This document shows, piece after piece, positions 1 to 64,000 of a stretch of DNA of 64,000 bases. Below the pieces are notes generated by a model that did not search any database, was not told where the DNA came from, and worked only from the letters and a program-made list of their open reading frames with translations. Position numbers and translations under genes: made by a program. Each line of letters starts with the position of its first letter. The first letter of the stretch is position 1. The DNA comes from Echinarachnius parma (taxonomy: Eukaryota > Echinodermata > Echinoidea > Clypeasteroida > Echinarachniidae): contig JBAMJV010001834.1 of the NCBI GenBank assembly GCA_037951105.1, positions 91,001 through 155,000 of the forward strand, given 5' to 3'.

Positions 1-379
1 TTTTTATTGTCACTCATATTTTCTGTTTTTGATACTTGAGCCACAGTGAACCACTTTGCCTCCCGGGGCTTCACCAATGCTCTGGTAGGCTATTGTTCAC
101 AATGGCATTAAATTAAATAAATTTTAAAAAAATAAAAAATAAAAAATATATAAAATATAAACAAAATTTACCCAGGTCAGCCTCTTCAGTGCTTTTGACC
201 TGAGTGAATTTTGGAAATGGGGAATAAGAAGTGCACTGAATGGAAAAGGGCTAATTTAATTTCTTTTTTAAATATCTGGTTTAATGTAAAAAAAAACCCA
301 TTAAACACTCTATTGAAAATGTGACATTATATCTATGTACAACTCTACCATTTAAAATCCTCTCCATATTTTTGTTCAG
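1..379. other. Intron sequence upstream of the first visible ETNPPL-like exon
   Basis: AT-rich DNA with no open frame matching the neighbouring gene. It ends in a splice acceptor (TTTGTTCAG, AG at 378-379), so it is read as the 3' part of an intron whose upstream exon lies outside the window. Confidence 0.7.
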
Positions 380-504
380 ACATTGTTCCTGACATAGTGA
401 CCATGGGCAAGCCAATGGGGAACGGTCATCCCATTGCAGCGGTTATTACAACCAAGGAGATAGCAGATAGCCTGGGCAGAGGAGATCACCAGTACTTCAA
501 CACA
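380..504 (+). CDS. ETNPPL: ETNPPL-like exon with PLP lysine
   Basis: Acceptor AG at 378-379 and donor GTAAGT at 505. The exon begins with the last two bases of a split codon. It encodes [20 protein letters not shown] and ends in phase 0 after YFNT; the lysine of MGK is the expected PLP attachment site. Confidence 0.9.
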
Positions 505-2961
505 GTAAGTAGAAACACAGACAGGCACACAGACATACAAACCGACGGACAGATAGATAGATGCATATATAGACACACATATTGACAGCCATACGGACAG
601 ACATACAGACAGACAGATAGACATACATACATACATACAGACAGATATACCAACAGATAGACATACAGACAGACAGATAGACCAACATATCAAGGTTCAA
701 GGTTCATTTTATTTCTTTTTTTCACAAAAACATTTGTACAAAGAATAATAGAATAATCAGCAAAGATAAGGTAAATTTGAAGTACAATATTTAGTCAATA
801 TACAACCCAAACAGGTTTTTCTAAACAAGTAATGAAAGAAAGAGGAGACCTTAAAGAAGCTGGGCTTGTAAGAGCAAGGTCCCCAAAGAAAATATAATAC
901 ATGTTTTAATTACTTTGAAACATTTTAAAAAGTAAAACTACCTTATAAGACTAAAAATGATTAAACGTGGGAAACATATAGAGAGATAGACAGACAGTCA
1001 GACAGATACACAGTCACACGGTCAGACATACATACAAATCTCTAAACGAAATGCAAAAGTGTGCATTATGAAATTGCTGGGCATTTTTAAAATGTCTATT
1101 TATACATTGAATGAAGAGAAACGCTGCTGAAAATTGCTTATTTACCATGAAAGCTTGTGTGTAACAAAATGAGAGTCAATATAGAGCAAAACATGCATTG
1201 GGCCATGGTAGCTTCTAAAATGACCAAACATTAATGCCTGTTGACATGGATCAGTTATCTATTAGCGTTTTCTGTATTTGTTTTCCATAACAGTATGGAG
1301 GTAATCCTGTGTCATGTGCGGTGGGCCTGGCTGTTTTGGATGTGATTCAAAATGAGAAGCTGAGAGAGCACGCCGTAGAGACCGGAGATCTCCTTATGAA
1401 GTCGCTCAGGAAACTTGCTGAGAAATATGAGATCATCGGCGATGTTAGGTAAAACAATTGCCTAAGAACAACCAACAAAATAGTTGAAGTTTGCTACTTT
1501 AGAAATATATTTTCACAATTTATTTTAAGTGTTCAATTAAAAGGAACATGAAATTTCTCTTTCATTTGAGACATACGGTTGGTCTACCTTATATGTTCAC
1601 ATTTTATCATTTATTCTATTAGCATTGCAATTTTTAAAAGGAAAAATAGAAATTATATTACATTATGATATTATGTTATTAAGTAATTAAGTTATGCAAA
1701 TTGGCAACTTTGCAACAGGTTTTTTTTTTTACTGCTGAATATTAATAACTAGAAACTATCCACCCTTGTTTGTGTAAAAATCAAGAGAAAATAAGAAAAT
1801 GCCTGTTTGATGATCAAAACTACGAGAGCCTTGCAATTAGAAAAAAAAACATCATATGCTATTAAATAAATAAATTAAATGTTGCATTAAAAAAAATATA
1901 AAACTACTAATATCTCTGACAGGAAAAAGTGCAAACTTACAGTGTATTATGAGTATTAAATGTTGGTTAATGTTATCCTCTCTTGTTCACAGGGGCTGGG
2001 GAATGTTCATTGGCGTTGAGCTGGTCAAAGATCGCACCACCAAGATGCCTGCCCCTGCAGAGGCCTCCTACATCATTCAAAGGTAACAATTATGATGATT
2101 ATGTCGATGACAACAACCATGATGATGGTGGTGATAGTGATTATGCTGCTGCTGCTGATGATGACCTTTGAAGGTTTCCATAGTGATAGATGACTTAATT
2201 GCACCTTATTTATCCAATATCTTTTCTTTGAAGAGTAGTGGTCCTCAGAATGCCCCACTCTGTGGTAAAGATTTTGATCAGTATATTCTCCTGCTGATAG
2301 TCAGAACAGGTTGATTGAATAGACGAGAGTAATGAGGACTCTGAGAGAGAATATTGGACTTGGTATACCACATGTTTAAAACAAAATCATGGTTATTGTT
2401 TAGGGTTGGAAGTTGAGATTTTTTGAATATTTTATTGGATGCTTTTTTCCTTCAAAATTTGCCATCAGATTACGTGACATGAAGATCCTGTTCAGCTCTG
2501 AGGGCCCGTTTGAGAACATCCTCAAGTTTAAGCCCCCGATGCCGTTTGATGCTGGCAACGTCAAGCAACTCGTGGATGCGCTTGCGACCACCTTCGCCGA
2601 AATCAAGAAAATGGCTGCTCCACTCGAACTCCCAGCCAACCACCACCTTCGACTTCCAATCTGGCAGGCCCGCATGATGGGGCATGACCTTGAAGAGGAT
2701 GAGGAGGTAACCACGGCAACGCTGAATGGAAACAACAACAGAAGTGCTCGTCTTTCTAGTGGGAAGCGCAAGATGTCACGCGATTCACCCCAGTCGCCCG
2801 TGATGTCGTCCGGCCGAGGTTCACTCGCTGATTCGTCGGAGGGGAACTCCAACCATGTGATCAGCGATGAGGAAGATGATGATGCGGTTGTCGTGGTTAC
2901 AAAAAAGAGAAAAATGGTGGAAGTGGAAAGAGAGATTGATCCCGTTGACATGTTAGACTAG
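380..2961 (+). CDS. ETNPPL: ETNPPL/PHYKPL-type PLP-dependent phospho-lyase, last four coding exons (5' partial)
   Basis: Joined coding exons are 380-504, 1294-1448, 1993-2082 and 2469-2961 (about 286 residues plus stop TAG at 2959-2961). All introns are GT-AG and phases match. The motif [11 protein letters not shown] places the PLP Schiff-base lysine of class-III aminotransferase-fold enzymes at codon 409-411. It is followed by [20 protein letters not shown], then [17 protein letters not shown] and [12 protein letters not shown], all typical of the ethanolamine-phosphate and 5-phosphohydroxylysine phospho-lyases. Members of this family cleave phosphoethanolamine, or phosphohydroxylysine, to an aldehyde, ammonia and phosphate. 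The N-terminal half lies upstream of the window. After the enzyme domain (about 2620) there is a tail of about 110 residues with acidic clusters (EEDEE, DEEDDD), SP sites and basic KRK clusters that resemble nuclear-localisation signals. ETNPPL and PHYKPL cannot be separated safely from this half; the basic tail is closer to what is known of vertebrate ETNPPL. Family call firm, paralogue call moderate. Confidence 0.88.
515..680. repeat. Degenerate ACAG/ACAT/AGAT tetranucleotide repeat in intron
   Basis: Runs of ACAG, ACAT and ATAG units directly after the donor of the first exon. A shorter, similar patch lies at about 980-1035. Confidence 0.85.
691..950 (-). mobile_element. Probable 3' end of a 5'-truncated non-LTR retroposon
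   Basis: On the minus strand the segment ends in AAATAAAATGAACCTTGA, followed by a second copy of the heptamer ACCTTGA. This is the usual architecture of non-LTR 3' ends (A-rich signal plus short terminal repeat). No coding part is left. Inference from structure only. Confidence 0.4.
1294..1448 (+). CDS. ETNPPL: ETNPPL-like exon
   Basis: Acceptor CATAACAG ends at 1293 and donor GTAAAA starts at 1449. It starts in phase 0 with [16 protein letters not shown], which continues the FNT of the preceding exon, and ends within the arginine codon of GDVRG. Confidence 0.9.
1993..2082 (+). CDS. ETNPPL: ETNPPL-like exon
   Basis: Acceptor TTCACAG ends at 1992 and donor GTAACA starts at 2083. It encodes [20 protein letters not shown] and ends in a split arginine codon. 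A short GAT-rich repeat follows in the intron (about 2090-2165). Confidence 0.9.
2469..2961 (+). CDS. ETNPPL: ETNPPL-like terminal exon with long charged tail
   Basis: Acceptor GCCATCAG ends at 2468. The exon encodes [20 protein letters not shown] and KPPMPF, which closes the enzyme domain. About 110 low-complexity, highly charged residues follow, with SGKRKMSR (near 2758), DEEDDD (near 2866) and KKRKM (near 2902), then stop TAG at 2959-2961. The tail is unbroken despite its composition, which argues that it is really translated. Confidence 0.9.
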
Positions 2962-3168
2962 GAGGACTATTAGTCATCTGAATAGAGAGCAAATGGTTAT
3001 CTGTCAATTATAGGATTATTATTGCAATGAACATGTAATGGATTGAGTACAATTTCTGACAACAAGAGCAAAAAATGATGATGTGGTCATCATGATTAGA
3101 ATAATAGGAAGATGGAGGAGGAAGAGTGAGTTAATATAGATGACTCGGGCAAGAAAATTGCAGTGTCC

Positions 3169-3174
3169 AATAAA
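3169..3174 (+). terminator. Candidate poly(A) signal of the ETNPPL-like gene
   Basis: AATAAA about 210 bases after the stop codon, the first canonical hexamer in the 3' flank. Its use is not shown by sequence alone. Confidence 0.45.
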
Positions 3175-3649
3175 GCATATATTTATATCTGCCTTAAATG
3201 CAAATTTGTTATGCTTTGATAGCAAAACTTTTTTCTTGTGCTATTTCTGGGAGAAATTAAATTGTCAAGCATTCAGACTTATGGATTTTCATTTATGGAT
3301 TGATTAACCTTTCTTATCTTTACTGTCCCATCCCCCGACATTACAATGAGCTAGTCAAGCAGATTATAGTATTGGATAAAAAAAGGGGTCACTATCAAAA
3401 ACCAAAGAATTATTTTTCAATGGGACTTTTAATTTTGTTTATTTTAAAGAATTATGTCTCCCAGTAACTAACTTGTGCAATTGTTATTAAATTTCAAACT
3501 GAACTTATTATTTACATTGCCTATTTTTTGTCTTTATAACTTGGAAAAAATGCAAATATTTATCACTATTGCATGATATTGAATACGCAAAAAATGAAAA
3601 CTATGCTTTCATCATCTACCACGTGAAAAATATATCATAACTTAGATGT
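3175..3649. other. Intergenic DNA, no gene seen
   Basis: AT-rich, with no coding similarity and no clear repeat structure recognised. Confidence 0.6.
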
Positions 3650-4225
3650 TTATGGAAAGATTTGGACAAAAACTGCTTTGAAATTGAGTAATTGAGCATT
3701 TATTGGTTCCAAAATAAAACGAACGTTGTCAAAGTCCGATTTAACCGCATACAGAAATGCGTATGAGGCTACGTGCAAAAGACCATGCGGTCCCCATGCA
3801 GTATGTGGTATGCGGGCTTGTCGATATCTCCATCCCAGCGCTAGCGGCGCTGACAGGTGCGAACGGGCGGTGGATTTATAGCCAAATTTTATGGGCAGCC
3901 ATTGTATTACTTTCAATATTTCTACATTTAACAATACTAAGGTTTGGATTTTACCACACAAGCCCTTTTTATAAACTTATTCAACGATATTGATCAATTA
4001 GTTTGGCCAATAGCGCTAGCGGCGCTGACAGGTGCGAACGGGCGGTGGATTTATAGCCAAATTTTATGGGCAGCCATTGTATTACTTTCAATATTTCTAC
4101 ATTTAACAATACTAAGGTTTGGATTTTACCACACAAGCCCTTTTTATAAACTTATTCAACGATATTGATCAATTAGTTTGGCCAATATAGATGTTTTCTG
4201 TAACTTTCCCAATACTGTTTATATT
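3650..4225 (+). repeat. Dispersed repeat family I, copy 1 (with internal tandem duplication)
   Basis: Contains words shared in the same order with 32690-32990 and 58815-59205: a start like AAAACTGCTT.GAAATTGA, a centre like GCGAACGGGCGGTGAATTTA, and an end TTGATCAATTAGTTTGGCCA. Copies differ in length and by many substitutions. No terminal inverted repeat or coding frame was recognised, so the class is unknown. Confidence 0.75.
3837..4186 (+). repeat. Tandem duplication, 175-bp period, two near-identical copies
   Basis: Copy 1 is about 3837-4011 and copy 2 about 4012-4186. Both begin AGCGCTAGCGGCGCTGACAG and end at GTTTGGCCAAT. They look essentially identical, so the duplication is recent. 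Other family I copies in the window lack it. Confidence 0.95.
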
Positions 4226-7140
4226 TACACTGTATTGTTTTCACATAAACTCTTAGTCATCACATGTATGAACTAGTCATATAACAATGGTACTCTGTCA
4301 AATTAAATTGTAAGAATGCACTTGACCAAGTTCTTCAGACAGGTTTACATGAATATCTTAATCCCTCATTTATCTACAATGAATAGAAGCTTGGGTAAGA
4401 ATTCAAGTGTCTATTACGATGGCTTTTAGGCATATATATTGTGTGGATTAAGGAACAGATCACTAGATGTGATTCTATGAGTATTGTGACTACAGTTGAC
4501 AATGGCGCTCAGAGGGTTTAAGCATATATCATTCATGTGTAGAGTTATATTGAGCTATTCACTGCACTGTATGTATCATCGATACATAATATTTTACATT
4601 TTATATATTACAAAACACTTGTTTGTATGCATTGACATGTATAATTCTTGTTTTATGTAATGAGTATATATCAGATTATATGTACATGAATACACACACA
4701 TAATATTATTCATGTAGAAATGAGATTTCATCTAAAAATACATCAAGGCATGAGCATATCTAGAGTGACATATTTAAGAGTAATGGCAAATGTGTTGAAA
4801 TGGCGACTATGTTGCAATCATATGTGATTCCAAAGACCAGTATGATAATGATGAGTTTACTTTATATTATTTATTATTTGAAAAAAACTCTTAAATTAAG
4901 GGTTTATAAAAAGCTTTTAAAATTAAAAACAATAGCGATAAATGAAATTAAACATTCTTACATATGTTCATATACACTACACAATCTGATCTGACAAACG
5001 ATGTATTATACATGCTTTAAGTACACACATCTTGCTTAAGTTCTGAACACATGTCATACATGTGGTTGAATTCATTTTGTTGAATGTACATTGAAAATAT
5101 ATAACATATGACATGTTTGTTAGATACTGTTCTCCTTTTGCAGACATAATTAAGTTCAGTAAAACATTATACATACCTGTAAACATCCAGTTAGTGACAT
5201 TTGAAAGGATTCAAATGATACTGGAAACAAAAAAACACTTTGTAGTCTTAACTCTTGGGTTCATTTTCTTTTTACTCTGAATATAGGTATCATGGATTAT
5301 TTATCCCTTTTTTCAAGTTCAAAGAAAATGTATCTTTGTACCTTATAAATCTGAGCACCTTGATTGTGTTTGAATATAAAAGTAAATTGCATATTGTGCT
5401 TGTGAGAATCATGGAAAAATGCAGATGCTAGACCAATTGATTTATCGTAATGACATTTTATTTTTTCAAGATCTAAATTTCAATATAATTCCACAAAAGG
5501 GTACTTTAAAATCCTAAACTTCTTTAATAGGCTATTTCTCAAATTGTATTTCCTTTGATATATAATATTAATCTTGCATCTTTAGAATTTGGGCTTGCAA
5601 AAGGAGGGCAGTATCTTTGAATAATTTTGTCAAATAATTTTGTCAAATCATATAGATTATGACTATTTCTTTGAAAATATGCTGTGAGTGTCATAGTGGA
5701 TTTTAAACTGTGTGTGCCATACAAATTTTTTAATGCAATTTGAAAATACATTTATAAATGACTTTGTTATAAAGGGATTACTTTCTAAGAAGGTGAATGG
5801 GTTTATATTTCTTCATTCTTGAAGGATAAATATCAATTCATATTCATTTATGAAATTTAATTGCTTCATTTATATTTGCATGTTGTGTGCTAGAGTTATA
5901 AAGTTGGCCTCTTTTTTAAAATAAATGAACTAGATTTGCGACTTTTTTCAGTTATTACTTCATTTTTATAAGTTTTAAGTTAATGTATCATTGTATTTAC
6001 TCCTACATTCAATATGAGTATGCGCGATAGATGCTGTTTCTGAACGCGAAGTTGATATTTTATTCGCTGCACACAAGAAATTTCGAGATTTTCTCTGCTT
6101 GCTGCGATATATCGCAGTTGCGATCGATAAGAGGATCGTTAAGTGATATCGTTATCGGAGCTGCGCTGACAGAATGATTGACAGGTGATCTTAAAAATGA
6201 TTCCCTGGCGATGTAGAAATACTTTCAGGATCACAGACTTATTTTGTATGTTCATTTGGGATATGTCTTTGATGTAAGAGAGCTAAATCTCTGTCTGGTG
6301 GTACCCTTTAAGCTTTTCTGGAATGAACTTATTTTTACCACTTGGATCAAATTAATTAGTCTTTTTACTCAACTGGTTGACAAAGTTAATTAAAATTAAA
6401 AATGAGTATAAAAGAATTTACAATTAATAATTAGAAATGTTTCATAAAGGATTTGTTTACATTAACAAATGCCAGTTTTGTGTAAATGTATAAAGTGTGT
6501 GTTGAAGGGTAAGACATCGAGGATAAAATCGTCTTTATAAAGATGCAAATCATAATTCCCTTCATTTTGGAAGGAATATATTATTTTGATGTAACACATA
6601 GAGATAAATAAGATCTTACAGTAAGATCAAACTACATGTGTACTAGAAAACCAATTGATCTTTAATTGGTTAAATTAATTTATTAAGCATTCATTTTGAA
6701 GTGAACTGGATGCAAGAGGGCATATAGCCTGTCATAACTTTCTTACAATTAAGATGCATTGATAATGGTGCTAGATGTAAAGTTTTAGCAAGGAGGTATT
6801 AGAAAGTCTATCACTTCCTTGGTTTTAGTAGAATTATTAGAACTTTGCATATGATCATCTAGTATCTAGATGACAATAACACAAAATATATGTTATAATT
6901 GAATAAAACTGAGACATAAAAGGTATAAAAACTACATTCTAAAGATGTGAATTCATGACTTAGCTGAAAAGTCTTTTAAACCAAAAAACGTTTTTATCGT
7001 TATACTGAATCAAATTAAATGGAAAGGGTAATAAAGAAAAAGACTGGTCACATATTCAAAATGTCTAATATGCTTCTACATTTTCTGAATATTGAATAGA
7101 TTGAAACAATAATAGATTGTGCTCATCTTTAATCAGATGT
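4226..7140. other. Intergenic AT-rich DNA, no gene seen
   Basis: No exon with splice sites, RNA gene or convincing repeat boundary was found. A GC-richer patch at about 6010-6310 contains nested short palindromes (for example TGCGATATATCGCA near 6105) and ends in GGTGGTACCCTTTAA. That end resembles the 26.4-kb TTAA element, so it may be a decayed relative. Confidence 0.6.
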
Positions 7141-7174
7141 GATGTGCCATCTTGCGAACACCGTGCCGAACGAC

Positions 7175-7360
7175 GGTGTGTAGCAGTGCACACATGCTCA
7201 GTGTTTTGCAGTGTGCGCAAACTGTGTAACAGTGCACACTTGCTCAGTGTTTTGCAGTGTGCGCAAACTGTGTAACAGTGTACACTTGCTCAGTGTTTTG
7301 CAGTGTGCGCAAACTGTGTAACAGTGCACACTTGCTCAGTGTTTTGCAGTGTGCGCAAAC
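7175..7360 (+). repeat. Tandem repeat, 46-bp unit, four copies
   Basis: Units start near 7175, 7221, 7267 and 7313 and contain CAGTGTTTTGCAGTGTGCGC. The first copy is the most diverged. No open frame is maintained. Confidence 0.95.
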
Positions 7361-8296
7361 AAGCCTGGTTCAAGATGTTGAATCAGGGTGTAACATCCCC
7401 ATGCATGACAATCTTTCAAATATGTTTAATTAAGTAGTTATTAAAGTGCAATGTAGTTTTTCTAATATGCTCTTCTGTTTAGTCTGGGCTAGTTTTTAAT
7501 TGGTCAGTCTAAAATTGTAGCTTTAATCCTTTCTTTAACATGTTGATGCCAAATGTTCGTTTGTGAGTAAATTATTTTTAATCAAAATATACCGACTGTA
7601 GAATCTTTATGTATGAATTAATTTAATGTAAAGTTGCACTAAGGTCTATGGATCAATAAGGTGTAGATAACATTATGTTCAACATAAATGTTGGCCATAC
7701 ATGTTTGCATCTTCTTGCCTATATTTTAATATAACTTAAAATTAGCACAAAATTTCATCTGTATTGGTGTTTCATGAGAATAATAATTTTTACATTTTGT
7801 ATTAGAATACACAATTGTATACTGTATTCACCTCCAAATTGTTTGCTGTCATCTACAGCATTCACCAGTGTTGTGACTCGACTTGACCTTTCTGACATAA
7901 CAATAAATTATCAGGTGGTAAACATTTGGTAATTTGTATCGCCCACCATTCCTGTGTTTTGATGGTTCAAGCACAAGTCCAGTTGCAACGCTGACAAAGG
8001 CTGTAAAATGACAGCTGAAAATATGGGAGTAATTGTGATCAAAAGTTGATAAATTATAATTAATTAAATTGTTATTATGTTAGGTGATAGCAGATACCAA
8101 AGAAGAAATGTATCAGCGAAAAGATAAATCATAATTTTTGAGGACTGCTGGTAATAAATAAGCACTGTGACAATTGCTTTGCATTGAACTCTGTAAGTTA
8201 TTATTTTTTTTTTTTATGTCGGGTCTCTTTTAGGCATTTCAAGGACTAGATGGCCCTGAGCTCCTTCTTTTCAGTAGTTTGTATTATTTACTCGAG
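7361..8296. other. Intergenic DNA, no gene seen
   Basis: AT-rich, no supported feature. It ends directly at the minisatellite. Confidence 0.6.
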
Positions 8297-9697
8297 CAAA
8301 GACAATTGGGTTTTGGTGGGACTTAAGTTCAGTGGTAGTGTGTTCGAGTCCTAGCAAAGACAATTGGGTTTTGGTGGGACTTAAGTTCAGTGGTAGTGTG
8401 TTCGAGTCCTAGCAAAGACAATTGGGTTTTGGTGGGACTTAAGTTCAGTGGTAGTGTGTTCGAGTCCTACAAAGACAATTGGGTTTTGGTGGGACTTAAG
8501 TTCAGTGGTAGTGTGTTCGAGTCCCAGTCGAGTCCTAGCAAAGACAATTGGGTTTTGGTGGGACTTAAGTTCAGTGGTAGTGTGTTCGAGTCCTACAAAG
8601 ACAATTGGGTTTTGGTGGGACTTAAGTTCAGTGGTAGTGTGTTCGAGTCCTAGCAAAGACAATTGGGTTTTGGTGGGACTTCAATTCAGTGGTAGTGTGT
8701 TCGAGTCCTAGCAAAGACAATTGGGTTTTGGTGGGACTTAAGTTCAGTGGTAGTGTGTTCGAGTCCTAGCAAAGACAATTGGGTTTTGGTGGGACTTAAG
8801 TTCAGTGGTAGTGTGTTTGAGTCCTAGCAAAGACAATTGGGATTTGGTGGGACTTAAGTTCAGTGGTAGTGTGTTTGAGTCCTAGCAAAGACAATTGGGT
8901 TTTGGTGGGACTTGAGTTCAGTGGTAGTGTGTTCGAGTCCTAGCAAAGACAATTGGGTATTGGTGGGACTTAAGTTCAGTGGTAGTGTGTTCGAGTCCTA
9001 GCAAAGACAATTGGGTTTTGGTGGGACTTGAGTTCAGTGGTAGTGTGTTCGAGTCCTAGCAAAGACAATTGGGTTTTGGTGGGACTTAAGTTCAGTGGTA
9101 GTGTGTTCGAGTCCTACAAAGACAATTGGGTTTTGGTGGGACTTAAGTTCAGTGGTAGTGTGTTCGAGTCCTACAAAGACAATTGGGTTTTGGTGGGACT
9201 TAAGTTCAGTGGTAGTGTGTTCGAGTCCTACAAAGACAATTGGGTTTTGGTGGGACTTAAGTTCAGTGGTAGTGTGTTCGAGTCCTACAAAGACAATTGG
9301 GTTTTGGTGGGACTTAAGTTCAGTGGTAGTGTGTTCGAGTCCTACAAAGACAATTGGGTTTGGGTGGGACTTAACTTCAGTGGTAGTGTGTTCGAGTCCT
9401 ACAAAGACAATTGGGTTTTGGTGGGACTTAAGTTCAGTGGTAGTGTGTTCGAGTCCTACAAAGACAATTGGGTTTTGGTGGGACTTAAGTTCAGTGGTAG
9501 TGTGTTCGAGTCCTACAAAGACAATTGGGTTTTGGTGGGACTTAAGTTCAGTGGTAGTGTGTTCGAGTCCTACAAAGACAATTGGGTTTTGGTGGGACTT
9601 AAGTTCAGTGGTAGTGTGTTCGAGTCCTACAAAGACAATTGGGTTTGGGTGGGACTTAACTTCAGTGGTAGTGTGTTTGAGTCCTAGCAAAGACAAT
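8297..9697 (+). repeat. 57/58-bp minisatellite of 24 full units; unit resembles a shortened tRNA
   Basis: 24 complete units plus a partial one, each carrying GACAATTGGG, TTCAGTGGTAGTG and TTCGAGTCC. Units are mostly 58 bp before about 9110 and uniformly 57 bp from there to about 9690, so all three frames stay open there on both strands; these long open frames are a by-product of 57 = 3 x 19. TTCAGTGGTAG matches a tRNA D-arm/A-box and GTTCGAGTCC matches a T-arm/B-box, and GGACT pairs with AGTCC at the ends of this core. The A-to-B spacing is too short for a functional tRNA. Confidence 0.95.
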
Positions 9698-10326
9698 TTT
9701 CTTTGCTCGTTTTTCATGCATTTCATTTGTTGTATCATATCATTTTTTTCCCTGTTTATAATGTTTGTATTTAGTGAAGTATAGCGATGACCTTTGAACT
9801 TTGTGATAAGTTAAATAGGAATAACAACAACATTGATAATAGTTTTAATGTTGCCAAGGGATGTAAGATCATTTTTAGTAGAATGTTGAATAATTACATT
9901 GAATTAGACTTTGTGATAAGTCGACAAGAAAAAAGAAGGTACGTCAATTCTAACTTTGCTGTTGCCATGGGGTATGGATTGATAACATGGCAACTATCGA
10001 TTACTGAATGAATGAATTGAACAAGAAATATGTTTGTATATATATTGCTGTTAAAAAACCTTCAGAAAAATTATAAAAGATCTGTAATTTATCATTTTTG
10101 TTTTCTTTGCTGTCAACGATTTTTTATTATGTTTTTTGCTTGCACTGGAAAGGCATCAATATTATATTATAATATCTTGTTTACCCTTTTGTTTTGTTTT
10201 TAATATTCAAGCTATTTGTGAATGTAGTTTGTAAGTGCAAATGAATTTGTTCTCTTTTTTTGACATAATAACATGCTTTTGTATTGATTTTAAATGTGTC
10301 CATTTATGTACACTTGATATTGCTTA
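9698..10326. other. Intergenic DNA, no gene seen
   Basis: AT-rich, no supported feature. Confidence 0.6.
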
Positions 10327-10328
10327 TA

Positions 10329-10520
10329 CAGTGAACCACTTTATAACGAGGTACGTGATATAATGAGGTCATTTTACAGGTCCAGCTTCTATGTATCTTA
10401 TATATATATATATTTTTTTTTTGGTGGGTGGGGGGGGGGGGGGGGGGGGCTATGGGCCTGAAACCCTATAATATCCACCAAACGAGGTTCCAAGGTGCTT
10501 GTTACAATGAGTTTTCACTG
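10329..10520. mobile_element. pogo/Tigger-like MITE, 192 bp, TA target duplication
   Basis: Starts CAGTGAACCACTTTATAACG and ends in the reverse complement of CAGTGAAAACTCATTGTAAC, flanked by TA at 10327-10328 and 10521-10522. CAGT ends with a TATAAC-type internal part and a TA target are typical of pogo/Tigger elements of the Tc1/mariner group. The centre contains a long G run (about 10430-10449). No transposase. Confidence 0.8.
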
Positions 10521-10779
10521 TAGTTATATTCAAAATGAGATTCTCTCTCATTTTGGTCTTTGTGCATGAAAGAAATGTTTCATTACTACGTATTGGGTTT
10601 AAAATTAAATACCATTATAAATACATGTGTATACTTGTGTTTGCACATAATTTTATTCAAAATAAAACCCCTTACACGGTATATTTGATGTGGAATTGTG
10701 TCATTGTTACTTTATTTTTTTTGTCATCAAGTTTCTTATTTCCTTGACCATTTTGACATATTTGCTCACTGTTACTGTC

Positions 10780-11310
10780 TACTGATAAGTGCCTATTTTG
10801 GTTACTTCTAGTCATATAATTCCTCTTGGGCATTACTAAAGGCCTGGTCACACAGGACACGACTAGACCCGCGAATGCAATACGCATTAGTACGAATCGG
10901 TAAAAAGGTAGAAATCGTTGGCAAATCGTGTACGATTTCTACCTTTTTACCGATTCGTACTAATGCGTACTGCATTCGTGGGTCTAGTCGTGTCCTGTGT
11001 GACCAGGCCTTTATAACGGAAATAATCAATGCCTTTTGACTGACATTTGGAGACTGCAATGTTTTTCAAATTGAACCGCATAAAACGCCTTCTGAGCGTG
11101 CACTAACCAAATCGAGTAACGTAACCACGGACATAGCAGCTGACTCAACAACAGTGGTAATAACTAACTTGCTTTTGTTACTGCTTGCTCAGAAAACGTT
11201 TCATGCGGTACTGTTTGAAAACATGGCAGCCTTCAGTTGTCAGTCAATACAGATGATGATTACTAATGCCCAAGAGGAATTGTACAACTAGCAGTGACAG
11301 GAATTATGCA
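10780..11310. mobile_element. Older long palindromic element, interrupted in its left arm
   Basis: The left arm (about 10780-10838 plus 11012-11090) is complementary to the right arm (about 11165-11310). Examples are CCTCTTGGGCATTA (10822) with TAATGCCCAAGAGG (11263), and ACCGCATAAAACG with CGTTTCATGCGGTA. The arms are diverged. Outer ends are approximate. Confidence 0.7.
10839..11011. mobile_element. Foldback MITE inserted in the older palindrome
   Basis: Nearly perfect inverted arms of about 75 bp, starting AAGGCCTGGTCACACAGGAC and ending in its complement, flanked by TA at 10837-10838 and 11012-11013. The right arm of the host palindrome keeps the corresponding uninterrupted sequence. Terminal AAGGCCTGGTCACA resembles the element at 57103-57579. 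Confidence 0.88.
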
Positions 11311-11439
11311 GTTAGCAGCGTTTGCCATTATTGGGCTTCCTGTAAAAGGAACTTGGGGATTTGTAGGCACTTCTCAAACTGTCACTATGGTGCATTTTCA
11401 CTCGCTGACATTTCACATCAAGGTCAGATTTTTTACAAT

Positions 11440-11900
11440 AAAAAAACAAAGTTAGCATCAAATTTTGAAAAGCATACAATTTTAATGACAGAATCAACTT
11501 TGTTTGATCAAATCTGTTCAGAAATGGCTGAAATATCCATAAATATATAGTGTAGCCAACAATTATTTGGACACCCTGAAAAATAGCAAACTAACTATTT
11601 TGATAATTTTTCAAAAATGGTCTTATATTTTATCTTGATTTCAACAAAGCAGCATCTAATAAACACATACAATGAATTTTAGGCAGCTTTTTACCAAACA
11701 TTTTCTTCAAAATTTGTTCTAGCATTTAAATTAAAGTGATTTTTTCAAGGTGTCCAAATAATTCTTGGCTACACTGTATCTGATTGGAATTATAAATGTT
11801 GGGGACCAACTTTCATTCAATAATTAAAGAACATATGTATAAATCTTTATACACATTTGTGAAAATATACCAGAATGGTTTTAAACTTGTTATTTGGGCC
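11440..11900. mobile_element. Decayed family B (TTAA) MITE, split by a TA-flanked MITE
   Basis: AAATGGCTGAAATATCCATA before the inner MITE, and the GGGGACCAACTTTCATTCAA segment after it, match the middle of family B copies at 42.5, 55.4 and 60.9 kb. Termini are not preserved. Confidence 0.6.
11548..11776. mobile_element. Tc1/mariner-like MITE, 229 bp, TA target duplication
   Basis: Inverted ends of about 30 bp containing GTGTAGCCAA.AATTATTTGG and ACACC, flanked by TA at 11546-11547 and 11777-11778. No coding capacity. Confidence 0.85.
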
Positions 11901-13123
11901 CATTCCGGAAGGGACCCGGAAATATTCAGGCAGAGATTTTTCTCGCCAGAGACTGGACCCAAAACTATTTTGGGAGAGCGAGATGAACATGCAATTTAAA
12001 AACTGAGATTTCACCTTCTTCAGCACATTATTTTCATAAAGAAACTGCTATAACTCGAGAGATAACATGTCAAATGTACCGATCATTCAGTATTTTTGAT
12101 TTAGTAGGAGTGTAAAATATGTAGAAATATGACATTGCATGTATATTTTTTCATCTGACCCCTCAAATTAAAAGTGCAATTTCGTTTAATTATCAAATAA
12201 TATGCACGCTGTGCTCCAGCAAGCATTGTGGTTTTACCCAATGAGCCAATTTAGGGCTTGCAGGATTTGATGGGTTTGCCTATTTTTAGCATGCAAATAT
12301 CCCCGATAGATCCTATAGCCCTCAGAGTGCCAAGCTATAATGCAAGAATCCACCCAACCGGTTCTTATGACATGTTTACGCCTAAAGCGTGGTATGCTTG
12401 GTAACTGTAGTCAAGTGGCCATACAAACTCAACAATGAATTTGACCAGAATGAATCAGTAGATCTAATTCTATGAGCATTGTGACCCGAGTTGACCTTGG
12501 CACTTTCGAGGCTTAATAAATACAATAAAAAGTGCTATCTAATAGTCATTCCACATATACATGTACACACATTCGCAAAACACAATGGGAAATAGAAATT
12601 GTATTTCTATAGCTTGGGTAATTTTTTTCTGGCAATAATAATTGCACACACATATACACACAAACACATACAGTACTCAGAGAAAGACATAAAACAGATC
12701 TAAAGCAAGCTTAGGTAAATATTTTAGGTATTTTATTGACCAGGGACAAGTCCCTGCTAAGCTACAGTTGCTTCATGTACATATGTACGTACAAGAACTA
12801 ATAATTTAATCCAATAGCATTGTACTTTAAATACAGATGTTGGCTTATCACAGAGATAAGTGGTCACATACTCACATCATCTTCTAGAATAAACAAACTT
12901 TGGCAAAATTAAGTGAAAACAAAACAAATATGTACTGAATTGTTGAATATACAACATCCCTGAAACATTTGAATTGTTTTGTCTAAATAAATGCATTAGT
13001 AAAAGGGGAATTTTTCTAATTTAGGAAATGAGATGGACAAAATTAAAACTCTTGGAACAAGAAAAATCACTTGTAATGCAGAGGATTGTTACCATTAATA
13101 GAGTTACTATTAATACTTTGATC
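11901..13123. other. Intergenic DNA, no gene seen
   Basis: AT-rich. No exon, RNA gene or bounded repeat recognised. Confidence 0.6.
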
Positions 13124-13225
13124 CATGGGCGTCGATACTTACGTAATACCTATTCATCAGGGGGGATGGATGAATAGATCATCCCCCCCTGATGAATGGG
13201 TATCAATGACAAATCGACGCCCATG
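13124..13225. mobile_element. 102-bp palindromic MITE (CATGGGCGTCGAT family, copy 1)
   Basis: The two halves are inverted repeats from CATGGGCGTCGAT to ATCGACGCCCATG, with GGGGGGAT/ATCCCCCC near the centre. CTTTGAT occurs on both sides (13117-13123 region and 13226-13232), a possible target duplication. A second copy lies at 52238-52336. Confidence 0.88.
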
Positions 13226-14211
13226 CTTTGATGATACATCTCCACTTTACGTTAATCATAGTTTGTTTTGTATACATGTTTACACTCACAGTTTATGCAT
13301 TTCACCTCCAAGACAATTCATTTCATAAAAAGTACCTCTAATTCAGATGTAAAAATTCATGATTCATAAAAAATGCATTTAGCATGACCTAAAGCAGAGT
13401 CCAATACAGGGCATTTGTTGGAGAAAAACTTGTCTATATTCAACTACTATACCTGCATGTATGCGTATGTAGACTTTTCAGACATGACATTCTGGACTGT
13501 GATGCTCAGTCCGTCACCCTCTTAACATGGCTATATTGCAAGCTTTTTCTTATTCTCATTTGTTTGATATGTAACCCTGTATTTAGTATGATATTCTAGT
13601 ACTAGTATATCAAATTGATTTCCGAGTACATGTTATTTCTATAAAAAACTAACTAAGTATTTTTCATCCTCTTTGAATACAAGAAGAACACAAGCAAGTC
13701 ATGTTATGTAGTTCATGGTAACGATATCTACAGTATATACTTAGCACATTACAGCAAAGTACAGCAAATCTTCCCATGAATATATACACGTTAAATACAT
13801 TGTACACCTGGGGCAAGGCACTATACAACCACCTGCCTACCTGCCCAGGTAAAGCCCACTGCACAATCTACAATTTTGCCATGATTCAGTTATCGTGCGA
13901 CTCTGCGACACGTAGTGTGACGTCATATTACTTGTTCCTTTGCACTCTTACAACTGAGTCACAGAGCCATTCGTAAGGATTTGACATCTTGATCGCAGCA
14001 TTCAGTCAATCATACATCAGTATTCGCAATAATTCTAATATTTAGACCGGGGCATGCAGCCAGCTAGTCTGCACCTTGTATTTCATGGTTGCTATGACAC
14101 AAAGTTAGAGTGCATGCACCAATTGCAGTGGGGTAATTGTATAATGTGAGGTGCCGAGTCGTATGACTGGTCATACAACTCAGCTACCTCCCCGAGTCTA
14201 AGTCGCCTCTC
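13226..14211. other. Intergenic DNA, no gene seen
   Basis: No supported gene or repeat; several short direct repeats only. Confidence 0.6.
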
Positions 14212-14492
14212 AGGTGATTTGATCACGCAATGTGAACTTACATTATAATGGTAATGAGTATTATATACTTTGTTTTATGAAACTGGGGATAAAAATCTGT
14301 TGACATTCATTGTTGAATGGTTACTTTATAAAGATAAATATGTTATTCTGCGCCTTTTAGGTGATTTGATCATGCAAGGTGAACTTACATTATAATGGTA
14401 ATGAGTATTATATACTTTATTTTATGAAACTGGGGATAAAAATCTGTTGACATTCATTGTTGAATGGTTACTTTATAAAGATAAATATTTTA
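14212..14492 (+). repeat. Tandem duplication, 147-bp period, two copies
   Basis: AGGTGATTTGATCA begins at 14212 and again at 14359. The following stretch up to AAGATAAATAT is almost identical in both copies. Confidence 0.92.
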
Positions 14493-14553
14493 TGCTGCTC
14501 AGAATTCATTTTATCAGAAACTAGATGGATCTTCGATTGCGCGCAATCGAAAA

Positions 14554-15456
14554 TTATGCCTCCGCTATCACGCGATTTTAATATCAAGCCCAAATTAACA
14601 TGCACTGATTTTATTTTTTTTTAAATATTTTTCATATAATTTTGAGTCCTGTGACCTTGACCATATGACCCCAATCTTTGATGGCTCCCTAAAAAACAGT
14701 CAGGTTCCAAGTTTGATTGAAATCTGACATTTAGTTCTTGAGATTTTGGCATTACAAGCTTTTTTGCATGCACATGTATAATGAGTCCCATGACCTTGAC
14801 CTCAACCTCATGACCCCAACATTTTATGGCTATGTTGACTCTTTATGATACATTCAGGTACCGAGTTTGATTGAAATCTGACATTCAGTTCTTGAAACTT
14901 TGCTATTACAAGCCATTTTCGCATACATATTGAGTCCTGTGACCTTGACCTTTGACCTCATGACCCCTCAAATCTACTCAGATCAGTGGCACCCCGATAT
15001 GTACACTCATACCAAGTTTGAAATTGATCCGTCAACTGGTTCTTGAGATATCGCAAGAACGAGGCATTTTTGCACATACATTGAGTCCTGTGACCTTGAC
15101 CTTTGACCTCATGAACCCCAAAATCTGATCAGATCATTGCCACCCCAAGATCTACACTAACACCAAGTTTGAATTTGATCCATCAACCAGTTCTTGAGAT
15201 ATCGCGAGAACGAGGCATTTTTGCATATATATTGAGTCCTGTGACCTTGACCTTTGACCTCATGACCCCTAAAATCTAATCAGATCATTGTCACCCCAAT
15301 ATGTACACTCATACCAAGTTTGAAATTGATCCGTCCACTAGTTCTTGAGATATCGCGAGAACGAAAACGGGACGTACGGACGGACGGACGGACGGACGGA
15401 CGGACGGACAACCCGAAAACATAATGCCTCCGGCCACTTCGTTGGCGGAGGCATAA
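14554..15456 (+). mobile_element. Repeat with 151-bp internal tandem units and nuclear-receptor-type motifs, copy 1
   Basis: Bounded by TTATGCCTCCGC (14554-14565) and GCGGAGGCATAA (15445-15456). Inside are about five units beginning GAGTCC.TGACCTTGACC; the last three have an exact 151-bp spacing (14946, 15097, 15248). Each late unit contains TGACCTTGA and the direct repeat TGACCT-T-TGACCT. Near the end lies a (GGAC)n run and a hairpin around CCGGCCACTTCGTTGG. A shorter copy with the same 3' end lies at 58197-58419. No protein coding; class unknown. Confidence 0.85.
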
Positions 15457-15838
15457 AAAAGTTCATATAAGATTCAATGCATTAACATATCGTATGGCAC
15501 ATAAAATGGCAATTAGAAAGCAAAATATCCATCTTTACAGACAATTTTCTCTAGCATACCCTAGAGAACCCGTCACCCATTCGGCATTTTTTGTAGTGAG
15601 AGAGAATATGAGTTGTAAGAACGTCATACAATTAATCATAATGTGAACACCAAAAGCTAAGTTTACAGTTACAGTAGCATGTACCCAATGTACATTGCAT
15701 TTTGGCAGAACTGATAAATATTGTTGAAATAGTAAAAGAAAAGACTAAGATTGCAAAATCTGAACCTGGAAATGATTAAATGCAGAAATAAATGCAGGAA
15801 GTCCCATGACCCCAAGACTGCACCAACATTCCTGTATA

Positions 15839-15900
15839 TTCCAAAGTATGTAGTGGGGGTACATAGACTATAGTCTATGTGCCCCCACCACATACTTTGG
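15839..15900. repeat. 62-bp near-perfect palindrome
   Basis: TCCAAAGTATGTAGTGGGGG is mirrored by CCCCCACCACATACTTTGGA around the centre GACTATAGTC. It could be a minimal foldback element or a cruciform-forming site. Confidence 0.9.
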
Positions 15901-17560
15901 ACTACATGCTTCAATGGGACAATTAATTTGATTGTGTATTGCAACTATGATATGTTTGATTCCAAAATCATACACCAATTGCCACAATTAGTTGACTCAA
16001 AGGGGGGGGGGGGGGGGGGTAGTTTAAGTCAGGCTAAAAAACAGAGCAAAATTAAGGAATAGACGATATCCTCCCCACAAATGTTCATGTGAGCCCATGA
16101 CTATAAATATCTGATTCTTCCATATTACTTGTAAAAGTATTTCCATGTACATTTCTACACAAATAAAAAACAGGAAAATAGTAATATTATTTACAAGAAC
16201 TAGATACATGTAGGTAGATCACAGTAAAATATCACACACAGACAGAGTGACATAACACATAATTACATCCATATAATATACATGCTTTGTGAAAATGCAC
16301 AAACAAAGTGAAAAGAACATTCTGACAATTCTCGTTTCTGTTTAAGCACATGCTAAAAGAGCACCTGAATAGTGAAGATCACATAATGATTAATCATACT
16401 AGCTTTGATTCATATAGCGCCTAATATGATACAATATAAATGAAGTTAAAGACTTGCATATTTTTTTTATTCATAAATTCAAGAATGCACTTTAGAAAAT
16501 GTCCATTCAGCTATTATTCAACTGTGTTGCAGAGATATACATGTTTGCTGTCACTTGTTAAAACATGCCTTTCGAAAAGAAATTAATTCTTTTTTAAAAA
16601 TTACATTTTTAATTTGACATTTTGCAAATAATTTCTTTTTAAGAATATACTTTTAAAATCCACTAGGATTCAAGAAAGAAAAAAACATGACAAATCATCA
16701 AAAAACAGCAAAACAAAAAAGGTGAAAAAAGGTATATTGTGTAAATACAATACACATACATGTACACAAAATACTACCAAGTGAGTTGTCATAAATAATG
16801 GGGAAATAACTTACAATGGTAAATGCATTTTGTTTAAATGTAAATAAATACAACAGCTACCCAAAAGGCTGCTTTTTGGTATAGTTTGACTTTTGTGCAA
16901 CTACCAAATACATTAGATACATTATGAACCAACTCAGCTAGGCACATCAATAGTAGGCAAACATCTTCAACATTTCTTGTTAAAGCTTCAATTTAAAAAT
17001 CAAATTACTATTCGTAAAACTACGTTGTCAGGTATTTACAAGTTTAAACATTTATAAAATACTCCATAGTAACCCTTATCACATTTTGTATTCATGCAAT
17101 TTTGAAATGTGAGCGACCCAAATTAATAACATGATCATACCTAAATCCCCTTTTCTTGATGCTTGCAAGAATAGAGTATAATTATAACGGTACTAATACC
17201 ATTCAGTGCAGCGGTCTATACTGTCCAGTTTTCTCGTTCTAATGAAAAATGTTCCAAATAAACCCGTAATTAATTTGAAAGATAAACAAAGTTTTCCTTC
17301 ATTTGCTTTGGATCGTTCGAAAAAGATAAAATGTCCACATAATGTATTTTTAATAGCACACCAATTATTGCATTGGTGTTCCATGTGAAGCAAATAATTA
17401 TGGCGAAAAACAAGTTCAAATGGTTAATCTTATTTTATTTTAATATTTCCTTTTTTTCTTTTTTCTTTTTTTTTTTTTTTTTTTTGGGGGGGGGGGGGGG
17501 GGTGGGGGCGGGTCCCACTTTCTGATAATGATAATTGATATTGATTTAGACAAATTCCAG
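15901..17560. other. Intergenic DNA, no gene seen
   Basis: AT-rich, with a G run at about 16002-16018 and a T-run/G-run junction at about 17465-17503. No gene supported. Confidence 0.6.
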
Positions 17561-17566
17561 TTTATT
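17561..17566 (-). terminator. Candidate poly(A) signal of MTHFD2
   Basis: AATAAA on the minus strand, about 160 bases after the MTHFD2 stop codon. Another AATAAA lies at 17434-17439. Confidence 0.4.
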
Positions 17567-17726
17567 CTGGTTTAGGGATTCAAATTGATTGAATCAGGCT
17601 CCATTGTCACGTTTGCAGATCCCAAAGTCCTGTTCCTGGCTACCAATTGCCAGTTTTCTGGTTCTATATTATGTGGTCACCGTTTTCAGGTTCCAGTATC
17701 ACATTTGTGCAGTTCAACACTTTCCG

Positions 17727-17890
17727 TCAGTTCAACTTGCTGGCAGACTTGCGCCCACCCTCGACCTCAGCGTCGCGGTTTGCCTGGTTACGCTTGGCTG
17801 CATCCATGGTGTTCCGCATCAGCATAGCAACCGTCATGGGGCCAACACCGCCGGGCACGGGGGTGATGTAACTAGCCTTCTGAGATACCT
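17727..17890 (-). CDS. MTHFD2: MTHFD2 exon 6 and stop
   Basis: 164 nt, acceptor TGTTACAG. It encodes [19 protein letters not shown], then a short basic tail ending SASKLN and TGA at 17729-17727. Confidence 0.95.
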
Positions 17891-20800
17891 CTGTAACAGA
17901 AAATACAAATGCAATTTCAGGTTTTTAAAACAAATACTTTGAAGGTGAAAGGTTTGACTAAGAGCACTAATACTAGAGGAAAAGAGGAAAGATTCCTGTG
18001 ATATAAAATCTACATGGTATCTTTATCATCATGTGCAAACACATCAGTTGGATGGGAATATTATATGTACATTTATAATTATGTGAGAATTATTTTAAAC
18101 ATATTATTGAGAAAACATTTTTAAAAGAGAACTAATGGTTTGGATGAGCGTTGTATGTTAGGGATTCATTATAAGTCTACTACAAAAAAAAAAAATATAT
18201 ATTTTCAATATTTTTGTACATTTTGTACTAAACATTTGTTATTACCAGGCGATTATATACATGCGTCAGCTGATATTCCGCCAGTGAAATAAACAATCAA
18301 TTTCAATTTCAGTAACAATGTTCCTAAGTAAGTACCCCTTTTTCTACAGACTATGGTCGACTTACCCAAACGTTAAAAGTGCTTTTAAAAAGTTGTTCAA
18401 GATGGTTGAGCAATGCATTTACAAGCAGAAATGTAAGAGCAGATGCACAGATGAAAATTCATTGTCACAAAATACTTTCTTACCAGCATAGTCGACATCG
18501 CCGACCAGCTTGAACTTTCCAGTTGCCTCATCCTTGACCCTGTTGATTCCAACATCGATGACCGCCACTCCGTCTTTCACCATGTCTCCTGTGATCAGGT
18601 TGGGGATCCCTACGGCAACGACAATGATGTCGGCAGCTTTTGTGAAACGCACCAGCTCGTCCATTGGTGTGTACCTGTGGCATAACGTGACGGTTGCATC
18701 CATCCCCATCTTATTAGCTATTTAAACAAAAGAAAAAACACACACAAATTTTGTTTGAATTTAGTTACTTCCTGAGGAAAATCCAAATTGATTTTTGGTG
18801 GGCTACTTTTCAAGCTTGCCTGCATGAAAATAACTCTCTTGAATTTGTTGTGCATTGACGGGGACTCTTATGATTTCCTGGGGCTCTTTTTGGCATTTAG
18901 GGGGTGAATTCACCCTGAGCCCGGGCCCATGCATTTTTGACACTGGTACTTCACAATATTTAGAGACAAATACCTCAAAGCCCCCATGAATTTTGTTTCC
19001 TGTTTAAACAAATTCGGAGAGGTGGCTCAATCAAACTTGATAATGATAAATTATAATGTACTAATTGCTTTATGCATAACTGCACACGTCCACTAGAGAG
19101 CTTTATGCACCACTAAGTGCAATGGCGAGGCAGCAATATATCATGTTTATTCTTATTGCCCAGTGTTTTGTGTTCTGATGTGGTTATATTATTCAGTGCA
19201 TGACCTAATTTTAATTGCCATTCAACTCATCTGATAATTTGAATTGCAATGTAACATTAGCCTCATAATATTTTATTTCTTTTTAGATTAAGAACATTCT
19301 AGAGAAGTAGAGCATGATAATAAATGTAATTGGAATAATAGGAATAATACAATTTTTAACAGATAAATGGCGCCATACAAGTGCTGTGGATCATCATTAT
19401 CATCATCATAATGCAACATTTCCATGTATTCCATGTTTAAATGTAGCTGTTCTGTACAAAATACCACTATTAAAATGACCTTAGCTGTAAAGGGGCCCTA
19501 AAAAAGCGGGAAAAGGCGGAAATAATCTTTTTAGATTGGACGGACTATAAACCAAGAACAACAACAACAGCCCATCAAGCATTCAAGGAATAAATTCCTG
19601 CCAGGTCCCCATTTAATGCACCTGGGTTGAGTGCAGCAGTGTGAATATAATGTCACGCTGAAGGATATGAACGAAGGACATGTCTAAACTTTGTGACTTG
19701 TGTAACGTTTCTGGGAACAAACAGGATACACATAAACCAATATTAGGCAATTGTGATTGGAATGTTGTCTTTAAAAGATAAAATATTCAAGCAGAGATAA
19801 ATGGTTGAGCCAAATAGAGCCAAATTGTATAAGAAATGGAGTGGGTGGCTTGCATGCTGCGTTGTGTGAAGTTGGTTTTTGTCTACCTGGTCTGAGGTTG
19901 CCTGACATAGCAGCTATTAATGTATGCAAGGTGCATTCTAAGTATTACAGGATAATCGAGAAGCCAGGTTAGCAGGCAATAAGTATTGAACATGTTAGTG
20001 AACTAACTGGTCTACTGAAAATTCTCACAATCTTTTCACAATGAAAGTAATGCACTACCTTTTTTAAAAACATACTTTGATCAAAAGATAAATTGTTACA
20101 ATATCCACAAATAGTTACAAATAAAGCACATTTATGTAATTTTCAAATTAAGAATTTACTTACTGTGTTTGCCATCCGAGTTCAGGAGAGTTGCAATGGG
20201 CATTCCCACGTTTTTCGAGCGGCCGCAAACAACTGCATTCTTGCCAAATGTTTCAACTCCTGTAATAGAAAAAATACAAATCAGACGTTTCTAATGAGGA
20301 ACTCGGAAAGGGTGGCAATGCTCAAAAATTGCTGATTGATTTTAAAAGCATTCTCATCATCTACATTACCATTATGAATCAACGTAATACATTTGTTTAA
20401 TACCAACATTACCTCACCACCTCCTGACCAGCATAATAACATCATCATCACCAAACAATAGTTACATTACTCTTATCAAGCGCTCAAAATTAGCACAAGC
20501 CGCTGGCCCTGGGACACAGAGTCAAAAAATTAGTTTTGGACTTTTGGACCACCAAATTCATTGGTGCTAAATTCCACTGGCCCAAATGGGCAACTACATA
20601 TAACATAATTGTTACTGTGTTTCTTTGTTCGGGGTCACCAGATTCAGGTTTTCGGGCCACAAAAACAAAAAATTTAACTTGCGCTACTGTGCCATGAGGC
20701 AAAAAGTACATTTCTTGCATCTACAGTCTAATCAATTTAACTCTCCTCTCAATCTATATGCCATTTATAAGGCCTGGTAATAAAACAGTAACTACCTGCC

Positions 20801-23800
20801 GATACCGTTGCTATCCAGCATCTTAACCCACTCAAGACTGGTCCCCAAAATACTCGGGCTAGGGTCAATGGAAAATAGGTGTTCTAACAAGTTCAACTCT
20901 TCTACAATGGGTTAAACACATTGTTAAACATGGTCAGTCTACCTGATCGTTTGAGCAGCTCCCAGATGCCATAAGGCGTGGCAGGGATAATGGAAGGCAG
21001 ATCAAGGCAAAGTCGTCCAATGTTGGTCATGTTGAAGCCATCCACATCCTTCTCTGGGATGACCGAGTCGCAGATGGTTCTCTCATCCATGTGCTCCGGG
21101 ACGGGCAGCTGAACGAGGATGCCGTCGACATCGGGGTCATTGTTGAGGTCATCGACGATGGCTAGCAGCTCCTTCTGGGATATCGTGTCTGGCTTTCGGA
21201 TGGTGGTAGAGATGATTCCTGTAAGAAAAGAAAAACATTTGAGCAAACATGACATTCAGCAACTAGAATTCTGATTTGCAACCTTTGATATCAGGGAATT
21301 TTTTTTAGGGAGTCACTTTCAAGCTCACCTGCATGAAAATTGCACTTACTAATTTTTTTTGCATGGAACTCTATGCAAATTTATGGGGACTCTTTTGTTT
21401 GTTGTTTTGTTGTTGTTGTTGTTTTTTTATTTTATTTAAATTTTTTTTTTTTTGGGGGGGGGGGTTCTTTTGGCATTTCGGGAGCTTAATCACCCTGATC
21501 ATGTTTTCCCCCTACTAATATCTTATGCTAGTGTGACACTTCTCCGCATTTTGGATTCCGCATGGTTTCGCATGTGCCGAGACATGCGGGAAGGATTCGT
21601 GGCCCGAATCGTCACGTCATGTTTCCGCCATACTTTGGCACTCTTTACGCATTGTCCCACCATATTTACGCCATCTTTCCGCATTCGTCATTTTTCCAAC
21701 TGGTTCACCGTTGATTGGTCACAGTTTAGCAATCGAAGGTAGAAGTGAGAAGTGAGAAGTGAGAAGTGAGAAGTGAGAAGTGAGAAGTGAGAAGTGAGAA
21801 GTGAGAAGTGAGAAGTGAGAAGTGAGAAGTGAGAAGTGAGAAGTGAGAAGTGAGAAGTGAGAAGTGAGAAGTGAGAAGTGAGAAGTGAGAAGGAGGAGGA
21901 GGAGGAGGAGGAGGAGGAGGAGGAGGAGGAGGAGGAGGAGGAGGAGGAGGAGGAGGAGGAGGAGGAGGAGGAGGAGGAGGAGGAGGAGGAGGAGGAGGAG
22001 GAGGAGGAGGAGGAGGAGGAGGAGGAGGAGGAGGAGGAGGAGGAGGAGGAGGAGGAGGAGGAGGAGGAGGAGGAGGAGGAGGAGGAGGAGGAGGAGGAGG
22101 AGGAGGAGGAGGAGGAGGAGGAGGAGGAGGAGGAGGAGGAGGAGGAGGAGGAGGAGGAGGAGGAGGAGGAGGAGGAGGAGGAGGAGGAGGAGGAGGAGGA
22201 GGAGGAGGAGGAGGAGGAGGAGGAGGGGAGGGGGAGGAGGAGGAGGATAATTCTTAAGATTTCCCTCTTTTTCACTTCAAATTAATTTCTCACATCTGAT
22301 AACTAAAAGATCTTTTAAATTACGAAACTGCAAACATGACATAATTGTGACATACTTGTGTCAAGCCTGTTGACTAAACTCACTGATAAGGAACAAACAT
22401 GAAGATAGTTGGGTTATGCTATCGTTGTGAATTTACTCACAGGATGAGAGCAAACATCAAGCTCAGTTCTCAGTTTACATAGAGATATTTCAATAGCGAT
22501 AACAATCTAAACATATTGCAACCATTCACACTGTGACAAACTGCACATGGGCAATTCCACCATAACGGAATTACATTCAGAGACGTTTTTTGCTCATTAT
22601 TTCATTCCCTGCGCAATATTCTCATGACTTAAGTAAATTTTGATACTTACATAAGTTGTACGGGTAACCAGGCTACAACATGATAGGGAAATGGTTTTAT
22701 ATCTTCCATGTGTGTTTGCACACTAGACCAATATGTGTGACCGTAACGGAATTACCGGAGAATGGAGTTTTTTTTTTGCTACAAGTTTGCGTTGAGTTTC
22801 TCTGAAATATAAGACACTTTGAAACTGATTTTATGTATTTTTTGTATCTTGATAATGTCAACTTCATTTTGGAACAAGTACGTGCATAAACAACACAATG
22901 ATAAGTTCACAAATTCACTTTTTTGAAAAAAGACCACTGTAACGGAATTACACAAATTTGTAACGGAATTACATCTCTGAAAGTTACAAGGAAAACTCAA
23001 TTATTTTGCACTCAACTTTTCTTACATGCTAATGCAAACATCAAGGCTATCTAGTACTTGAATATAAACCATAATTTGACATATCTGTAAAGCAATTTTT
23101 GAACTTGTTATGTGTAAAATAAATGAAAATATGGCCAAAATACAAATAAGAGTGAAATTTGAGAAAAATATTGCTAAACTCCAGCTTTATTTCGGTTTAT
23201 TTTCAGCTTTATATTAGTAGGCAAGAAATTAAAAAGGATTGCATCAATTAAATGAAAGAAAAATCCTAGAAACTATGTCCACTAAAGTGTGTAACGGAAT
23301 TACACAACTTAAGCAGTGGGATCAACTTTTCCACAAATCGGTACATGAACAACAACAAATTCACATTTTAGCTTCAATACTTTTCAAAAATCAATAATTT
23401 GACAATAATAACCATATTTGAAGTAAAAAATAGCAACATTTTTGAATTTTTCCTTTACTTCAAGAAAAATGGTTAAATTGTGGAAAAAAAACAAAGTAAA
23501 AAAAAAAAAACGTACCTACATTATGTGACATGCTAAAGAACTTGCACATCATCAATATCAAGAAACATTTAAACAATTTAAAATCACAAACAGGTCAAAT
23601 AATTCAACTTTCAATGCTATAAAGCCTCGTAAACTTCCTGAATATTGGAAATCTGTGTGAATGGAAATGCATTGTGAATGGGCAATTCCACTGTTACAGA
23701 ATGACATATAAGTGATTTTTAGCTCTGTTTTCTTAATCATATTTAAAATTCCTTTCACTTCCACCGTTTTTACAACTTTAATAACTGGCAGGGGTACTAG

Positions 23801-26800
23801 AAGTACAAATCTATAACACTGTAGCGTCAGGAGACCAAAATACAATCATAACGGAAAGGGGTCTTTTATTCAACACTAACTTTGTAATGATTTTCTGCAA
23901 AAGCTACCACAAAAAATTCTTCATTGGTAATAAAAACTTATCAGTCAAGTTACAAACTTGAATTTGGTACATCTTTTTTCCAGAAATGATCTATTTTAAC
24001 CTCTGAAATTATCTTAAGACAAACGAATGTCACTGTAACAGAATTACGCCTGTGAAATCCACCCATGAATCCACCCATGAAAATGCAATTTCTTGGTTAC
24101 ATTTTTCTGCGTACAGTCTATAGTAAAGAATTTGTATGCATTGTTAATTTGTATGCATTGTTAAACAATGTATGCATTGTTAAACTCTTACATAAGGACC
24201 AGAACAAATGCTGAATTTATGTGTGTGCGTAACAGAATTACAAACAAATCGAGATTTGTTATATAAACTCTTGTTATATTCTAAAATTATTCTTTTAAAA
24301 AATTCATCCTAAAGTGATCTTAATTTACTCTCAAATCAATTTAGAATGCGTTTTCATTCATTTCATGAAATACATGTACGGATATAAACATGTATGAATG
24401 ATCCAAATACAAAAAGTTAGCATATATAAAATATAAAAATCGAATTGCAAAAAATGAAAGACACCTTTAGGAATTCCCATTTGAAAATGCAAATACTTTG
24501 TACATCTTCTTTGATCTGCATACAGAAGCACACTGAACACTCAATGAATTCTGACTTTATGATAATGAATAAAACATATCTTAGCCTATATTATGTAGTT
24601 TTGAATATCTTGAAGCCTATTCTGTATTTATGTTTGATTATAATATATGCTTCAGTTTAATACAAATTTACATAATTAATGGTGAGTTATGAGCCCTTAA
24701 CTGATCAATGATATTCAAATCTACATACAAAATTATTAATATTAAATCTCCTTGAAAGTCCAAGGTATGATTTATATCTTAAAATACATCAATGTAAATT
24801 AATGTGAGAAAATAAATGTAGAACCAGTGTCATACTAATTACTGGATATTTTTACATTTTTGTTATTGTTTTCGTTTTTCCCTTTCTAAAGTACAAACAT
24901 GAATCTGCTGCATCTTCATAATTTCAGTCAAGTGGGTCTTGCTGGAAACTAATTTAATGATAGAACATTATCATCTCTATTATGTTCATGGAGAAATTAG
25001 AGAAAATATCTATCGTGTATCAATTTAGTTAAATCACCATTGATGCAATATGAAGCATGTGAGGTAATGAGTCACATAAAGTAACATTGTACAGTACATG
25101 TATGTATAATGACTTATTGTCTACAGGGCTACAGTTCATGCTATTTAAAGGGTATTTCTACATTCAGAACAAGAAAAAATTTTATTTTCAGCAATATCAT
25201 TCAATACCTTACAAACCATGTGCATGTAATTCCGTTACGTAACGGAATTACTAATACTGTTACGCCATTTTTGGAAAAAGTAGTGACATTATTTCAGAAA
25301 ATTATGTTGGAAGTTCTTAGGACTATGGTGAAGGAAGAGAATTCACAATGACATGACTAAAGAACAAGTAATAAGATATTGAGAAAAACTTTAAACGTTT
25401 TATCGTAACGGAATTACGATCAAATGTGCATAGATTTTAAAAATTTCTCAAAAAAATATGCAATGAAGTTACTGCCTATGCTTTACAATTTGTGATTGTT
25501 ACAACATCGTATGGAAAATATGAGAAAATGAACAGAAACAGTCATTGAATTAAAAGATTCACTTTATTTTCACAAAATGAAGCTGATTTATGAATAAAAG
25601 GTCATAAATTTCTGTTCAATTCAAGCAGAAATATTTGAAAAACCAATCAAGCTATATACAAACGGTTTTCAGTTTCCTAAAATTCAAGTTTTCCTCTATT
25701 GATAACAGTTTGATTTAGGGAAGATTGCTCAACTTTGAGATGTGGTGTTTTTGCCTTCTCTCATACGGAATTGCCCACATGTATCTGTATGTTAATTAAA
25801 CACATTTGTTTCTAAAGAACACCTGCCCATTAAAGGGGTATTCCGGGCCTGAAAAAACCATTCGTTATTTGAATAAGCAGAATAAGAGGCATAATTGGTG
25901 AAAATTTGATCAAAATCGGACAAGAAACACGGGAGTTATACCTATTTGAACATCATGTAGTAATGAGCGATCGTTTCAAAATTGCCGCCATATGCAACAT
26001 CATTGACGAGCAACTCGCCATGGCTTTAGTACATGAAAATACACTTATTTCTCATTTTTGTTGCTAAAAATTAATTTTTCTCTGCTTGTTTTCACGAATT
26101 CATATAGAATATCGATGGGCCAACCTCTTTGGAATTTGTAAGCTCATAAATTTGCTTTGTTATGAAGAAAATTTAAATTTTGTAAAATGTCCATGTAGAA
26201 GTCAAAATGGCTGCAGCTCGCAAGTGACGTCACGATCGATAGCAATTGCGAACGATACTAAAAATCGGAGCAAAGTTCATCCTGTCATAACTTTTTTATT
26301 GCTCTACCGTTTTGGCTCAGATTTTCGATCATGATTCTTCATATTCACTTCATTTTATAGCAAACATCACATTTCTGGGGTGGAATTCCCCTTTAAAACA
26401 AAACAAAAAACATAATGACATTCTCTCTATTAAAACTTAAAGGGGACCACCAGGCAAAGAACAAGTCATAATTATACGTTTTGGTACCCTTTTGTGATAA
26501 CAAATATGTACCCAACATTTTTCAAAGGATTGTAGAATTCATGAACAATGCGATTTATTACCACCGCTTACGGAACCACTGCTATTTCCTGGTTCCATAC
26601 TCGCCAAAAATTTGCGAGTGCGCCAATCCTATTCACGCGTACGTTTGGAGACAATGAATCCCCACGTATACCCACGATGCGCTCTGCACGTTCGTTCTGC
26701 ACAAAGGTAGTCTTCGTTCAAGGGAACCCATACGATTATGTTGTAGTATGGTGATGCGTTTTCCAATTAAATATTTTTCTGGAAACATATTTATCTGAAC

Positions 26801-28652
26801 TTGTTGATGGAATAAACTACTAAAGATGTTATAAATCTTTGATTAATAAGAATATAATTTGTGGGTGGTGGTACCCTTTAATAGTCAAAATCAGACTTCA
26901 AATTAAACCCCAATTTTCCAGAATAATTGAGTGGCCCGATTCATGATAATGATAATGAGTTAAAAGAGCAAATGCACTGATGGAATTTATAATTGGAAAT
27001 CTTGATTAAAAACTTGAAAACCTCAAATAACTCACTGTGCATCAAACTAAAAATTGCATTATATGTTTTGTTCAGCTGCAGTTCAGTACATACATGTACT
27101 AATTGAATATGTTGTTCCTAATAATAACAAGGAGCCTGTGACTTAGCATTACTGTGACCATGATAAGTACCTTGTGGTCAGGTATACATCTTGCTACATG
27201 TATATCAGGATTATTCAGAGCTGGTACCACCCTACCAGCACAATTATTTGTTTGATATACGTATGTATGTGAGCTCTTAATAACAAGGTTGACCATGTGA
27301 TTCAACTTTACCAATTTACCAATTCAAATTTACCAATTTACCAATTCAAATTGACATCTTTGATGTCCAAGAATAATTTAGGCATGTTTATTCACTGTAA
27401 TATTCAAATAATACAATCCAAACTTTTGAAACTCCAAAATTGCATGTGTGTGAACATTCCCTTTCTTGTTCGATTACATGTGAGTCACACACCTCATTCA
27501 GAAATTTTCCATTCACCCATTCTGAGTGGACTTTGCACCATCATGATAAGATCCCAGACTCTCTACATCCACTAGCATTAACTGCTATCATGCCATAGAT
27601 ATTGGCGCTCTATGAATATCTGTGTGTATACTGTGGTGGAAATATACACGTATGTGTATAGAACTGTACAAGTTAAAGAGGCATGAATTGAAAGAAGTGC
27701 CTGCTCAGCACTATAGATACAAAAAAAAATTCATCAATGTCAATATCCAATTTTCAACCAAAAAAAACATGCTAAAAATAAAATTGAAATTTGTTCACTA
27801 GTCAGAAATATTATAGAAGAAGTTTGTTCATCATCTTTCAAGAGTCCTGAGCTTTGGATCCTAGCAGAATCATTTATTTGTGTTCACTGATGTGGAGTAA
27901 TGGAAAAGATTTCCATGACAAAAGAACCTATACATACTATTTACACTGGTTAGACTGTAGTGTACAGTGCATTGGCCTGACAAATACTTGGGTTGCAATA
28001 TGGTGATGGAAAATACCCAACACTTCCTTGTCAAAAGCTCTATTTCATTTCCTTATTTTTATTACAAGTACCATATTTTCATCTTATTAAATTTTCCTGT
28101 TGATATTCCTTTTTTGTCATATTCTCTTCCCTTTTCTCAGAGTGCATTTCTTCTTTGTATCATTTTAACTGTTTTGCATCTTTATGTACTATCTAGATAT
28201 TAGGAAACAATTTATATACAGTAGACAATTCACTTTTTAACATTTATTTATACAATACATGTACAAACAAAACTCACACATAAATATGACTACATATTGT
28301 ACCCATTATACAATAATACACTCAAAGAGACTGTAATTTGACTGACAAAGCAAACATACATTACACATATCTGCATGAAACCTAATATAATGTAAGTAGT
28401 AATCTATTGCTTTTATGGTCATCCATTGTTAGAACAAAGGAAATCTGAAATTAATATTGAATACAAATATGAATTATGAATGATGGATTATGGATATGAA
28501 ATATGAATTATGGATATGAAATATGAATTTCATATTTCCTTTGTTCTAATGTACAGGCTATATATATGTTTTGTTTGCTAGCAAGTACAAGCAAGTACCG
28601 TAAAACTCAGTGTATAAGACGCACCCGTGTATAAAACGTACCCCCAACTTTC

Positions 28653-28690
<38 letters not shown>

Positions 28691-31600
28691 ATTTTTTGGA
28701 ATGCTTATTAAATACCACTGGTCTAGGGCATGCCAATAGCTTAATGTTGAATGTAGCATTCATCAACATCATTTTCTCACATAAAAATAGTGGTTAGTAC
28801 ACAAATTGCACATTTATTGAGCAGTAACTCTGGTGCTCATAAATATTCATATTCATGAGCACCAATACTCACTAAATATAATGCAATTTTCTAAATTTAC
28901 TAACAACTATTTTTAATTATGAGCAACATTTTTAACCACTGGTTAGAAAATTGCATATTTAATTAGTACTGCTGCTCACGAATGTATGAATATTCATTAG
29001 CAACAGTATTACTGCTCAATAAACTTGCAATTTTTACATCTGTAACCAATATTTTTTATGTGAGAAAAAGGTATATCTTGCTGAATGCTACAACTGATAG
29101 CAAGCTCTTGTCATGCCCTAATTACAATTGTAAGTGATATTTATTCGTACTGTATGATTTGTATGTTATGTATAATTGTGATATTTGTTTTACTGATTTT
29201 GACTTTTGCACACATTTGTTTAATGTCCGGCAACAAATTTTATGTTATTGTATTTTAACGTGACAATAAATTATCTATATCTATATCTATATCTAAACCA
29301 TGTGTATACACCATGACTACAGGGTGTCAAAAAAAAAAAAGTGCGTCTTATACACGGAGTTTTACGGTAAGTACAAATTATTTCCTCTCCATTTTTGGTG
29401 GCATGAAAAGGCATAGTACAGTTTTGGTTTAGAGGGCGCTTCAAGAAATAATTAATTTGTGAGGGAATGGAATAGTAAGTGTAATATTTGAAAGAGCACA
29501 TGATTTTAAGATATAAAAAACAAACTTTATTTATTGAATTATTATTTTAACAAAACATCATTCACAATTTGTAATTTAAATTTTTGTTGAAAAAAATGTT
29601 TTAAAAAGCGCCCTCTTGTGTTTTATCGCTGCTTTTTAAATGATAACAGCATTTTAACTTAGCGGTTTGCAAGTTTTTCTACCTTTAGTGCATGGTGGAA
29701 TTAAAACTAATAGTTTTGTAGTGATGTGGTGCAAGTTTTTGTTATTTACATTCAGTTTGACCAAAATTGTACTATCCCTTTAATAGCTCAAATTACACTT
29801 CATTTGTCCAACTGTCCCACTGGGAAAAAAAATATCTTGTCCCTTTAATGATAAATACATTTTGTATGAATTGTTGCTGGTCCACAGTGAATGTGCACTG
29901 GCCCTAAGCCAATGTTTGTTTCACGTACAGACATAATCTACTTTAGGCAGAAGAATGTTAAAACCCACTTAGTGCATAAAGTACTTTGTGCTTCTGTAAT
30001 TATGTTTTCTCACAGAGGTGTCGATCTGTTCGGAAAACACAATGCATTGGGGGGGGCGAGCATTGTTTGTGAACAATAGCTCGCCCCACCAATGTATTGT
30101 GTTTTCCGAACAGATCGACACCCGTTTTCTCATTCTGTAATTATGTTTTCTCATTAAATAATTCAGTTTGATAGTAGGTTGACCCAGTTCATGGCTGAAG
30201 TTTATTTTGTTCTTCCCAGATCAAAGAATAGGTGTTAAAATAGCTGTTTACCTGCTTTTGCTGCAGCTTTAGCCTTGTTCTTCACATACACTGTGCTTGC
30301 TGCATTATCTCCTACAAGAACAACACTCAGCTGTGGAGGCCTGTTGCCCGCGGCAACCCATTCATCATTCTCCTCTCGGATCTCCCTCAACACATCTTCT
30401 GATATCTTCTTGCCATTGATGATCTGGGCTGCTGTTTGTCTGCAGGAATCACAAGATAGGAAAGGGAACATTACAATACTTAAAGTAGCACAGGCCCGCT
30501 GGCCCAGGGCCACCAAATGACATCAATGTTCAATTCCACTAACATTTCTTTAAATTTGATTGGTCCTGTTGTATAATTTGAATGATTTCATCCTTAATCA
30601 TTCAAACTGTTTGAACTGAACATCCAAACATGTGCATTCATAGTTCAATGATTCAGATTTCAAAGTCAAATCAATCCATCAATGACTAATCTGAGAGACT
30701 ACTATCGCTCATTTAGGTTGATGTGATGACTTCCTTGTTAAATCCCTAGATAAAGCAGGGCTCCACAAAAACACAAGTACAAAGTTAAATGTCGGTGGCT
30801 GATTGACTGGTTGATTGATTGATTGATCGATCAATTGATTGATAAAAAATGTATTTACGATTGAAGTGTTCCGATGCTAAACTGTCTATGGGATATTTTA
30901 AGCTGTGTACAAAGTGCAATGAGTTAGTGAATATCACTTTGCATCTTTGCTCATTTCTCGGCCAAAAAACACCAAATAAAGACGAAATATTCACACATTA
31001 CTTATGGACATATCAGATCACACCAATACACATTTTATTAATCACTCATCATCTTTTGAATCAAAGATTTGCCGATCCGATTTTCGATCCGATCATGCAT
31101 AGCAATTAGCATCATCATCATCATTCATGTTTTGGCGCTAATGGGTACCCCTTTTTTTAATTCAAACTTTTATTTTACCGGCCGCAAAGTGCGAATATTT
31201 TAACGCCGCGATGCAACCAAAACCATTCATTAAAGACTCACCAAAAATGGGCTTGGATACCAAAATATCACGACAGACCATCGAGGGATAAGAAAACAGT
31301 CAAGTCAAAACTCAAAGTGATTGATACTTGTAAATTAATTTGTATCATGTATGTGTTTAAAGTGGAACAAGTTTGAATAAAAAAGGGGTACGAAACTGCA
31401 GCGCCTGCACATGTACATATTTTCATTCTGTTTTATTCAATTTCTTAATCTTATGAGAGTTCTGCAAGAATACTGCTGCTAAAACAGCTAGCTGCTGCAC
31501 TTTTGCAGCTGGAAAGACAACTTTTAAAATTTTTAAATGTCAATAATCCACAACTCACAGTCACACCACAAGTTCACAATTTGACAATTAACTCAACAAA

Positions 31601-31976
31601 ATATATCATAAAATAGATTCATTCATAGTTAATCAGTTCTTTTTACATATTTCGCTTTGTTAACGTAAATTTAAATTAGTTCGGTAATTAGTTGACGATC
31701 TTTTGTGCAACTGCAGCAGCTCAAGCAGAGCAGAGGCACCGCGCGGTTGATCGCACAGCCGAAGCAAGCGGGCGGCACAATGAGCAGAGTCAGCTGTTTG
31801 AGCTAGCTAAACCGGCGGCACACATAATCGCGAATAACGATTCGATTTTCAACGTCTACAAGACGCTAAAATGAATTAAATTTAGATCAAGTGATGACAT
31901 ACCTTTCAACAGACAAAGACAACTGCCTCACACAGTGTGAAACTGTGACACCGACGCGGGAAATCTTGGAAAACAT
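17727..31976 (-). CDS. MTHFD2: Mitochondrial bifunctional methylenetetrahydrofolate dehydrogenase/cyclohydrolase, complete six-exon gene
   Basis: Coding exons in transcript order: 31976-31903, 30439-30252, 21218-20943, 20259-20164, 18717-18484, 17890-17727. The total of 1032 nt gives 343 aa plus stop, with all GT-AG junctions in phase. Start: ATG at 31976-31974, with an in-frame TAG at 32007-32009. Residues 1-25 ([20 protein letters not shown]...) are basic and hydroxylated without acids until the end, a likely mitochondrial import signal. Visible motifs: Y76-x3-K80 (catalytic Tyr/Lys pair of the family), [11 protein letters not shown] (120-130), PEKDVDGF (142-149), [11 protein letters not shown] (192-202), CHRYTP (224-229), GIPNLIT (248-254), VIDVGINRV (264-272), GDVDYAE and [18 protein letters not shown] (297-314). 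R193 and R226 correspond to the arginines that in MTHFD2 hold phosphate for NAD use; MTHFD1 lacks the HRYTP form. The enzyme oxidises 5,10-methylene-THF and hydrolyses the product to 10-formyl-THF in mitochondria. No synthetase domain is present. Intron 2 is 9.0 kb and repeat-filled. Confidence 0.96.
18484..18717 (-). CDS. MTHFD2: MTHFD2 exon 5
   Basis: 234 nt, acceptor TTAAATAG and donor GTAAGA. It encodes [18 protein letters not shown], then [21 protein letters not shown]226 in HRYTP is characteristic of the MTHFD2 branch. Confidence 0.96.
18795..18935 (+). repeat. Dispersed repeat H, copy 1 (MTHFD2 intron 4)
   Basis: Shares GGGCTACTTTTCAAGCTTGC, CTGCATGAAAAT, GGGGACTCTTATGATTT and CACCCTGAGCCC with 21296-21500 and 36540-36690. 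Class unknown. Confidence 0.75.
18940..20090. other. MTHFD2 intron 4, remainder
   Basis: No gene or bounded element recognised in this part of the intron. Confidence 0.55.
20164..20259 (-). CDS. MTHFD2: MTHFD2 exon 4
   Basis: 96 nt, acceptor ATTACAG and donor GTAAGT. It encodes [20 protein letters not shown], start of the dinucleotide-binding domain; R193 is the first of two phosphate-holding arginines. Confidence 0.95.
20491..20700 (-). repeat. Short dispersed repeat, copy in MTHFD2 intron 3
   Basis: CCGCTGGCCCTGGG with the nearby CACCAAAT and AATTCCACT words recurs at about 30485-30545 in intron 1. Too little is shared to classify it. Confidence 0.45.
20943..21218 (-). CDS. MTHFD2: MTHFD2 exon 3
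   Basis: 276 nt, acceptor TTCTTACAG and donor GTAGAC. It encodes [19 protein letters not shown] and [15 protein letters not shown], the folate-site part of the enzyme. Confidence 0.96.
21296..21500 (+). repeat. Dispersed repeat H, copy 2 (MTHFD2 intron 2)
   Basis: Same ordered words as 18795-18935, interrupted by a T-rich stretch and a T-run/G-run junction (about 21424-21465). Confidence 0.75.
21741..21890 (+). repeat. Heptamer tandem repeat (AGAAGTG)n
   Basis: About 21 uninterrupted copies of a 7-bp unit, running directly into the GGA repeat. Confidence 0.97.
21891..22247 (+). repeat. (GGA)n microsatellite, about 118 units
   Basis: An almost pure purine tract with one interruption near 22226-22232. 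On the MTHFD2 transcript strand it reads as CCU/UCC repeats. Long open frames across it are artefacts of the triplet period. Confidence 0.97.
22545..25782. repeat. 3.2-kb intronic element or array with recurring GTAACGGAATTAC motif
   Basis: TGGGCAATTCC lies at the left edge (22548-22558), and its complement GGAATTGCCCA at the right edge (25767-25777). A third copy is internal (23679-23689). Between them GTAACGGAATTAC, or a one-base variant, occurs at about 22563, 22743, 22939, 22960, 23291, 24035, 24229, 25226-25251 (a head-to-head pair) and 25405. The rest is AT-rich with no preserved coding frame. The class is unknown. Confidence 0.75.
25226..25251. repeat. Perfect 26-bp palindrome made of two motif copies
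   Basis: GTAATTCCGTTAC directly followed by its reverse complement GTAACGGAATTAC. This is the only place where the recurring motif is doubled. Confidence 0.95.
25834..26392. mobile_element. TTAA-flanked MITE, family G
   Basis: Ends AGGGGTATTCC and GGAATTCCCCT, flanked by TTAA on both sides (25830-25833, 26393-26396). The termini and target are piggyBac-like. No transposase. Confidence 0.78.
26441..26877. mobile_element. TTAA-flanked MITE, family E
   Basis: Ends AGGGGACCACCA and TGGTGGTACCCT, flanked by TTAA (26437-26440, 26878-26881). The internal GCGAGTGCGCCAA and AAAGGTAGTCTTCGT words recur at 47.1-48.1 kb. Confidence 0.8.
26882..28595. other. MTHFD2 intron 2, no gene seen
   Basis: AT-rich; a small ACCAATTTACCAATTCAAAT tandem patch lies at 27310-27350, and an inverted pair (AGAACAAAGGAAAT/ATTTCCTTTGTTCT) at about 28433-28550. 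Confidence 0.6.
28596..29369. mobile_element. Palindromic transposon derivative with long terminal inverted repeats
   Basis: Starts TACCGTAAAACTCAGTGTAT (28596) and ends in the complement of TACCGTAAAACTCCGTGTAT (29369), each followed inward by AAGACGCAC. A second pair of arms (TAGGGCATG...ACATAAAAA, 28724-28790, and its complement to 29120) makes most of it one long palindrome. The right arm carries the retroposon tail listed separately. Confidence 0.82.
29121..29296 (+). mobile_element. Probable 3' end of a non-LTR retroposon
   Basis: Ends GTGACAATAAATTATCTATA followed by CTATAT repeats, the usual AATAAA plus short tandem tail. It lies only in the right arm of the surrounding palindrome, as expected for a later insertion. 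No coding sequence remains. Confidence 0.5.
29412..29787. mobile_element. Family B (TTAA) MITE, diverged copy
   Basis: GTACAGTTTTGGTTTAGAGG at the left, AAAGCGCCCTCTTGTGTTTT inside, and ACTATCCCTTTAA at the right match family B copies at 42.4, 49.3 and 55.3 kb. Confidence 0.75.
30017..30122. mobile_element. 106-bp palindromic MITE (TTCGGAAAACACAATG family, copy 1)
   Basis: From GGTGTCGATCTGTTCGG to its complement, with GGGGGGGCGAGCATTG and its mirror near the centre. A 21-bp direct repeat (TTCTGTAATTATGTTTTCTC plus A) flanks it at 29992-30012 and 30133-30153. A relative lies at 46041-46186. Confidence 0.88.
30252..30439 (-). CDS. MTHFD2: MTHFD2 exon 2
   Basis: 188 nt, acceptor CCTGCAG and donor GTAAAC. 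It encodes [17 protein letters not shown], then [20 protein letters not shown] with the catalytic Tyr76/Lys80 pair. Confidence 0.95.
30830..31090 (+). mobile_element. Family A MITE fragment (MTHFD2 intron 1)
   Basis: TTTACGATTGAAGT, TGTGTACAAAGTGCAATGAG and TATCACTTTGCATCTTTGCT follow the family A order. Neither TTAA terminus is preserved. Confidence 0.7.
31146..31390. mobile_element. MITE with 25-bp inverted ends TACCCCTTTTTT...
   Basis: The left end TACCCCTTTTTTTAATTCAA is mirrored at 31368-31390. Length is 245 bp, with no coding. It lies in MTHFD2 intron 1; family not recognised. Confidence 0.78.
31903..31976 (-). CDS. MTHFD2: MTHFD2 exon 1 (start and mitochondrial presequence)
   Basis: 74 nt, residues 1-24 plus part of codon 25. 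Donor GTATGT follows at 31902. The presequence [20 protein letters not shown] is rich in Arg, Ser and hydrophobic residues. Confidence 0.9.
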
Positions 31977-32220
31977 GATTTTCTTTTCTTCAATACTTTC
32001 CAACTTCTAGCGACAGCTGCTGCTGATGAACATATAAGTTACAACAACAACAACAGGAACACTGACTAAAAAACATGCGTTCGATCCACATGGAAATTTA
32101 CTGGTAAGTATGGCACGCTAGCTAGGAATGCTATCTAGCCTAGTATGGAACGCTAATGACCTCGAAGTTGAAGTCTTAGTGCATCCACACTTAATAACAA
32201 CAAAAACAGCAAAAATTAAC

Positions 32221-32410
32221 AACAACAACAATAATAATAATAATAATGATGATGATGATGATGATAATGGCGATGATGATGATGATGATGATGATGATGA
32301 CGACGATGATAATGATGGTGATGGTGATGTCTGCCCGTGATGATGGTCATGATGATGAATGATGATGATGATGATTGATGGTGATCATGGTTATGATGAT
32401 GAGGATGATG

Positions 32411-32450
<40 letters not shown>

Positions 32451-32455
32451 GGATG

Positions 32456-32502
<47 letters not shown>

Positions 32503-32520
32503 GATGGTGGTGGTGATAAT
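32221..32520 (+). repeat. (GAT)n/(AAT)n trinucleotide repeat
   Basis: AAC, AAT and then GAT units with occasional GAC or GGT interruptions. It lies about 250 bp upstream of the MTHFD2 start. Confidence 0.95.
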
Positions 32521-32689
32521 TTAAGTCAAACAAAAACCAAACCATTCATTGTTTGCTGCCCTCTATTGATTCAGACATTGTAGTGTAGAGGTACTCACTG
32601 CAAGACGTTTTTGGACCCAGAAACACAAAGGATGTTGATGATATATAGGTTTTTATCATTGTCCCTGTGAAAGAATTAGTAGGAAAAAT

Positions 32690-32990
32690 GCATTAAAATG
32701 TTCGAAATAATACCACAGATTAATTTCTTCCGCATATTGTGCAAGCCACATACAAGCTATTAATTATGCTAGCTATACATAGAGCTAGGCTACTCAATTA
32801 GCCGGCGAAGACGGGCGGAACAAGCTGTGATATTTCGCCAAATCTCAGCGGTGCACATGGAACTGTCTTTATATTTTTGCATGTAACTATGCTATGGTTA
32901 ATATTTTACCAATTACACCCTCTTTTAGTACTATTTCACGTAATGTTGATCAATTAGTTTGGCCAATAAAGTTGATTTCCGTAACAATAT
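32690..32990 (+). repeat. Dispersed repeat family I, copy 2
   Basis: TTCGAAATAATACCACAGAT near the start and TTGATCAATTAGTTTGGCCA near the end match copies 1 and 3. The middle is strongly diverged and shortened. Confidence 0.7.
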
Positions 32991-33005
32991 TGCTGGTGTG
33001 TACGA

Positions 33006-33741
33006 CAGTGTGTCTCAAAAAGAATGGTATACAGTTGGAAACTATTGTTTAAAGGTATGAAGGTAATTTGAAAAATATACACATTTGGTGTCATATTAAA
33101 GAACAATAATTTGAAAAATATGCACATTTGGTGTCATATTAAAGAACGATAATTTGAAAAATATACACATTTACACGATAATCGGGCTTCCTCATGTTGT
33201 TGTTTTTTAAATTAAATTTAATTAGGTTTGTCAGTCGTGAGATATGGTAGTTTGTTTGCAAAATATCAAAATCCACTTTGTGCCATACGTTCTGTGCATT
33301 ACATGACTTACCAAAATGTAATTATTATGTACAAATTATTATGTAAACTTGCTTTTTATAGGGAGACCTTACCATATTTAATCATTGTATAAACCCTTCA
33401 ACATCAGCAGTGACAAATGAAATTGTATACTCTAGCCATTATTGCATCGTTATTTATACCGTGATAATGATTAGTGAGAATACCAAATGTGTGTAACGAA
33501 TGTCCATCGCCATTTTCAGTGCAAATACGCAAATCGGCACAAATGGGTTTTTGTATATTTGTATACAATCGGACATACATGTAATTCGATATCCACTGAA
33601 GGGAAATATGTATCATACAAGGAGCATCTGAAAACAAACCTCTTCCCCTTTAATATAATACCAAATAACCTAACGATTTGTCATATTATCATATTTTAAT
33701 AATGTTTTTCATGACTGTACCATTCTTTTTGAGATACACTG
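33006..33741. mobile_element. Tc1/mariner-like element remnant, 736 bp
   Basis: Inverted ends CAGTGTGTCTCAAAAAGAAT and the complement of CAGTGTATCTCAAAAAGAAT. A TA follows the right end only. No transposase motif was found inside; part of the interior is a 43-bp tandem repeat. Confidence 0.72.
33065..33175 (+). repeat. Tandem repeat, 43-bp unit, about 2.5 copies
   Basis: AATTTGAAAAATAT starts at 33065, 33108 and 33151, with CACATTTGGTGTCATATTAA in the full units. Confidence 0.92.
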
Positions 33742-33744
33742 TAC

Positions 33745-34470
33745 AACAAGATAATTTAGATCATATATAGCCTAAGTCCAATGATGGAATTCATTACGCG
33801 ATCATGTAGTGTTTTTTAAACATGATTATTAATTAAAGATATGGAGATATTTTTCTTTAATTGATATGTTGCATTATAGATCATAATTTGTTGTCTATTT
33901 ATGTTACTTTTTACCACGAATAAACGGATAGACAGAGAGTTATATACCTTGACAACTATTTGTAAATCGTGTGTAGGCCCCTATATGGGAATGATGCGCA
34001 TTCAATTGGTTACAATAATATGCTATGTAAGGTACACATATTTTATTATAAATTTACCAATTTGACAAATGATTTTAAACGTCATGCTTATCAGATGGTA
34101 ATGATCAAGACATAAAATAAAGAGACCTGGAAAGCAATGAATGGTGAAGCAAAGAATAACTATAATATCCACACGTACGTAAAATTGATTTATATAAAAT
34201 AAGTCCTAACCCACATTATCTTATTATTTTCTATTATACGTATAATGTATATCACGAATGCAGAAGTAATTTATTCATCGAGGCGGTCTAAAAATTGATC
34301 AGCGATCATAAATTCATTGTATGCAGCACTGTGGAAACAAACAAGTCAATAATATTGAAACTGACTTTACATAAGCTCACCTTTTGTGCGCGAAATACGG
34401 CCTTGCCCGGCATTATTGTTAGCAGGTGGATGAAAAAACAAAAACAATTGTCGTTCATGCGTTGAATTGT
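33745..34470. other. No gene seen
   Basis: AT-rich, no supported feature. Confidence 0.6.
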
Positions 34471-34471
34471 A

Positions 34472-34747
34472 CGCGTGTATGGCAAGCCGTGTTCATTTAT
34501 TCATATTTCGTGATAATTTATCAAGAATTGATTTCTTTATTTTAAGAATTTAATTCTTGATATCAAACATTTACTTCTTGATATCATGAATTGAATTATT
34601 GATATCAAGAAATTATTTCCTGTTCAGTAACAAATGGTAATTCTTGATACCAAGTACTGAATTCATGAAATCAAGAATTTAATTCTTGATTCAATTCTTG
34701 ATATCACGAAATATGAATAAATGTTAAAAGGGCTTGCCATACGCGCG
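34472..34747. mobile_element. Foldback element with iterated TTCTTGATATCA
   Basis: The outer arms CGCGTGTATGGCAAGCC and GGCTTGCCATACGCGCG enclose at least six near-copies of TTCTTGATATCA in both orientations. Arms also share TATTCATATTTCGTGAT. Confidence 0.82.
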
Positions 34748-34749
34748 GA

Positions 34750-35362
34750 TAGGATGGCTAAACTATTTAGTTTCGGGACAAGATTATACGAATTTCAAAA
34801 TTACTTCACTTTCGAGCAATGTTTATTCTCAATTTTGTCCATTTTCATGTTTTATTTTTTCCACCACTGGAAATTCCATTTGTATCATTACATATATTTA
34901 AAAATATAATGTAAAACAAAACATACAATACATACTCGACAACTTAATAAATCGTATAGGTCTAGTATACAAAATAAATATAAGAGATATCACATAAAGT
35001 AACATGTTAATGCATATTAGTTATTACAACAGATATAATATTTACTTGTGGGTGGAACTAACGGCGTTCATTTTCTAGTAAAAAATTATTGAAATAGTTC
35101 AATTTTCAGACATACATTATATGTAATAAGTGTGCAAAGGGAGAAGGGTGACATTCTGGATACAGAAGTCAACTTCCTCCCCCGCAGAGAAAAACAATCC
35201 TCCGTATAAATGTATACGCCCTTCGTTAAAATTTGGATTTGTGGGGGCTAATATTAATAGTCCATGTTCTATTATTTCACAGGGAATTTTATCTGAAAGA
35301 TATGTTTTGTTTCAATATTTAATTCTATCATATACTTTTGAAAATGAGCCGCTTCATAAACT
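34750..35362. other. No gene seen
   Basis: AT-rich, no supported feature before the GATA microsatellite. Confidence 0.6.
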
Positions 35363-35848
<486 letters not shown>

Positions 35849-36074
35849 CGACCGGCGAAAATATTTTAGGCGACTGGTCAAAATTAGAATAGATTCATGC
35901 TGATGTATAATCAATATCGATTCGTACTCCTATATTAACGAAATCAATTTAATATATCAATTTCATTTCGATGGCGCAAGGTTTGTTAATTTCCGCTTGG
36001 TTCTGATGACAATTCTTAATTTGATATTTTATTTTATACCTATAAAGTATAATATCGCATACAAAACCAAGACT

Positions 36075-36816
36075 AGTCTCATTCTACATGTTTTAGCTGA
36101 TCATGCGCAGTCCGATATGAATTTGTTTCCCATCAATATAAATATGGAATCATTATAGGATGGATACAGTGGCGTAACGTGCCTGAGGGGGATTCGGTGC
36201 TGCATAGGCGTTTTTGTTCGTTTTCTTTTTCTTTCTTTTTCTTTTTTTTTTTTGGGGGGGGGGGGAGAGGGGGTGGGCTCACACTTTATATTCTGTTATT
36301 TTTTACTCTCTTTAACCCTCCCCGTATATAGCAGTACGCCATTGTGTGTACCTATTTGGAGTAGCTATAGAGTGTTATCCCAGGAGGAGGTGCACATGCA
36401 GAGTTTGCAGAGATTCCCATACACGAGAGAACAATTATGTTGGGATGGGCTGCCCCCCCCCCCCCCCCCCCCACCCCCCATGGAACCCCTGCAACATATG
36501 TGCAAGATAACACTCTAGATATTAAAAAAAAAAAACATTCGGGGGCTACTTTTCAAGCTCGCCTGCATGACAGAGCACTCTGTAATTTATTTTGCATTGA
36601 ACTCTATGTATGCACATTTATTACGGGGGAACTTTTATGATTTTCGGTGGCCTTTTTCGGCATTTTGGGGCCTAATTCGCCCTGAGCCCCTGTGTATTGT
36701 GCACTGCAGTGGCGTACAACTATATACAGGGAGTGGATGGAGAGTGAAAAATAAAGAAATATAAAGTGTTTGCCCCCCCCCCCCCCCCCCCCAAAAAAAA
36801 TAATAATAAATACAAA

Positions 36817-36847
<31 letters not shown>

Positions 36848-37026
36848 AATAAATAAATAAATAAAATAAAATTGTCGCCTCGTGCAGCCCCGACTCCCCA
36901 TCGGTAAACCCATGCTACGCCATACCCATACTAGTCCATCCTATAATGATTCCACATCGATTGGAAACAAATATCGGACTACGCATGATCAGCTAAAACA
37001 GTCATGTAAAATGAGACTAGTCTTGG
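36075..37026. repeat. Compound inverted repeat with about 100-bp arms
   Basis: The left arm (about 36066-36165, containing CATGCGCAGTCCGATATGAA) is mirrored by about 36928-37026 (ATATCGGACTACGCATGATC). The roughly 760-bp loop holds CAGTGGCGTA-type termini (36170, 36717), dispersed repeat H (36540-36690), a T/G-run junction (36241-36267) and two C runs. Confidence 0.78.
36540..36690 (+). repeat. Dispersed repeat H, copy 3
   Basis: GGGGGCTACTTTTCAAGCTC, CTGCATGACAGAG, ACTTTTATGATTTTCGG and CGCCCTGAGCCCC match copies 1 and 2. Confidence 0.75.
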
Positions 37027-37245
37027 TTCGGTATATATATTTAAGTATACAATAAAACATTACATGTCAAAAAGAAAATTAGTATAACAAATTATATATA
37101 ATTGTAACGTAAATATCAGTAAGTCATTCGAAAATCGTCTTCAATTTTCTCGCAGATTTAAATGGGTATAGTAGAATGTATTGTTTCGGAATTGTTAATA
37201 AATACAACATTTATATATTTTCTTTCAAAACGGTTTTATTCAAGG

Positions 37246-37320
37246 GTCTTTGTGGCTCAATGGTTGAGCACCTGTCTATAGCAATCCGGAAAGTCTCGGG
37301 TTCGATTCCCGGCGAAGCCT
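37246..37320 (+). pseudogene. tRNA-like sequence (tRNA pseudogene or SINE head)
   Basis: The D-arm GGCTCAATGGTTGAGC forms a GCTC/GAGC stem. The T-arm is CGGGTTCGATTCCCG, and the acceptor GTCTTTG pairs with CGAAGCC at six of seven positions counting one wobble. The middle arm does not form a five-pair anticodon stem, so no amino-acid identity can be given. A T7 run follows directly (Pol III terminator-like). A truncated duplicate lies at 37515-37562. Confidence 0.6.
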
Positions 37321-37514
37321 TTTTTTCTTTGCTCATTTTCAATCATTTAAAATATTTCTAGTCAGTTTCCTCTATGTTTGAATTCATTTACTAAAAAGCT
37401 GCATCACTTCGTGAGATCCCGCGCACTTTCTTTAGAAAAGTTGATTTAGTGTCCGTTTTATATAGCCCCTGACTAATCGAGCAATGAAAAGGGTTTCATG
37501 GGAACGTCCCGCGC

Positions 37515-37562
37515 ATTCAAGGGTCTTTGTGGCTCAATGGTATAGCAATCCGATTTATAGCA
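37515..37562 (+). repeat. Truncated duplicate of the tRNA-like sequence
   Basis: CAAGGGTCTTTGTGGCTCAA is identical to 37241-37260. It then jumps to TATAGCAATCCG, so the D-arm 3' strand is deleted and the T-arm is absent. Confidence 0.85.
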
Positions 37563-38000
37563 AGGTGGTTTTTCTTTGTAATGGGTATATGATGATAATA
37601 ATAATCCACAGAGATACATAGAAAGCAGAATGCATGGAAATAAGATGGGCCTGAGAGTTGGACTATATACGAAACATTTTTTTTTTTTTTCAATCGAAGT
37701 TTTATCACTTTGAACTTTCATATTGTATTATCCTTGTTTAGCATGGAAATGTTTTACTGAACTTAGGAAGATGTCTGCAAAAAGGAGGACATTCATGCTA
37801 TTGTATGCAGGCTGTATGCAAATTAGGGGCAACCATCTTGGATTTCAGGGTGTTTTGCCTATATGGCACTTGCAAACGAGTACCGGAGATGGATTCCTTG
37901 CCCCAAATTACCCTAGCATATATAATTGTTTTGATCACTATTGTACTATTCCTAAATAGAAAATGACCCCTGACCTTATTTCAGAAATATGCAAATTAGC

Positions 38001-38948
38001 TTAAAGGGATAGTTGAGTATTGGTCAAACTTAACTTTAGTAACCAAAACCTGCACCATTACGGTACAAAGTAATAGTTATAACTTCACCATGCTCGAAAA
38101 GTATACACAATTACACACGACTAAGTAAAACCCCTGTTATCATTCAAAAAGAGCCGTTACAACTAAAGAGGGCGCTATTTAAAAAAAATCATTGGTTTTA
38201 GCCTTTTTTCATACAAAATTGTGCATTTAATTTTTGTTAAAATAATGATTCAATAGAGATATCATCAACGAATTTTTAAAATCCTATTCTGATTTATTTC
38301 AAAGTAGTCTTCGAGCATTTTTTGAAATTTTTCTAAAAAGTCTAAATATCGCCCGGTGATTGCCGGTGAAGAACATTTTGAATACAAATATATTTATGGA
38401 TATTTCAGCCGTTTCTGAACCTATTTTGATCAAATAAAGTTTATTCTGACATTAAAATTGTATGTTCTTTCGAATTTGACAGTCAGTTTTTCATTATCTC
38501 GCAAGGTGTTGATGATGTACCGCATTGTAAATTTGCATGCTGATGCACTCCAAAACCACCTGTCACCAGTCCGAACATCCCACCGAGGTCATCAACAGCA
38601 GTTCCAGATACCATTTGCAAGAACTTTGGTCTACCAGAAGTCATTCTATCCTGACACCATTAGACTCTGGAACCTGCTTCCGGATCATATAATCAACTGT
38701 ACCTCTGCTGACCATTTCAGGCAGAAGGTACAGAGCATTCAACTCCGATAAATGGGGAACCCAGTCTTTTTAGCTGCACATAGAATTATGTAGAAGATTT
38801 TTAAAATCACACTGTACATTCACTGCACCAGACCAGCCAAACAGTACGTTGATACACCAGATGGTGGCCTGTACTTTACCCGGAAAAAGAAAGAAGAAAA
38901 AAATCTGGGGGCACTTCGGGAAATACCAATACTCAACACTACCTTTAA
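38001..38948. mobile_element. Family B (TTAA) MITE, interrupted by a retrotransposon fragment
   Basis: Starts TTAAAGGGATAGTTGAGTAT and ends AACACTACCTTTAA. Family B sequence runs to about 38500 and resumes near 38915; the middle is the non-LTR fragment listed next. Confidence 0.8.
38503..38915 (+). pseudogene. Non-LTR retrotransposon fragment: C-terminus of a reverse transcriptase ORF
   Basis: The open frame to the stop at 38749-38751 encodes MMYRIVNLHADALQ and the typical C-terminal end motif SFYPDTIRLWNLLP (38641-38682), followed by a DHFRQKVQ helix. This block closes the reverse-transcriptase ORF of many jockey/CR1/Rex-type elements. Only about 80 codons plus a 3' flank remain, so this is a 5'-truncated, dead insertion in a MITE. 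Confidence 0.75.
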
Positions 38949-39117
38949 TTATCTTTATAGTGCTTGTAAAAAAAAAGTTGCCCAAGGTTGCCAAGTTGGC
39001 AACATCCCTGAATTTTTAAAAGAAACCATTCCATGAATAATTAAAAAACATTGTACTAAGAAACGTCTCCAGGTCCTAGAAATATCTACAGGACTGTAAG
39101 TTGTGTTGATACCCAGG

Positions 39118-41405
39118 CGCGCCGGAAGCACTTTTGGATTGGGGGGGCAAAACCCCAAGGGGGCTCACAATTTGTGTGTGATGGGGCTCATGTCCAACCA
39201 CACTCTCGGTTGCCAACTTTGAGCCAGATGTGAGAGTGAGACATTGCGAGGGAGCGAAGCGACTGAGCGGGGGGAGGGTGTGGGAGGGGGGTGTCCCCCC
39301 TCCCACGGTAGGGAGCTTTTGCATTTTTGGACTTGAAATTGTGCAATCTGGTGCATACCTAGATAGGAAATTCGGCTGTATTTTGGAAACCGTGAAATGA
39401 TTTGATCGACCCGAAATTTTTCACGTAGAAAACAAATAATTGACACACTAATAAATATGTACCCCAATACACACACACAACAACATAAACCATAATTATG
39501 CAACATTATGTATGATCCAACAACACACAGCCAATAATGAGTCCCGAGGGAGCGAAGCGCCTGAGGGCTGGTGCACATAGGCGCCGGAAGTGGGGTGGCA
39601 AGGGGGGGGGGGGGGCGGCCGCCCCCCCCCCCCCAATCCAAAAAGAGTGGGAAAGACAAAATCAAATGTATGAGCTGACATTCAAAAACTAGTTTATACA
39701 TCCATTTTCAATTTTCGCTGCGCGCTTCGCGCGCGAACAGTTTATCTCAGTTTGTTGTAAACATCAGATGAGAGCATAGACATTTTATTATTTTTTTGTT
39801 TAACTCGGATTCTAAATTTCCTTCACAGGTATGGCATGAAGTGCACCAAATTGCACCATTTCAAGTTTAGAAATGCAAAATCTTCCCCGTGGGAGGGGGA
39901 TATCCCCTCCCAAACCCTCCCCCTCCGGCTCTGCCCAAGCCCGGTCGGTCGCTTCGCTCCCTCGGGATTCATTATTGCCTGTAGACCATGTTGTTGGATC
40001 ATACATGCGCCATATGGTTCATGTTGGAACTGTGACACTAAATACAATATTTATGTGTGAGTTTGGGTGCATATTTATTAGTGCGTCAATTATTTGTTTT
40101 CTTCGTGAAAAATATATCAAATCATAACACGCTTTCCCAGATACAGTTAATCTTAAGCCCGAATTTCCTATCTAGGTATGCACCAGCCCTCAGGCGCTTC
40201 GCTCCCTCGGGACTCATTATTGGCTGTGTGTTGTTGGATCATACATAATGTTGCATAATTATGGTTTATGTTGTTGTGTGTTTTGGGGTACATATTTATT
40301 GGTGTGTCAATTATTTGTTTTTTACGTGAAAAATATATTAAAACTTTCTGGTCGATCATATCACGCTTTCCCAAATACAGCCGAATTTCCTATCTAGGTA
40401 AGCACCAGATTGCACAATTTCAAGTCAAAAAATGCAAAAGCTCCCTACCGTGGGAGGGGGGACACCCCCCTCCCACACCCTCCCCCCGCTCAGTCGCTTC
40501 GCTCCCTCGCAATGTCTCACTCTCACATCTGGCTCAAAGTTGGCAACCCAGAGTGTGGTTGGGCATGAGCCCCTACACACAAAAATTGTGAGCCCCCTTG
40601 GGGTTTTGCCCCCCCCCCCAATCCAAAACTGCTCCCGGCGCGCCTACTGGTGCAGGGAGGAAGGGGGAGGGTTTGGGAGGGGTATCCCCATCCTACAGTA
40701 AGAAAGATCTTGCATTTATGGACTTGAAATTGTGCAATCTGGTGCATACCTAGATAGGAAATTCGGGCTTAAGATTAACTGTATCTGGGAAAGCGTGTTA
40801 TGATTTGATATATTTTTCACGAAGAAAACAAATAATTGACGCACTAATAAATATGCACCCAAACTCACACATAAATATTGTATTTAGTGTCATACACAGT
40901 TCCAACATGAACCATATGGCGCATGTATGATCCAACAACATAGCCTACAGGCAATAATGAATCCCGAGGGAGCGAAGCGACCGACCGGGCTTGGGCAGAG
41001 CCAGAGGTGGAGGGTTTGGGAGGGGGTATCCCCCTCCCACGGGGAAGATTTTGCATTTATAAACTTGAAATGGTGCAATTTGGTGCACTTCATGCCATAC
41101 CTGTGAAGGAAATTTAGAATCCGAGTTAAACCAAAAAAGAATAAAATGTCCATGCTCTTATCAGATGTTTACAACAAACTGAGCAGCGAAAATTGAAAAT
41201 GGATGTATAAACTAGTTTTTGAACGTCAGCTCATACATTTGATTTTTGTTTTCCCACTCTTTTTTTTTTGGGGGGGGGGGGGAGGGGGGCTTTTGGGGGG
41301 GGGGGCAAAATTGCGTTTTGCCCCCCCCCACCCCACTTTTTGGATTGGGGGGGGGGGGGGGGGGGCGGCCGCCCCCCTGTCACCCCACTTCCGGCGCCTA
41401 TGCAT
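39118..41405. mobile_element. Large compound palindrome, family C (GGCGCCGGAAGTGG termini)
   Basis: Four blocks alternate. Block X' (39118-39570) is the inverted copy of X (about 40190-40648). Block E (39578-40185), starting CATAGGCGCCGGAAGTGGGG, is inverted at about 40735-41405. Shared words include GAGGGAGCGAAGCGAC, ATTGACACACTAATAAATAT and CTTGAAAT.GTGCAAT.TGGTGCA. Several G/C runs mark block edges. No transposase was seen. Confidence 0.82.
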
Positions 41406-41870
41406 GTAGGTGTGAGGTTAATGACGATAAAGGACAGGGTAACACAGATTACAGACATCAAAGAGGTGGGGCGATGCATCCCCCTCATCCTCCGTTGTCT
41501 ACGCCCCTGTTTGACGATATACGATGTTATGGAACCTGTTTTTTTTTTATGGTACTTGATTATGACGCCCACTATCTTGTTTTCTTTTAGGTTATCAATA
41601 TACACTGTTTGATGAAATTCGTCTATAAAGTTCACTTGTTTATAGCGGCCACATATCTATTTTCCCTTGGGTGGTGAGCGTACAAACGATATTTTGGGAC
41701 TTGTCTATGGAGGTCACCTGATTGTAGCGGCCAATTAGTTTTCTCTTGTACACAGGTTTCGTCTAGTAAAACCGCTGTGGCTAAATATCCATAGAGCTAT
41801 AATTACAGCCGTATGGAATCTTTCATACGGTATGCAGGCGATGGCCATCACAGTGGTCAGTGTAGGCGAT

Positions 41871-42305
41871 CGTTAGACCAAATGAGAATTAGACTAAATG
41901 GTCATTAGCCGAAATAGTGTTTAGACGAAATGGCATTAGACGACCTGCTTTTGTGGAAAATAGACCTATTGGTATTAGACGAAATGGTAATAGACCAAAT
42001 GGTAATAGACTAAATGGATATTAGACCAAATGGTTATAGACCAAACGGTAATTAGACGAATTGCATATAGACCAAGTGAAGAGTAGCCTAACTGAGAATT
42101 AGACGAACTGGTATTAGACGAAGTGATAATAGACGAAACGAGGAAAAAAAAAGTAGACGAAGTGACAATTGGCCCATTTGGTGATTAGACGAAACGGCAA
42201 TTGCCTAAATGGGCATTAGACCTAGTGATGATTAGACCAAATGGGTTGAGACGAAGTGGAGTTAGACGAACTGAGGATTAGACCAAGCGGTATTAGACCA
42301 AGTGA
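41871..42305 (+). repeat. Irregular array of 16-18-bp units (TTAGACSAAATGG-like)
   Basis: About 25 degenerate units of the form TAGAC-C/G/T-AA-.TGG, spaced 14-22 bp. They differ mostly at the base after TAGAC and in a short spacer. The array ends where the duplicated 165-bp segment begins (GCTTCCTGTACCCTACGTGC). Confidence 0.88.
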
Positions 42306-43020
42306 ATATAAACCGCTTCCTGTACCCTACGTGCATGGCGTACATGTTTTTTTTCTTTTTCGGCGGAGGCTGTTTGCCACATATATTCTTCTTGTCTTTG
42401 AAAGTGAGCTTAAAGGGATAGTTGAGTTTTGGTAGAGAGGGCGCTAGACTACTTATTTTGTTGTGAGGTAATGAAAAACTGAGTGTAAAATTTGAAAGAG
42501 CATAATATTTAAATAATAAAATCATCTTTGTTTGATCAAAATCGGTTCAGAGACGGCTGAAATATCCATAAATATAACAATTTGTAATAAACCTGGGGCC
42601 CCAGGTTTATTAGAGAATTTTGAACCAGCCGTTACAAATTCAAAAAAATGCTTCCTCTTTTCCAAAAGTTACAAAATAGGTATTAAATAGTTGTTGGTTA
42701 TTTCTCTATCTAATCACTATTTCAACAAAGCATCACATGCACAATATTTTATTCAAAATGGTTGAAACCGATGAGTGTTTAGAGAGCGCCCTCTTACGTT
42801 TTAACGGCTCTTTTTTTAATGATAACATGATCTTTACTACGTCATTTGTAATGTTGTGTTCCTTTCTAGTTATAACTATTAGTTTGTAATGTAATGATGC
42901 AGGTTTTGGTTACTAAAATTCAGTTTCACCAAAACTCAACTATCCCTTTAATGCGGTCGAAATTAGCTGATTTTCTCCCAAATGTGATGATTCCGCTCAA
43001 ATATGAGGTCCTTTTAATTG
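42306..43020 (+). repeat. Duplicated segment, copy 1, split by a family B MITE
   Basis: 42316-42409 plus 42952-43012 match 43472-43637 as one continuous stretch (GCTTCCTGTACCCTACGTGC to AATATGAGGTCC). Copy 1 contains the MITE; copy 2 is empty. Confidence 0.92.
42414..42947. mobile_element. Family B (TTAA) MITE with paralogous empty site
   Basis: Ends AGGGATAGTTGAGTTTTGGT and the complement, flanked by TTAA at 42410-42413 and 42948-42951. The empty copy at 43565-43568 reads TAAA between the same flanks. Confidence 0.9.
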
Positions 43021-43471
43021 TACCGGACGATAATGTGTGACAAATTTATAAAATTGAATGAAAGTGTTACTTAAAATGGACAAGAAAACCTATAATATAG
43101 GTCTTCCCATCCATTTTCAAACAATCGACATTCAATTTCATTAATTGCTTAATTCAATTTCGTCTCGAGAAGTCAGTAACGTGCAATTGCTACATTTGAT
43201 TTAGTCATTTATTATTTAATTTGGTCAATGACCATTCAACTTTAAAATTTGGTCATTCTATTTTGTCACAATATAAAATAAAAATATAAGCTACTATAGT
43301 TCAAATCGTTTTCAGATCTGATATTTATGCTTGCTATCATGTGTAATTTATTTTAAGCCTGTAAATGAGACAAACCACAAATTGCGTGCAGTACTATGAC
43401 ATTCAAACACTCGATCGAGGTCGAATTAACAAGCCGCGTTATTTGCTTTCGAGTTAGTAAAGGTTGATTGC
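43021..43471. other. No gene seen
   Basis: AT-rich spacer between the two copies of the duplicated segment. Confidence 0.6.
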
Positions 43472-43637
43472 TAGCTTCCTGTACCCTACGTGCATGACGT
43501 ACATTTTTTTTCTTTTCCGGCGGAGGCTGTTTGCCACATACATCCTTCTTGTCTTTGAAAGCGAGCTAAATGTGGCCGAAATTAGCTGATTTTCTCCCAA
43601 ATGTGATGATTCCGCTCAAATATGAGGTCCCTTTTCT
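43472..43637 (+). repeat. Duplicated segment, copy 2 (empty site)
   Basis: Same order as copy 1, with GAAAGCGAGCTAAATGTGGC where copy 1 carries the family B insertion. Confidence 0.92.
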
Positions 43638-44001
43638 CTTCGAATATCACTGTTTCCATAGTACCTTATAATGTACATTCATATAGAATTAAAATTGTAA
43701 TTACAATTTATATATATTTTTAATGAAATACCAGTACACAAGAAGGCCCTCATGCCCTTGAGACTCAAGTTACTCGTGGCAGCACGATGTCTGAAAGAAA
43801 AAAATCGAAAGAGGTTGAACCATGAACCTACTGGTTGAACTAACTCTTTGTTTGCAAACGATTAAGTTACATCCCACATGATTTACTCTCGAGTACAGGT
43901 GCAGACGGTTGCGTGACTACACTGTACGCAGCGAGGTCTTCCCACCTCTCTGCTGTACGTGTGCCATAAATATTGTCACCCCTTTGATAATTGTTACTGC
44001 C

Positions 44002-44443
44002 ATAGGCGCCGGAAGTGGGGTGGCAGGGGGGCGGCCGCCCCCCCCCCCCCCCAATCCAAAGAGAGGGGGAGGGTTTGGGAGGGGGTATCCCCCTCCCACA
44101 GGGAAGATTTTGCATTTCTAAACTTGAAATGGTGCAATTTGGTGCACTTCATGCCATACCTGTGAAGGAAATTTAGAATCCGAGTTAAACAAAAAATAAT
44201 AAAATGTCTATGCTCTCATCAGATGTTTACAACAAACTGAGATAAACTGTTCGCGAAAATTCAGCGAAAATTGAAAATGGATGTATAAACTAGTTTTTGA
44301 ACGTCAGCTCATACATTTGATTTTGTCTTTCCCACTCTTTTTTTTTTTTTTTGGGGGGGGGGGGGGAGGGGGGGCTTTTTTGGGGGGGGCAAAATTGCGT
44401 TTTGCCCCCCCACTTTTTGGATTGGGGGGGGGGGGGCGGGCCG

Positions 44444-44476
<33 letters not shown>

Positions 44477-44510
44477 TGCCACCCTGGCCACTTCCGGCGC
44501 CTATGCACAG
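44002..44510. mobile_element. Short family C element
   Basis: CATAGGCGCCGGAAGTGGGG at the left and CCACTTCCGGCGCCTATG at the right, with C/G runs inside both ends. The interior (ACTTGAAATGGTGCAATTTG, CCATACCTGTGAAGGAAATT) matches block E of the large compound palindrome. Confidence 0.85.
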
Positions 44511-44694
44511 TAAAGTATACTATTCATCCACTGAGATCCAGTAAAAATAATAAAATAATAATAATAATAAAAAGAACGGAAAAAAGAGGAGAAGGGTTTG
44601 GGAAGATGGTGATGATAATGATGATGATTATTACAATTAATATTATCAGGAGGAGGAGGAGGAGGAGGGTGATGATGATGATGTTGAGGATGAT

Positions 44695-44870
44695 CAGTGG
44701 CGTCGCGTGGTCGGACTGATGGGAGGGGTGTGGCCGGGGGCGGGGGTGGGTGGGGGCACAACATTATAATATGTTTGTTTTAAAATTGATTTGACATGAT
44801 TTTAATCCTTATGTTTGTATTGTTTTGTCAAATTAAGTGCCCCACTTCCCCCCATATAGCTACGCCACTG
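44695..44870. mobile_element. CAGTGGCGT-ended MITE in a GAT repeat, copy 1
   Basis: Inverted ends CAGTGGCGTCGCG and TAGCTACGCCACTG, embedded in GAT/GAGGA trinucleotide repeats. The left 26 bp (through GGTCGGACTGAT) are identical to copy 2. Confidence 0.75.
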
Positions 44871-45195
44871 TTGAGATGATGATGATGATGACGATGACGA
44901 TGTTGACGATGATGATGATGATGATGCATTATCATTACGATGACGATGATGACGATGATGATGATGATGATGCATTATCACTAGCCCGGTGGTAGGGCTA
45001 GATTAGTCACAGAAGATGCTGTATTTGATTTCCTTTTATGTTATTTTATATATGTAGCCTACATGTACACTCTCTGGGATAGCACCTTTCAGTTGCACTA
45101 GATATAGTAATTAATACGCAGTATAGTATGCTGAACCTTTCTTTCTTCTACTTCAATTTCTTACAGCGCATAGAGACATATTGTTTTGCGCGTTA

Positions 45196-45203
45196 TAAAT
45201 ACC

Positions 45204-45276
<73 letters not shown>
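45196..45276 (+). repeat. (ATT)n microsatellite
   Basis: About 25 uninterrupted ATT units. Confidence 0.97.
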
Positions 45277-45339
45277 GATAAGGACGATGAGGAGCAGGAG
45301 GATCGAGGAGGAGGCCGTGATGATGATGAGGAGGATCAT

Positions 45340-45463
45340 CAGTGGCGTCGCGTGGTCGGACTGATATGTTTGTCTTTATTTTGTCATGAATTTAACCTTT
45401 GTTTTATTGTCAAATTATTAGGGGGACGACGCCCCAACCCCCTCCCCCGTAGCTACGCCACTG
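45340..45463. mobile_element. CAGTGGCGT-ended MITE in a GAT repeat, copy 2
   Basis: Same ends as copy 1 with a shorter interior, again flanked by GAGGAT and GAT repeats. A local duplication of repeat plus MITE, about 645 bp apart, is the simplest explanation. Confidence 0.75.
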
Positions 45464-45466
45464 ATT

Positions 45467-45500
<34 letters not shown>

Positions 45501-45610
45501 CGATGACGATGACGATGTTGACGATAAGGAATTTCTGGTCGCATATTGTGCCTATCATATGCACATGTGTAATTAATTGGCATCTGTACACGCACGTGTC
45601 CAGTGGACAG

Positions 45611-45700
45611 TTTAAAGGGATAGTTGAGTATTGGTCAAACTTAACTTTAGTAACCAAAACCGGCACCATTACGGTACACTGAGTAATAGTTATAACGATT
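45611..45700. mobile_element. Family B MITE, left-end fragment
   Basis: TTTAAAGGGATAGTTGAGTA to TAATAGTTATAAC matches the first 90 bp of the 38.0-kb copy. Confidence 0.85.
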
Positions 45701-46040
45701 GATTAAATTGATTAAATTGGTTAAGTGCCAACGATACTATTTTGCCAAACCACGTCCACGTAATAAATTATTGATACTCAGTATATAGTAGGCCTACTCC
45801 GCGCAAATGTTGAGAAACTAACCGGCTGTTCAAACATCAGATAGAAGGACGCGATTTTATGATACAATGTACTTATAATTATTTTAATAAATGTTCACTC
45901 TTTTGTACACATATAATTATCATTTATAATTATGTACTGAAACTACGTTTGAAAAATATATACGAAAATCTGTTGAATTCCTTACACTCGATGTAATAAT
46001 GAACCCGGAATATTCAATCCCATAATTATTAGATACTAAC

Positions 46041-46186
46041 ATGGGCGTAAATTTGTTCGGAAAGCACAATGCATTGGGGGGTGGGGGTGGGGGGGTGGGG
46101 GGAGGGGGGGGGGGGGGGGGCGAGCAATTGTTCACAAACAATGCTCGCCCCTCCAATGCATTGTGTTTTACGAACAGATTTACGCC
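46041..46186. mobile_element. Palindromic MITE (TTCGGAAAGCACAATG family, copy 2)
   Basis: Arms ATGGGCGTAAATTTGTTCGG and its complement, CACAATGCATTGG mirrored, and a G-rich centre. Its inner arms equal those at 30017-30122, but its outer ends are the ATGGGCGT type seen at 13124 and 52238. Confidence 0.85.
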
Positions 46187-46479
46187 AGTGGACACTAAAA
46201 TACTTGAATCGAAATGTGATAGCTATCTTAGGTGACCAGCCAAAGTCAATCTATAAGCTGTCTGAAGTTTATTGTCGTTATAAAAGTTGGTTTTATGCAT
46301 TGACCTGCTCAGGATTGCAGCCTTGAGTGACCATAGGCGACCGAGTTGATGCCTTGGTCGCTCAAGCGCTAATTTTGTGTCCATAAGCCAAAAATTCGAA
46401 GCCGAGACCAAGTAATTTCAAAATTTTCGAGCCCGAGACCAGAGATCTGCACAAATTGACCGGGTTTGTGTCGTTCAAG

Positions 46480-46560
46480 ACCAGGTTTTAGTCGGTCGAG
46501 ACCAGATTTTAGTCGGTCGAGACCATGTTTCGGACGGTCGAGACCGCTTAAAAGTAGCCT
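46480..46560 (+). repeat. Short tandem repeat, about 23-26-bp unit
   Basis: GGTCGAGACCAGATTTTAGT-like units, about three and a half copies, each with GGTCGAGACC palindromes. Confidence 0.8.
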
Positions 46561-47071
46561 CGAGACCAGCTAAAATTTGAAAGGGGGAGGGGTTTAAACC
46601 CCCAACCCCCCCCCCCCCCCCCTGGGTACGCCTATGCTTGCAGATACACCTTTTTACCGAAAAACATTGAGCTCTACTGCGGAATGCTTGGGTCGTATCT
46701 ATCAGATACACACTTTTGCCATCAATCGAGTGGGCAAATTTGAAAAAAGTGTTGTAGATAGCCCATGCTATCTTAAAAGAGACCAGCAATTATGAGAGTA
46801 AGATAAATGAAAAGAGCTCCCTCGAAACCCCCCCCCCCCCCCCCCAAATGTCAAAACCTGAAAAAGTCAACATTTTCAGATACACCCTTTTGTCATGTGA
46901 CGGCCGTGGGATCCTTCAAACTTGACTCTTCTTATTAATCAAATATCAGACTACTAGACACCTAATAAACCTATCATCATTATAGTCAAACTCGGTCGAG
47001 CCGATTTCCGTTCACCAAAATTCACGGAAAGCAAAATCAGACTACCTCTTTATGTGCTATGGGTATCAGAC

Positions 47072-48104
47072 TAATGTAAAAGTAGACACCAACACATAAT
47101 GATTTGTTTTTGTACCGTTGTGTGATAATATCAAAAAGATGCCCAACATTTTGCAAAGGGTTGTGTAATTCATACACAGTGCAATTAATTACCGCTACTT
47201 CAGATTTTTAAAGGGACATTCCCTCTTTTGCAAGCCAAATTTCAAAATGTGCGATGTTATTGTCTTATTTGAAATAAAATGTCATTTAACGGCATGCCTG
47301 AAAACATTAGAGCTTGAAATCTCTTTTTCGTGGAGTTATAGTCCTCAAAATAATAAAACGACAGGTAGCGTTTAATTGTGCACTTAACGTGTATTCACCC
47401 GGTGGGAAAGTTCGCTCACGGATTCCACGGAGTGCCACAGCGCTATGCGTGATCCCTATGTGACCCGCACACAAATAACAATAGATAAGCGGTTACTAAA
47501 CAAAATAACCAATCCTCGCTTAAACGACTACATGTAATTATATATTCTTCATTTTTTAGATCTTTTCCCGTGACATACCTTAACAAATGTCGGCTTCACA
47601 ATACCTTTACAAGAATAAGTACAATATTGTTTTACTATTATGCTAAATCAGTTAAACTCCTTTATTGAACGATATACAGTTTGATGGAGGGACGCATTCG
47701 TTTTTCATTCGTAGAATCCAAATTGCAAGGCTTTTCGGTCTGATTTTTTGTAGGTGTGTTACATTCATCCCCATCCGTCAACTGGAAACCGTTTTGTAAA
47801 AGAGGACCTGTCCCTTTAAAGAACCATTATTACATTATGGTTCCGTATGCGCCAAACGTTTGCGAGTGCGCCAAGTCTATATTCACACGCATGTTTGAAG
47901 ACGATAGAATCAGGGACGATGCGTTCGTCCTATACAAAAGGTAGTCTTCGTACCCATAACACATGATGCAGTATGGTGATGGTTTTTTCTATATATATAT
48001 TTTTTTCTGGAAATATATTTGTTGAACGTTTTGATGGAATGGAATACTACAAATTTTACTTTTTATTCGTAAGAATACTATTTTGTGGTGAGGTTACCCT
48101 TTAA
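47072..48104. mobile_element. Family E (TTAA) MITE copy 2, interrupted
   Basis: Matches 26441-26877 on both sides of the inner MITE (GATGCCCAACATTTTGCAAA left; TTTGCGAGTGCGCCAA and AAAAGGTAGTCTTCGT right). The right end is GGTTACCCTTTAA (TTAA 48101-48104); the left end is decayed. Confidence 0.75.
47212..47815. mobile_element. TTAA-flanked MITE, family F, nested in family E
   Basis: Ends AGGGACATTCCCTCTTTTGC and AAAAGAGGACCTGTCCCT, flanked by TTAA (47208-47211 and 47816-47819). No coding. Confidence 0.82.
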
Positions 48105-48344
48105 ATAATCATTTTCCCAGTGAGAATGGGTTACACGAAGATGTAAGTCAAAAGCGTACCAGAAATGTGAATTGGGGAATATCACTAAATGGCCGTACAA
48201 AGAGGGGCAAACATGTAATGAATTTTAATCGTTTCCAAAGCCATTTTAATAAATTTGAAAAAACGGGGATATCACCGATTTACAATGTATCCCCGATTAA
48301 AAGGTGTGTATCTCACAAAATACACCCATTGCAAGTGCACACAA

Positions 48345-48522
48345 ATACAAAAAACAAACAGACACACGCACACACACACACATACAAACACTCGCACACA
48401 TATACAATTAAGCACACACACAAACCCATGCACGCACACAAACAAGTAACACGCAGACAAACAAAATAAACACACAACCCACTTACATACACACAAACAT
48501 ACATACACAAAATACACATACG

Positions 48523-48567
<45 letters not shown>

Positions 48568-48600
48568 GTAAACATGAACGCACTACCATACACACACAAT
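48345..48600 (+). repeat. CA-rich low-complexity sequence
   Basis: ACAC, ACAA and ACAT words with a purer (CA)n stretch at about 48530-48560. It resumes at 48847-49130 after a MITE, which therefore inserted into it. Confidence 0.93.
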
Positions 48601-48603
48601 TAA

Positions 48604-48842
48604 AGGGACTTAGTAACATTGTCCAAATCCTCAAAATCCAATTGGAATTCTAGCGGATCGTCGAAACCGTGTACAAAGTCAGTGCAATGAGTTAAGTGAA
48701 CATCACTTTGCAGTTTTGCTCATTACTCGGCCAACTTGATATGTTCACACAATACACAGTGGACATATCAGATAACAAAAGATATACATTGAATCAACCA
48801 TTCATCACTTTTTGCAAATGTCAACAAAGTTACTAGGTCCCT
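48604..48842. mobile_element. Family A (TTAA) MITE, short form, inside CA-rich DNA
   Basis: Ends AGGGACTTAGTAAC and GTTACTAGGTCCCT, flanked by TTAA at 48600-48603 and 48843-48846. It lacks about 130 bp of interior present in the 60.4- and 63.1-kb copies. Confidence 0.87.
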
Positions 48843-49275
48843 TTAACACACACATTCAAATGACACGCACAAACACACATAATACACACACACTCACAAA
48901 CACACACACACAAACACGAACACACATCTACATACTTACACACACAAACATACATGCACAAAATACACATACGCGCACATACACACACTCACACATACAC
49001 AAACACATGTAAACACAAACACACTATACCATACACTTACAATGAACACACACACTTACGCACGCACGGACACGCACCAAAAATGCACGCACATACGGCC
49101 ACACACACAAACATACAAACACAAAACCCACATACCTATATAATAAATGTATGAAATTGAAATTTGATAACAATCTGGATAGACAGAGTCGATTTATTGA
49201 CAAGTATGCAAACACCAAGATAAGATAAACCAAGATAAACACCAAGTTAAAATTAGACATCAGTATGCTTATTAA

Positions 49276-49807
49276 AGGGGTAGTACAGTTTTGGTATGGC
49301 TGAACTTTAGTAACCAAACCTGGACAGTAACATTATAAACTAATAGTTATAACTCCACCATGCTCGAAAGGTATACAAAATTACAAACGACTAAGTAAAA
49401 AGCCCGTTATCATTCAAAAAGAGCCATTAAAACACAAGAGGGCGCTTTCTGAAAAGGCATTGGTTTCAACTATTTTTCATACAAAATTATGCATGTGATG
49501 TTTTATTGAAATAATTATTAAATAGAGAGATCATCAGCAACTATTTAAAACGCTTTTGAACATTTTTGAAAAAGTGCAAGCATTTTTTTAATTTTTTGAA
49601 AAAATCACCTAATTATTTGGGCCCCAAATAATTATAAGATCAGATATAGTTATTGATATTTCAGCCGTTTCTGGGTCGATTTTGACCAAATAAAGTTTGT
49701 TCTGCCATTACAATTGCATGTTCTCTCAAATTCGACACTCAGTTTGTCACTACCTCGCACAAAATTGTGATGTGCAGCGCCCTCTCTACCAAAACTGAAC
49801 TACCACT
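49276..49807. mobile_element. Family B (TTAA) MITE, full length
   Basis: Ends AGGGGTAGTACAGTTTTGGT and CCAAAACTGAACTACCACT, flanked by TTAA (49272-49275, 49808-49811). An inner GGGCCCCAAATAATTA marks the family midpoint. Confidence 0.88.
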
Positions 49808-49811
49808 TTAA

Positions 49812-50240
49812 TGTATATATTTAATTTGTCGGTGATTATATCAATCATGCTGACAAGCACAATTGTATAGGAACTAAAACAAGCTACACGGCCAACTTAT
49901 TATTTTATGATACGCCATTTTTAACACCGAATTTAATTTCTCAATTATCAGTAAAAAATGCTTACCAACATGATATTCAATATTAATGACGTAATCTTTG
50001 GGTCATTTTGTAAAATCAAACAGCTTCGATAATCTCCAAAAAGACTGCTGAACTTGGAATGATTCCTTTTGGACCATTATTTTTTGTCTTGATTGCTAGG
50101 TCTTGGAATGTTTTAATTATACACAATGCTACATCACTAAACACCATTGTATACCTTATGTTATGCTTTGTGGAGAATGACATGAAATAATTATGGGTCA
50201 CGTATTTATATAACTCATTCGACACTTTTACTGTACAGTG
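49812..50240. other. No gene seen
   Basis: AT-rich, no supported feature. Confidence 0.6.
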
Positions 50241-50242
50241 CT

Positions 50243-50785
50243 TATACAAAAAAAAACGTTACACTTTTGAAAAAATCTATCAAAATTACATTTCAAAATA
50301 TTTAGAAGATTTGTTCATGTCGATAGATGCCCAATAGTCTCATCTATCAAGTGCCACTAACAAAACAAATTTTCGTTCACGCTTGGGCGAACACTGACTG
50401 TTTTTGTCGAGAGTGTGAAAAATGACTTGCGCCAAATTGAAAGAAGTCCGAATAAGTACTCCCATTCAAACAAATTGCTCTTTGCCATAATTTTAATGAT
50501 TTCATTGCTGTATGCCAGAAAATTCTTAGACTATCATAACATAATCCTAAATGTATGCAAAATAGTAATTTGTTTGAATGGGAGTACTCAGATTGGCGCA
50601 AGTCATTTTTTCACACTCTGGACAAAAACGGTCAGGGCTTACCCAAGAGTGAGCAAAAATTAGTTTTGTTAGTAGCACTTGATAGAAGAGACTTTTGGGC
50701 ATCTATCAACATGAACAAATCTTCTATACTTTTTTTAATGTAATTGTGACCAATTTGTCAAAAGTGTAACGGTTTTTTTTATACG
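50243..50785. mobile_element. Long foldback element, about 540 bp
   Basis: Arms of roughly 200-240 bp: CGTTACACTTTTGA (left) and TCAAAAGTGTAACG (right). GAGTGTGAAAAATGACTTGC is mirrored by GCAAGTCATTTTTTCACACT, and TACTCCCATTCAAACAAATT by AATTTGTTTGAATGGGAGTA. No coding. Confidence 0.88.
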
Positions 50786-50789
50786 CACG

Positions 50790-52230
50790 GTATACGTTAT
50801 ACTTACTCCATAAAACCCAAGTAACAATAACAACAACAGAAAGGTAAATGAATATCAGAATACTAATACCAAAGAGACAAACTGTGCATTTATTCACATT
50901 TGTCTATAGTCCAGTATATACCCTATTTGCCTGTAATTATATACGACCAACGTTGTCATATTAAATCAAATTTAAATGTGCTAACCTTAAACAAATTGAA
51001 GACATACCCCATGTAGGAACATCAGCGTCTCAGTGATTTTTTCGAACACGTTCGAAAGAATCCACTTCTAACAGATTTGGGAGTCCGAACCCAGACCGAA
51101 TCTGAAACCGACATAAATTAATTGGACATCACCCAGAATTTTGATTCGATTTGGGATTGATTTGGGTTCGAACTGATGTCGGTTTGGGTTCCGTCTGGTT
51201 CGATTTGGTTTGTGTGGCTCGAAGTCGAATGTATAACTGATTTGGGGCGAAATGACATCACCCCGAATGCCTCCGAATTAGTCGGTTTGGTGTCGGTCTA
51301 GGTTCGGTGTGACGGTGTAACTGTGCCATGATCGGCTAGTGTGGTCGCGGATTTGATCGAGCCGCGGCATTAGTCCGGGCAGTGCGTAAGGGGGATATAT
51401 TATTTGTCGCTGCTAACTTCAATTTTCATAGGCTTAGCCACCAAATCTATCCAAAGCCACCATATTTAGGGTAGGATTAGGGTTAATCTTGTTCGCAGCC
51501 ATATTTTTGAAAATTAAAGTTAGCAACCAACAAAAATATATCGGCACCTCGAACAAAAGCTGCGCGCGGATCTTGTCAGCCAGGACTAATCCCGCGTTCG
51601 GAATATTTCCGCCCCTATATCTATGATATCGGCTTTGTTACACTTGTTCAAGAGGATAATATAAAATGTGAAAATCTTTAACCCGAAGCGTAGAGATATC
51701 AATGAAGAAAATATCAAACACGTTGTCATTATGGAGTCCAGTCATTCCGAAGTTGTTTGGTGAAGTTGATCACACGTTCAATGCTGAGGGAGAAAAGATA
51801 TATCAATATATTAAACATGGCAAAACTGCTCCTATCTATAACAAGGAGATGTGTAAATAATCCAATACATAATCCTAATGACATAACGTATTGGGGTTCA
51901 TATAATAGGGGGCAATATTTTGTTTGTCCACCTACGTTCGCCCAGGCCTCCCCACTGCCTAAGCCACGCCTATTTTGTTTAATGGGCCAACATTATGTTA
52001 CTCGCTAGAAATTTAATTGGATTCTAATGCACTAGCAACATTACCTTTTCCATACCCTCTCTGTATTTTCCACTTTTTCAGAAATGTTGATACATAATTG
52101 AAAAGGTGTAATTTTACACTTTTGACATTATGTATCAATATTTCTGGAAAAGTCGAAAATACAGGCTTACATCTACAGTATTCAGGTATTACAAGTACGG
52201 AATAGTGACACGTACACTTACGTACACGTT
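50790..52230. other. No gene seen
   Basis: Contains a TCGAAC/GGTTCG-rich patch (51030-51310) and an imperfect inverted repeat around 51415-51540 (GCTAACTTCAATTTTCA mirrored by TGAAAATTAAAGTTAGC). An 82-bp palindrome at about 52075-52160 has TCAGAAATGTTGATACATAA as left arm. Confidence 0.6.
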
Positions 52231-52237
52231 CGTAGTA

Positions 52238-52336
52238 TGGGCGTCGATCATTACGTAATACCTATTGATCAGGGGGGATGAATGAATAGATCATCCCCCC
52301 TGAACAATAGGTATCAATTACAGATCGACGCCCATG
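52238..52336. mobile_element. Palindromic MITE (ATGGGCGTCGAT family, copy 2)
   Basis: ATGGGCGTCGATCATTACGT to its complement, with GGGGGGAT/ATCCCCCC inside. It is nearly identical to 13124-13225 and ends next to a (CA)n microsatellite. Confidence 0.88.
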
Positions 52337-52340
52337 GACT

Positions 52341-52466
<126 letters not shown>

Positions 52467-52837
52467 ACACATGCATCAACATTTTCGTTATAATAACTAC
52501 AAGTAATATTCCTTCGTCAAACGGAGATAAATTAATCCAAAATCCACACTAGAAGTTTTTGAGAATGCATACAAAGGCGGCTTTACTAATCCAAGATTCA
52601 GAAAATTCGACGCAAACAATATTTTGGGGGTCTTTCAATATAATTTGTGTTGATCATTATTTTTGTAATTAGGCCTATGTTTTTTTTTTTACTTGCTTGA
52701 GAGAGAGTAGCCATATAGATGGCTAACACCTCACATCGCATCCGGGAGTAATTGTGCATTGTTTGAGAGGATATATCGACACACATTACAAAGCGATGAG
52801 ATAAGTATATAATACTGATAATTATTATTATAATAAC

Positions 52838-52972
<135 letters not shown>

Positions 52973-53143
52973 TCCGATAACGCATAATATGATACAATAT
53001 CATCTCTAAGTGCTTTACACTAATACTACCCCGGGTATAGGAAACAATGTCAGCCAGCATACTTTGTGTACACCATATCCACTCCCTGGGAAGCATTCAC
53101 GGTGTGTTTTGTTTTAGCTTGCCTGAGATAAGAGAATGTAGCC

Positions 53144-53281
53144 CTAGTAGCCGTACACTTCAAATCGCATGCATTTGAAAGAGTGGTATGTGAGCGGGTA
53201 GATGCGGACATAGCGGCACAGGTACGGGACGTTGAGTTGGTTGATGACTACGGTGTCCTTGTCACTATTGCCAACGAAGCT
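53144..53281 (-). CDS. Discoidin gene exon 5 and stop
   Basis: 138 nt, acceptor CCGTCCTAG. It codes for SFVGNSDKDTVVINQLNVPY, then CRYVRIYPLTYHSFKC and the end FEVYGY-stop. Confidence 0.92.
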   Translation of the reverse strand, partial: SFVGNSDKDTVVINQLNVPYLCRYVRIYPLTYHSFKCMRFEVYGY

Positions 53282-56200
53282 CTAGGACGGGAGAACGAGA
53301 GAGAGGGTTTCGTTCAACAATGTTCCATTCATCATAGCATGATTAATAAAGTGATCCATTAACTTCAATGTTTCTTTCTTCAAAACGTGATGCTTGAGAT
53401 TTCCCATCCTATACCGATATTATCGTTTTTTGTTAGATAACAAAAAATAAAAGGATATAATTCGTATTGCCATTTTCTGGTTTAAATAAATATGTCCTCG
53501 AAAGGAACTTTGTTACCGTTGAATTGCATTCTCCGCTCTGGCGACTGATCTTGTCGAAGTTGACACCGTCCACACTGCAGCCCACCTCATAGCTTGGCAC
53601 CCACTGATTGTACGTCGTGTCAGGTGGATCCGAGCGGCCCTGCGTTCCCACTCCGGTAACCATAGTTACCCCATTGAGTTCAACCTATTGAATTGAATTT
53701 ATCATTTATTTCCAATCTCATAAAAAACCAATGAAAATAACCAAACTAATATACACTTCAGAACACAAGATTGATACAAATGATGAAAATGGGGAAACAA
53801 GCAAAATAGCCTTATTGTGTAAATGCTGCCAGAGAGTATACTTGTTTGAATATAAAGTTGAATTTAAACAATCGTACTGACATAACATACAACATAAAAA
53901 AATGCTGAATGGTTAGTAGAATGTGTATTGTGATCTGATACGTCTATACTGAGAACATTTCACGTTAAATTGATATTATGACCAAGTAATGAGCGAAAAT
54001 GCAAATTGATATTCACTAACTCATTGCACTGACTTTGTACACAGTAATAACTTTCCAGTGGATAATTACAAATTCGGACACTTCAATCATTTTAACGAAA
54101 GGGAAATTCGAAAAACAGAAACCTGTTCCATGCTTCTATTGCTAATACGAATATAACAAGGTATGAGAGAACCACTAGCGTTCTAAGTAAGATTTGTGGA
54201 TTTGGACAATGTTGATATACTAGATCCCTTTAATTATTTAAATCAAAATATCCCGACCAGAAAAGAGAATACACGATTTTAAAACGCAAAATAAATAGTA
54301 CACACAGAGGAAACTATAACCGTGTTTTCTCCACTAACGAATTGTGGTGATAAATTAGAAGAAACAAAATACAGAGTAGATAACTAGTTGTTTGCATTTA
54401 CGATTCAAAATAATACCATTAAGCATTACCTAATTTTTGACACGCTTGATTTTAATTTTTGGGCTGCCAATTTCGATGCACTTTGAAAATTTGAATAGCA
54501 AAAAGAAAAGTCCCTCAGGTAATAACATTTAAGTTTCAGTACATTCCAGATGATGTTTCACAAAGATTTAAGTTGAACTTAAAATCATAGTAAGGCATTC
54601 GTTTCCTTGGAGTGAAAGGAGCATTATATTTGTCTCTTCAAACCATTTTCATTTAAGAGCATGAGGTCTCCTTGACAATAGTAAAAAAAATGATGATTTT
54701 GATCAAAATATTTTACCCTTTTTTAAAAACAATTTGTTTTCCATAAGTTTACGCCCAACTTGGAGTTTAAGTTCGACTTCTTGTGAAACACCCCCCCCCC
54801 CCCAGGCCTGCATAACATGCCTAACCTGAATCCATGGATCGGATTCCCCTCTACCAGCATTACACCATGCTCCTTGCCCTATCCCGGCTTCATAGACACC
54901 ATTTAGCCTTCCTCGCCGGGCGCCATATCCTGCTAGATTGCTCCAATAACTCGAGGCACTCAGACTGGCGTCGGGAATGGTCCCGTCCCCAACACCCAAC
55001 GCTCTCTGCTCCAACCCTTCAAGACAATATGGGGTAATTGAAACTAGAAATGATACCTTTCAGTGGCCTGGCGTGGAATAAGGCAGGGTGGCACCTATTG
55101 TATGTATTGCTCTATTTTCTTATTGTTATTATTGTGCTTGTCAACTTGATTGCATTAAGGGTGCAAATACCACCCCCACCTTTCTAACAAAATGCAATAT
55201 TGCACCTTGAAGGTATAACACAGAATAATTAAACTTTGCACCATTACCGAACGGTACAAATTTGGCACCATTCAAAGGGATAGTTGAGTTTTGGTACAGA
55301 GGGCACTACACAAAATATTTTTTTTGTGAGATAATGAAAAACTGATTGTCAAATTTGAAAGAGCATAATGTTTTATTGACAGAATAAACTTTATTTGATA
55401 AAATTGGTTCAGAAATGGCTGACATATCCATAAACATAACCATTTGTAATAAATGTGGGGCCCCACAATTATTAGAGAATTTTGAACCAGCCGTTAAAAA
55501 AACATTTAAAATGCTTCCTCTTTTCAAAAATGTACAAAAGAGGTTTTTAAATAGAATCACTATTTCAACAAAACATCACATGCACAATATTTTATTTGAA
55601 ATGGATAAAACCAATGAGTTTTGAGAGAGTGTCTCTTGAGTTTTAACGGCTCCTTTTGAATGAAAACAGGCTTTTGTAATTTTGTATTCCTTTCGAGCAT
55701 GGCGGAGTTATAACTATTAGTTTGTAATGTAATGGTGAAGGTTTTGGTTACTCAAATTCAGTTTGACCAAAACTGTTCTCTCTTTACCAAAACTCAACTA
55801 TCCCTTTAAGTGTGGCAACGGTTCGCACCTCAAAAGGTGTAACCATGGCGGCGTTGAGTCATGTTTTCTAAGTGTGTAGGCGAAACTTGAAAAGAGCTAT
55901 ATGATTATTATGATGATAAACATAGTCTGTCTATATTGTAATTATATATTAGTGCTCTGCATAGGGTTAGGGTTAGAGTATGCATTTGTCCCTGGTTTAT
56001 TACCTGGTGAAGGTAGACCGAAGATGATTTTGGATCCACCACCAGCACACGGCACCTGACTTCGACCTGAAGAACAAGGACAACTTATTAGCCATGTTAG
56101 CCAGTAAATCAACGTCATGCGTATTGGTTTTGCTCTGAAAATTGCAGGAAATTTAATATGAATGTCACTTACTAAAACATGACCATTATGAGTTACTACA

Positions 56201-57676
56201 AATTTGATTTGTCAGCAGCCAAAACGGAAGACGTTATGATGCAATGCTTAATTGAACTCCATTCAAACATTATATCGTGAGTGTAAATTTAACCAGGGAT
56301 GTCACCCAGGGAATGAACATTGTGACATACGACATTACAACGTATGTACATGAGATGTAAGGAATTGTATTCAACATAATACTTCATATTGTCAAGATAA
56401 TCTTTCCAGTCCAGTAATGTTCGGCCCAGGATGCCATATTTTTAGGTGTCGTATGCCTTCCACAAATCCATACAAATTCCAAATGCTGAAATTATGGTTG
56501 ACGGTTTAAGGACAGGCCTTGACAATATTATTGCATGCTGTATGTTGACATAATTTTAGCGAATACAAACGACATTCGGTGATTATCTAGTCGATGTATT
56601 CAATTTATTTACCGGTACTCATTATCTGCATGTTCATGTCATATTTAATATATTATTATATTATATTACATTATACCAAAATCATTAATGTATTAAATTT
56701 GAAGAAATTTGTTCACAAAGCTTACTTTTGATCAAAATAATACATGGAGAAAAATCGTGCCGAATTTATGTTTTTGTCGATATCAAATGCTGACTTCAAG
56801 GTATTACAACGTTGAAATAACATACTTTTCACAAGATTGCCCATTATTAAACATTTGCATTTTTGTTTATATTAGAAAGAAAAAATACGAATTCTAGTCA
56901 TGGTACAGATATTGATGTATACCAATGATGCAAATTGCTAATTGTTTGATAAAATGGCTGCATTTTTGACGCCATCTTCGATATGGAAGTGGTCCAACAA
57001 ATTATCCGAGGTACTCCTCTACAAATAATGCATTCCCATTAAAATACTTGCAAATACAATTTGTATACGTTTGGTGTAAAGATCTGGCTACCATACAATG
57101 CTTAAAAGCCCGGTCACATATCACCGGATAGCGTAAATGGATGCTCGACGAATAGAAAACTTGCGAAATCAAATTATCCGGTGGTGAAAGTCGTCTCCGC
57201 TGCTTCATGCACACAAAATTCCACCGGATAGAACAACATACGTCGCCTGACAATGAACGGACAAGAAACGGATACGAACGGAGACGAACGTAGGATTGAA
57301 CATGTTACTTACACCGGGCATCCTTTTACGCTAATGGCCCGGTCACATATCACCGGATAGCGTAACCGTATGCCCAATGGGGAGTATGCGCTTCTTGACC
57401 GTTCTTTGTCAGGCGATGTACGTTGTTCTATCCGGCGGTATGTTTTGTGTATGAAGCAATGGAGACGACCTTCACCACCGGATAATTTGATTTCGCAAAT
57501 TTCTATTTGTCGGGCTTCCGTTTACGCTATCCGGTGATATGTGACCAGGCCTTATCCGGTGATATGTGACCGGGCCTTAAGTAAATGCTGATGACTTTGG
57601 CCCATCGCTAGAACTTACTTGTTTTCATGAGCACGAATAAGAGAAGGGTATAACGCAACAGTTTGAAGTGCGCCAT
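53144..57676 (-). CDS. Secreted single discoidin (F5/8 type C) domain protein, complete five-exon gene
   Basis: Exons in transcript order: 57676-57619, 56066-56004, 55016-54826, 53684-53517, 53281-53144. The total of 618 nt gives 205 aa plus stop TAG (53146-53144). All junctions are GT-AG and in phase. Start: ATG 57676-57674, with an in-frame TAA nine bases upstream. Residues 1-20 (MAHFKLLRYTLLLFVLMKTS) form a signal peptide. The discoidin domain spans about 45-205: LGVGDGTIPDASLSASSYWS (47-66), GAWCN (89-93), WIQVELNGVTMVTGVGTQGR (102-121), QWVPSYEVGCSVDG (131-144), FVGNSDKDTV (162-171), RYVRIYPLTYHSFKCMRFEV (183-202) and the final YGY. Cysteines are at 26, 92, 140, 157, 182 and 197. Such domains bind carbohydrates, lipids or extracellular proteins. 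No transmembrane segment or second domain is present. Ligand and tissue cannot be inferred. Confidence 0.92.
53517..53684 (-). CDS. Discoidin gene exon 4
   Basis: 168 nt, phase 0 at both ends. It codes for VELNGVTMVTGVGTQGRSD and VPSYEVGCSVDGVNFDKI. The acceptor reads CAATTCAATAG, with a poor pyrimidine tract next to a retroposon-like tail. Confidence 0.92.
53686..53900 (-). mobile_element. Probable non-LTR retroposon 3' end abutting the exon 4 acceptor
   Basis: On the minus strand GGAAATAAATGATAAATTCA is followed by ATTCA repeats and then directly by AATAG and the exon. The tail form is the same as at 60.26 kb and 61.03 kb. Class inferred from the tail only. Confidence 0.5.
53950..54229 (-). 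mobile_element. Family A (TTAA) MITE in discoidin intron 3
   Basis: Reverse orientation to other copies. The right end is ATACTAGATCCCTTTAA, and the interior has CACTAACTCATTGCACTGAC and ACGAAAGGGAAATTCGAAAA. The left terminus is lost. Confidence 0.78.
54826..55016 (-). CDS. Discoidin gene exon 3
   Basis: 191 nt, acceptor TCTTGAAG and donor GTTAGG. It codes for the N-terminal discoidin strands, including DGTIPDASLSASS and GAWCNAG, ending at WIQ. Confidence 0.92.
55275..55805. mobile_element. Family B (TTAA) MITE in discoidin intron 2
   Basis: AGGGATAGTTGAGTTTTGGT at the left and CAAAACTCAACTATCCCT at the right. Flanks are TTCA (mutated) and TTAA. GGGGCCCCACAATTATTAGA marks the midpoint. Confidence 0.87.
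56004..56066 (-). CDS. Discoidin gene exon 2
   Basis: 63 nt, acceptor TTCTTCAG and donor GTAATA. It codes for RSQVPCAGGGSKIIFGLPSP, a linker between signal peptide and domain. Confidence 0.85.
57103..57579. mobile_element. Compound foldback element in discoidin intron 1
   Basis: Begins TAAAAGCCCGGTCACATATC and ends in GATATGTGACCGGGCCTTA. A further GGCCCGGTCACATATCACCG lies internally at 57337. ATAATTTGATTTCGCAA and its complement link the arms. The right terminus is duplicated in tandem (about 57527-57579). Ends resemble the 10839-11011 MITE. Confidence 0.8.
57619..57676 (-). CDS. Discoidin gene exon 1 (signal peptide)
   Basis: 58 nt, donor GTAAGT. It codes for MAHFKLLRYTLLLFVLMKT plus one base. 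Upstream, TCGTTGTAG is a possible acceptor, so a non-coding exon may precede it. Confidence 0.88.
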
Positions 57677-57794
57677 CGTTTCTTACAGCTGTCAACTGTC
57701 GGTAAGCTACAACGAGAAAATGATCACACAGTCATGGTAATGGGAATGGTTGTTCGAACAAATTTTAATGATGAGGAATTATGACATCATATCA

Positions 57795-57910
57795 TTTGTT
57801 TAAAGGAATAGTTCAGCTTTAGTATAGAGGGCGCTGCACGAAATAATTTTGTTGTGAGGTAATGCAAAATAGAATGGCTCACATTGTCTTCCTTACAAAA
57901 GGAGAGCAGT
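57795..57910. mobile_element. Family B MITE, left-end fragment
   Basis: TTTAAAGGAATAGTTCAGCT, then TAGAGGGCGCTGCACGAAAT and TTGTTGTGAGGTAATG, as in the 42.4-kb copy. Confidence 0.75.
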
Positions 57911-58196
57911 CATGCGGTTCTTCTGTACAGCTAATTATATGGCAGGCCGTGGGGCGAGAATGTCTCAGTGTTCCGAGGATCGCTGGAGACGAAAAAGTAG
58001 CAAATTTAGGAAACGACATTGCCTCAGAAAAATGGCCCTAGCATCCAAACGCCTTACCCAAAATCCATGTTCATGGTATCATTTTGTTGGAAAAAGAATG
58101 TTCTATCCAATGAAATAAAAATAATGACATTTGGTCGATGGTGTCGAAGAAATTAACGATCGTAAGTGTTGCAACCTTTCTGTGACATTCTGTATA

Positions 58197-58419
58197 TAGA
58201 GTCCTGTGACCTTGACCTTTGACCTCATGACCCCTAAAATCTAATCAGATCATTGTCACCCCAATATATCATTGTCAACCCCTACACTCATACCATGTTT
58301 GAAATTGATCAGTCATCTGGTTCTTGAGATATCGCGAGAACGAAAACGGGACGTACGTACGGACGGACGGACAACCCGAAAACATAATGCCTCCGGCCAC
58401 TTCGTTGGCGGAGGCATAA
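58197..58419 (+). mobile_element. Repeat with nuclear-receptor-type motifs, copy 2 (one unit)
   Basis: A single GAGTCCTGTGACCTTGACCT unit followed by the same 3' end as copy 1 (GGGACGTACG, GGAC run, GTTGGCGGAGGCATAA). TGACCTTGA is at 58207 and TGACCT-T-TGACCT at 58213-58225. Confidence 0.88.
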
Positions 58420-58429
58420 AAACATAAAG

Positions 58430-58690
58430 ATGCAATCTTAGAAACGTAAAGCATACACTCTACTAAATCATATAAATATTCTTTGAAGTCAGCATTAATT
58501 ATTTTGTTCTTTATCCTACTTGTTCTTATTTGTGTAAACTATAACATTTTGTGTTTGTTCTCACTTTGTCTTTAAACCTACTTGTTCTTATTTTTGTAAA
58601 CTATAACATATTTTGATGTAAATTATATTTTGTTAACAATATGATTTGTATGACAGTTTGTCAATGAAAAAATAAAAATAAAAATGGTCG
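58430..58690 (+). mobile_element. Possible non-LTR retroposon 3' end
   Basis: AT-rich, with an internal direct repeat (CTACTTGTTCTTATTT.TGTA twice), ending CAATGAAAAAATAAAAATAA and a short A-rich repeat. No coding part. Confidence 0.35.
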
Positions 58691-58814
58691 ATTCCAACGA
58701 AAGGGTACATGGCATGCACAGACAAAGACAAAGACCTACTAGATTTTTTGCAAATAAATATGTTTTAATCACCAACTATGTGAAAGAATATACGATAACA
58801 TATCTGTTAATGTA

Positions 58815-59205
58815 AAGCTTTGGAAAAACTGCTTAGAAATTGACTATTTGAGCATTAAGCATGTTAAAAGGTTCGAAATACAGCGATCTGTAATACCACA
58901 GATCATTCAATTAAACCGCATACGCTGCGTGCGAAAGTTATGCGAGCGCACGTGTGCACGACATATTGGGCTTGTCGAACCTGCAGCCCAGCGGAGCAGC
59001 GCGAACGGGCGGTGAATTTAGGCCAAATCTCCCTTGCCTGCTGACGACTTGAATTGCGGTTCCACCGATATTTCTGCATGTAACAATACTTAAGATTCGA
59101 ATTTTACCGCACAAGCCTTTGTTATACTAATTCAACACTATTGATCAATTAGTTTGGCCAATATAGATGTTTTCAGTAACTTTCCCAATACTGTTATTTG
59201 GCTTT
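58815..59205 (+). repeat. Dispersed repeat family I, copy 3
   Basis: CTTTGGAAAAACTGCTTAGA at the left, GCGCGAACGGGCGGTGAATT in the centre, and TTGATCAATTAGTTTGGCCA followed by ATATAGATGTTTTC at the right. It is the longest copy without internal duplication. Confidence 0.82.
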
Positions 59206-60085
59206 AACATATGACCCTCCAACTTAAGTAACTAACTAGGGTTAAATAAGTAGGTACCGACCAGCTTTAATTGATTGTTACTCAGTAAACAGATATCATG
59301 GAACTAAGCTATCGGGGTTTCATGAATATTGGCCCAGGTTAGTATCATGTTTGATCACATAGAAGCGTCAAGGAACACTAAAAATGTATTTGTATCCCCC
59401 TGTGTACTTTATATCGGGACCAATAAGTTCTGCTATGTCTGCAGTGATTGAATCTAAACCCACTCATTTGTTGTGTTTTTTAAACGGAAAACAGACGAAT
59501 CAACATTTTAACGGTATCGTACCCGGGAGTAAACCCTTGTCTAGTGGCGTGGCTATTCTTCGCCGTCTGCAGCCAGTTACATATTTCCAACATCCTGAAC
59601 ATAGATCGAACTTACTGTGCGTGCAGAAATCATTCACACAGTCACTGTTTTACGAGTAAAAAAATCTATTATTATTCTATCAGCAGATTGTGTAAGATGT
59701 TTTAGCTCAGTCATGTTATCTATTTTAAGAAAATTGTATTTTGTGTCATTCGGAAAGTGCAAAGCGAAAAAAAACCCCAAAGCGGCATTTTCAGTTAAGC
59801 ACGTTAATCTTTACACACCCCCGCATACTGCTAGATAGCCACGCCCTTACACCCGGGTACAATATTGTGTTAGACAGTTGTTTTCATAAAATTAGGGACA
59901 TTGTTCCATATGATACCCGACTATCAAATAACATTCAAATTCCAAATTATTTTTAAGTACAATTTTCTCGCTCCACAATTATGTATATCGGTCAAATACG
60001 AAATTGCCTCATACTTGGAGATTTCAAAAAGAAATATCAAAAATGACTTATTATTTCATATAGTTGCACCCAATAACAAAGATTC
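59206..60085. other. Unassigned; short open frames only
   Basis: Several overlapping frames of 60-90 codons in different phases, none with recognisable domains. Because a retroposon-like 3' tail follows, this may be its decayed upstream part, but no reverse-transcriptase motif is visible. Confidence 0.4.
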
Positions 60086-60089
60086 ATAA

Positions 60090-60293
60090 CTTGCCATTTC
60101 CCCGTTTTGTACGATGCAGTTTGTCATGTTTGTCATTGCTTATCTTGTTTTGTTTTGGGGCTTTTTGGTATTTGCATTTAATTTCGATATAATTATATAT
60201 ATTGAATTTATATTTCTTATGATACACCTTTCACATGCCATATTGGCCTCAGTGTGGAAATAAAATTAATTTAATTGAATTGAATTTAATTGT
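60090..60293 (+). mobile_element. Probable non-LTR retroposon 3' end
   Basis: Ends GGAAATAAAATTAATTTAAT followed by TGAAT-type repeats, an AATAAA plus short tandem tail. Confidence 0.5.
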
Positions 60294-60378
60294 TATAAAT
60301 CTAGAACACACATTGTTTCTTGCTTTATCTTTGTATACCTGACAGAAAGAAGAAAGAACATGATCTTTGTGTTATTAA

Positions 60379-60749
60379 AGGGACTTACATTATCCAAATC
60401 CTCAAAATCCAATTGGAATTCTGGCGGTTCCCTCATACCTTGTTGTATTCGGATTAACAATGAAATCATGGGACAGCTTTCGGTTTTTCAAATTTCCCTT
60501 TCGTTAAAAAGATATTTACGATTGAAGTTTTCAGATGTTAAATAATCCAACGGATCGCGCAAACTGTGTACAAAGTGAGTGCAATGAGTCTGTGTGAATA
60601 TCACTTTGCATTTCTGCTCATTACTCGGCCATATAACGTCCATTTGACTTGAAATTTTCACACAATACCCTGTGGACAAATAACAGCAATATACATTGTA
60701 CCAACCATTTATTATTTTTTGCACATATCAACAAAGTTACTAGATCCCT
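60379..60749 (+). mobile_element. Family A (TTAA) MITE, long form
   Basis: AGGGACTTACATTATCCAAA to GTTACTAGATCCCT, flanked by TTAA at 60375-60378 and 60750-60753. The interior adds CCCTCATACCTTGTTGTATT and TTTCGTTAAAAAGATATTTA relative to the 48.6-kb short form. Confidence 0.87.
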
Positions 60750-60769
60750 TTAAAATATACAGTATTCAA

Positions 60770-61420
60770 AATATCTTGCTTTATATTCGTTTCTGAAGAC
60801 AAATTTTCAATACAGAATAAACTTATTGTATCAAAATAGTTCAGAAATAGATTGAATCATCCATAAATATGAATATATCTGATAGGAATAAATCTTGGGG
60901 CCCAACATGTATTCAATAATTGGAACAAATATGTATACATCCTACATATTTTAAAGATATAACAAAGCGGCTTTCAGTTTTTGATGGCCTCTCTATTGAG
61001 TAATTATTTTAACCAGACATCACATTTGATTTGATTTGATTTGATTTGAATTTATTTCCATATTTCACAAATAAATTTTGAACAAGTAATTATACAAACA
61101 AACAATACATTCAAAAACGAAATACAATTAAATAAATTAATTGAAGACTAAAATACAATAAAATATTACATAATCAACAATTTGTTTGTAATTAACATAA
61201 CGTGAAATATGGGGAACCAAAAAGAAGCAATGCATTCACTTTTGTTTTTAAAAAGAAAAAAAAGTTTAAACTCTCAGCTGTCTGGAGGGTGCCCCGTGTC
61301 TTAACGGCTGCTTTTTTAATGAAAACAACCTCGTAACCTGGCCGTTTACATGTTTTTTTCTTCTAACATTCAAGCAGTCACTACAATTCAGTGTGACCAG
61401 AAATGTACTATCCCTTAAAC
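60770..61420. mobile_element. Family B MITE, diverged, split by a retroposon tail
   Basis: AGTTCAGAAATAGATTGAAT, CTTGGGGCCCAACATGTATT and GTACTATCCCTTAAAC follow the family order. At 61022-61150 a minus-strand tail (GGAAATAAATTCAAATCAAA and ATCAA repeats) interrupts it. Confidence 0.7.
61022..61150 (-). mobile_element. Probable non-LTR retroposon 3' end inside a family B MITE
   Basis: On the minus strand GAAATATGGAAATAAATTCA leads into (AAATC)n. The 5' limit is approximate. Confidence 0.5.
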
Positions 61421-61842
61421 CAACATGGCTGATATTGGTATCATTTTGTTGTTGAAATATAAACCATATCTAATGAAACAAAATTGGTCTCATCCATATT
61501 TTATGGGAATTATGCCATTCCGTTTTATTTGGGCCATGCTGTATTGGCGTGACCCTTTGACTAATACCTATAATTATGAAACCTGAAGTACATCTTGCAA
61601 CGTTGATTCAACTGCCAGGGATCACCCAAATTAATGCAAGTTGTAAATCGATAAAATGACAAAAACATATCGAAAGTCACTGACTGTTAGTACCATTAAA
61701 ACATGCAAATGTATGGGGAGCGAAGGGCTTCCAATTCTGCCAGAAATTTCTTTGAGACCAATTCGAAAAATAATGGGAGCCTATTATAATATGGTGTATG
61801 TTAGCTTGGGATTGTTTCAAACAGATGGAGAATAAATCTTAC
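61421..61842. other. No gene seen
   Basis: AT-rich, no supported feature. Confidence 0.55.
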
Positions 61843-61990
61843 CTATAAATTCGTCAATGAAGATTCGAAGCAGTTGAAGTCGGTTGGTTGCAGGTTAGAC
61901 TCGGAGTGATGCTCTGGGGTGGTCTGGTCTGGTGTGCTTCAGATCGTCAGAATGATGAGACGTCGAACATTGTCGAATTCGGTAGACGTT
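61843..61990 (-). other. Candidate non-coding 5' exon of the discoidin gene
   Basis: On the minus strand a stretch of balanced composition ends in GAATTTATAG|GTAAGA, a strong donor with no open frame before it. The discoidin exon 1 has a plausible acceptor (TCGTTGTAG) just upstream of its ATG. A 4-kb first intron joining the two is possible but unproven; its 5' limit is not defined. Confidence 0.35.
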
Positions 61991-62235
61991 TATGAACATT
62001 TTCAGGTACAGTTTGGATAACAGTCATCACCATGAACCATGAAACATAATAGTTCCCCCTAATAATACAGTCTGTCAATATTCCCATCATATATTTTGTT
62101 TGATTGGGGATTAGTTCGGGATAGCAAAATTGCTTGTTTGCCTTACTACACGTGCTGCGTGTGAACTTTTCCTTCGAGCATCCATTTTAACCCATTTAGG
62201 ACTAACTGATTTTCTTATAACATGCACTTCCGTAG

Positions 62236-62806
62236 ACTGCAGTTTGGATAATATCACGGGACTTATATTTGTGGTAAATATTGGCATCGTAATTATTATG
62301 TTAGTGATTATTGTGAATTATAGTGAAAGATAGCGCTTTTATACCCAAGGATAGTTTGGTATATACTATACAGGGTGGCCTGTTATTTGGCATCTTTTGC
62401 TTGTCATATAATATACATTGTGAGCATTCTTTACAATTTGTGGTTTAGCTAATGAATGCAAATGTATTGTTCACTTCAACCTATGACAAGCGAAATATGC
62501 GAAATAACATTCCAAGTTGTGTTGAAATCGGTGAAATTTGAACCCTGACATCGGATCACACAAAGAGACCTAGAACGAAAACTAAACCAAATAGCTGATC
62601 TTAGTATTATTTTGCACAATGAAAGATTCCCCACCCGGTGAAACTAGTCATTCCTCCTAACATTTCGAGAAGTATGCCGTTCCTTTTTTGGGCCACCCTG
62701 TACAGCAATAGCAAAAAAACCTTGGGTATAAACGCGCTATTATTCATGCCAATGTTTACCAAAAATATAAGGTTTCAAGCTCCCGTGATATTATCCAAAC
62801 TGCAGT
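62236..62806. mobile_element. Older palindromic element carrying a nested MITE
   Basis: Left arm ACTGCAGTTTGGATAATATC (62236) is mirrored by GATATTATCCAAACTGCAGT (62787-62806). TATACCCAAGG (62340) and CCTTGGGTATA (62720) mark the inner ends of the arms. Confidence 0.85.
62371..62700. mobile_element. Tc1/mariner-like MITE, 330 bp, nested, TA target duplication
   Basis: Ends CAGGGTGGCC and GGCCACCCTG, flanked by TA at 62369-62370 and 62701-62702. It lies inside the palindrome at 62236-62806. No transposase. Confidence 0.85.
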
Positions 62807-63102
62807 TTTTAAAAATACAAATTGCAAGATAAATGAAAATGTGTTGCAATTAGCTATCATACAAATCAATAATAATTTGTTTCAATTAATCCATTTTATC
62901 ATAAAGAATGTATATGTAATTATAATATCTTCACTGTTAATTACGGTTCTTTGTAATGTATAAATAAGGTTATTAATGAGGGTATCATTTACAGATTGTA
63001 CTAAGTACGGTTTTATTCTCAATATTTAATATTGCTTTATCTTTTGAAGTCCACCTAATGCCACACTGCCTTTAATTTGGGCAAACTGCCTGAGATGATT
63101 AA

Positions 63103-63470
63103 ATGGATTTAGTAACATTGTCTGAATCCACAAAACGTACTTTAGTGGTTCTCTCATATACCTTGTTGTATACTTATTACCACTAGAAGCTTGGAACATG
63201 TTTTGGTTTTTCAAATTTTTCCTTTCGCTAAAAAGAAATTTACGATTGAGGACTTCGGAGTTTTAACTATATATCCACTGGATAGTCATAACTGTGTGCA
63301 ATGTCAGTGCAATTAGTTAACAAACATCATTTTGCATTTTTGCTTAACATCCATTTAACCTGAAATGTTCACACAATAGTCAGATCATAATCAGATCCAA
63401 ATCACAAAACTTCACATTATACCAACCATTTATCACTTTCTGCACATGCCAACAAGGTTACTAGATCCCT
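63103..63470 (+). mobile_element. Family A (TTAA) MITE, long form, left end diverged
   Basis: TTTAGTAACATTGTCTGAAT to GTTACTAGATCCCT, with TTAA at 63099-63102 and 63471-63474. Interior order is the same as in the 60.4-kb copy. Confidence 0.85.
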
Positions 63471-63489
63471 TTAATGCTTCATCGATCCA

Positions 63490-64000
63490 CGAGTTAAGTG
63501 CGTATCTCACCGGCGGAGACGTCGCCGCGACTGCCGCGGTAGTCGCGGCGACTCGGGAGACCCGAAAATGGTTTGCAATCTCACCAAGGCGAAGTCTCGG
63601 AGACGTCTCCGCGACGTATCCATGGAAGCAGGAACAAACTGTACCAAATGATAAAGAACTCAGTCACGTGGTCTCTAAAGTGGGTCAAGCAACGTCAAGT
63701 AGTGTCGCGGAGACGTCTCCGCAACGTCTCCTCTCAGTCGCCTTGGTCTCCAGTAGGTCGCGGCGACGTCTCCCCAGTCGCGGACAAAATTAGTCTCCGC
63801 GACTGATGGAGACGTCACGGAGACGTCTCCGAGACCTGCTGGAGACTGAAAAAGTCTAAACAAAAATCGAACATGTTTGATTTTCCTGCGACTCCCCGGA
63901 GACCCGGCTAGTCTCCAGGAGACGTCGCGGCGACGTCGCGGAGACGTCTCCGCGACCAGCGGAGACTGAGTCGCCAACTAGTCGCCAACTAGTCTCCAGC
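63490..64000. repeat. CpG-rich block of GTCGCGG/GAGACGTCTCC palindromes
   Basis: Built largely from GTCGCGG, GGAGACGTCTCC and AGTCTCC words. It includes a hairpin with 12-bp arms (GTCGCCGCGACT with AGTCGCGGCGAC, about 63520-63551) and a 22-bp perfect palindrome near 63930-63952 centred on GAGACGTCTC. It contrasts sharply with its AT-rich surroundings. It continues past the window edge. Confidence 0.9.

Follow-up and report, generated by a model that had tools for sequence, protein, structure and literature searches.

The MTHFD2-like locus and its insertion

The window, the whole 64-kb stretch of DNA analysed here, carries exons of an MTHFD2-like gene on its minus strand. The frame at 17730-17924 matches PF02882 above the cut-off (E 3.3e-14), and its best matches among 25 PDB sequences, cytoplasmic and bacterial relatives included, are mitochondrial bifunctional MTHFD chains; the frame at 20159-20290 matches the same family just below the 27-bit cut-off (E 3.9e-6, 26.7 bits). 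These two frames support the initial annotation, which had placed a cluster of 13-bp motifs in an MTHFD2 intron, here located between exons near 21.1 kb and 30.3 kb that were both called by eye. The reading of that intron is corrected in one respect: the motif-bearing block belongs to a transposon and not to the regulatory DNA of the host. The features, with motif copies numbered as iterons, are:

17730..17924, minus strand: MTHFD2-like C-terminal exon (open-frame limits; PF02882 match)
20159..20290, minus strand: MTHFD2-like exon (open-frame limits; PF02882 match)
20930..21250, minus strand: MTHFD2-like exon, approximate limits (peptide recognised by eye)
22545..22548, unstranded: left target-site duplication (TSD) ACAT
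22549..25776, plus strand: whole element, family F1, 3,228 bp
22549..22558, plus strand: left TIR GGGCAATTCC, 10 bp
22562..22574, plus strand: iteron 1 (ATAACGGAATTAC), 14 bp from the left end
22743..22755, plus strand: iteron 2, 195 bp from the left end
22939..22951, plus strand: iteron 3, 391 bp from the left end
22960..22972, plus strand: iteron 4, 412 bp from the left end
23291..23303, plus strand: iteron 5, 743 bp from the left end
23680..23689, plus strand: internal TIR-like copy, probably an older left end
23693..23705: degraded iteron with 3 mismatches, after the internal TIR-like copy
24035..24047, plus strand: iteron 6, GTAACAGAATTAC
24229..24241, plus strand: iteron 7, GTAACAGAATTAC
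25226..25238, minus strand: iteron 8, head to head with iteron 9, 539 bp from the right end
25239..25251, plus strand: iteron 9, 526 bp from the right end
25405..25417, plus strand: iteron 10, 360 bp from the right end
25767..25776, minus strand: right TIR GGGCAATTCC, inverted
25777..25780, unstranded: right TSD ACAT
30200..30435, minus strand: MTHFD2-like upstream exon, approximate limits (peptide recognised by eye)

About nine recurring copies had been described at first, at positions that hold (22563 corresponds to 22562); we count ten copies of GTAACGGAATTAC within 22562-25417, seven exact and three with one mismatch. Scanning the window at up to two mismatches returned ten matches, all within these limits, against a mean of 1.74 and a maximum of 6 in 100 shuffles, and the seven exact copies compare with none in 300 Markov-1 resamplings. 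As the initial annotation had stated, the motifs are not tandem: Tandem Repeats Finder detects no array covering the sites, only short arrays between some of them (e.g., 24129-24183), and flanks common to sites seldom extend past the motif. The inverted borders it had described are likewise present: TGGGCAATTCC spans 22548-22558 and recurs in inverse orientation at 25767-25777. A further copy of TGGGCAATTCC, in direct orientation and absent from that annotation, lies internally at 23679-23689; the match between 22547 and 23678 (30 nt, 83%) suggests that it is probably an older internal copy of the left end.

Copies, target duplications and class of the elements

Along its length the window element is 97.7% identical to another F1 copy elsewhere in the genome (L010), and several F1 copies (L010, L011 and L012) carry the exact motif at the position of iteron 6. 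At least four families with a common TIR and a 4-bp TSD, termed F1 to F4, occur in the genome. An exact 4-bp TSD flanks 19 of 20 measured elements, comprising 17 of 18 in one set and two F4 elements (TACA, TGTT); the sole miss among the 18, L052, has a diverged left end. The duplications are 4 bp throughout, many of them AT-rich (ATAT, ATTT, ATTA, ATAA, TTTA) and some less so (AGCA, CAAG, CTAT). Two empty sites were found: F3 and F4 elements interrupt F1 copies at points where a single TAAA and TACA, respectively, is retained in the window. By its TIRs and fixed-length TSD, the element is a TIR-bearing class II DNA transposon.

Several known classes could be set aside on these features. CACTA/EnSpm is ruled out by the GGGCA termini and 4-bp TSD (not CACTA and 3 bp). 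The 8-bp TSDs of hAT elements do not agree with the flank matches here, which extend no further than 4 bp in 17 of the 18 elements, and hAT is ruled out. The TTAA target of piggyBac and Kolobok is excluded by the varying TSDs (ACAT, TAGT, AGCA, CAAG and others), and Helitron, with neither TIR nor TSD, by the presence of both. AT-rich 4-bp TSDs, as expected for Sola2, were found, and a Sola2 assignment fits by TSD length only; no Sola2 transposase appeared in the elements read.

Motif abundance was compared with reversed controls across the 1.2-Gb host genome. The F1/F2 motif GTAACNGAATTAC has 7,465 copies vs 325 for the control, the F3 motif 8,935 vs 44, and the F4 motif 3,121 vs 7. Left ends number 2,191 in one search and 594 in another, together about 2,800, with no control match in either. 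Among the first-listed left ends, 86 of 100 pair with a right end and 14 do not; one of the 86 pairs spans 27.6 kb and is probably spurious. Every one of the 100 F1/F2 places listed falls inside one of 12 TIR-bounded elements; for one of these, the C15 copy, the left end comes from the left-end search. Six of 100 listed F4 places stand alone on their contig, so F4 confinement is incomplete. Equal frequency in random intronic DNA and a decayed tandem array had both been named by the initial annotation as grounds against its reading; neither was found. Tandem decay of one longer unit, or a satellite, might draw on partial duplications, namely the internal left-end-like copy in F1 and, in F3, another left-end block that has diverged and lies about 600 bp inward. 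Against it stand intervals that range from 21 bp to about 1 kb and fail to align as units, the lack of an array over the sites, and copies dispersed with TIRs and TSDs, and we give such an origin practically no credence.

The window element looks non-autonomous, since no stop-free frame in it exceeds 95 aa. None of the elements read from the first-listed contigs sampled contained a recognisable transposase, and the transposase-bearing relative that the initial annotation had suggested looking for did not appear among them. F2 contains a coding remnant of about 129 aa with at least 151 genome matches, a count based on scoring 150 of the 407 candidates; many of these matches contain stops. Two weak Pfam matches of this remnant (E 0.027 and 0.045) fall below cut-offs, and neither a longer L052 fragment nor further loci yielded a longer gene. 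Variant copies include two 0.78-kb F3 forms (L058, L059), an F1 element with a nested F4 (L060), an F3 copy with an insert (L061), and a 7-kb F4 copy (L065) holding a 5-kb insert that has its own inverted ends and no frame above 119 aa. A further candidate, L062, has one TIR-like end without the iteron set and is probably unrelated. DUF7869, tried speculatively as a possible partner of the families, has 66 genome matches, none of them in the elements examined. Two of the 66 loci, read at 6.5 kb, contain neither GGGCAATTCC (one mismatch allowed) nor an iteron set, and one of the two has a single stray GTAACG, so these loci do not identify DUF7869 as the partner. Among the papers listed by a literature text search for the TIR and motif strings, no title concerned a transposon, and both 13-bp motifs were absent from these papers.

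A shared ruler with family-specific motifs

Motif positions nearly coincide across the families. From the left end they lie at 14, ~193, ~391 and 404-412 bp, with intervals of 181/196/21 (F1), 178/200/20 (F2), 179/197/14 (F3) and 180/197/14 bp (F4) in one element per family, the F3 and F4 geometry coming from one full-length element each in scripted measurements. From the right end they lie at 360 and ~525 bp, with F2 sites at 515-549. The 360-bp site is found in each family, at 360 or 361 in all seven F1 and all seven F2 elements of the 18-element set. The spacing does vary somewhat: the last site of L052 is at 349, and the distance from site 2 to site 3 is reduced by 10 and 20 bp in two of seven F2 copies. 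For F1/F3 and F2/F3, right-end position rests on coordinates, because forced alignments place the motifs poorly (0.59 and 0.55). All family motifs fit GTAACG-N5-AC, and the four families use three N5 codes: GAATT (F1, F2), GAAGG (F3) and CCGTG (F4).

These motifs might instead be sites for host transcription or silencing factors, captured by the elements for expression or repression and not for transposition. A spacing of ~165-200 bp over hundreds of base pairs is indeed wide for an end complex. However, families carry motif variants of their own at almost identical TIR-relative positions, a pattern that one fixed host factor leaves unexplained, and the listed F1/F2 places are all in elements; we consider host capture unlikely.

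Between the motifs, spacers of different families are close to random. Aligned over 770 bp at their left ends, F1 and F2 agree at 64 of 65 motif bases, at 10 of 10 TIR bases and at 338 of 672 spacer bases (0.50; shuffled 0.44). The corresponding values are 34/39 and 281/541 (0.52; shuffled 0.46) for 600 bp of the F1 and F2 right ends, and 32/39 and 160/351 (0.46; shuffled 0.44) for 420 bp of the F1 and F3 left ends. Right-end spacers retain some ungapped identity in register (F1/F2 0.435 vs a null of 0.290; F3/F4 0.391 vs 0.304), which makes common descent of the families likely, and part of the geometry in common may simply reflect descent. Within families, constraint is weakly seen. Non-CpG changes at 33 F2 right ends affect 5 of 1,426 motif vs 169 of 18,764 spacer positions (p 0.025); at F2 left ends the counts are 6/371 vs 123/4,741 (p 0.30). 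In F1, 0/581 motif vs 172/8,654 spacer changes give p 2e-5 in a sample where most copies were picked by motif. An F2 right-end p of 0.001 was set aside, as that sample had needed an exact motif at one of four sites.

The register identity and the weak within-family constraint would suit a ruler that was only inherited from one ancestral element, its motifs surviving without function because the families are young. Yet motif and TIR bases stayed at the F1/F2 left ends while spacer identity fell to 0.50, and spacer lengths lie within a few base pairs in the four compared elements. Neutral drift should hit motifs and lengths alike, and descent without function is therefore disfavoured, to the point that we think it very improbable.

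A possible address system and similar known systems

We consider it highly probable that the insertion is a non-autonomous transposon mobilised in trans, with predicted subterminal binding sites set on a ruler and written in family-specific codes. The initial annotation had left open whether an element-encoded or a host protein would bind the motifs. TIRs, TSDs, confinement, and positions kept over near-random spacers support reading the block as a mobile element, and binding itself, by an element or a host protein, stands as a prediction. Inserted in the MTHFD2-like intron most likely by cut and paste, the transposon would present each 13-bp motif as a subterminal site to be bound by a transposase provided in trans, or by a partner of such a transposase, through the DNA-binding part of that protein. 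Its ends could be read as a ruler (left 14, ~193, ~391 and ~408 bp; right 360 and ~515-549 bp) that would organise an asymmetric end complex. The three N5 codes, placed on nearly the same ruler in F1 to F4, are probably matched to cognate proteins.

A more specific proposal, which we advance tentatively and hold somewhat less probable than its opposite, is an address system in which the constant frame GTAACG...AC and a 5-bp family code sit on a fixed, roughly nucleosome-sized ruler. The reader protein would have changed specificity at least twice (GAATT, GAAGG, CCGTG), and sibling families would have become separate mobilisation channels with TIR and TSD length unchanged. One genome offers a natural experiment with four sibling families of the same TIR and TSD length, near-same geometry, three codes and ~2,800 left ends. 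It would allow tests of how the recognition of transposon ends shifts in specificity, and of why spacing is preserved more than the sequence of the spacers.

Bacterial Tn7-type ends have asymmetrically arranged, spaced sites at which an end-binding protein attaches, but with far tighter spacing than in the families described here. Subterminal repeats and asymmetric ends are also found in the hAT element Hermes, where, in the consulted part of PMC10368747, they are bound by the transposase DNA-binding domain; unlike the sites here, those are AAGT-type motifs of 4 bp that cluster close to the tips. Sola2 shares AT-rich 4-bp TSDs and short TIRs, yet its described TIRs measure 12-13 and 21 bp vs the common 10 bp here, and the excerpted description (PMC3627910) contains no iteron ruler. 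CACTA elements (En/Spm, Tgm) are alike in iterating short motifs near both asymmetric ends, in complete and defective copies, and differ from our families, which start with GGGCA, have 4-bp instead of 3-bp TSDs, and place sites ~180-200 bp apart on a cross-family ruler. In the portion of PMC2613891 consulted, CACTA families combine a conserved TIR with a divergent subterminal motif and a proposed co-diverging, TNPA-like DNA-binding partner; co-divergence of repeats and binding proteins was proposed there for plants and left to later genome analysis. The principle is already known from plant CACTA; what is new is that code and ruler separate cleanly, and do so in a gene setting of animal type.

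The window element and its genomic copies

All ten motif sites named in the initial annotation occur at the positions given there, far above chance for the window, and the inverted TGGGCAATTCC copies described as its borders are confirmed. The sites are covered by no tandem array, which bears out the proposed non-tandem arrangement. The MTHFD2-like host gene is likewise supported, on the minus strand, with four exon-like pieces, two of them recognised by eye only. ACAT flanks the window copy on both sides, and its identity to the C24 copy of F1 is 97.7%. Because no stop-free frame longer than 95 aa occurs inside it, the element is read as non-autonomous.

Features in the window
21741-22247: long AGAAGTG array passing into a (GAG)n array, ~120 units, shortly before the element
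22549-25776: F1 element
23679: third TGGGCAATTCC copy, internal, direct orientation; a left-end-like copy
28610-28643: GTGTATAAAACGCACCC tandem pair, similar to the ends (CCGTGTATAAGACGCAC) of a MITE-like insert within another F1 copy (locus L011, about 3603-4195)

Counted across the genome (1.2 Gb, 14,790 contigs), as had been suggested, GTAACNGAATTAC occurs 7,465 times, versus 325 for the reversed control. The first 100 places listed group into 12 clusters, each on a contig of its own; retrieval of every cluster gave seven F1 elements, copies of the window element, and five elements of a second family, F2. On the suggested test for shared borders, the fetched elements are edged by GGGCAATTCC in opposite orientation, with one mismatch at the left end of the L018 copy; for the C15 copy, whose left end fell beyond the retrieved sequence, that end was identified in a separate left-end search. 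An exact 4-bp flank repeat (TSD) is present in 17 of the 18 elements measured, the exception being L052, whose left end has diverged. Direct empty sites were available for two insertions of sister families, F3 and F4, into F1 copies:

F3 in the F1 copy at L009: TAAA, single copy at the corresponding place in the window
F4 in the F1 copy at L060: TACA, single copy at the corresponding place in the window

Sibling families, ruler and motif code

Table. Sizes, left-end site positions and motifs of the four families; the F3 and F4 positions are from the nested elements at L009 and L060
F1: ~3.2 kb; 14/195/391/412 (window); GTAACGGAATTAC
F2: ~3.86 kb; 14/192/392/412 (L017); GTAACGGAATTAC
F3: ~2.5 kb, also 2.15-kb and 0.78-kb forms; 14/193/390/404; GTAACGGAAGGAC (8,935 copies, control 44)
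F4: 2,013 bp (single insert-free copy measured); 14/194/391/405; GTAACGCCGTGAC (3,121 copies, control 7)

Genome-wide searches returned 2,191 left ends of F1-F3 type, 594 F4-pattern ends (those listed being F4-like except two), 841 F1/F2 right ends and 1,297 F3 right ends, with a reversed control of 0 in each case. Sorted by family, the first 100 left ends listed comprised 35 F1, 10 F2 and 55 F3; 86 had a right-end partner within 30 kb and 14 had none, and one pair, 27.6 kb apart, is probably spurious. Five additional ends are one-letter relatives of F1-F4 ends, and further families may exist beyond the search patterns used.

Site distances from the element ends are nearly constant, a ruler whose spacing can be likened to that of a nucleosome. 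Right-end sites in F1, F3 and F4 stand at 360 and 524-526, with an inverted third at 539-547 (two mismatches in F3, one in F4); F2 has a site at 360 and three inverted ones at 515-549. The last site is 360 or 361 from the right in 7/7 F1 and 7/7 F2 elements, and 349 in L052. Between sites 2 and 3, the F2 copies L016 and L018 are 10 and 20 bp shorter. GTAACG-N5-AC fits the motifs of all four families, and position 14 is the least strict site (ATAACG in F1, CAAACG in F4). Six of the 100 listed F4 motif places are isolated on their contig and may be fragments.

A fifth family with different TIRs (TACCGT..CTAC.CCAGTAACGGATCAC; 274 end matches genome-wide, control 0) is possibly a distant relative sharing the ruler. 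In L014 its GTAACGGATCAC copies lie at 17, 197, 219 and 549, giving intervals of 180, 22 and 330, near the 181, 21 and 331 of F1; no clear TSD was seen in the following three copies:

L014, about 2708-3712
L066, 42-3238
L067, 48-2921

Several further observations concern element interiors. About 600 bp into the element, F3 carries a second, diverged left-end site block (positions 1-420 compared with about 600-1010 of the L009 element, 3484-5976, read reversed; 82-85% over 45-54 bp). F2 retains a coding remnant (..WVVVQYCKENNAKKLIGQV..VKFLKQ..YVWPVVDD in L052) ~1.1 kb from the right TIR, located at 3798-4187, minus strand, in L017, with at least 151 genome matches and no Pfam match above cut-off. 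A 5-kb insert with its own inverted ends (761-5756 of L065) lies inside a 7-kb F4 copy and contains no frame longer than 119 aa.

Conservation of motifs and spacers

Cross-family alignments keep motifs and TIR, with spacers near random. Between F1 and F2, left ends (770 bp) match at 64/65 motif, 10/10 TIR and 338/672 spacer positions (shuffled 0.44), and right ends (600 bp) at 34/39 motif and 281/541 spacer positions (shuffled 0.46); left ends of F1 and F3 match at 32/39 and 160/351 (shuffled 0.44), and left-end spacers of F2 and F3 at 151/364 (shuffled 0.43). Right-end spacers keep residual ungapped register identity (F1/F2, 0.435 vs 0.290; F3/F4, 0.391 vs 0.304), and the ends therefore probably stem from a single ancestor, with length preserved better than sequence. 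Motif constraint within families is seen only weakly: p is 0.025 for F2 right ends (33 sequences, L046, which is without TIR, and three duplicates having been removed), 0.30 for F2 left ends, and 2e-5 for F1, most copies of which were selected by motif.

Proposed mechanism and known systems

Beside the observed ends, TSDs, geometry, codes and copy numbers, the most likely mechanism is one in which a protein supplied in trans would bind each site, the site set would arrange the unequal pair of ends so that the element can be excised, and changes in N5 would accompany changes in the DNA-binding part of the protein. DUF7869 (PF25273) genes, considered as a possible partner, are multi-copy (66 genome matches, L063 and L064 among the loci; many in two pieces); the TIR of F1-F4 is absent from the two DUF7869 loci read. 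Since no transposase was found in the elements examined, no superfamily is assigned, notwithstanding the fit to Sola2 by TSD length (PMC3627910). The subterminal-repeat principle proposed here for the present families is one already described for CACTA elements (PMC2613891), and asymmetric subterminal sites have been shown for Hermes (PMC10368747).
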